A DNA stretch of 64,000 nucleotides. Source: Hypomesus transpacificus (lineage: Eukaryota; Chordata; Actinopteri; Osmeriformes; Osmeridae). This document shows positions 1-64,000 of this stretch, in pieces (positions within the stretch are counted from its first letter, which is position 1; each line of letters starts with the position of its first letter). The notes under the pieces are model-generated. The model did no database searches. It had not been told where the DNA came from and was given only the letters and a program-made list of their open reading frames with translations. The stretch spans positions 2,736,333 to 2,800,332 of the forward strand of contig NC_061066.1 of NCBI RefSeq assembly GCF_021917145.1, read 5' to 3'. Made by a program: the position numbers and the translations under genes.

Positions 1-606
1 GCCCACAAGTATGTGAATATAGAACATCAGTAAGTTATAAGTACACTTCCAATTGTGTCGAAAAAAAAATACAAATAATGAACATTTATGAAGCTAAAAT
101 AGAATCAAGTATAATACTTTTCTTCTGCTTGAGATACTTTGGAACAAAAACGCCTTTGCTGGAGAATAGAGCTGTGTGACCTCTTCATAGATTGTGGAGA
201 TCATTAGTTGATCCTGTTTCGGGAAGTACAGAAGTGTGTGTATGTGTGTGTGTGAACAAGAGAGATGGCGTCCATGAGGCAGCCTGGCGACAGCTGCGTT
301 GTACTCCAACTCACTGTTTCCAGGTTGTGTGTGTGAGCTCACTGCAGCCTGAGCCAGGGCCCTCATAATGAACAAAGCATGGCTCTCAGAAAAGACCCTC
401 CTCCTTGCCCTGGTTATGGAAGTGTTTGGTCTCCTCGTGTGTGCGTGCGTGTGCATATGTCTGTGCAGCTGGTTATTCTAGTTATTGAAATGCGTGCGTG
501 TGCGTGAGCGCAGATAGGCCAAGACTGTGTCTGGCCTTATTCGCTCTCTTTCTTCCCGTCTCATCTGTTCTTCCTTTTCTTTCTCCTCTCCTTTCCTCTT
601 CCTCAG
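1..606. other. lrig3 intron (5' part of gene lies outside window)
   Basis: I see no second leucine-rich-repeat exon here. The sequence has short GT and pyrimidine tracts and ends in a pyrimidine-rich acceptor (ctcttcctcag) just before the first recognisable lrig3 exon at 607. The upstream exons of lrig3 (signal peptide and most LRRs) must lie left of the window. Confidence 0.7.
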
Positions 607-3600
607 AGATCTGAGTAACAATGCCATCATGTCGGTCCAAGGAAACGCCTTCTCCCAGATGAAGAGACTTGAGCAGCTGTGAGTATGAGCACCAGGTCCT
701 CCAGACTCCCTCACTGGCACGGCCCAGTCCGGGCGCTCACCTGCCTTCCATGACCTATGACTCCAAACCACTCCTGTTCATCCTCGTCGCACACATACAA
801 GTTATAAGTTGCACCGTGTCTGGTTAGGATACAGACCGTTCCTTGGCACGAACAGCTGAAATATTGTTGGGAACTACGAAACAAAACAAAAAACTTTACC
901 CATCCAGCCCACATTGTCTCCTCTCCCCCTCTCTTCCTTTCTCTCTCTCTCATGCGATACCCATCTCTACCGCCCCGCTGTAACTCAGCCTCCTATTGTC
1001 TCCGTCTCCTCCAGACACCTGAACACCTCCAGCCTGCTGTGCGACTGCCAGCTCAAGTGGCTGCCGCTGTGGGTGGCAGAGCAGGCCTTCATGGTCCTCG
1101 TCAATGCCAGCTGCGCCCATCCTCTGGTGCTGAAGGGCAAGAGTGTGTTCGCCGTCGGCCAGGAGGAGTTTGTGTGCGGTGAGTGAGGCGCGCGCGCGCC
1201 ACCACGCTGTCAAGCGTTCAAGAACGCACGGAGGCACAGCCGTAGACGCCAATTCATACACGTCGACACTCAGACACGCAGACTCCCTGACACACACATA
1301 CGCCTACACACACACAGGCAAGCCCTTCACGGTGGTGCTGGTAGAAGTCTGCTTTGGCAGGTTTTCCATCTCAGAACAGTAGACAGAACAGTCCATTTCC
1401 TCAACACCCCAGTGAGACTCGACTGGAGCGGGAGGGAATTTCACTTTTGGAGTTCCTGGCTAACGCCAGAGAGAGCTTGTGGAAAATAAATCCTTTAACT
1501 ACTTGTTGAAGACTTGAAGAAAAGTTATCAGGCCTTCTTGGTACGATGGCAGTTCTCAATTGTGTTGAAAGTTTGAATTGTGTTTTCTAGTACATTCACC
1601 AGCGTATTCTGCTCATGTGTCGGAGTCGATGCTTATGATCACCTTCGATTTACCACCGGCCACCCGTGTAACGACAAGCCTTCTTCCTCTCTGTCCCCCA
1701 CCCCAGACGACTTCCCCAAACCCCAGATCACGGTGCAGCCAGACACCCAGTCGGCCATCAAGGGCACCAACGTGACGTTCGTCTGCTCGGCGGCCAGCTC
1801 CAGCGACTCCCCCATGACCTTCGCCTGGAAGAAGGACAACGAGGCGCTGAACGAAGCCGAGATCCACAACCAGGCCCACCTGCGCGTGCAGGCGGGGGGC
1901 GGCGGCGGGGGCGAGGCGGAGGTGACGGAGTACACCACCACCCTGCGGCTGCGTCTGGTGGAGTTCTCCAGCGAGGGGAAGTACCAGTGCGTCATCTCCA
2001 ACCACTTTGGCTCCTCCTACTCCACCAAGGCCAAGCTCACCGTCAACAGTGAGTGGGGGGCGCATGTGTGTTTCCGGGGGTGCCGGGGGTTGTGTATGTC
2101 TCTCGCTGTATCTGTCTGTCTCTCTCTCCCTCATTCTGTCTGTATCTCTCTCTCCCTCGTTCTGTCTGTCTCTTCCTCTCTCTGTCTGTATCTCTCTCTC
2201 TCTGTCTGTATCCCTCACTGTCTCTGTATCTGTTGGTTTCCCCCTCCCAATCAGACCAACTGACAAATCCGCCTCCTGTGTCCTCCAGTGCTGCCCTCGT
2301 TCACCAAGACCCCCATGGACCTGAGCGTGCGTGCGGGCGCCACGGCCCGGCTGGAGTGTGCCGCGGGGGGGCACCCGTCTCCCCAGATCGCCTGGCAGAA
2401 GGACGGCGGGACGGACTTCCCGGCCGCCCGCGAGCGCAGGATGCACGTGATGCCCGAGGACGACGTGTTCTTCATCGTGGACGTGAAGACGGAGGACATC
2501 GGCGTGTATAGCTGCACCGCCCAGAACCCTGCCGGCGCCATATCTGCCAACGCCACGCTCACCGTGCTGGGTAAGGGGGGGAGGGAGGGAGGGAGGGAGG
2601 GAGGGAGGGAGGGAGGGAGGGAGGGAGGGAGGGAGGGAGGGAGGGAGGGAGGGAGGGAGGGAGGGAGGGAGGGAGGGAGGGAGGGAGGGGAAAACAGCCA
2701 GACAAACACAGAGAGCGAGAGAGACACCTGTCTAACAACTTCAGACCAACTGACTTCACCCCCCCCCCCCCTCCAGAGACCCCCTCCTTCCTGCGTCCCC
2801 TGATGGACCGCACCGTGGCCAAGGGCGAGACGGCGGTGCTGCAGTGCATCGCCGGGGGCAGCCCGCCCCCACGCCTCAACTGGACCAAGGACGACAGCCC
2901 CCTGGTGGTGACGGAGCGCCACTTCTTCGCCGCCGCCAACCAGCTCCTCATCATCGTGGACGCGGCCGAGGGCGACGCCGGGAAGTACACGTGCGAGATG
3001 TCCAACGCCCTGGGCACGGAGAGGGGCAACGTGCATCTGGCGGTGCTGCCCAACCCCAACTGCGACTCGGGGGCGCCGGGCGGCGTGGGCGTGGGCTCCG
3101 TGGTAGGGCTGGGCTCGGACGCCGACGGCTGGACCACGGTGGGCATCGTGATCATCGCGGTGGTGTGCTGCGTGGTGGGGACCTCGCTGGTGTGGGTGGT
3201 GATCATTTACCACACGCGGCGGCGCAACGAGGACTGCAGCGTCACCAACACGGGTGAGGGGTTAACGGGGAGGAGGAGGAGGGACAGGGTGCTGTTGGAG
3301 GGTGCAGGACAGTTGAGGGGGTTTTCTGTCGTTGCAGAGGTGTGAGGGATTCGATATGTTACAGTGAGCGTTCTAGCTGGACCCCATGTCTTAACGGCCC
3401 TGTGTGTCTTCTGCAGACGAGACCAACCTGCCGGCGGACATCCCCAGCTACCTGTCGTCCCAGGGCACGCTGGCCGACAGGCAGGATGTGTACGTGCCCT
3501 CAGACAGCGGCAGCAGCCACCAGTTCATGAGCTCCTCCCTGGGGGGGTTCTACCTGCAGACTAAAGACCTCAACGGTAGGTGGGGGGGACGGGGACGCTC

Positions 3601-4661
3601 TTCTTCTGGTACAAAAGAAGATCCAAGGATCCGATGTGGAAGGGGTTGTAACGCTGTTGTTTTTGCCGCGGGCAGGACTGTGTCAGCTGGACACCGGAAG
3701 TGAGGCGGACATGGAGGCAGCCATTGACCCCCTGCTGTGCCACTACCAAGGCCCCATGGGGTCGCTGCTGCGCAGGGGAAACATGTATTCTCCTGACCCC
3801 ACGGATGGTTTCACAGGTCCGTACGACACTCTGACACGGTTCTGGGAAGGGGTGGTTTCTGGGGAGACAGGTGAATGGGAGGTAGAGAGGGAGGGAGTTG
3901 GGAATGGAGGGGAAGTAGCAAGAGAGCGGGAAAGAGAGTGGGAGAACTAGGGGTGCCCTTGTACTCACGTTCTCTCATCCCCCCCCTCCCCCCCAGGCTG
4001 TGTGGACCAGAGACCGGTCTGTGTCGACTCCTACAGCGGCAGTCTGACCAGCGCCAAGCGGAGGGACTACTATCCATGCGGGGGGGTCCTGACCGACCCC
4101 TATGACCACGGCCCCCAGGGCGTCCTGATGCAGCTGCCCCACGGCGCGCTGCCCCATGTCCTCCTGCACCTCCCAGACGAGCAGCCCCCCTCCGCGGAGC
4201 AGGGGGAGGCCAACGAGTACGGGCGGCCTCAGAGCAGGCTGGCGTCTGCCAACACTTTCATGGGTAAGTTGCACACATCCTGCAGGACGACGAGTCAGTC
4301 AGTCAGGTCTGCTTGTCTGTCAAAGCAGTTCTTCAGTCAGTGAGTTTCAACACGGAGGTACATTAAGGCCATTTCCCCTGTGCTCTCCTGCCCTCCTCCA
4401 GGCACTTTTGGCAAGGCCCCATGGCGTCCCCAGGAGGAGCTGTACCCTGGTCTGTCCCCCCAGCCCCCGGCCCCCCACAGCGGGATGCTGCTCCATGAGA
4501 ACCCCTACTCTGTTCTGGACACGGATGAGGACAGGGACGAGGAAAAGGAGCCCGCCCGGGACAAAGACTCCCAGCTGGACAGCTTGGAACAGAACGTTTA
4601 CGAGCTGCCTTTCGACGTCAACAGGACAGGAGCCGCTCTGCACGGACGGGCGAGCACGTAG
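607..4661 (+). CDS. lrig3: LRIG3, leucine-rich repeats and immunoglobulin-like domains protein 3 (5'-truncated by window)
   Basis: Single-pass membrane glycoprotein of the LRIG family, which modulates receptor tyrosine kinase, BMP and related signalling at the cell surface. Nine exons are visible: 607-678, 1015-1178, 1707-2048, 2289-2570, 2777-3253, 3417-3575, 3676-3816, 3997-4263, 4402-4661, giving 720 codons plus TAG. The first is a 72-bp exon encoding one LRR ([18 protein letters not shown]), the usual LRIG repeat-per-exon unit. Exon 2 is the cysteine-rich LRRCT ([11 protein letters not shown]). Exons 3 and 4 are Ig1 and Ig2. Exon 5 holds Ig3 plus the membrane segment (about 3139-3207, [19 protein letters not shown]) and the basic stop HTRRRNED. 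Exons 6-9 are cytoplasmic ([20 protein letters not shown]). Ig2 wording such as FTKTPMDL and [20 protein letters not shown] fits LRIG3 rather than LRIG1/2, by remembered comparison. Ig1 carries an extra glycine run. All nine exons join in one frame. Confidence 0.95.
2576..2690 (+). repeat. (GGGA)n tetranucleotide tract in lrig3 intron
   Basis: About 28 near-perfect GGGA units start six bases after the donor site of the Ig2 exon and fill most of the short intron before the Ig3 exon. In the sense RNA the run of GGG triplets could form G-quadruplexes next to the 5' splice site. The tract is open in several frames, which produces long spurious ORFs. Confidence 0.95.
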
Positions 4662-5160
4662 ACGGGGTCCATGAGCGATTGCCCCCTTTTCATGAACGAG
4701 ACGGACTCAATGTTTTTTTTTGCTTTTCTTCGAGAAGAGGATGACCAAAAAATGCTACCTCAGTGAAATGACACTTTTTCTTGGTTCCCAATGATGGACA
4801 CCGCAGTGCAACAAGTGAATGTAAAACAGAAGCATTGTTTTGTATGAAATGCAGAATAAGACACGGGGAGTGTGTTAACAGTGAAGATGGTTCTTTCTTC
4901 TATTTTCAAGCGAGAGAAATGGTATACAACTTCCATTTAAGAAGATAGATATTGAATATATACATTTTTATACAAAGTTTATTATATTTTGTAAATTAAA
5001 TGTAAAAGAAATTAGAATCCAATTATTTTTGCTTACCTTTCATGTTCGTTACAAGTATTGTGTGTCAGATATCTCCCTGCCTGTTCAGTTATCCTAGCCT
5101 AAGACATGTTGCTTTGAGTGAAGCAATCTTTTGCACATACCCATACATAATAAAAACACC
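4662..5160 (+). other. lrig3: lrig3 3' UTR
   Basis: AT-rich sequence follows the lrig3 stop codon with no ORF of interest. A canonical AATAAA lies at 5149-5154 and is the likeliest polyadenylation signal. The UTR limits are inferred. Confidence 0.6.
5149..5154 (+). terminator. Candidate lrig3 polyadenylation signal AATAAA
   Basis: First exact AATAAA on the sense strand downstream of the lrig3 stop, about 490 bases after it. A weaker AATAAG occurs near 4855. Confidence 0.5.
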
Positions 5161-5835
5161 ATAACATGTGCTGCTATGTACACTTGGGAGTTCTGTGATT
5201 CTTCATCTGGGGAATTTTCGGTGATTCTACTTCTGTGGTTTAAGTGGAGCATGCGTGTCATGCATGGAGGCCTGGGCCGTGCCATGTGAGGACGAGGAGT
5301 GGAGAGGTCCTGGCTTCAGCCTAGCCGGGGATAAGAGGGAGGGCTTGGTATATAGGGCAGCTTTTCAGAGCGCAACCGCAGACCTCCGAGGACGCCACGA
5401 GCCCCCCACGACGCTGGCCAAACACAGACCAGTAAAGTGAAGGTCGGTTGTGTGTGTGTGTCCATGGCTTTCGCTGTGTAGGTTCAGCACCACAGGGACC
5501 CCCTGGGGCTGAAGATGGAAGTTCAAATTAGGGCAGACATACAGGACAAGAACAGTCACATAGACTTTCCCTCTGCCAGCCAGCCAGCTAGCCAGCCAGG
5601 GCTGAAAGCAGCTCTCGCAGTATTTGGCACATGGAGACTTTCCACCAGATGACTCATCTTGCCTCTCCCCACCCCCTCCATCCACCGCTCCCCCGCCCCA
5701 ACTTCTTTGCATTTTGGGTTTGTTATTTCAGGCCTCTCCTTTTCAACGTGGGAGGAAAAAGGTGAGCCTGTGCGCTAGGTTAGCTGTGCGCTAGGCTATC
5801 TGTTGAAACTTGCACTTGGAAGGCATCTTGCGGCC

Positions 5836-5921
5836 TTGATGACTGCCACACTGGAGCTGTGTCTCTGAGCTGGCAGTGTTAGCGAGGAAGAGGAGGAGGA
5901 TCAGGGGAAGAGGGGAATTGA
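5836..5921 (+). repeat. Dispersed duplicated segment, copy 1
   Basis: Begins TTGATGACTGCCACACTGG, runs through a GA-rich stretch and is nearly identical to 8097-8174. It contains ACTGCCA ... TGGCAGT, able to form a 7-bp stem. I do not recognise the family. Confidence 0.75.
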
Positions 5922-8096
5922 GAGGAGGAGGAGGAGGGTTCATCTGGTGCCAGGTGTTCAACAGAACTTTAGTGAGATATCCCACTGAGAAAATTGTAAG
6001 ACTGGAAGATAAGATTTTTAAATGCTCTGTCATTATTACACAAAAATCTCTGAGGTGCTTGGTGGTAGCTCCGAGAGGGTACTTTTCGTAAACCGACGTC
6101 TGCTGATATAAAAGCTCATCTCCACCCCCCCCAATCCAGCTTATTGACTTATTTGACTCAGCTTATTTGACTGACCACACCTGGAGAGGGCTCACTGCTT
6201 TGTATGAATGTAGCTCCTCTGTGATGCCGTGAGTCCGCCTGTTGGAAGTTCTGCCAGATCACCAAGGAACCTGGGACAAAGACGAGACGCTGCAGCCACA
6301 CACCATCAAACACACCATCAAACACCTGGAACACAGCTGCTCAAGTCAGATGCTCTCATCCTGGCCCCCCTCGTCAGCACAGAGTGCAAACCAGATCTAA
6401 GAAAACCAGACCATCAAACTTTCAAACTTGGCTCCCTACGTGGGCGTGATGAGAGGTGAGAGGAATCACACCAGGGTTGAGAATCACAACCACGGGAAGC
6501 GAGGAACTAAACTAGAGAGTTCAAAAGGCGTGAATCACAGCATAGTGTTTGTTAACTTCCAGGGGGTTAGGGATGAGGACTGTGGTTTTTCCCACACTGT
6601 TGTGTTTTTGGTTGAGACTTCTCACCAGCATACACTTTTTTTTGTTGCATTTAACATAACTATGCATGCAGCAATTACACTTGTAGAAGCAATTTACCTC
6701 TCCACAATTTGGTGAGGCCTTAACAGTTTATTTACTCCTCTGGGAAGGGTTCTGAAACAACTGCCATCAAGAAACAATTTGTAGCATAACAAGGGAATGA
6801 GGGAGGAGATGGTGGTGAGGGGGGTGGGGGGGAGGGAGGTGGTAGGTTAAAAAGTTCTCCACAGACCTAAGGAGAGTCTCTCCTGCAGAGACTGCAGTCA
6901 GCTAGAACAGTCCTGTTCTCTGCCGGAGGGGAAAAGAAAACACTGGCCAGATTGCAGAATAATTTCCCCACTTTGATTTTGGCTCCAAAGAAAGTAGACA
7001 GGAAGTTGACTATTCCTCCAGACCACCAGTGATTGGCAGTTGGGGGATGGGAGGGCAGGTTGGAGTCCTCTACCCCTGGTCTGGGATCAGTTTCTGGGCC
7101 CACCGCCCTGACCTTCACCCATATACAAGGAGCACTCCGAAACTGATCTTAAATCAGTTCCTCAGGCCATAGCTGGCCTTCCCGATCCTGGCAACTGGGA
7201 CCCTGAAAAAGAAATTTAGCATGCCAGAGCCTTATCTCAGTGCCAGACACTTTGAATTTCGTAGCTAATTTGCCTTCATTGTTGCCAGATGTGGCGACAT
7301 GGAGACAGATGTTTATGATATTAAATGTCCACGGGCGGCTCGTTGAAATTGTTTTTCTTTTGTTGTGAAGCTCAGGAAATCTGCTGAAGGAATGGAGTCA
7401 AACTCTTTACTACCTCTTTGTGTGTTCCTTGGGTCCTGTTTTGAGCTGGGTTGAGGCTCCAACAGTAACAGTAAACTGAGAAAATGAATTAAACAATAAC
7501 TTACAATCAAACACAGATAAAGTGACCCACAGTAATATTATGTTTATGTGTTTTTAATCTGGGCTTCCCTTTCCTAGCTTGTCTTAAATTGTTGGTCAGC
7601 GAAGAATTCATTCTAACCCTAACTAAACCTTGCCAATCAAATGACTTACAGAGAAATAATTGCTGTGGGAGACCAGCTTCTAGCCCATAATAAAGTTGAT
7701 CGATGATTGAAAAACAAGAGTTATGAGCGTGACCCATCAGCCACCACAAAGACCAGTGGCTGTGATTCCACTCTGTTGACAAGTATTCTCACACAGTCAC
7801 ACTCAGAACCATGTCTTCTACTGTGACTCACTCCTCTAGAAGTCCTTTGATCTGCGAGGTTCAGCTAAACTCTGCAATCAATTCCTCGCTGACCACCAAT
7901 CTAAAGAGTTAAGCTGGGAAAAGCTAGCCCTGATTAAAAACACAGAAACATGATATTATTGTGGGTCAAAGTATCTGTGTTTTGGAAGGCGGACCACTTT
8001 TGCAGAAGGACCTACTTGTTGCCCCAGAGATTGTTGTCATGGCAACACAGGGAAGACTCGGGCACAGCCTAAGTTGGATGCATCACGGCAAAAACG

Positions 8097-8174
8097 TTGA
8101 TGACTGCCACACTGGAGCTGTGTCTCTGAGCTGGCAGTGTTAGCGAGGAGGAGGAGGGGAAGAGGGGAATTGAC
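8097..8174 (+). repeat. Dispersed duplicated segment, copy 2
   Basis: Second copy of the segment at 5836-5921, same orientation, about 2.2 kb away. It differs mainly in the length of the GA-rich part. The 7-bp inverted ends (ACTGCCA/TGGCAGT) are kept. Confidence 0.75.
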
Positions 8175-10872
8175 AGATCATTTACAGATGGATAAACCCC
8201 AGACAAGATTTCGATAAAACAGTCGGCAACGCATCTGCTTGATGAATACAATCTTAATCATATGCATTTTGAAATGATGGAAACCTCACCATCAGATACG
8301 GGTCCAGGACACAGTTGGAGTCATCCCTGACACAACTGGAGTCATCCTTGACAGCCCAGCCCATCCCTCATCCTTCCTCAGCTCAGCCCTCCTTATGAAA
8401 ATCACCGCTGCCTTCACCAGCCCAGCCTAGGGGGCTTGTATGATTAAAAGCAGATACTGATGCATTTTTTTCTTCTCTTTTTTTTGCCATAAATCACTAG
8501 CTGGCCCAGCCTCAACAACTGGCTGTCTGACAAATGTTCCACAATAACTTCGTCCCCCCCCCACCCCACCCTTCCCGTAAAGTAAAGGCAGGAGGAGGAG
8601 GAGGAGGACGGGGGGAAGGCAGGAATTTCAAGCAGGCTTCTAGTAACTCTTTCGGTACAATTGTAAACTCTTGGCACAGGTGTGGAACTGAGACGTAGTA
8701 AACAGGAGTAACAAACACAAGCCTCCATCCAGACTTCTCCTTCTCTCACGCTCTCACTCTCACACCTCTCTTGATACTGAGCTTGGTTGACTGCATCCCT
8801 CATGTCTCCTTCTCCTGCAGTGACAAACGTTGATGTAACACAATCCAAGACGTCAAAGAATGCGCCTCCATCCGCCAGCCTGCATGGCGAACCAGTCCGG
8901 GAATATTTGGGAGTGTGCGTGCAGGTGTGTGTGTACGCGAGTATCGAATGAACAGATTCCATCTGATTAATTATCAAAAGCAATGAGCAAACAGTGCACG
9001 TCGCATTTAGAAAACATGATTACACATACAGTAGACACAGATATATTTCCAAATAGTTGACATTGTTTGTATTTGCCACTAGCATCATAGCGTTGACGGT
9101 AGATGGGTGTGAGAGAGGACTGAGGGTCGTCCGTGACGAGAGACTGTCTGAGTGTGAGGATTTATGAGGGTGACGGTGACAGCAGGCCGCCCCGGGCCAC
9201 AGCGCTCACTAGCACCTGGCTGCTCTCCGGATGCTCTCCTCTGTTTGTTTGGTTTTACTGCTGCATTGAAAGCAGTCACACCGACACCTCTCTGGTTTCA
9301 CGACTGGGGCAGGTATGTAACATGTAAAAACAGCTCAATTGTAAGTAGAGTCAAGTGGATCAAATCTTCTGTCCATAGATAAATGTTTTTGAGCTTTAAA
9401 GTTCAGACTGGCCTTCATTTGTTGGTACGGAGAAACAAAGAGTTGAACAAAAACAAAATGTCCGCTGTGTTAAGAACAGAGCCACAACACAGCTGCCGCC
9501 AAACTAGCTCTGAAATAATCCCCAAACAAATTGCCAATAAAGTGGTAAACTGTGTCTGCGTTTAGCCTGACTCAAATTATAGCCCTGGACAGATCCAGAC
9601 AGGTTAGCTGTAGGTCTTCAGGGCATATTTTGTGAGCTGAGGCGGAGGAGGAGGGGAGAAAAGAAGAGAAAAGGTGACCTTGCTAGTTTAGTTTACCTCC
9701 TGGAGGTTTCCGCCTGTCCTGTCACCACCAGTAAGGGTCCAGCCCCTTCACATTCTTTCAGTGTATGCAAAAATCCACAGAGGGGAGCATAGGGAATACT
9801 TCTCTGTGTGAATTTGTGCCTTGTGGGTATTTGTCATTGGCAGCCTGTAATTATAAGATTCATTTGTTTGTGTCTGTCTTATCTATTTTGAAAGTTGTGT
9901 TTCAAAAGCCCCATTAATAAAAAATACAATAAACACAATTGTACTCAGTTGGTTTGTGCTGAACCCTCTCACACAAGGAGAGGAGTCCATATAATCCCGT
10001 TGAGAGAGTCCTTCACAGCAGTACTGTTCCTGTCCCATTCCTCTGACTCTAAGAGGATCTCATCTCATTGGATCTGGAAGGACACCGGTTGTTCTGCTTG
10101 ACCGAATAGACGGGCAAGTTTTCAAGTGAGCAAAGGGTCTTTCCTCTTATTGGAGCGGGATCTTTCTTGGTCACTTGATGACAGATAGAGGAGAGAGGGC
10201 GAGAGACATGCATACATACACACGTACAATGCAAGAGAGACAGAAAGAGTAAGAGAGAGAAAAAGAGTGAGCGATAGACAACTAGATGGAGACAGAAAGC
10301 GATAGAGGCAGAGAAAGACAGACAGAAGCAGACAGACAGAGAGAGATATCACTCTCTCTCACTCTCTCTCTCGCTCTCTCTCTCCGAGCCTCAGTCTACT
10401 TATGCCCTCAGGTCATAGCTTCTGTCATCAATCTCTTCAACTCACTTCACCCAGAGAGGGTGAAGCAGGACAAAAGCAGTGTGTGTGTGTGTGTGTGTGT
10501 TTGTGAGTGTGTTTGTGAGCTCCCAGCCGGTGTGGTTGAAGTCAGGGCTGTGGCCATTCAGACTGTGTACAGCAACTCTATCCACACCCCACACACAAAC
10601 ACACTCACTATCTTTATCTGACCTTTAACCCCCCCAGGGCACTATTACTCCAGCCACTCCAGGGTCAAACAGACCGACCTCCGCCGTTTAGACCCCACCA
10701 TGTGCACACACACACACACACACACAGGTGCACGCAACCGCCTTACACACGCAGAAACACACACTCAACACAAACTAACACTCACACAGGTGCACGCAAA
10801 CACGCACTCTGACCCCACACAAATCCCTAAATGATAGACAGCACACATGATAACACATTCCCAAGCACACAC

Positions 10873-10873
<1 letters not shown>

Positions 10874-10963
<90 letters not shown>
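10874..10963 (+). repeat. (GT)n microsatellite
   Basis: About 44 uninterrupted GT dinucleotides, flanked by further shorter GT/CA runs up to 11110. Confidence 0.97.
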
Positions 10964-10964
<1 letters not shown>

Positions 10965-11079
10965 TTTACTAGCTCTCTCTAAGTACCACCTACCCCATAA
11001 CACATCTGGGAGCGTTAGTGTCTGCACCTCTCTCTGTGTGAGTGTGTTAGTGTGCGTTCCACCAACCACATAACACATA

Positions 11080-11111
<32 letters not shown>

Positions 11112-11790
11112 CTCCACCCACCACATGAGAGCCACAGTAGAGGCTCTCTCTAAAGGTGTGAGTTATGCACTGTCACGACGAGATGGGTCAGCCTCCTTTG
11201 TTGACAATGAGCAAACAAAGACCAAAAGGTTGTAATTTGAGGCCCGGCCTCCTGTCGACAAGTCAAACAAGCCCTGAATGAGAGAGGGGAATGGGGGAAG
11301 GAGAGGGAGGAGCGGGGGGAGGGGGGAGGAGGTTGGTGTGGAGGAGGTGAAGAGGTTCAGCCAGGCTCATAGTTTACTCAGTCTGTTTACCCTCTCTTCA
11401 GAGCTGCATCCCTCCTTCATTGATTGTTGGTTCTCTTTGTAGAGGCCAGATCAGATAGCCGTGGACAAACACCAGATGAGGATCAGAAGTGTGGAGGGGG
11501 CTGGGGGCCTGCACATCGCTTGGGAAAAGAGCCTCTGCTAAATGAACAACGTGTCAAATGTATGGGAGCTCCATGCGTGTTTCCATCTGAGCTGGGGGAC
11601 GTTGTCTGCATGGGAACTGCAATGTGGAGTTTATGTCTTGGCTGGTACACTCTCTGGCAATTAACTCATACTTTCTCTGGTTTTGCCGATGATTAATGAC
11701 TACAATATGTTCTCGTGCAATGAATTCACTCTTGGCTCCGTGTCGTGCGTGCTTGCCACACATTGTGCTGTGGCGCCTCTGTTTGACATC

Positions 11791-12090
11791 AGCACAGCAC
11801 AGTACAGCAAAGTACAGCACAGTACAGCACAGCAATATACAGCACAGTACAGCAAAGTACAGCACAGTACAGTACAGCAAAGTACAGCACAGTACAGTAC
11901 AGTACAGCAAAGTACAGCACAGCAATGTACAGCACAGTACCGCACAGGACAGTACAACAAAGTACAGCACAGTACAGCACAGTACAGCAAAGTGCAGCAC
12001 AGTACAGCACAGCAATGTCCAGCACAGTGTAGCACAGTACAGCACAGCAAAGTACAGCACAGTACAGCACAGGGTAGTACAGGACAGGAC
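11791..12090 (+). repeat. AGCAC/AGTAC pentamer satellite
   Basis: About 60 tandem 5-base units, mainly AGCAC, AGTAC and AGCAA, arranged in higher-order order (often AGTAC-AGCAC-AGTAC-AGCAA). A 5-base period cycles through all reading frames and carries few stops, so overlapping open frames occur on both strands. They are repeat artefacts, not genes. Confidence 0.95.
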
Positions 12091-12891
12091 ACATGGTGTG
12101 TAATAATAGTGACCTCATTGAGCACACCCTTTCATCCAAAGCAATGTACAGGGGGGGGGGGTTCAACCTGCGCAGTCAGATGCTCTAAGCCCTCAGCAGC
12201 AGCCTTGCCCTCCAGGAGGGGGGGGTGGGGTGCCACGCAGACTTCTGCAGAGCAGGGTTTACACTGAGAGGCAGACAGCAGAACATGCCCGCATCACCAT
12301 GCTGACAGCAAGTTCTGGCACGCACTGTTGTGGAAACACTGCAGCTTTTAAAAACCAACTGAACTGTCTAATATTTACTGTTAGGTTCGTGTTCCAGTGC
12401 TGAATCACAGCAGTGGACGATGGCTTGGAAAGAAAGAAGATCGGAGGGATGGATGGAGGGAGGGAGGGAAGGAGGGAGGGAGGGACTGGGGATTCCCCAA
12501 GCTTTACAGAGTGTGGGTTCTGTTTAAGATATAACTGACTCCAGTACATAGATGAAGAGTGTCTGTAGCAGATGGATGTGTCCAGAGGGGGTGAGAGGAG
12601 ATGGATAGGTCTACCTAGCTCATGACTGAGAGGAGCAGTTAAGCCCGCCAAGACTTCATCTGAGATGTGTACTGAGGCCCACCCAGAAGACCTCTCCAAT
12701 CGTTTTTTTAGAAGATACACAATCTCTCCTGGAGGCTCATTGGGGATGGTACCAAAGTAATGTATACAATAAATTATCATATACATTACCTGTCTTAGTC
12801 TTGAATAATTATCCCTCAGCCTTTTTCTCTCTCTCCATTCCCATGCACACATGTATGCATACACACACACAAAAATACTACATTTCTTTTT

Positions 12892-12896
<5 letters not shown>

Positions 12897-12966
<70 letters not shown>
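12897..12966 (+). repeat. (CT)n microsatellite
   Basis: About 34 CT dinucleotides after a short T-run; on the opposite strand a GA tract. Confidence 0.97.
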
Positions 12967-12971
<5 letters not shown>

Positions 12972-13211
12972 GAGAGTGTGCAGTTAATTTGAGTTCAGGC
13001 CTCACACTCTCTTCATAACGCCGATGCCGTAATGTGTTCCAGACTGCGGGGTAGCAGTGGACCGCACCGAGCCCACCCCATCGGCACGTCAGAACATCTC
13101 CCCGAGCCGCCATCTCGCTTTCTGATACATAAATAAAAGAATATTATAAAAATACAGTTGCGTTTCGGGGCAGACACCAGATTCTGCCTTCCCCTCGGCT
13201 CTGTGGGCTTG

Positions 13212-13224
13212 TGCCCCCTGCTGG
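13212..13224 (-). promoter_or_regulatory. CTCF-like motif
   Basis: TGCCCCCTGCTGG matches the core of the vertebrate CTCF consensus read on the opposite strand. It lies alone in the gene-free spacer. This is a motif match only, without evidence of binding. Confidence 0.3.
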
Positions 13225-14970
13225 AGGGATGAGGTATGGAGCCAGGCAAGGCCTTTTGATCGGGGTTGAGATATGGCTTTGATCACTGATCATGGCTGTG
13301 ATATGGTTCCAACTGTTTTCACATGGGGGGATGGAATTTTGTTCTTTGACACCTGACATCGTTCAGCTCAGCGTAAATATAAGTGTTCTGTGCCGTTGTG
13401 TGTCTGTGTAGCAAGTAAGAGCATGGGGTGGTAGAGGTAGAGAGAACAAGAAAGAGAGAAGCCTGGCTGAGGAAAGGAGGGAAGGAGAGAGGGATGGAGG
13501 GAGATGGAGAGAAAGTCAGTGGAGGCTACATCAATCCTGTCCTGAATTACTATCATTATTGTAATGGCTCTGTAATGTTTTCTTTCCTGGACTTGTAATT
13601 GTTACCAAACTTGGTGTTCAGGGGTGCAGGTGGACAAATCATTCCCAGCAGGGGAAACGACAGCACAACTTTCCATGATAGAGGGAGGTACTGCTTTAAC
13701 TACATCTCCACCCATCACCAAGCACAATGGCACGTCAGTCTGTTAGAGCTGTGTAGATAGCCTTATCAGTTCTGATAAGTTCAGGTCAATGTTTATTTGT
13801 TCGTTCGATTGGGTTCATTTCTATGTTCTGAGCGTCAGGTTTGTATCTGCGAGCTGGCTTTGGATTATTGACAGAAATTATTTTTAAGAAACACAAAGCA
13901 GTTGGGAGTCTCCCGGTCTCACGATCACGTTCCTCTGTTCCCCGGATGTTCGTATCCGCGTCACTCCCTTCTGAGAGGAATTCAGTTTCCCAGCGAGCCA
14001 GCAGCCTGTAGCCGTGCTCCTATGCTGGTTTACAACCCACAGCACTGACCCCGTTAAACCTCCACACTCCACACATCCCCTAGGCACCTCCCCCTGCCCA
14101 CTTCCAACTAGCCGTGAGTCTTAAAACGCTCCATATGTTTCTCCTGCGTCACGTCAGTCCACCAGACACATGCCCCTGCCCCACTCCTGCTCCCAGATAC
14201 CAGGTATCCCAGAGAACATCTGACCTGTTCAAAAGACTCGCTGCACATTTTTGGGACGTGAATGTCGCTGGACAGAGCTCCCCTTCGCCGTCTCCCCTCC
14301 TCTTCCCTCCCTCCCTCCCTCCGTCCTCTCTTTTCTTTCTTTTTCTTTTGATGAACATCTTTCTCTTCAATCCCAGATGGCCTTTAGTTGGACTCTTCAA
14401 AGTCGTCGCAGACAGTCCTACATCAAAAGGAGCATTCCGCGGCTTTCAAAGTGGTGTAATCACCAGAGCACTGGCAGCACATATGTGGGCCATATTGCAT
14501 CAATCAAACACGAACGACTCATTTTAATCACTTTGCCACGGTTGTACTGATGGCTTTGACACCCATGAAGTGGTTCAAACTAATCTCATCAGAAGAGGCA
14601 CAGAACTAGCAACGGTACGTAATAGATGATCTTGTTGAATTAAACTCTTTCTTTTGAAAGCACAATCCACAGTGCTTCACAACCACCTCAAACACTCCAG
14701 ATTCACTTTGAGTGCTTTGTCTTCTCTTCCGCCTAATGGATTTGAAATACAGCCCTGAGCACAAAGAGGAACATATTGTTATTCAACAGCAGAAGTCCAT
14801 AACATTTCAACCAACAACCAAATATGTCTCACTTCTGGTGGTAGATAGGGCTTAGGGGGAGAGGCCCTCACATTCCCAGACAAGTCTTCACCACCAGAAA
14901 ATGCACAAGCTCGTCTTTTGCCTGTTTACGACTACTTTCGTTTCTGAATGAACTTTGAGGTGAATCCCGA

Positions 14971-15110
14971 TGACACACGTGAACTCCATGACATGCCATC
15001 GTATATCCCAGGTACTGTAATGACACACGTGAACTCCATGACATGCCATCGTATATCCCCACGATGACACACGTGAACTCCATGACATGCCATCGTATAT
15101 ACCAGATACT
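14971..15110 (+). repeat. Three tandem copies of a 44-50 bp unit with CACGTG E-box
   Basis: Units start at 14971, 15021 and 15065 with TGACACACGTGAACTCC and continue through CATGACATGCCATCGTATAT. Each copy holds a palindromic CACGTG. Copies are almost identical, the third having one visible substitution near its end, so the triplication looks recent. Confidence 0.9.
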
Positions 15111-15660
15111 GGAACAGCGTACTTGAAACCGATTTGTACTATTTTTTGGCGACAGAATTGTTTGCTTTTAAACCACCACACTTTGTGAGGGAGAAGACAT
15201 CTCTCTGATCTGGATACACATTGATTCTGCACAACCACAGCAGCACACCCTAAGCTTTTTCTCTCCCTCTCTTTCTCCCCCTCTCTCTTTCTCTCTCTCG
15301 CTCACTTTCTCTTCCTCCCTGTCTCTCTCTCCCCCTCTCCTCACCCATCTCTCTACTCCCCCTCCATTCTCCCCCCCCCCCCCCTTTTCTATGGCACGCT
15401 TGTCCTGATGGAGCGTGCCTCGAAAACCATTTCCATACTCACTCGGAGAGAGCAAACTTGCTAACAGCTGCATTTTCCATTAGAAGTGGTTTCAGAGTCG
15501 TTTTTCTTTTTCTGAGAATTTGAGGTAGAGTGGGGGTGAGAGGAGGAACCAGGAGAATAGGGACGGGGAGGAGGGGGGAGGAGGGGGGGGGGAAGGGGGG
15601 AGGAGGGGGTTACAGATGAAACCCAGACAAGGCCTGAGTTTAAGTAAGGAAACATGGTCA

Positions 15661-15769
15661 TGGGGACGGGTATTGCTCATTGGTCGAGCATTTGACTGCA
15701 GATCCAGAGGCAGGTTTGAATCCTCCCCCATGTCTGTCGATACGGACAAAACTGTCAGCTAAATGAACA
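15661..15769 (+). mobile_element. tRNA-derived SINE copy
   Basis: It has an A-box-like part (TATTGCTCATTGGTCGAGCA), the segment TTTGACTGCAGATC, a B-box-like GGTTTGAATCC and the 3' tail ending CAGCTAAATGAAC. The same pattern recurs at 23521, 28711, 30148, 38641 and 54208. It is too diverged from tRNA to be a tRNA gene. Confidence 0.7.
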
Positions 15770-18199
15770 CTTTGTTGCTCTGCAATCTGGATTGTTCGTT
15801 TACCAGCATACAGCAAGTTAGATGAAAACATCCAACATGCCCAACATACAACACTTACAGGTGTCTTGCAGAAAACACACACTAAGTGAATTATTGATTG
15901 CTGAGTTGAATGACACTGATTGGTCATTTTTGGTGATTTCTGGGTTCTAGGCAACTGACCTGAAGAAACCACACTAGGAGCTTGTTGGTTGAATCAAATA
16001 CATCATCATAAATGAGATACTTTGTCTCTAGTCGTTTCCCCACCTACAAGACGATTAAGACCCTCATTGTTACTGCACACAGTAATAGGGTAGTCACTCA
16101 TTCACCTGTAATCTCCAAACACAAAAAGTCATGTTCACAGAGGTGTGTGTTTCAGTGTGATTGAAGTATTGAATAAAACCTCATGGTGTCATCATAGTGA
16201 CGCCTAGTGGCTGAAATGAGAATTTGGCCGTTTTGAAAGCAGAGTGGTGAATCAGACTTGAAAAACAAGAGCTGAGACCCAGGAGTGAATGACGACGGAC
16301 CATCCTCCAAAACTCCAGACATCTGAACAAATTCCCCCCCTTAAAAAGTGCCCGTATGAAAACGAATCCACCGTGAACAAGGTTTGAACGATTTGCCCTT
16401 GTTTTGCTTCATTCAAAGGTAGGCCTCCCCTTGTTTGTGCGAGCATTTTGTTTGGCGAGTCTCACCATCCCCCTTCGGCCACTCGGGTCTAAAATCCCAC
16501 GGATTTATGCTTGTCTAAACTGAGTAATTAGTGTGCATTCATTATGTCACGCTAAGTGTGTTAGCTCTCGCGGCGTTTACTTTTTAATTGCTCTCTGCCT
16601 TGGGGCGACCGACACATTTAATACAAAGGCTGATCAATAGCCGTGGGATGCATTGCGGGCCTCGTGGCAAGCTTCGCTCTGCGCCTCGCTGCCCTGCCCT
16701 GCCTCGCTGTGGCTAATGAGGATGAGAGGCAGCATGGATGTGGGCAGGGTCAGAGATTGTGTCAAAGACGTCGTGCTGTGAGGCATCCCACCCGCATAAT
16801 GAACCCCCTAGGGACGCAGAGCCAGAACAGGTTAACCAACATGCAAATGGCGATTAGAGAGAGCTGTTAGGAGGAGGAGGGCCGAGTCAGCCGAGGCCTT
16901 AATGAGACGCTGACACGGGTTAGAAGTGCTGCTTTGGCGTTCCAGCAGATGGTTGGTTGTTGTTGTTGTTGTGTAGTAATGATTGATCTGGAGGATTAAT
17001 TAGTTTTCTTGTGTAAAACTGATGTACGCCTAAGTTGAATTGTGTTCTGTTAGGCCTACAAACGAGGTTTGAAAACATCCAGGCGTTTGAAACGTCCAGA
17101 TCTCTGGTCAGGCCAGGCAAACTTAAACAGGCGTTGAAACGATTCCGTGATCTCCCACGTGAAACGAAACGACAAAACAAAGACAAGTCAAGTGTCCCGT
17201 GCCACTAACCCGTGCCCAGTTAGAACCTGTCTCAATGTAGAACAAAACTAACCCTAACCCTAACCAAAGAGAGGAGAAGAGATCCGGATTGCAGCATCAA
17301 GTCCTGGCAGTCCCGTGCAGTGCTGGGGAATCCCCACAGGTCTCCAGTGTTCAGGTCTGGTTCCTCCGCCTGCCCGGCTGCATCAAAGCGGGCATGCGGC
17401 CGTGACGAAGCCCCCGGACTGAGGAGACCGTTACCAGGTTTCTCAGCACTGGGGAGACCACACGAGGACGAGGTCACTCTAAATTGGCTCGCCAGAGAGA
17501 CTTCCCCCCCCACCTTCCTCGCCCACCCCCGCCTCCAGGCTGCTTCATGCTCCTCCCTCCATCGGTGTGTGACTCCCTGGACACTCGCCGACAAGGCGGC
17601 TGGCCGCTGTTGTCCAAATGGGCCAGGCTGAGATGAGAGAGGACCAGGCAATCCTCCGTGTCCTTGGAATTAAGGATGACAAAGGACTCAAAGTCGCGCA
17701 GCATTTATCACTATTGGGTGGTTGGTTAAGTGTGTTGAATGTGGTGAATAACTGAACTCAAAGTCTTTGTCGATGTTGTCATCTATCTGCAAGTTCCTCC
17801 TGTTCATGAATGAGAACAACTCATTCATCATTATGAATAAAGATAGATATTGTTTACACTTCTTTTGCTTGGGTCCTCCATAATGTTTTCCAAAACCAAA
17901 CCGTCTTACAGCCCTCTCAACCCCAAGTTCAATCTCCACCATGGTCCTAACACTTCACATCCTCTTCGCCAAAACACAGGATAGGGGAGAACTTTCCAGC
18001 TTATTCTCCCTCATGCAAAGTCAAGTGTGTGCCAAGACTCGACGCTAAACTGAAGCTAGCTGGCTGCCGGGTAGAGAGATGGGGTGGGGTGCGGCAGGGG
18101 CGGAGGGTGTAGAGCGAGACGAGGCAGCGAGCGGGCTGTGGCTCCTGCCTGACTCCTCAGATGAGCCCCGGGACCTTGGGACCCTTCCCTTTCCTCACC
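15770..18199. other. Intergenic spacer, middle part; no gene recognised
   Basis: No coding exons recognised. The stretch holds ordinary unique-looking sequence, a few CpG-richer patches (about 17330-17560) and a minimal TAACCC-type run near 17249-17268. A segment around 16540-16830 is complex and repeat-free and could be conserved non-coding DNA. Confidence 0.5.
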
Positions 18200-20760
18200 C
18201 ACCTTGAATTGATATATATTGTTATTGATGTCTGTTTGAACACTGATATGTGAAAGTTAATGAATTATTCATTCTCATTTTTGGAATTACACAGATGTGT
18301 TTGATCGCACATACTACTACAATCAGGGTCACATCTAATCCTCTACGGTGCGGTACAGATCCTTGCTTTTAATTATGCATTTTGAATCAATAGTAAACAT
18401 TTAAGGTCAGGCAGTGGAGTTTTGTGCTGCAGTGTTTTCAGTAAAGCATCCTAGATGTGCCTCGGGATTCAAGGAAGGGAAATATTAATTAACTAGACTG
18501 TGTAAATGATATAACATGACTCCTTTAGGGGACAAAAGTTTGGCAAGGTTACAGAAGTTTCGTTTGTCAAGGTTACAGAAGCTTCGTTAATGAGAACATG
18601 ACTTGCGGGGTAGAAAAAAGAACAGAAAAAAACAAAACAGCCATCTTCTTCCCTCTAGGATATTGTCCAATGGTTGTTATGCTAATGACTCAATTAATAC
18701 CATGCATATCATTAGTCAAATGAAGATTTAAATGCCAGAAACATTAATTACTGTTCACAAATACCTTGCATTAGCAGTCTTAACAGTTTGCCAGCAGTCA
18801 TAGACAGGCTACATTATGTTTCTCTGTGCCATCTTGAAACGCATAATAAAGCCGCTTTTCCTCCGTCTTCATCTTTTGTTCAACTCTCATCTGACCCATA
18901 GCGCATGTTTTCCTTGTCAGAGCATTAAAGCGGTTTATGGAGTGCCGCGTCGACAAGGAAGCGCCACTGTAGCCTACCTGTTGTGTATGAAGCTAAATTG
19001 GAGAGACGGCAGTAATTATAAAGGCACAATAAAGGGTCTAAATTGAGAGGGGTGAACGGAGTCTGCTGTGTAATGATGTTTTTCCTCTCATTACCGCCGT
19101 TTCTTGTGTTCTCTCCTATCTGGGGCCTTGAAGAGAGTCCCTTGAGGTGTCAGGCAACTGTGAAAAGCAGCTCGGTCTTTTGAGCGACATCAATGCGTTG
19201 AACTATTTTGGAAGGTAATTGATTTGCTAATATTTGCTCAACACCTTAAATTCTAATTTGCAGCAGCACCAAACCTTCTTTTCATTAAGTTAAAAAATAA
19301 GAAAAGGCAAAGATGTCAACCGACACTGCATGCCAGCCTCTAAACACCTATTTAATTAAATTCCCAATTGATTTCAAACCACCATGCAGCGCGAGACTCT
19401 TCTGGAGGTTACCTGCTGAGTAAGTTAATCGTTGGGTTAGGTGCTTAGCCCGAGGTGGGATTGTGCTGAGAATTATAAATAATGGCTCTTCATTTACCGC
19501 CAGTTTCTTTGCTAACAGCTTTCTTAATCATATCATATTGGCAGAATGAATACACTCTTAAACACCCAGCTTAGCTGCTGCGTTAGTTGCGCTACATGTT
19601 GTTTCTAAGGCCGACTAAAGACCATAAAGGTTTGTCTATGGAAATGAGCGCAGGTGTAGTGCCTATCCGGTGTAGGTGAAATCTACGCCGGGTTTTGTAG
19701 CCTAGGCCTAAACTTATTTATCTTGCTCAGGATTCAAACCAACTATCAATCTGTTCAAACAGGCATTTAATTCTGAACCATGCACGGGCAAAAAAAAAAC
19801 ATCCTTCAAGTGTATTCTACCATTGACTTCGGAAACAGAAATTACTTAAGCTCAAGGTTTCGTTTTTGACATTATTTTGGTCGCACGCTACATGGAGTCT
19901 GTTACACTGGTATAACGGTAGGCCTATATAAAGAAAGAAACCCGGGTGAAATTTGAAACATTTAAAATATAGCCTAATATAAGTCTCCCTTCCTCCCTTA
20001 GCTTGGATTCAAATACGTCCTTAAAAAGTTTCCTTAACCCCAAAAAGGAACAACCCCATTTAACAGTTGTGATATTGGAAGCTTGTCTGTGGATTTTATG
20101 ATGGTGTCAAAGGCATGGGCAAGGGTGTATGACTCCCAAATTGCATCTCAACTTCAGTTCCTGAGAGAATATCTGGATTTATTTAGATCAATCAAGTGAG
20201 ATCATTAGCACTCGCGGGGATAATGTGTTGTCTTCGTGGATTAACCAAGTGTAGGGACTTAAATGGCATCGGAGCGTTCTAATTAGAACACAGTGGGAGC
20301 TGCCGTTTTAAATGGATGGAGAAATCATAGGACGCCGTTCTCTCTGCGGTGACTTAATTACTGCGTCGTTTCATCTTACCCCCCATAACAAGACTGACAT
20401 TTACCTGAGCCAGATCGCACATAAAGTGATTCAATGATGCAGATCAATGAAACTGTGACTGCATTTGGTTCAGTTTGAGTGTCCTGGCGGATTCTGCCTT
20501 ATTAAATCATTTGCCTGTAGCAATACTGCCATCGCGTGGACTGTGATTGCACAACATTCGACCAGAAGAGCATTGTGTCACTTCCAATTATTAAATTAAA
20601 TATATTAAAAGACATTAGAAAACAGTAATTAACAACTCACCAGTCAAACATTTAGATTTGCGTGTTTGTCTATTAATAAATGGCATGTAGTGTGTCATTT
20701 CAGCAATGATTCTATTGTTTAATTTAAATGCCAGTTGTATAGCATTGTTGATGGCCCACA
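18200..20760. promoter_or_regulatory. AT-rich, repeat-poor block; candidate conserved non-coding elements
   Basis: Unlike its surroundings this 2.5 kb block has no microsatellites or SINEs and is dense in homeodomain-type TAATTA/ATTAAT cores, for example TTAATTAAC (about 18487), TCAATTAATA, CATTAATTAC, TTTAATTAAATT (about 19352), CTTAATTACTG (about 20354) and AGTAATTAAC. Short open frames such as 18816-19046 have no recognisable product. The composition resembles developmental enhancer clusters in vertebrate gene deserts. This is inference only. Confidence 0.35.
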
Positions 20761-22505
20761 AAAATCCTCAACGGCTGTTGTTCCTTGTATTTTTTTTTAC
20801 TAAACAAACACTAAGCCAAAAGCCTGCCTGAGCATGCAATTATCTGTAAGCTTCTCAAATGAACGTAATCTTCGTTCCTCGCTCTCTACTCCACGTCCAT
20901 GTTGTTTGATGTCACGTAAGATTTTAACTCTGTAAAGACTTTAACTCTGTTTAACTGTAAAGCCTGCTTGATGAATGTTTGTCTAAACTGGAGTACCCCC
21001 CCCCCCACACACACACACACACACACACAGAGTCCCCCCATTAAACAGACACTTCCCTATTTTAATTCACACAGAATGTCTGCACTCTTTGTGATAGCCT
21101 GAAAGTCACCAAATTTAATAGCAAATGGTGGTGGTGGAGGGGGGTGGGGTGTCGGGTGAAGATTTCCACATAAGGGTTTTTGTCTTTATTCATCTCAGAA
21201 GACGGAAAAAGGAATCTTAAAATGTTAATGTCACCAGTGACATTCAGAGAGAAAGTCTGCAAGATGTTGTCCTGGTTAGGGCCTCTTCTGGTAAGACGGG
21301 ACACTCCCATAGTCATGTTCATTTGATTAAATGTAAATTAATTGTGGAATTAGTCCTTAAAAGGTAGATCTCAAAGACGTTCCCATAGATAGGCGATATT
21401 GGAAATGCAAACCTTTCAAAAGTAACTTCATCAAAGCTTTTCATAGTTGTCAAAAGTTTGGAATTTTGGATAATACGTTAGAAGATTAATGCCAAAGACA
21501 TGTCCTTGCTCTAATTTACAGTAAAACCACCTTGTTCTAGGATGGGTGATTTGCATCAGATTACTGCATTCTTCCCAATAATGTTTTTTCCACAGTACTT
21601 GTCGAGAATTACATAAAGTAAATAGCAATTAAGTATAGTATCTCCTTGAAATGCTTGTGTGATGCAAGAACAGATCACTTACAGACATGGGACTCAATTC
21701 CATCTGAACATCTTTCATTGACTTCTCTGTATCTGTTTCTATTTCAGTTTCAAATAGAAAAACAACCAGACAAGTCCCCAAATATGCAAATCCCATCCAC
21801 CTGCCAGCATCAAATTAGTGCAGAAGGATATTTTTTAAAGCCTTTTAAATAACCTTTCAACCTCTGATAGTCTAACATCACGCTCTGTAATGTAAAAGTT
21901 ATTTTTTGGACACCTTATAATTAAAGGTCTTCATAAGAACTTTTATTCCAGCATAATAATAATACGTTGACTATAACTGAATAGCACAGTACAATCAACA
22001 CTATTTACATGTAAGTCTCAGTTGTCCGTCAGTGTAGGTCCACGTGTTTAAGAGCAGAGATGGAGATGCATCCAGTGGAAGTGGTTGTTTCTTAACCCTT
22101 CTGTGCTGAAGCAAGGTCTTCAGGCTTTATACTCTGCATAAACACTCACGTTGGTGGCCCAGGAGAAATCAACAAGCAATACTGTGTCTTGAAAAAGGTC
22201 CCCTAAAAATTACATAAAACTCTGCGGGGAATCATATCCCAAAAATCAAACCTTTTTCCTTATATGTATTTACCTTTGACGCAAATCCTTCAATTTATGA
22301 AATCCGTCTTTGAAAACAAAGAGGAAAGACTCATTATATTTCCCTTAGATGTTTCATAAGCTACTGTTATTGGCAATTATCTGCACAGGACAGATAGTGG
22401 ACACCTGACTTTGCCCAGGTTTCTCTGGGCTCTGCATAAAAGCACCATTAGAAATGATAATACAATGACAATCCATTTAGTGTGTGCATATACATACAAA
22501 CACAT
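20761..22505. other. Spacer and atp23 3' UTR region
   Basis: No coding exon recognised. A (CA)n run lies near 21005-21030. On the minus strand AATAAA (plus-strand tttatt at 21942-21947) could terminate atp23 transcripts, giving a UTR of about 560 bases. Confidence 0.5.
21942..21947 (-). terminator. Candidate atp23 polyadenylation signal
   Basis: Minus-strand AATAAA about 560 bases beyond the atp23 stop codon. Other A/T-rich variants are present, so the choice is uncertain. Confidence 0.35.
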
Positions 22506-24193
22506 TTAGAGGTTGGCGTAGTATCGATCTCTGTTCTGATAATCTCTGTCGGCAAATTTAGCGTCCTTGTTGTTGTGTGGAATCCTACCGAAGGGGGCGT
22601 GGTCATTGTAGCAGGTGTCGAAGACCTCGTCTACCACCTTCTCTGCCTCCTCCTTGCTCACCTTCCTCACCGCCAGGATGGAGCGCAAGGCGCGGCCTCG
22701 GACACACTCCTTGACAAGGAACCAAACAGGACATTTTTTTACTTAGCCATGAGAAATTCTGCACACTACATGTAATCTCCTGTTTCACATGAGAACACAA
22801 ATGTTGTATGTCATTCGTCATTAAAATCCTATTTGAGACGGGGAGCAAAAATATGTAGGGAAACAGTGACTACAGTACCTGCTGGTGCTGTTTGAGGCCG
22901 AAGTTGAATCTAGACACTTCATTGTAGAATGAACAATCGCCACTAAGATTAGCTGCACGAATCTTAGGAAAGACAAACAAACAAAATTGAAGTAGGTATG
23001 GGGACAGAAATGACAGGAGTTGAATGGATGGAAATGATAGATCAATGTGGGCAATTCATTTCCCCCCGGAGATTGAAAGGTATCCTTTAATAATTCATCC
23101 ATCGACCCATTTATTCATTCATCCATCCATGTTTTGCCATCCTTTTTTCCTCACCTCTGAGCAGGCCAAGTGTTTGAAGTTGTTGAACCAGTCCACGTGA
23201 GCCCGACAGTGGTCGAATGCGTGAATGAGCTCATGTGCGACCACACGGTTCATGTGGGACTGCTGGTGAATGTTGTTTTGACAGAGAACAATCTGGAAGG
23301 AAAGAACAGAGTAATTACAGACTGACAAGGCAAGTCATCTGCAGACAACTTACTTTCTTAGCATCTTGGATTTTCACCTTTAGTTATGTCTAACAACAAG
23401 GTTACATGTTCCATACCTGTGATGATGTTGCATCAAACCCTCCACTAACTGTCCCATCACAGTCTTCACAGGAAAAGTGTCTGTCCTTGTACACTGTGCT
23501 GAGGAGTAAAGAAGACAAAAGGGCTGGGTATAGCTCAGTAGTTAGAGTATTTGCATATCCAGGAGGTTCAAATTCCCCTCTGTGCAGCACTTCCACACGT
23601 TTGTCTTGTCTGGACCAGCTCTAAGATAGATCTATTTAGGAGAAGACAGTAACATACTCTGTCAATGGCATAGGATTTGAATACTTCTAATAAGATCATG
23701 CCTTAGAAAGTAACTTACCACCCTGAACTTTTCATAGCTCCAAGGAGAAGTTTTGCATATGGACCTGAGGGAAGAGACACTTGTTATCTAGTCTGACAGG
23801 CAACATGTTAGCTACCTCTAATAGAGGTAAACCAGAACACTTTAGTTAGTTAACAATTTAGAGTCCATAATCAATGGGATAAGCCAACCAATTGGTCTAT
23901 GGCAAAAGCTAAAGTAGCTGTCTGTAGATAGGGGTTATAATATGAGATGCAGAAATTTGGGGGCGTAACTTAAATGGACCTTTTCATTGGGTTATCTTTA
24001 TCTATCTAGCTAGCTTAGCTACGCTGCTAGCTGGCTACTTACTAGTATCCAAAGCGAATTGAAGCATGACCTGACACTTGTGGTTGAAAGTGAACAGGGT
24101 TTCAGCAATAGATCCCTTCGAATATTTCTCCTTGCTCCTATCGGGGAATAAATTGTATCCATAATCCTCTTCTTGTTGTTTAGTTTGGTCCAT
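22506..24193 (-). CDS. atp23: Mitochondrial inner membrane protease ATP23 homologue (XRCC6BP1)
   Basis: Zinc metallopeptidase of family M76. In yeast it matures the mitochondrial ATP synthase subunit Atp6 and aids F0 assembly in the intermembrane space; the vertebrate protein was also named Ku70-binding protein 3. Six exons on the minus strand: 24193-24043, 23764-23719, 23498-23417, 23292-23155, 22962-22879, 22709-22506. They total 705 bp (234 aa; the human protein is about 246). All junctions are GT-AG and in frame. The fourth exon encodes the active site HELIHAFDH (about residues 113-121), fitting the HExxH zinc motif with general-base Glu. The preceding exons contribute a cysteine-rich stretch ([11 protein letters not shown]). 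The C-terminus carries [12 protein letters not shown] and NRDRYYANL as in other vertebrates. The start ATG at 24193 is the first in frame; an out-of-frame ATG sits five bases upstream. It is divergent from rpap3. Confidence 0.95.
23521..23620 (+). mobile_element. tRNA-derived SINE copy in atp23 intron
   Basis: GGGTATAGCTCAGTAGTTAG (A-box region), then GGAGGTTCAAATTCC (B-box) and CCTCTGTGCAGC. It belongs to the same family as the copies at 15661, 28711, 30148 and 54208, and lies just upstream of the third atp23 exon on the antisense strand of the gene. Confidence 0.7.
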
Positions 24194-24504
24194 TGCATGG
24201 AACTGTCTGTAAATGAACTCCTTTTAGCAGCTAGCTTGCTAAAAGGTCACTAGTGTTTTGTCAAGCACGTGACGTAGCTGAGCCAAAGGTGAAAGGTAAT
24301 TGTATTATTTGTATAGATTATTTAATTATTCCACTATGTGTACAGATGATCTGGCCTAAAATGGTAATATGGTTCGAATGTAAAATATTGAAAATATATA
24401 CTATTAATAATAATATAGACATTACCGACAACTGTCTACCTATGTGCGCACACTTTCGACGCACACGGAAAAGGAAACTCAAAGCTCGCTGGTTCATTGC
24501 TGTC
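24194..24504. promoter_or_regulatory. Putative bidirectional promoter atp23/rpap3
   Basis: Only about 310 bases separate the atp23 start codon (minus) from the first ATG of the rpap3 leader (plus), so both 5' ends must share this interval. No TATA box is placed convincingly for either gene. An ATGGCGCC sequence close to the rpap3 side resembles the YY1-type ATGGCG element of housekeeping promoters. Confidence 0.55.
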
Positions 24505-24552
24505 ATGGCGCCGAACATAAACATTCAAGCTATTGCGGAGACAGTAAACTAA
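24505..24552 (+). other. Short upstream ORF in presumed rpap3 5' leader
   Basis: ATG at 24505 opens a 15-codon frame (MAPNINIQAIAETVN, then TAA) in good context (cATGGCG). If transcription of rpap3 starts upstream of it, this uORF would precede an intron in the leader whose acceptor is at 24906. Whether it is in the mRNA cannot be decided from sequence alone. Confidence 0.35.
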
Positions 24553-24912
24553 TCATTGCACCTGTTTTCTACGACCAGCTTCTCATACTTACTTTGGGAT
24601 CGAAAGAACAGTTATTTTGTTTGGTCTCTGAGACGTTCCTGAAACAATTATTTGACTGGAGGCAAGTTATTACTTCTGTATGTTTTTCAATGGCAAGACA
24701 TGTTCCAGTTAGGTTATCGTTAACACGGCCCCTAGATAGCCCCTAGAAGTGCTAACGTAATGTTAGCAAAGAAGTTCTAGAACATCCCATAGACATAGTA
24801 TGCATGAGCTGTTTAGTTGTTACGAAATGAACGTCATCCATCTTCAGTAATCTGAATGGCTTTGATCAAGTAACGATAGAAGCAATGTCTTTAATTACAC
24901 TCACAGGGAAGC

Positions 24913-27900
24913 ATGTCTGGACCGAATAAAGCTCTAGAGTTGCAGCTCCAGATGCGTCAGAATGCAGAAGATCTGAACGGTTTCATGAAAGAACTGGACA
25001 GCTGGGAGGTGGACATGAAGAAGAAAGATAACCAACTAAGGACTGGGACCCTCGGTGAGCCAGAAGTACGTTGCTATCCACCAATTTGAGGACCACTTGA
25101 AGTGTCCATAGGTGGAAACAATTCATGAGCAAGCAACCGAAACTGATGGCGTATCCCCTCTGTCTTTCTTTTAGAAAGGTATCCCACCTGTGCGAAATAA
25201 GGATTACAAACGGAAGAAGAGAGAGAAGAGATCCACAGAGGGCAGTTCAAAGACTGATCCAAACCAACCTTCGAGGATAAAGTCTTACGATTACCAGTCA
25301 TGGGATAAATTTGATGTGGTAATGCAATAACTGAACTTAAAAAAACGATTTATATTATTGATCCATAATTGTTTCTTATACCAAGTTCAATTTTGTATGT
25401 GAGTAACTCAAAGCAACAGGAGATCTGTATTTTTGGTTCAAACTCTCCAACTTCACTCTAGGACAAGGCTTTGGAGTCAATGGATAGGGAGGACAGCCCA
25501 GTGGAGTCCAACGACTCGGATTCAGAGGAAGTTGCTGTCGACCGGGAGAAAGCCCTCACAGAGAAGGAGAAAGTACGGTTGGCTCAACAGCAGAGTAAAA
25601 CGGCACATGCCTTATTCGGTGTGTTACGAAAGTGTGACAACGGTGCTTTTTGCAGGGGAATAGACTATTCAAAGAAGGGAAGTACGATGGTGCCATTGAA
25701 TGTTACACCAGGGGCATGGGAGCAGACCCTCTCAACCCAGTCCTGCCCACCAACAGAGCTGCCTGCTTCTTCAGACAGAAAAAGTAAGTGTCAGTTTCTC
25801 CCTCATTGGGTTATGTCAGCCATTAGGGCTAGGAGACCTAAAGACTTGCCACGCCTGATGCACACAATGTTCCCACCAAGCCCATCGTCACAGACGGGCT
25901 TGTACTTATGTCGCTGATGGGTTTGTGATGAATTCAGCACTCATAGGGTCATAGTGAGAGTTGAGAATAGACTGTGTTCCCTGGTAGGTTTAAAGTTGCT
26001 GAGTCCGACTGCAACCTGGCCATCGCGTTGGACACGAAGTACGTCAAAGCGTACGCTCGGAGAGGGGCGGCTCGCTTCTCCCTGCAGGACTACGCGTCTG
26101 CCTTAGAAGGTAAGCAGAGGCTTGACAGGGTATCCTGACACCGTGATGTTTAAAGACGTCCTGAAGTCGCCCGATTTGGCCGCCGTCATCGAACCTCTGC
26201 TTCTTCCCCATCGCTAGACTATGAAACTGTTCTCCAGCTGGACCCTGGCAATCTGGAGGCTCAGAATGAAGTGAAGAAAATAAAGGAGGTCAGAGTGGCT
26301 TCCTTGTAGATATATATGTTACAGTACTATATGGTGATTTGGGTAACTTCAAACTGTAAATATCCCTCCATGTAATTCCCCTGTATTCTTCCCTGCGCAG
26401 GCCCTAGCCAGCCAGGGTGGGGGGCCCCAGAGCCCCGAGGTGCAGGCGGAGCCCCCGGTGGTGGACTCCAAGCAGCAGAGGCTCCAGGAGGAGCAGCAGA
26501 GACGACAGGAGGCCGCAGTGCAGAAGGACAGGGTACGACCTCCCCTGGAGATGCCCTCACATCCTGCCTGTCTTCATTTCACATGACAGGTTCAAATCCC
26601 CCCTCTGTGCGTCGCTTTGGATGAAAGCATTGCTAAATGAATAGATATGTGTGTTGTTATGATTCAGGGGAACGCCTACTTCAAGGAGGGGAAGTACGAG
26701 GCAGCTGTTGAGTGTTACAGCAGAGGGATGGAGGCAGACGCCACCAACGTCCTCCTGCCTGCCAACCGGGCCATGGCCTACCTGAAGCTCCACAAGTAAG
26801 AAGAGGCACACAGAGAGACACACACATACAGAGAGACACACACATACAGAGAGACACACACATACAGATTCCTTGAAACTCCAGGAGGAGGCAGAGGCTG
26901 CTACCAGGTACTGCAACATTGGGAGACATTGAGTGTATGTCAAGCTCCTTCTCACCTGTGTGTGTGTGTGTGTGGTTCTGTTACAAGGTATAATGAGGCA
27001 GAGGAGGACTGCAGCAAGGCCATCTCCCTGGATGACACCTACTCCAAGGCCTTTGCCCGCCGGGGGTCTGCCAGGGCAGCCCTGGGGCTCCTCGCCGGGG
27101 CCAGAGAAGGTGAACAGGACAGCACAAACTGTGTTAGCTTGGAAGTGGAGCTCATGATCTGTATTTCACCTGGCGTTGGTTAGTTTGGCTTCTGTGTTTG
27201 ACCTGTTTTATTTGTGTTTTGTCTAGACTTTGAGCAGGTCCTGAAACTGGAGCCAGGAAACAAGCAGGCGTTCAGCGAGCTGCAGAAAATCACAGCCGTA
27301 TGTGACTCGGCGGGCATTTTGAATGCTGTGTCATTCTGGAAAGCCTGGACAACGTCATGGATGCTTTCTGACAGGAACGTATGGGTTTGTCTCTCCCTGC
27401 TCCCATTCAGGACAAAGACATCAGCGGTCTGCTGTCTACAGAGGAACACGTACAGAGGAGAACGGTACAAGCCATCGACAAACCACTGCACCTGCGGTCA
27501 ACAGTGAGATACTTTATATTTAATGTGATATTGAATTAAAGTGCGAAAGTGTAGTCGGGTATTAGCAAAAAGATAGGGAAAATAATATAAAGTCAAGACA
27601 ATGTATCATGCCGGTGAAAGGATTGGCATTGCTTTCCCAGAAGCCCTTGAGAAGAGTGGACATCGAGGAGGTGGGGGGGAAGGTTGTGAGGACGGAAGAG
27701 CTCTCGGGTGGATCCTCTGCCCCCCCAGCAGCCCCCAGCAGTCAGACGTCAAAGTCCGCCGTCTCCCCCATCCTGAGTGGGGGCCAGAAGGGAGAGACGT
27801 CCTCCCCCCTCTCCACCTCCCCCAGCGCCAAGGTCCTAAAGATAGAAGAGGTTTCGGACCTCCCCTCCCAAACCCCCCTCAGGTAGAGCCATGCTGTTCT

Positions 27901-29058
27901 GAGTCCTGGTTCTCCAGCTTGCGGTGGATCAAGCCAGCTGACCCAGACTGTGTGTGTGTTCCCCAGGGGCCCCGAAGGGGACGGGGGCAGCAGGCAGGCT
28001 GAGCAGCCCAGGAAGGAGCAGCCCAGAGCAGGTCAGACACAGACCCTAGCCCCCTCCGTCTCGACCACTACCACAGCAGACACCACCCTCGGCGTTCCTC
28101 CTGCCCCCAGCAGCAGCTTCCAGCTGGAGACAGACCTCCGGCAGATAAGAGGCAGCCCTGAGCTCATCTACACGTACCTCAGGGTGGGTGTCGGAACACG
28201 TAGCTCCAGTGTTAGCTAACACACCAAAGGCCCTGAACTTTTTGGAGGTTTAAGTTTTGTGTTTGTATTAACAAAGTGTGTTTGTGTGCATGTGTGTGTG
28301 TCTGTGCGTGTGTGCACACACAGCAAATCAAGCCACAGAGCTACGTCCAGATCTTCCAGAGCTCCCTGGAGCCAGACATCCTCGACCTGATCCTGAAGAC
28401 CATACACACTTTCTTCACAAAGTACGTACACACACACACACACACATACAGTCCTAATCTGTATTCACCCAGCTTGATGGAAGATCTTGCCGACACCCCT
28501 GTCCCCCCAGGAGTGAGTCTCCTCAGCTTGTACTGGAGGTGCTCAGCAGTCTGGCCAGCGTCAGGAGATTCAACATGGCCGTCATGTTCCTGTCCACCCC
28601 TGAGAAGACAGGTGACGTCTGTTCCTCACAAACACCAGAATATTCACTTATATAATGAGACATTTGATTTCTAATAGACCTTTCTTGCACTCAGGTGCTA
28701 TATCCACCCTGTATAGGTATAACTCAGTGGTAGAGCACTTGACTGCAGATCAATAGGTTGTAGGTAAAACAAAAATAACCTGTGCATCGCTTTGGATGAA
28801 ATAGTATGTCGTCATGCTAAATATAAGTGTTTATATACGGCACAATAGTAGTGCGGTGTCATCGTTGACATTGCACATTTTCGGCTAGAGGTCATACTTC
28901 AGCGGCAGCGTGTCACTGAACAGAATGTCGCCTAACTGTTACTGTACTGATGTTGTGTTTTCTTTCTCCCAGTGTTGAGAGAACTGTTTGACTTCCTTCG
29001 CCAAGCTGGACTGGACGACACCGCTGTTACAGCCTTGCAGAAGCAGTATGGAGTGTGA
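24913..29058 (+). CDS. rpap3: RNA polymerase II-associated protein 3 (RPAP3)
   Basis: TPR co-chaperone that links HSP90/HSP70 to the R2TP complex (RUVBL1/2-PIH1D1) for assembly of RNA polymerase II, snoRNPs and PIKKs in the cytoplasm. Sixteen coding exons: 24913-25065, 25175-25318, 25462-25572, 25656-25783, 25988-26109, 26218-26288, 26401-26532, 26668-26795, 26988-27109, 27227-27297, 27411-27503, 27641-27882, 27967-28183, 28324-28421, 28511-28611, 28973-29058. They total 2019 bp, 672 aa (human 665). Order: N-terminal acidic/basic region with RIKSYDYQSWDKFDV; TPR block 1 (residues about 137-243, GNRLFKEGKYDGAIECYTRG); linker; TPR block 2 (about 288-394, GNAYFKEGKYEAAVECYSRG); low-complexity linker with AKVLKIEEVSD; C-terminal RPAP3_C domain (from about residue 550, FQLETDLRQIRGSPELIYTY). 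ATG 24913 follows an acceptor at 24906, so the leader is spliced. The two TPR blocks use identical exon lengths. Confidence 0.96.
26587..26642 (+). mobile_element. SINE 3' fragment in rpap3 intron
   Basis: GGTTCAAATCC B-box followed by CTCTGTGCGTCGCTTTGGA, then ATGAAAGCATTGCTAAATG. This is only the 3' half of the SINE family found elsewhere in the window, lying between the linker exon and the second TPR block. Confidence 0.65.
28711..28825 (+). mobile_element. tRNA-derived SINE copy in last rpap3 intron
   Basis: TATAACTCAGTGGTAGAGCA (A-box), TTGACTGCAGATC, a degraded B-box (GGTTGTAGG), then GTGCATCGCTTTGGATGAAA and a CTAAAT tail. It lies between coding exons 15 and 16. Confidence 0.7.
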
Positions 29059-29216
29059 CAGCAGATCCTCTTAGGCACCTCTCACGTATACATGAGTATC
29101 TAGACCCAGTACTGTACCGTATAGTACAGTACAGTCCAGTGTACTCAAAGACTTCAACACACCATCACCCCCTCAGTTTGATGATCAGTTTTAGTTGAGA
29201 ACGCCACTGCACCGTG

Positions 29217-29222
29217 AATAAA
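29217..29222 (+). terminator. Candidate rpap3 polyadenylation signal AATAAA
   Basis: About 160 bases after the stop codon. A second AATAAA at 29472-29477 could give a longer form. Confidence 0.5.
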
Positions 29223-29677
29223 GATAGTCTGCTGCTGTGGAGGAGTTAGGAACCGCCATATTGGCACGTGTGGAGTAACAGTCTTGTCCATGGCTACAGG
29301 CCAGCGGCTGACATGTTTGATCTACAGACAGCATCTTCCAGTCTTGTTCAAACATTTCAGTATGGCTTCTTCCTAAGCATGTTGTACCTTGCTAATGTTC
29401 TCTCTTGACAGTGATATGATGGATGCCTTTGAACGACAGTGTGATTGGATACGTGGAGAACCTGGGGAATGAATAAAGACATGTTTATTTCTTATGTGCT
29501 GTGATGCCTCGGTGTCACTGCCAACTGACTGGATTTAAAAGTGGAAGTGCGACGATGGTCCAACTGTTTCACACGTTACTGACATTACAGTCATGTTACG
29601 GGTGTACAGTGTCTGACATGACACAGATTACGAACACTGAAACCAAAACATGTACAATCAATGAAATGGCTCAGCTG

Positions 29678-29683
29678 TTTATT
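29678..29683 (-). terminator. Candidate polyadenylation signal of the six-Ig gene
   Basis: Minus-strand AATAAA about 355 bases beyond the proposed stop codon at 30039. Confidence 0.45.
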
Positions 29684-30038
29684 AATCACAAAGAAATGAC
29701 AGACAGACCGGAAAATGGCAAGACCAGTCAGCATATGAAATTCATTTAATCAAGAGTATATGCTTGACTTAAGGGTTGGCAACAGAGTGAAGCTGGTACA
29801 GCTAAAGAAGCACAGACAGGACGCCTGATTGTTGGAGTCATTTGTGGATTGGACCCAGTGTTATACCTATATAGTTCCTATATAAATGCTCATACTTTTT
29901 CAAAAAGGATCTCTGGGTTTAATGTAATTTTAAAATCTGAAAACAGTCTCTTAAATCGATGTACACATGGTAGACATTAGTGGGCGTGGCAGACATCAGT
30001 AAATGTCCAACAGCAGTTCTCTCTTGACAGCATTGTGG

Positions 30039-33000
30039 TCAACAGCCACACCAGTGTGGGTCTGTTGGAATGAGAAGAGAAATGGAGAGATATTATTACC
30101 AGCTGGTATCTGAATATTGCACACTTAATAGTAACAATTCATTTCTTCTGAGGAGGTGTAGCTCAGTGGTAGGGCTCTGAGTACAGATGATGAGGTTTCA
30201 CGTTGAAATCGCCCTTGCACTGTTTCACGCTTTGGATAAAACTTGCTGAACATCATTATTTCATTCAGAGAAGTGGACCCGACAGTCGTCTTAACTACCT
30301 GAGACAGAGAGTGTCTCGTTGACGCTCGCTGTCCTCCCAGTGACACTGTTGTGGGCCTCGCAGCTCAGCGACTCCGTGGGCACATAGCGACTGACGGTCA
30401 CGTCCACCGTACTTCCTGTCATGGTGTGACCGTACACGGTCCAGGTGAAGCTACAGGAGGGGGAGCACTGGGCCGAGCACCTGAACGTAGCCTTCACCCC
30501 CACGTCTAGAGAACGAGGCCCTGAGATGGTCACGTTGGACGGCCCATCTAAGAAAGGGACTATTCGAAGATTGAGCGAATACCGTTGATTTTCCCATTCT
30601 GTAATATTATCACGTGCTCATTCTTAAAAAAATTCAAAAAATAGGTGTTGGTATTGAGAGACTGAGTAATGGATAGGCAGACATACCTATGGGAATCACC
30701 ATGGTCTCAGAAGAGCTGTTTTCTTTAGTGACTGGGTTGTTGGCTACGCAGGTGAGAGGTCCTCCCTGTACAGGGGTCCCTGAGGTCAAGGAGAAGGCTG
30801 CTTTCAGAGCCACCGGCTTGCCGTTGTAGATCCAGGTGTAGGAACAGTTTGGGTAGCATTCAGAAGAGCACAGGAGGCCCGTGGTTGACCCCGGTGACAC
30901 GTACAACTCTGGTCCCACCGGGCCTATCTCTGGGCGGACGATCGCAACATCAACTGGTCCATCTGGGAAACAGGTCAAATCACTTTTGTGTTATTTCTTT
31001 ATTTCTATTTTTATTAAGGTTAAGATTTTCAGCATCACATCCTGACAGTTTGTAGTAAGTGTGAGTTAATACTCACAATACACATTCAACTGGTAGCCGA
31101 TGCCTTTCAACGACTGCCCCCCCTGAGACACAACACATTGGTACAGTCCTCCATCTGACTGTTGCAGTGGGCTGAAGGATAGAGTTGTGTTCTGGAGGGA
31201 GAGACTAACTCTACTGGACACAGGTAAAGGAACGGCATCTTTAGTCCACAAGATGGAGGCTGGGTTCTGTGAGCCCACACAATGCAATGAGTAAACCTGG
31301 CCTGCCACAGGCAGTGTTGAGGAAACAGGCTGCACAGAAATAGGGTCTAAGGAAGGAGAGGGGAGGGGAAGGAAGGAAGGGAAGGATGGGAGAAGAAAGA
31401 AGAGAAGATGAGAGGAACCAAGGTTGTCGTCATAGACAACACTTTGCAGTGTACCACACTCTCAGTGGCCATTCACCTGTAGATTATTTGCAGGTATACC
31501 ACACACTATACAAGCACTTCTCTAACTTCTTTCAACAACTTACCCTTGTTCATTCACGGTATACAGTTTACAATTGTCCTAATTAGAATCAGAAGGGATT
31601 TTATTCGCCATGAATGTTTGCACAAACAAGGAATTTACTTAGGCAGGGAGGTGCATACATTAAACATATAGGAATATTGAGACTTAAATATGTGAACTAA
31701 CTATACAAAAGGAGCCAAGTCCAGCTAATACTAAGGGGAGTCTAGCTAATACTAAGGGGAATAAAATATAAAATATAAGTAGCCATTTCCCCTTCATATC
31801 TGCGCAATGTATAAACCAAACAGTAAATTGACCAAAGACTAACACACAGTCTGCGTACTTCCTTCCTTTCCTCCGTGCTAACAATGGCTATCCCATAATG
31901 CTAACCAACTCACCGATGACAGTCAGGGTGGCAGTGGTGACGATTGTGAGCCCCGATATGGTGTTCTGGGCCTTGCACGTCAGGTTTTCTGTGTGGGTGT
32001 AATCACTGATGGTGAACACTAGCTTGCTCATCACTTTGCGCTTGTCCCCCTTGTGAAGAATGGGCACCTGGATCTGGTCCCCCGGGTAGGTGTGTCCATT
32101 GTAGGTCCACGTGTAATTGCAGGAGGGTGTGCAGTAGACGATGCAGAAGAACTTGTAGGTGCTCCCCAGGATCACGGTGTTGGATCCAGCCTGGTTGCTG
32201 ATCGAGATGTCGTCTGGTCCAGCTGAGAAAGGGCAGAGGGGAGGTAGTCATGGGAGCACGGCGAACGGTGTCATAACTTGAGAAACCGAATGTTTCCGTG
32301 CACGTACTTGCCACCCACACCGAGGTGGTTTTGGAGATGAAGAGATGAGAGACAGAGTTCTGGGCCTGGCAGGTCAGCTTCTCAGACATGGCGTCCGATG
32401 GGGGCGTGATGGTGAGGCTGCTTCCCTCGGATGTGACGCCCGTACTCTGGCCCTCGGAGCCGACCGTCCAAGTGTACAAGCAGGAGGGGTAGCAGTCGGC
32501 CAAGCAGGTGAAGGTGGACGACTGGCCGTTGGACAGCATGTCAGGACCGGAGATGATGATGTCGGAGGGTCCCTCTGAAGGAACGAGGAGGTCGGCATGG
32601 ATAAGATCAGGTTTGAGGACACACATACACAGTCATAAGCTCACACCCATACACACTAACAAAACTATAGCCCCCCCCCCTCTCCTAGCCCCCCTCTCCT
32701 AGCCCCCCTCTCCTAGCCCCCCTCCCCCCTCTCCTAGCCCCCCCCCCCCCGCCCCCCACGCACACAGAACAACCCACAGCCCCAGTACCTGTGACCTGCA
32801 GGGTCTTCTTGACGGTGACAGACTCCCCAGTGGCCGGGTTGAGGGCCACACAGATCAGAACCTGGGGCTGCACCCGAACCTGAAGCTCCAGTCTGAGCTC
32901 CGGGCCCTGGGCAGTCTGGTTTCCTCGGGTCCAGCTGAAGGTACAGGCCGGAGAACATGTTGCAGAACACTGGAACGCGTAAGGAATCCCCACAGTCACG

Positions 33001-33889
33001 ATGCTCACCCCGGTGATCTCCACAAAGGATGGCCCATCTGGTCGCAGAGTCACCAGAAACATCAACTACGTTCAATATGGCATTCATAACGATGGAGGAA
33101 ATTCCCTGAGATCTAGGAATGGTAGTTGGCGTTTTTAGGATTTGGTGTTGGCGGGCAGAAATACTGAACACTCAAGCAAACCGACTGCGCTGCTCATCAA
33201 GCCGCATGGCAATCAGAACCTCAACAGAACAATGAGAATGTAATACCCAGAAGGGAAAGCACCCAGAACAACAGGTGTAGTAACAACGAGGGATGCATTC
33301 CTTTCCTTTAAATTTTTGCCTACTTTACACATTTGACTTGGAAGGATGATCATTTCTTCTATGAGATACAGATATTATTTTGTGTGTGTTCATTTCACAT
33401 TCCCAAACAGGAACATTCTGACAGAATTAACTCCTACTTTTCCATTCACTCAGATTTTGATGTAAGTACATTTATGATATCAGATGTAAAAAAATGCATA
33501 CAAAATATTTAAATGAGGCCTCTTACAATTTGCTGTCTTGCTCTGCGCTCCCTCACTGGCAGTTGTTCCTACAGCACAGAAACAAAGAGAAAAGTTACAG
33601 AAAACTACAAAGTCTAACCGACAAATAAACCCACCCCCAAAAAACAAACAAATAAACCAAGAGAAAACTAGACAAAATCCGTTTGGTTTCAACAGTGAGT
33701 TCACAAGATGCATTCTATAAGATCAAACTAAATTGCATGTGTATTAGATTAACTGTTCCCTAAAACCTGAACACAAATGCATTCCCCTCAATAGCGTTGT
33801 ACTCTACTCTATTCCTGTGTCATACATCATTCTGTGTTACCTGTCAGGCAGGTGAGCAGCAGAGGCAAACAGAGACTTAATTGAACCAT
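30039..33889 (-). CDS. Secreted multi-Ig protein with tri-cysteine Ig domains (CEACAM-like, gene A)
   Basis: I do not recognise a named orthologue. Nine proposed minus-strand exons: 33889-33841 (signal peptide MVQLSLCLPLLLTCLT), 33568-33527 (14-residue linker), 33037-32789, 32574-32308, 32222-31914, 31346-31077, 30962-30687, 30547-30299 (six Ig domains, one per exon, all phase 1) and 30061-30039. Sum 1734 bp, 577 aa, in frame throughout. Domains 1, 2, 3, 5 and 6 share C-x3-C-x-P-x-C-x3-W, for example CSATCSPACTFSW and CSAQCSPSCSFTW, i.e. two extra cysteines between the usual B-strand Cys and core Trp. Each ends with a C-x-A-x-N F-strand. Domain 4 lacks the extra pair and looks like a CEACAM-type domain (ILWTKDAVPL ... 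SDGGLYQCVVS). The last exon (DPHWCGC-stop) is short and tentative. No membrane segment or GPI signal was found, so secretion is inferred. A role in adhesion or immunity is only a guess. Confidence 0.7.
30148..30252 (+). mobile_element. tRNA-derived SINE copy
   Basis: GGTGTAGCTCAGTGGTAGGG (A-box), degraded middle, then CACGCTTTGGATAAAACTTG. It lies in the last intron of the six-Ig gene, antisense to it. Confidence 0.65.
31578..31690 (+). mobile_element. Teleost interspersed repeat fragment in Ig-gene intron
   Basis: AGAATCAGAAGGGATTTTAT ... CACAAACAAGGAATTTACTT ... GTGCATACATTAAACATATA resembles a repeat that I recall as common in fish introns (sequence ending 'CATATAGGAATATTGAG'). The family name is not certain. 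Confidence 0.5.
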
Positions 33890-33948
33890 GGTGCTCCAGG
33901 GAACCAGGAAAGAAGACTGCAATTATCCACAGGACTGCTAATTCCGCT

Positions 33949-33956
33949 CTTATATC
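33949..33956 (-). promoter_or_regulatory. TATA-like element upstream of gene A
   Basis: GATATAAG on the minus strand, about 60 bases upstream of the gene A start codon. That spacing would put the transcription start about 30 bases before the ATG. Confidence 0.4.
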
Positions 33957-35104
33957 TCCCGACCAACACAATCTTATCAGAAACCAATGCAGCAAATAAG
34001 ACAAAAAGATTTCACAATATTCCCAGCCGTGTGTTTAAGTGTCCAGCCTTAGATGGTTTATCAGCTAGACTTCATTGTGTGTGGTCTTGGGCGTACAACC
34101 CTGCAGCACGATATCGGGCGTGATTCTACTGTTTCTTCAGATACAGCAGGCGCTGATGGAGTGATTTGTACGAGGGACACAATTGGCGTTATACGTCATT
34201 ATTTACCTCTGTCCATACTGGAGGTCACAGACAAAAGATGTAATCTCTGTTCTCTTGAAAGGATGATTTACTGATAGGAACTGTGCGCTTTCAGTCCCTT
34301 TGCTGTTGTTTGTCAAGAGAGAAATGGTTCCTTTTTCAATCGTGACTACGTTGGCAAAGAAAGTTTTAAAAGGTAACTTGTGGATTCATATTGAAACATG
34401 GATTCAATTATTAGGTTGATATTGCAACAATGTTAGACATAATAATTGATTATTAAATACTATAAGATGAATTAGGCCTGTAATGTAAATAGGTTGTTTA
34501 AGTCTTTCGCACTTGTTTCTGTACTTGCTGGGAGGGGAACGCAATGATCAAGTCTACGTTTTAAAATACAAAAAAATACAAAAATATTGAGAGTTAAAAG
34601 GCTGCCCAATTTGATCCAAACTAGATTTCAGTTATTTAATCTACAATTGTGGTTGAGAAAAAAAAATGGATTGAGTGTTTAGTAGTGTTTACCTATGTGC
34701 CAGTTTAATAACAGGGTGGGCCCTAGGCAGTGTGCCTCTGATTTCTTCCTGGGTTGGGATGCAAAGCATCAAGTTGTGAAAGCACCATGCGTAGAATTTT
34801 TTAATTGAGAGTACCTCTGAATATGGTCTATGTGAACATTTCATTTTACATTCGATCAATTTAGCTTCTATCCAAAGACCGCTTTAACAGTGTACTCCAC
34901 TTGATCAGCTGTCTACTATCTACAGTAGATGACTTCATTTTTAATCCAGACACATCACATCAGCAGACTTGAAGTATTGTGAATTTATAGGGAGAATTAC
35001 TTACAAGACGTTAAGATTTTAAATGGCTTACTTGGCCTAAGCTTGTGAGCTAAACAGGGTCTGACCCACAAATATATTTCATTGGACAATCATGGCTTGG
35101 CTAA

Positions 35105-35262
35105 TTTACATTTACATTTAGTCATTTAGCAGACGCTCTTATCCAGAGCGACTTACAGTAAGTACAGGGACATTCCCCCCGAGGCAAGTAGGGTGAAGTG
35201 CCTTGCCCAAGGACACAACATCATGTGGCACGGCGAGGAATTGATCCGGCAACCTTCTGGTT
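35105..35262 (+). mobile_element. Teleost interspersed repeat
   Basis: TTTACATTTAGTCATTTAGC, then AGACGCTCTTATCCAGAGCG, and later GTGCCTTGCCCAAGGACACA and CGGCAACCTTCTGGTT. I recall this wording as a very common fish repeat, usually flanked by CTAAT-like ends as here. It has no coding capacity. Confidence 0.7.
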
Positions 35263-35395
35263 GGCTAATGTTTGTGTGTGTTCATGATTCTTTTTCAAAT
35301 GTTTGAATATCACAGAAAGTGACACAAAAGCCCCATAGAAAGCATTACACAGGAATCGTAATGGATAACATAATTTTGCATGTACAATAAAGTTC

Positions 35396-35401
35396 TTTAT
35401 T
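35396..35401 (-). terminator. Candidate polyadenylation signal of gene B
   Basis: Minus-strand AATAAA about 386 bases past the gene B stop codon. Confidence 0.5.
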
Positions 35402-35786
35402 GAAGTTTAGCAACAGTTGTTTTGCTATCAGACTTACAGTAGATATATTTGGGAATTACAGAAGTCAATTGTTGTAATATTAATTATTATTATTATTTGA
35501 ATGTAGAAAATATTATGCTGGAAACTTCAAGGCTTAGTTCTGTAAAAAGAAGAAAGCATGTACACATTTTCAAAACAATAATTTTTATACATTGCCTAGT
35601 TTATAGGCAGCTCTCAACATAATACTAAACCTCTTTACATCATCAGCAAATACAGTTAACATCATGAAAGGGAGGGTGTTGTCGGTGGCAACACGTACCT
35701 CGCCATGACTTTCAAATTAAACAAATAGATTTGCTCCAATATGCCCATAATGCTCACCTCTTGGTGCAATGCTGCCTTTTACTGGG

Positions 35787-38700
35787 CTATAGGAGTATTA
35801 CACTGACAAGAGTTAATGCAAACAGCAGCAATCCTAAAGTCAGCTCTGCTCGTGTGGCCATAGACCTACCATAGGCTGGGGTAAGAACAGAACACAGGAG
35901 AGATATTACCAAACATATGGCTGATGATGCTGAGCTGTACCCATTCAATTCATTTGACCAAATCTAACTATACTTGCATTTCCATTTTTTTGATGGAATG
36001 TCACAAAGGGCTTCAGTCACCCACAGATCAGATCAGATCAGAAAGATCAGCTTTACTCACGTCCTTCCAACGATACAGCCTTGGTAGCTGACTTTGCCTG
36101 TCCGGAGACAATGTTTTGTGCCTCGCACAGGATCGTGTCTGACTTTGTTCTGTCTGATATAGTGATGGCCATGTATGACAACCTTTGTCCCTCCATGGTA
36201 TGTCCGTCTACGAACCACAGGTAGGCACAGCTTGGGCTGCACTCAGCATAGCACCAGAAGGTGGCCTCTTTCCCGGGCCTTACATAATCCGGTCCCTTGA
36301 TGGTGACATCTGAGGGACCATCTGAGACGAACAAGCAAACAAAACATGTTTTGTAAAACATAACCCAATAACCATTCCAGCTCCCTCACTTCACTTTATC
36401 CTCTTAGTTTAGCATAAACTGACCTGTTTGATATATCCAAGCACTTTCATCTCTAGACAACTTTGACAACACAAACACATTTGATGAAAACAATAATAAC
36501 ATTATAATCATTATAACTGACTGAATGTTGTGAATCTGAAGGAGGGGGGGGGGGGCGGGGGGGTAGGGAGGGAGGGGTGGGGGGGTAGGGAGGGAGGGAC
36601 GGGGGGGTATGGAGGGGGGGATGGGGGGGGGGGGTAGGTGGGTGGGGGGGTAGGTGGGTGGGTGCGGTTTAGTAAATGCCAGTATTTTAGTAGTAGTAGT
36701 ATATTTGTCAAAGACATGCTGCTTCTCCCACCATGCATTGCAATACAGATTTACTTACTTTCGTACATACATTTTAAAGCTTAACAAAACTCACAACTGC
36801 TAAATAACTGAATGCACACATTGTAATTCATATATTCTAACCTGGCTCTGTCTTAGAGCTGTAATGGATGAGTTTGGTTGTACACCGTGTCTGGGTCTGG
36901 GGTTTGGTGTGGTGTGGAAACATGGATGGCACACTTACAGTTTATCTTTGCGCAGTGGCAGTATCGTAGCCTATGAGGTTTATCCGAGGCGTGGTTATTG
37001 CTAGTTGAAAACTTTACCCAATACCCCGCTGTGACGACTTGAAATATAGTCGGCATTGGCAATTTTTTGAGGTCTCTATGGAGACCAATTTCTCTGTTGA
37101 AATCAATGATTGGAAACTGTTAATAGTACCTAGTGTTTTGATGTAACTTATTCCATCCGTGATGAGAGTAGGTACATGATTTGATGTGTAGTCAGGTTAG
37201 TTTGGTTCTGGTTATATTGCATACAATTAGTTACATATGATACGAACCTCATTTTACGGATACCCAATGCGATATATGGTCTTATATGCAATATAACCAG
37301 AACCAAACTAACCTGACCATACATCAAATCATGTAACTACTCTCATCCGCAGATGGAATAAGTTGCATCAGAACACTAGGTACTACTGACAGTTTCCAAT
37401 CATTGATTTCGACAGAGAGATTAGTCTCCATAGAGACCTCAAAAAATTGCTAATGCCGACTATATTTCAAGTCGTCACAGCAGGGTATTGGGTAAAGTTT
37501 TCAACTAGCAATAATCACACCTCGGATTAACCTCATAGGCTACAATACTGCCACTGCGCAAAGATAACTTGCATGTGTGCCAGCCATGTTACGAGACCAC
37601 ACCAAACCCCAGACCCAGACACGGTTTACAACCAAACTCATCCGTTACAGCTCTAAGACAGAGCCAGGTTAGAATATATGAATTACAATGTGTGCATTCA
37701 GTTATTTAGCAGTTGTGAGTTTTGTTAAGCTTTAAAATGTATGTACAAAAGTAAGTAAATCTGTATTGCAATGCATGGTGGGAGAAGCAGCATGTCTTTG
37801 ACATGTAAATACTGGCATTTACCAACATGGCCGACCACCTTAGTCTTGATGTACACATGGCTGAGAAGACAAGGTAGAACAAAAAGAAACTCAGAAGAGA
37901 TGAACTTCAATTCCGTGTGACCTACATGCAACGTTTAAGCTTGCCATGGCGTATAGGCCAGACACACTGTTGATGGCCTTGCAGGTCAAGGTCCTCTCCT
38001 TTGCCAGCTTTTTGGCGGTAATGGAAATCTCATTCCCATGCCCCCCAAGCCACCGGGACCCAAATCTCCAGGTGAAGTTGCACGAGGGACGGCAACTAGC
38101 GTAACACAAGAAGCTTTGTTTGCTTCCTGGAACCACCAGCTCTGGGCCGTTAATGGAGACGTTGGCAGGTCCAGCTGGAACATGACATGCATAAGAAATT
38201 GGTGAATCAGGGTCCAGCCATGCTTTTCAGTGCACAGACTTGACACTTGTTACAGAAGCACAGCTACAGTTTGTTAGTCCAAAGCAAAGTATTGGTTTGT
38301 CAGTCCAAAGCAAAGCTACTGCCACACCTTTAAACAAACATGCAGAAGCGGATCTGAGCGAGGTTAGACACCTCCACAGAGACATGACCTCTCATCTTAG
38401 AAGACGCAAACACACTGCGTGATAAAACCGATACAAATAAATTGAATTCTTCATCTTAATTTACAGGCACACATTTTCAACTGGCACCTCAGTGTTCTGC
38501 CAAGCTTATCCACGTCACTTATCATCAGCATCTATGTTTAACAATACGAGACAAAGGAAATTGCTGTTGGCCACACTAAGCACACCGCGCCATGACTCAG
38601 GGAAACACCAAGCAATCAGCTGTGAGGTGAGTGTTGTTGACTTTGGCTCAGTGGTAGATCATTTGACTGCAGATCACTTTGGATGAAAGTATCTTAATAA

Positions 38701-39614
38701 ATCATAATAATTATCTGGGCCATTCCAAATTCCAGGAATTCTATCACAGTTGTATTAAATAAAAGTCTATGGAAAGGCCCTGTCCAAACAAACTGGAGAA
38801 TTTTGTGTACTCTGGTAAAACTGAAATATCAAGTATGTTGGAAAAATAAGATTGCAGTAATAAGACATGTTGGAATAATAATCAAAATATCCTGGCGGCA
38901 CCACAATCACTGTATTCTGCTTAACAGTGGTTTTAAAAACTGTAAATGTATTGTACATGGCCATAGACAGAGTATATATAGTTATAATGGGGAGAAGAGG
39001 TGCTGAGCCTGAGAACCACTGTTCTAGAAAGCACTTTCCCTGTTTTAGACATCCTCGGTTTTTATCAAAGACCCACCTAAGACCTGAACCGTCTTTGCGG
39101 TCACTGAGGCGTCCTTCGACACAGTGTCCCTTGCTGTGCATTCGATGGTCATGGACTCCACCCACTGGCGCACGGTGAAGGAGAGCTCGTTTCCTGGGCT
39201 GCTCTTGCCGTCCACACCCAGGGTGAAGTTACAGGGTGGGGAGCACTCAGCGAGACACACGTAGCTGCACGGCACGCCCACAGTCACAAAGTCTGGTCCA
39301 AAGATGGTTGGCTTCGAGGGAGCGTCTGAAAATTACAGTGCACAGTACAGACCTGCAATTGATGTTAAAACGACAAGAATGGAGAGCGTCTAAAAACCTA
39401 AAGTGAACAATACAGTCCAGTATAATACAGAAATGTCAAATGATTGATAAAGGATTATAAGGTTGCAACTAGAGAGGTGGGTTTAGCTGTCTGTTCAACA
39501 AAAGAGTACCAGCTACTGTAGATATATCACCACATACGCCCAAAGACTCAGTTCAGCTGTATAACTAGTCCTTGTGATCATGAGCAGATGGGTAGAGTGT
39601 GGTCCATTCTCTCT

Positions 39615-39654
<40 letters not shown>

Positions 39655-40045
39655 TACTTACGGGAACCAACACCTTCAGCCCGATCAGAAATCTCCCCAC
39701 CCCTGGTTGCAACTGCTCCTGCCAACCCATGACAAGAACAGCTTCACATCAACACAACCCTGACTGTGCTTTACACACAAGATAAGCTGTGTAATACACA
39801 AAACCATTGTACATCCAATAAACCGCCACACACTCACTGTACACAAGATAAATGGTCACACATACACTGTACCGAAAATAAAGTCACACACACACAGAAA
39901 CACAATGAGCACAGACGCACATGCTGTACCCAAACTGCCACACACAAACATACACTGTACACACACACTGTTCACATCGACCTGTACCACCTGTCAAGAA
40001 GGCAAGCAGCAGCGACAGACCAAGCCGTGTGTGTGGGTTCTCCAT
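35787..40045 (-). CDS. GPI-anchored three-Ig protein with tri-cysteine domains (gene B)
   Basis: No named orthologue recognised; it is a paralogue-like neighbour of gene A. Five minus-strand exons: 40045-39991 (signal peptide MENPHTRLGLSLLLAFLT), 39325-39077, 38174-37926, 36321-36061 (Ig domains 1-3, phase 1) and 35875-35787 (C-terminal tail). Sum 903 bp, 300 aa, one frame. Motifs: CLAECSPPCNFTL (domain 1, core Trp replaced by Leu), CYASCRPSCNFTW, CYAECSPSCAYLW. The tail reads YGRSMATRAELTLGLLLFAL and continues hydrophobic to the stop with no cytoplasmic residues, the signature of a GPI-attachment signal; an omega site near Ser-Met-Ala is possible. The donor of the third Ig exon is taken as GTGAGT at 36060-36055. 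The intron between domains 2 and 3 holds the U4 snRNA inverted repeat. Surface display is inferred; the ligand is unknown. Confidence 0.75.
36540..36664 (+). repeat. G-rich low-complexity tract
   Basis: Runs of 6-13 G separated by TA, A, C or T (GGGTAGGGAGGGAGGG type). The plus strand has strong G-quadruplex potential. The tract stops a few bases before the left arm of the inverted repeat at 36671. Confidence 0.9.
36727..36741 (+). promoter_or_regulatory. ZNF143/SBS-like distal sequence element of left U4
   Basis: CCCACCATGCATTGC, at -217 to -203 from the U4 start, resembles the SBS (SPH) element bound by ZNF143 in vertebrate snRNA enhancers. The mirror copy is at exactly the same distance from the right U4. 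Confidence 0.6.
36883..36897 (+). promoter_or_regulatory. PSE-like element of left U4
   Basis: CACCGTGTCTGGGTC at -61 to -47. It shares the CACCGTG core and the position expected for the proximal sequence element that recruits SNAPc. Confidence 0.5.
36944..37088 (+). ncRNA. U4 spliceosomal snRNA, left copy
   Basis: Starts ATCTTTGCGCAGTGGCAGTA and follows vertebrate U4 along its length: the 5' stem-loop with kink-turn (ATGAGGTTTATCCGAGGCG), the U6-pairing stem I region (TTATTGCTAGTTG), AAACTTTACCCAATACCCCG, CTTGAAATATAGTCGGCATT, an Sm site (AATTTTTTGA) and a terminal hairpin (GTCTCTATGGAGAC). Length about 145 nt. U4 pairs with U6 in the tri-snRNP and is released on spliceosome activation. A few positions differ from the canonical sequence, so this may be a divergent gene or a fresh pseudogene. 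Of the two copies this one is slightly closer to canonical and has the better PSE. Confidence 0.88.
37421..37565 (-). ncRNA. U4 spliceosomal snRNA, right copy (minus strand)
   Basis: Same structure as the left copy, read from 37565 downwards. Relative to the left copy it has changes in the 5' stem-loop region (ATTGTAG for ATCGTAG, GTTAATCC for GTTTATCC), CCCTGC for CCCCGC and CATTAGC for CATTGGC, but it keeps GATTATTGC, the canonical form. Sm site and terminal hairpin are kept. It is in sense orientation relative to gene B, so the gene B primary transcript contains it. Confidence 0.85.
37611..37630 (-). promoter_or_regulatory. PSE-like element of right U4
   Basis: Read on the minus strand it contains AAACCGTGTCTGGGTC, placed as in the left copy, but the CACC start has become AACC. 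This may weaken SNAPc binding. Confidence 0.4.
37768..37782 (-). promoter_or_regulatory. ZNF143/SBS-like distal element of right U4
   Basis: Minus-strand CCCACCATGCATTGC, unchanged from the left arm and 203-217 bases upstream of the right U4 start. Confidence 0.6.
38641..38703 (+). mobile_element. Truncated SINE copy in gene B intron
   Basis: TTTGGCTCAGTGGTAGATCA, TTTGACTGCAGATCACTTTG, then GATGAAAG. It has an internal deletion that joins the A-box half to the tail. Confidence 0.6.
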
Positions 40046-40881
40046 TGTCCCCGCGGAGCTAGAACGATGTGACTACCAGGTAGTGAAGGACAGGTGTGCT
40101 GGGGTGTAGACACAGGTACAGGTCGACGACTCAATAGTCCTTATCAGGGAACTAATCCTGAGCAAACCTGCCCTGCCTTCATCCTGGTCATCTCACCGGT
40201 CTGACCACCACATCCACATCACCTCAAACGTGTTCTACATTGGCATGTGAGGGGGAAAAGAGCCATTTTCAGTCGTTTTTTTTCCTTTTGTGTGGTGTAT
40301 ATAAAGAGTTGACCGCCCTTTTAGTATCAACTCAATGGGCCTTTCCTGTTTAATTCAAGCTTACATAAAATAAAATACTTTAGGAACATTTCTTTACTTC
40401 TAACATTTCTCATAAGACAGTATTCTGTTCTGTGGCGTTGCTTATCACGCGGTTTTGGGGGCTGGTTTAATTTTATTCTCTTGTCAAAGTCAAATACAAT
40501 ATGTTGGAGTCATTCGTTTTATCGAAGTAGTTGGCATAGCCTAGTTGGTCAATTGACAGGTGGACGTGCAAAATGTGATCTCGAGGTTTGATGAAAATGT
40601 GACGGTGATACATAGAGTAGGGCCGACGCATCATGTTAAAAGGACTCAAAATAGGGTGTTTTTCTTTGCTTAATTGTTTTACAAACAATATCTGTAGTTG
40701 TATCATAGTGGAGCTCAGACTAAATGCTGCTGATGCCTACAACATAAGAAACATTCATAATATATTTGAAAATGTCTGTTTATTCAGCTTAAACTAAAAA
40801 CCATCTTAATTCTGTACAATCATATTACATCTGTACAACAACACAATTATCATTGACAGGTCAGCATAGTGTGTGTGTGTG
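40046..40881. other. Intergenic: gene B upstream and mapk12 3' UTR
   Basis: No coding exon seen. Minus-strand AATAAA at 40779-40784 is about 100 bases beyond the mapk12 stop. A TATATAAAG on the plus strand near 40308 has no plus-strand gene behind it. Confidence 0.55.
40779..40784 (-). terminator. Candidate mapk12 polyadenylation signal
   Basis: Minus-strand AATAAA about 100 bases after the stop codon. Confidence 0.55.
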
Positions 40882-45601
<4,720 letters not shown>

Positions 45602-45853
45602 ATCGATTAATCCAGGTCGGTAGGTCGCCGCTCACTTGTAATATAATTCTAAACACACTGTTGTGTTCATGAGATTTATATCTCTTAACACCAAACGACC
45701 CTCGACAACACTGGTCCGACAAAATGCGCAGTGCGCCCCGTTGGCCAAAAGCGGTCCTCAGTGACGCAAAAGATAATTTCCTGGTGTTGACCACCTTTTG
45801 CCAGCGACTACTGGCTACAGATAGGCACACCCCAAACCGCCTGGTTGCTACGG

Positions 45854-45858
45854 CCAAT
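45854..45858 (-). promoter_or_regulatory. CCAAT box upstream of mapk12
   Basis: CCAAT on the plus strand (ATTGG on the gene strand) within a GGTTGCTACGGCCAATCG context, about 255 bases upstream of the start codon. Motif match only. Confidence 0.35.
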
Positions 45859-46125
45859 CGATGGGCGTGTAGGTTCATATTATGTGAAGTAATTGATGGA
45901 AAGGCTGTTGTTCCTGTTGTCATGGGATTGTGTGACGCGAGTGGCCGGGAAAGATAGTAATGAAATGCTATTTTAGTCCCTGCCTTAATCCACTGGAAAC
46001 TTCCGTTTTGCTGACAGTTTATTATGTCTTGTCCCCCCACAGACAACAATTAGACTGATTCCTGTCCAGAAACATGCTCTGCCACAAACAAACTGACAGA
46101 AACGTCCATGATAAGGAACTTTGTT

Positions 46126-46131
46126 TTTATT
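46126..46131 (-). terminator. Candidate distal polyadenylation signal of mapk11
   Basis: Minus-strand CAATAAAAAC context. Another AATAAA is at 46708-46713. Which one is used cannot be told from sequence. Confidence 0.3.
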
Positions 46132-47995
46132 GAGGGGAGCAGAATGGTAGTCAATTTGAAGAGTTCCAGGCTTTGAGGGAGTCTTTTGCTGGCTGGAAGA
46201 ACCTGCTGAAGACATGCAAAGCAGACACACACACTGTATAGACCTATGCCATAGGCCATGTCCCATCGGCTTACACTAAAAGTCCAGTGATATGATTTTT
46301 GTAACAAAGACATTTGTTAGGTTTGTTTACCCTCCTGTGTGAGTTGATTTGGCATTCAAGGAAACAAACATTTGGTTATAGTGATGTAAATCCATTAAGC
46401 AGCCATTTCACTGTTGAGGTTCATGCCGCCATCTGATCAACACAAACATTCTAGAAAGTACACATTTGTTAACATTCATTTTGTTTTCACATCCATCAGA
46501 TATATGACATCAAAATTTGGTTCACCACACATATCGTACAACATCAACCGTCCTGCGCAGACGTGATCTTAGTTGACAGATGTATTACTGTAAGTGAGGC
46601 GTGTGATTGTGGCTGTAGTAATACATACATACATAACAGGCGATCCCAGAGCATGTTACTAGATCCAAAATATGCAATGGATGTGCTATGATATGGGAGC
46701 TTCTTCTTTTATTGTTCAAAAACTAGTAGATGGCGATATGCCTCTTGTGCCATTATAATGCCAACTCCTCAGATTCAACTCTTCACTCCGGGTGTGTGTG
46801 TGATAGTGGCCAGTTAGTTCCGCCGATCATGTTTGTCTTTATGGTGTTGTTGTCGCTGTTCCATCTGTTAAAGCCCTCTCAGGGGGAATCCTAGTCAGAC
46901 ATGATTCATCTGAAACTGCATGGTAACTCCATCCAGAGTTGAACCTCCTCAGCTGAAAGTCATGGACCTGTATAACCTTTGTCCCTGGAGCTCCAGAGCT
47001 TCTGGTGTCCATGAGCTTGTACCAAGTCCAGTGAGTCGCTGAGTGACTGGCAGCTACAATCTGAAAGACCTTAGACACTGTTACCACAAGTCACGACCAG
47101 CGCTACGATTGTAGCCAACAATCCGACTCTCCTCAGGTGAGACCTCATTCTCAGAGCGCTTTTAGTAAACAGATATCATCTGGAGGTCTTCAATGACTGC
47201 AAGGGGATGATTCGGCAACTGTGGGTTGTGGTGTGGTTTGTATGCGTGGAAGAGCGTTCTATGCTACAGTTTAAACATCAGAGACATAATTGGGTCGGAA
47301 TCCTCAGCAACACTCCAACTCTGAACCTTTGGTAAGAATGCTGTTCTACCTTGCTGCCACGACGTTTACTGATGACAGAAAGAAAGTTATAAATCACTGA
47401 TATTGTTTCATGCAAGTCCACTGAGTGGAACAGTTACGGTGGTAATATGGTAATGTATGACCATCTCCATTACAAAGGATTGGAGTGGCTTGATACTTAA
47501 TTCTGGTGGGACATCTATTGGACAAAACTAGAATAGGTAAGTTTGGATGCTAGTGCTACTTGCTAACTCTCTCTTTCTCAATCTCTTTCTCACTGTCTCT
47601 CTTTATCACTGTCTCTCTTTCTCACTCTCTTTCTCACTCTCTCACACTCTTTCTGACTTACAACACCAATCTGAAAATACAAACTTCTTTCCCTGTAATC
47701 GTAATGTGCGTATAATTCTCATCCCTTCATGTTCAAATGCAAACCGCCTCTTCCCCGCCCCCTTCACACTTCACTCCTGACGGACAGTCAAACCGACCAA
47801 TAATCACATTCATCAGGGAGGGGGAAGAGCATGCCCTGGGATACAGCGTTGTCTCTGATTGGCTCGCAGTCTCTCTCGGCTCCTCCCAGACCTGGCTGAC
47901 TGAAGGACAGGCAGAGACAAAGGGGGGCGGATCTTCTTCAGGAGGCGGGAGAGGGGCGGAGCAGGAAGTGGCAGAGCAGGAAGGGGCGGGGCATT

Positions 47996-58695
<10,700 letters not shown>

Positions 58696-59872
58696 GTTCC
58701 CCCAAAAAGTGCGCTAAGGACCGGACGGAGCTCCACTGCAGCCGCGGTACCCTATCTGTCTACGACTGAGGCTCTCTGCACAGACGCTCCGCCGGCCGGT
58801 CTCGGTCTCTCTCTCTCACTCACTCTCTCTCTTTCTCTCCTTGTTCCTGAAAGGGGGTTTCTGATACGGATGAGGGCGGCTGAGAGCTTGTAGATTCCAG
58901 ACACGATGGCTCGTTTGGGGGTGCCATATTAGGGGGATGGGAAGCTTCTCTCCTCTTTCTAAATCATGCCACCGAATGCAAACAATCCACATAACAAATG
59001 TGGGATTCGGTCTTTTGAAAATGGTAGGAATAGGATTTCGTATTATGCTTTTTCAGACGTCTGCAGAAAAGATTATATTTAACTTTATGTTTTTTTCTCC
59101 TGCAGAATCTGCATAATCTTTGATAATGTCAAATGAAAAATGCATTGTTTTATAGTCTAACATGTTAAGTTTATTGTGTTAGACTTATGAGACGTGTGGC
59201 CCAGGCATTACACAAAGTAGACTACGCATTATTATTGTGACACATTAAAATAACAATCAATTGCAGCATATTCATATGGTAATAGGCGTATTCCTTGTGC
59301 AAGATAATCACAACTTTCAGATTATTTGCCCCAGCGTCCAAAAAGGATTGCGATGGAAATCAGATGTGAAAATGATAATTTGAAGTGATTTCATTTTATT
59401 TTGGCCCACACGTGCAGTCTGTGTCTCCAGAACTGCACATTAGGATACATGTCAGGCGGTCTGTAAGATCTCCTAATTAGAACATAATGAGGTGAAAATG
59501 TAGACGCTATCCCTCGAGGCGCTCAGTTGTTGCCAGTGTTCCAACAGATCCGTCACTGTGGGGACATCTAGTGGCTGAAGAATGCTTCTACATAAGATGA
59601 TTGGACAGTTACATATAGGCCATCAGATGGAGATCTGGACACATTTTTGCATCTGGATGCATAAACTTAGGTGTGTGTAGAAGGGCAGTTGTCAAGGATT
59701 TCAGTCCCCAAGACAATATTCCACATTCCCGAATCAAGATTGAGCTTGCTGAATAAATGGCCCTATTGAACCCCTTAACAATGTGGGCATTTGTGTGCTT
59801 ATATCTGTGTGAAACCGTTTCCCTCAACCAATAAGCCTTTATTGACTCCAACAGAATTTATCCAACAGCCGA
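58696..59872. other. mapk11 5' flank and aspartic-protease 3' flank
   Basis: CpG-containing sequence next to the mapk11 start (58700-58800), a short (CT)n run, then AT-rich DNA without recognisable exons. A minus-strand AATAAA at 59838-59843 lies only about 30 bases past the protease stop. Confidence 0.55.
59838..59843 (-). terminator. Candidate polyadenylation signal of the aspartic protease gene
   Basis: Minus-strand AATAAA, about 30 bases after the TAA. It would give a very short 3' UTR. Confidence 0.5.
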
Positions 59873-62686
<2,814 letters not shown>

Positions 62687-62698
62687 CCTTGAGTGCAT

Positions 62699-63546
62699 GT
62701 GAAGGTAGCTTTATGAAAGTTTCAGTAAGCTATCTCAGAAGACCAAATAGGACCAGATGCAGAGCTCTGATCTCAATCCCTCTGTGAACTGATGGTGATA
62801 CTAGTGATAACTCCGATCACAGGGTGACCCAGTTTGATCCTTTAGCCAGTCACTGCGACCGAGACCTAGGAGATATTGTGGACAAAGCAAATAAATCTTG
62901 TTTACTTTTAGTGGCCATAAAAAACTTGTAGTCAATGTAACAGACTAATGAATAGTTTACCTAATAGTTTAATTAAACAGACTAGGTTATTATACATTTA
63001 TCTTATGTTTTCCCCCCCATGTAAAAATATTTTACAGAATCACAGTAATGCTCCATATAAACAAAGTATTTTTCATATAAAATCCAATCTCAAAATCTTT
63101 GCAACTGTAACATATTCTGTTTGTATTTATGTTCAGATTATGTTCAGATTATAAGCACTAAGTATTTTTATATATTTATAGTACAAACAAAACACAAGAC
63201 GAAGAACCAGTCAATTTTCAATTTTATTTCAGTAAACAAACAACTTCCATACAGCCGTTGGGGTGAGTTATACAGATAGCCAGGTGCCAGCGCTAGCAAG
63301 GCTAGCCGGGAGTTAACATTAGCATGGATAACCAGGAGCTAGCGTTAGCATGGCTAGCTGGAACAGTGCTTCTACAGGTGCATCTTTAACATGGATATCA
63401 ACAGAGTTTAAACTAACCAGGACTTCTATCACTCAAGACCAGGAGGTTATAAATACACAGATCATCCCTCTCCTCTAAACATCCGCCATGACTGTTACAC
63501 CCCCCCCCCCATCCTCTTCACCCTCCTCTTCCTCAGGCTTGTAACA
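62699..63546. other. Protease upstream region and cct2 3' UTR
   Basis: AT-rich sequence without recognisable exons. Minus-strand AATAAA at 63223-63228 probably ends cct2, leaving about 500 bases for the protease promoter. A GCTAGC-rich repeat (GCTAGCGTTAGCATGG) lies at about 63270-63365. Confidence 0.55.
63223..63228 (-). terminator. Candidate cct2 polyadenylation signal
   Basis: Minus-strand AATAAA about 320 bases after the cct2 stop. Confidence 0.55.
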
Positions 63547-63903
63547 TTAACAGGGGTGGTGGTCTGGAACTCTCTTCCTGCAGGGGGGAGGAGATGGGAG
63601 GAAAGAACATCAGTATAACAAGACAAACACACAAGAGCAAGAGAGAGGCAACCACAAGATTAGAAAGTGAGAGAGGACAGTGCAAACAGAACAAGAGAAA
63701 GATCTTCAGACATAAACAGCTCTGAACAGACAGGCCTATGGAGAGACAGGTGTCTACAGACCTGGGCGCAGCCTTGATGATGTTGTCCACTCTGAGGATC
63801 ATCTCTGCTGCCTCGGCAGCACTGAGCAGCACCTGCCTCTTCACCTGGAAGCTCTCGGTGATGCCCAGCACAGCCATGTCTCCGATGGTGCCCTGGTTCA
63901 TGT
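63547..63903 (-). CDS. cct2: T-complex protein 1 subunit beta (CCT2), 3' end only
   Basis: Beta subunit of the cytosolic chaperonin TRiC/CCT, which folds actin, tubulin and other proteins with ATP. Two minus-strand exons are in the window: 63903-63762 and the last, 63577-63547. They encode [20 protein letters not shown], then [28 protein letters not shown] and KRVPDHHPC-stop, the highly conserved C-terminus of vertebrate CCT2. The donor between them is GTCTGT, weaker than consensus, but frame and the [10 protein letters not shown] ending support it. The rest of the gene lies right of the window; 63904-64000 is intron. Confidence 0.95.
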
Positions 63904-64000
63904 CTGGAGAGGAGGGTGGAGTTAGAGAGGACACACAGCACACACATACCAGATATAGGCACGAACACACATGATACACAAAAAAGCACACACACACACA

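Follow-up and report, generated by a model that had tools for sequence, protein, structure and literature searches.

Two U4 snRNA sequences face each other on the arms of an inverted repeat in the stretch of DNA analysed here (64 kb; hereafter the window), and the locus raises the question of how such a pair arose and whether either copy is a working gene.

Geometry of the inverted repeat

The repeat was delimited by repeat finding and, for the arms, also by their alignment.

36671..37226, plus strand: left arm, carrying U4 unit A
37227..37281, no strand: 55-nt centre between the arms
37282..37823, minus strand: right arm, carrying U4 unit B

Repeat finding resolved an ungapped outer block (36706-37157/37352-37803, 452 nt, 95% identity) and an inner block (37161-37226/37282-37347, 66 nt, 94% identity). 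The outer limits, at ~36671 and ~37823, lie beyond a 15-nt AGT-repeat indel; the repeat measures ~1.15 kb overall, and the 3′ ends of the two RNAs are opposed with 332 nt between them. The initial annotation had described two reverse-complement arms in convergent arrangement, each with a full-length U4-like sequence, and Rfam and repeat finding bear out both this description and the positions that it gave. Each arm includes ~270 nt upstream and ~138 nt downstream of the RNA, which means that DNA and not RNA was copied. Whole U4 transcription units, that is, distal element, promoter spacer, RNA and 3′ flank, are duplicated in inverted orientation; the earlier claim that the duplication went beyond retro-copied RNAs thus holds, with flanks and distal sites present on both arms.

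No third copy of the U4 unit was found by blastn within the 64-kb window. Comparison of the window with its own minus strand (blastn, E ≤ 1e-8, low-complexity filter on) gave a single other inverted pair, at 7509-7982 (149 nt, 77%). Because the arms are an inverted repeat, they are predicted to form one long hairpin, as RNA or as DNA. Directly outside the left arm lies a G-rich tract (36540-36665), which is possibly breakage-prone and may be linked to the duplication.

Identity and conserved parts of the U4 RNAs

The covariance-model check proposed with the initial annotation was made by scanning the whole window with Rfam 15, in which the U4 threshold is 46 bits.

36944..37088, plus strand: U4 snRNA copy A (Rfam RF00015, 119.8 bits, E = 1e-26, over 36944-37084)
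37421..37565, minus strand: U4 snRNA copy B (Rfam RF00015, 114.8 bits, E = 2.2e-25, over 37425-37565)

Both copies span model positions 1-138 of 138 and, by sequence, are ~145 nt each; the last 4 nt of copy A were assigned by symmetry with the known length of 145 nt. Chance resemblance to U4 was rejected on the basis of these matches and of the comparison with human U4. The scan gave three matches above threshold in the window, the third being the 3′ tail element of a UnaL2 LINE (35116-35169, minus strand, 64.9 bits), and a tRNA search of the window returned no genes.

The copies were compared with human U4 and U6. Stem II, the T-loop and Stem III are identical in both copies to human U4, and A61G is the sole departure from it in the intact set formed by these elements and the other U6-pairing stem, Stem I. 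This base lies within the TTGCTAG of Stem I, which had been taken as the mark of variant U4 genes in the U6-pairing region. That reading falls away, as TTGCTAG is the Rfam U4 consensus and G61 the consensus base; human U4 has A. The predicted energies of the U4/U6 duplex are −54.5 kcal/mol for A and −51.8 kcal/mol for B, against −56.4 kcal/mol for the human RNAs. The Sm site AATTTTTTG is found in both copies and is one T longer than in human U4; after it, a terminal stem-loop with a 6-pair stem is present in both A and B.

The k-turn of the 5′ stem-loop retains G32, A33, G43 and A44 in both copies, but position 29 is U in each, in place of the A of the Rfam consensus and of human U4. Human variants are depleted across n.27-33 of U4, a region that includes position 29, the depletion being described for the region as a whole (PMC13253345). 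The predicted 5′ stem-loop is weaker in copy B (−4.4 versus −7.3 kcal/mol in A). The RNA of B also has only 4 CpGs, whereas A has 7 and human U4 has 10, and it shows more differences from human U4 over the first 124 nt (12, versus 8 in A).

Differences between the two RNAs

Seven of the 145 RNA positions distinguish A from B (22, 38, 47, 51, 84, 115 and 143); six of these differences are transitions and one is a transversion. None of the seven falls in the 56 positions that we set as functional, and none of 27 stem pairs is broken. The functional set was our own choice from regions given in PMC13253345, a saturation editing study of human RNU4-2, and comprises Stem II, the k-turn, Stem I, the T-loop, Stem III and the Sm site, to which one position was added for the additional T. 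The pairs were taken from the Rfam 5′ stem-loop, 36-40 excepted, and from the predicted folds of the 3′ and terminal stem-loops of copy A. Five of the seven differences lie in stems, and a standard pair is retained at each: U21-G51/U21-A51, C22-G50/U22-G50, G26-C47/G26-U47, U87-G115/U87-A115 and G128-C143/G128-U143.

When the differences were placed at random, the joint outcome of no functional hit and no broken pair had p = 0.0010-0.0033 across six settings (A or B as ancestor, each with a CpG weight of 1, 5 or 10). Avoidance of functional sites alone gave p = 0.015-0.042, and unbroken pairs alone were not significant (p = 0.15-0.25). This non-random pattern suggests selection on the RNAs, at least in the past. 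The rate of difference in the RNA is lower than in the remainder of 36913-37226 (7/145 versus 20/168, p = 0.020) but not significantly below that in the 3′ flank alone (7/145 versus 12/138, p = 0.14). For reference, human RNU4-1 and RNU4-2 differ at 4/145 positions according to PMC13253345, as against 7/145 here, and the U4 RNAs of human, mouse, rat and chicken are described in PMC4291461 as having only three nucleotide variations.

Promoter and 3′ elements

In vertebrate snRNA genes read by polymerase II, a distal element with a STAF/ZNF143 site is expected near −200 and a PSE near −55. The combination of ZNF143, octamer and PSE elements in such promoters has been described (PMC3499247). Candidates for these elements and for a 3′ box were located as follows.

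36725..36742, plus strand: STAF/ZNF143 site of copy A, −219 to −202, 0 mismatches to YWCCCRNMATSCMYYRCR
37767..37784, minus strand: STAF/ZNF143 site of copy B, −219 to −202, 0 mismatches to the 18-nt consensus
36884..36898, plus strand: PSE-like block of copy A, −60 to −46, weak (pattern search, position)
37611..37625, minus strand: PSE-like block of copy B, weak (pattern search); the adjacent upstream base, 37626, differs from 36883 of A
37803..37810, minus strand: octamer-like ATTTACAT (7/8) of copy B, −245 (arm alignment, motif scan)
37096..37107, plus strand: 3′-box-like GTTGAAATCAAT of copy A, 8/12, weak (motif scan)

The 18-nt STAF/ZNF143 consensus was taken from PMC5006282, and the review PMC5493778 gives a similar form. 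Within it lies CCCACCATGCATTGC, which had been placed 203-217 bases upstream of both RNAs and was found there, at −217 to −203 in each unit. These two sites are the only ones in the window at no more than 1 mismatch, where 0.32 are expected and two or more occurred in 2 of 100 shuffles. They are non-independent evidence because the distal promoters of A and B are nearly identical and have apparently been converted.

Of the PSE-like block that had been proposed near −60, the presence in both copies stood and the likeness to a PSE proved weak. The block, ACCGTGTCTGGGTCT, is found in both promoters, and by hand count it agrees with the human PSE consensus of PMC5493778 at 6/12 specified positions in A and 5/12 in B, which is the background level in the window. 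In neither promoter do the four best listed matches to that consensus include it. With a short PSE pattern of our own, 16 matches were obtained in the window at no more than 1 mismatch (7.1 expected); a third perfect match lies at 43472-43486. The PSE is therefore weakly recognised, by its position and first half only, against a consensus that is human while fish PSEs are divergent. The U6 promoters of fish also fit the PSE consensus poorly, with 60% in tilapia (PMC8041756), and in zebrafish U6 a TATA motif was the only one found (PMC11541246).

The octamer-like site of B has no intact counterpart in A, where an AGT-repeat insertion interrupts the matching place; B has an additional reversed 7/8 octamer match at −9. 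Downstream of the RNA of copy A, three more 8/12 matches to the 3′ box are listed within +146 to +200, and GTTGAAATCAAT, although at the position expected for this element, is no better than these; the corresponding sequence of copy B has one matching position fewer by hand count. Transcription by polymerase III was considered and rejected, as neither copy has a TATA-like box near −25 and a T run lies within the RNA (by eye).

Divergence of the arms and probable gene conversion

Substitutions separate the arms at 30 of 520 aligned sites, a comparison that omits the identical base 36943 and a one-base gap, and these differences are unevenly distributed. By segment, with borders picked after viewing the data, the substitutions number 3/207 (36706-36912), 8/30 (36913-36942), 7/145 (RNA) and 12/138 (37089-37226). 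With the choice of border taken into account, a change-point test gave p = 0.0022 and placed the best border ~78 bases upstream. Between the distal element and the −60 block, 102 consecutive nt are free of differences (p = 0.035), and snRNA promoters are usually not conserved in this interval. The uneven pattern fits gene conversion from arm to arm, and a recent conversion of the distal promoter would be its simplest reading. Alternatively, selection acting on the distal promoter may have kept the two alike.

Apparent host intron and surroundings

The pair appears to sit within an intron of a minus-strand gene.

36322..37925, minus strand: host intron between two Ig-like exons (splice sites by eye; not a gene prediction)

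The donor, T|gtaggt, and the acceptor, cgtctcag|ATGG, are both in phase 1, and the U4 pair fills 1153 of the 1604 nt of this apparent intron. The minus-strand frames 36056-36385 and 37894-38226 are alike and also resemble neighbouring frames (by eye); the apparent host is an Ig-like gene, with several such frames at 30-40 kb. Ten frames were scanned with Pfam. Frame 31069-31461 scored above the Ig cut-offs, and 36056-36385 had an Ig_3 match below cut-off (E = 0.0007). A Pkinase match, also below cut-off (E = 0.00025), was obtained for 44552-44761, and the remaining seven of the ten frames scanned, 37894-38226 included, gave no Pfam match. Together with neighbouring frames, 44552-44761 (minus strand) is an exon of a p38-type MAP kinase, nearest to MAPK12/MAPK13 and with MAPK12 as the best match (E = 1.5e-18).

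Origin and state of the pair

Taken together, the arms, RNAs, distal sites and pattern of differences make it probable that a whole polymerase II U4 snRNA unit gave rise to an inverted, convergent duplicate within an intron of an Ig-like gene; that gene conversion between the arms followed, the latest of it in the distal promoter; and that at least one of the copies was functional as a U4 gene until recently and may be so still. The last part follows from the RNAs, which have remained foldable and compatible with U6. In such a gene, ZNF143 would bind the distal element and SNAPc the divergent PSE near −60, polymerase II would yield a U4 precursor to be cut at the 3′ box, and the mature RNA would pair with U6 in the tri-snRNP. 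Judged from the DNA, expression of at least one copy is plausible.

Several observations stand against full function, namely the poor PSE, the weak 3′ box, U29, the weaker 5′ stem-loop of B, the CpG-poor RNA of B, the loss of the octamer-like site in A and the divergence between A and B. A rival explanation is that both copies are dead, an inverted duplicate of a formerly active U4 gene now decaying in the intron, with U4 supplied by other genes. In its favour are the weak PSE and 3′ box, the U29 change common to both copies, the loss of CpGs and the weaker stem in B, the loss of the octamer-like site in A and an A-B divergence that exceeds that of other vertebrate U4 paralogues. We regard this as unlikely, as the RNA differences are non-random (joint p = 0.001-0.003), both ZNF143 sites are perfect, and poor PSE matches are likewise a property of fish U6 promoters. 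According to the review PMC5493778, teleosts lack snRNA pseudogenes, a point that favours working copies only insofar as this DNA is from a teleost. A possible, if tentative, special case of the preferred explanation is that one gene works and its partner decays. Copy A, with the higher U4 score and the stronger 5′ stem-loop, has the better RNA, and copy B retains ATTTACAT at −245 where A has the AGT-repeat insertion; these two asymmetries, however, favour opposite copies, and the RNA differences of B retain all 27 pairs.

Inverted repeats are a known assembly hazard, and a false inverted duplication would produce such a pair, but this is very improbable here given 30 uneven differences over 520 sites and a unique centre of 55 nt. 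Retro-copied U4 RNAs, like the pseudogenes of mammals, or U4 carried as transposon cargo would find some encouragement in the UnaL2 element 1.5 kb off. We consider this origin extremely improbable in view of the long untranscribed flanks on the arms and the lack of a third unit within the window; retro-copying was rejected outright on the promoter common to both arms. A more elaborate reading of the pair is that it corrects itself: conversion between the arms would keep one promoter for two U4 isoforms, A and B would be used at different stages, and a 1.1-kb hairpin from readthrough or from the host-intron transcript would place the pair, or the host gene, under added control by double-stranded RNA. 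In this reading the stage-specific use is tied to the octamer-like site, which is kept in B and lost in A, and the whole proposition is highly doubtful.

Comparison with known systems

The human RNU4-1/RNU4-2 and chicken U4B/U4X genes are arranged head-to-tail. The present pair differs from them in being convergent, on inverted arms and inside an intron. By the title of a 1997 report of Gao, Frey and Matera, human U3 genes are said to lie in a complex inverted repeat at 17p11.2; there, small nuclear RNA genes are likewise multiplied as inverted repeats, but the RNA is U3. The human and chicken U4 pairs resemble the present one in being adjacent genes with few differences (4/145 in human, PMC13253345). 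The long inverted repeats of C. elegans are similar in that they hold convergent paralogues on near-identical arms, intergenic DNA included, for which conversion has been proposed; they differ in being protein-coding and of a nematode, and their maintenance was compared across species, while a single sequence is considered here (PMC1803023). A convergent U3-U5 pair is described in Euglena (PMC2784804), in an article that also cites the human U3 report. Among the listed titles and abstracts on fish, inverted or convergent U4 genes, none describes an inverted U4 pair, although one may have been published.

More generally, snRNA genes that are multi-copy and evolve in concert, with developmental switching of isoforms, are known; for U4 such switching has been reported in Xenopus and chicken (PMC4291461). 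The pair described here is a real yet fairly ordinary example of such multiplication and does not change ideas on snRNA genes. It does offer a clean, small case of how these genes multiply and stay homogeneous in sequence, by an inverted duplication at the level of DNA together with an apparent patch of conversion. The copy-specific differences in the RNA would allow the expression of each copy to be read out directly, and the pair could be used to test isoform switching outside Xenopus and chicken.
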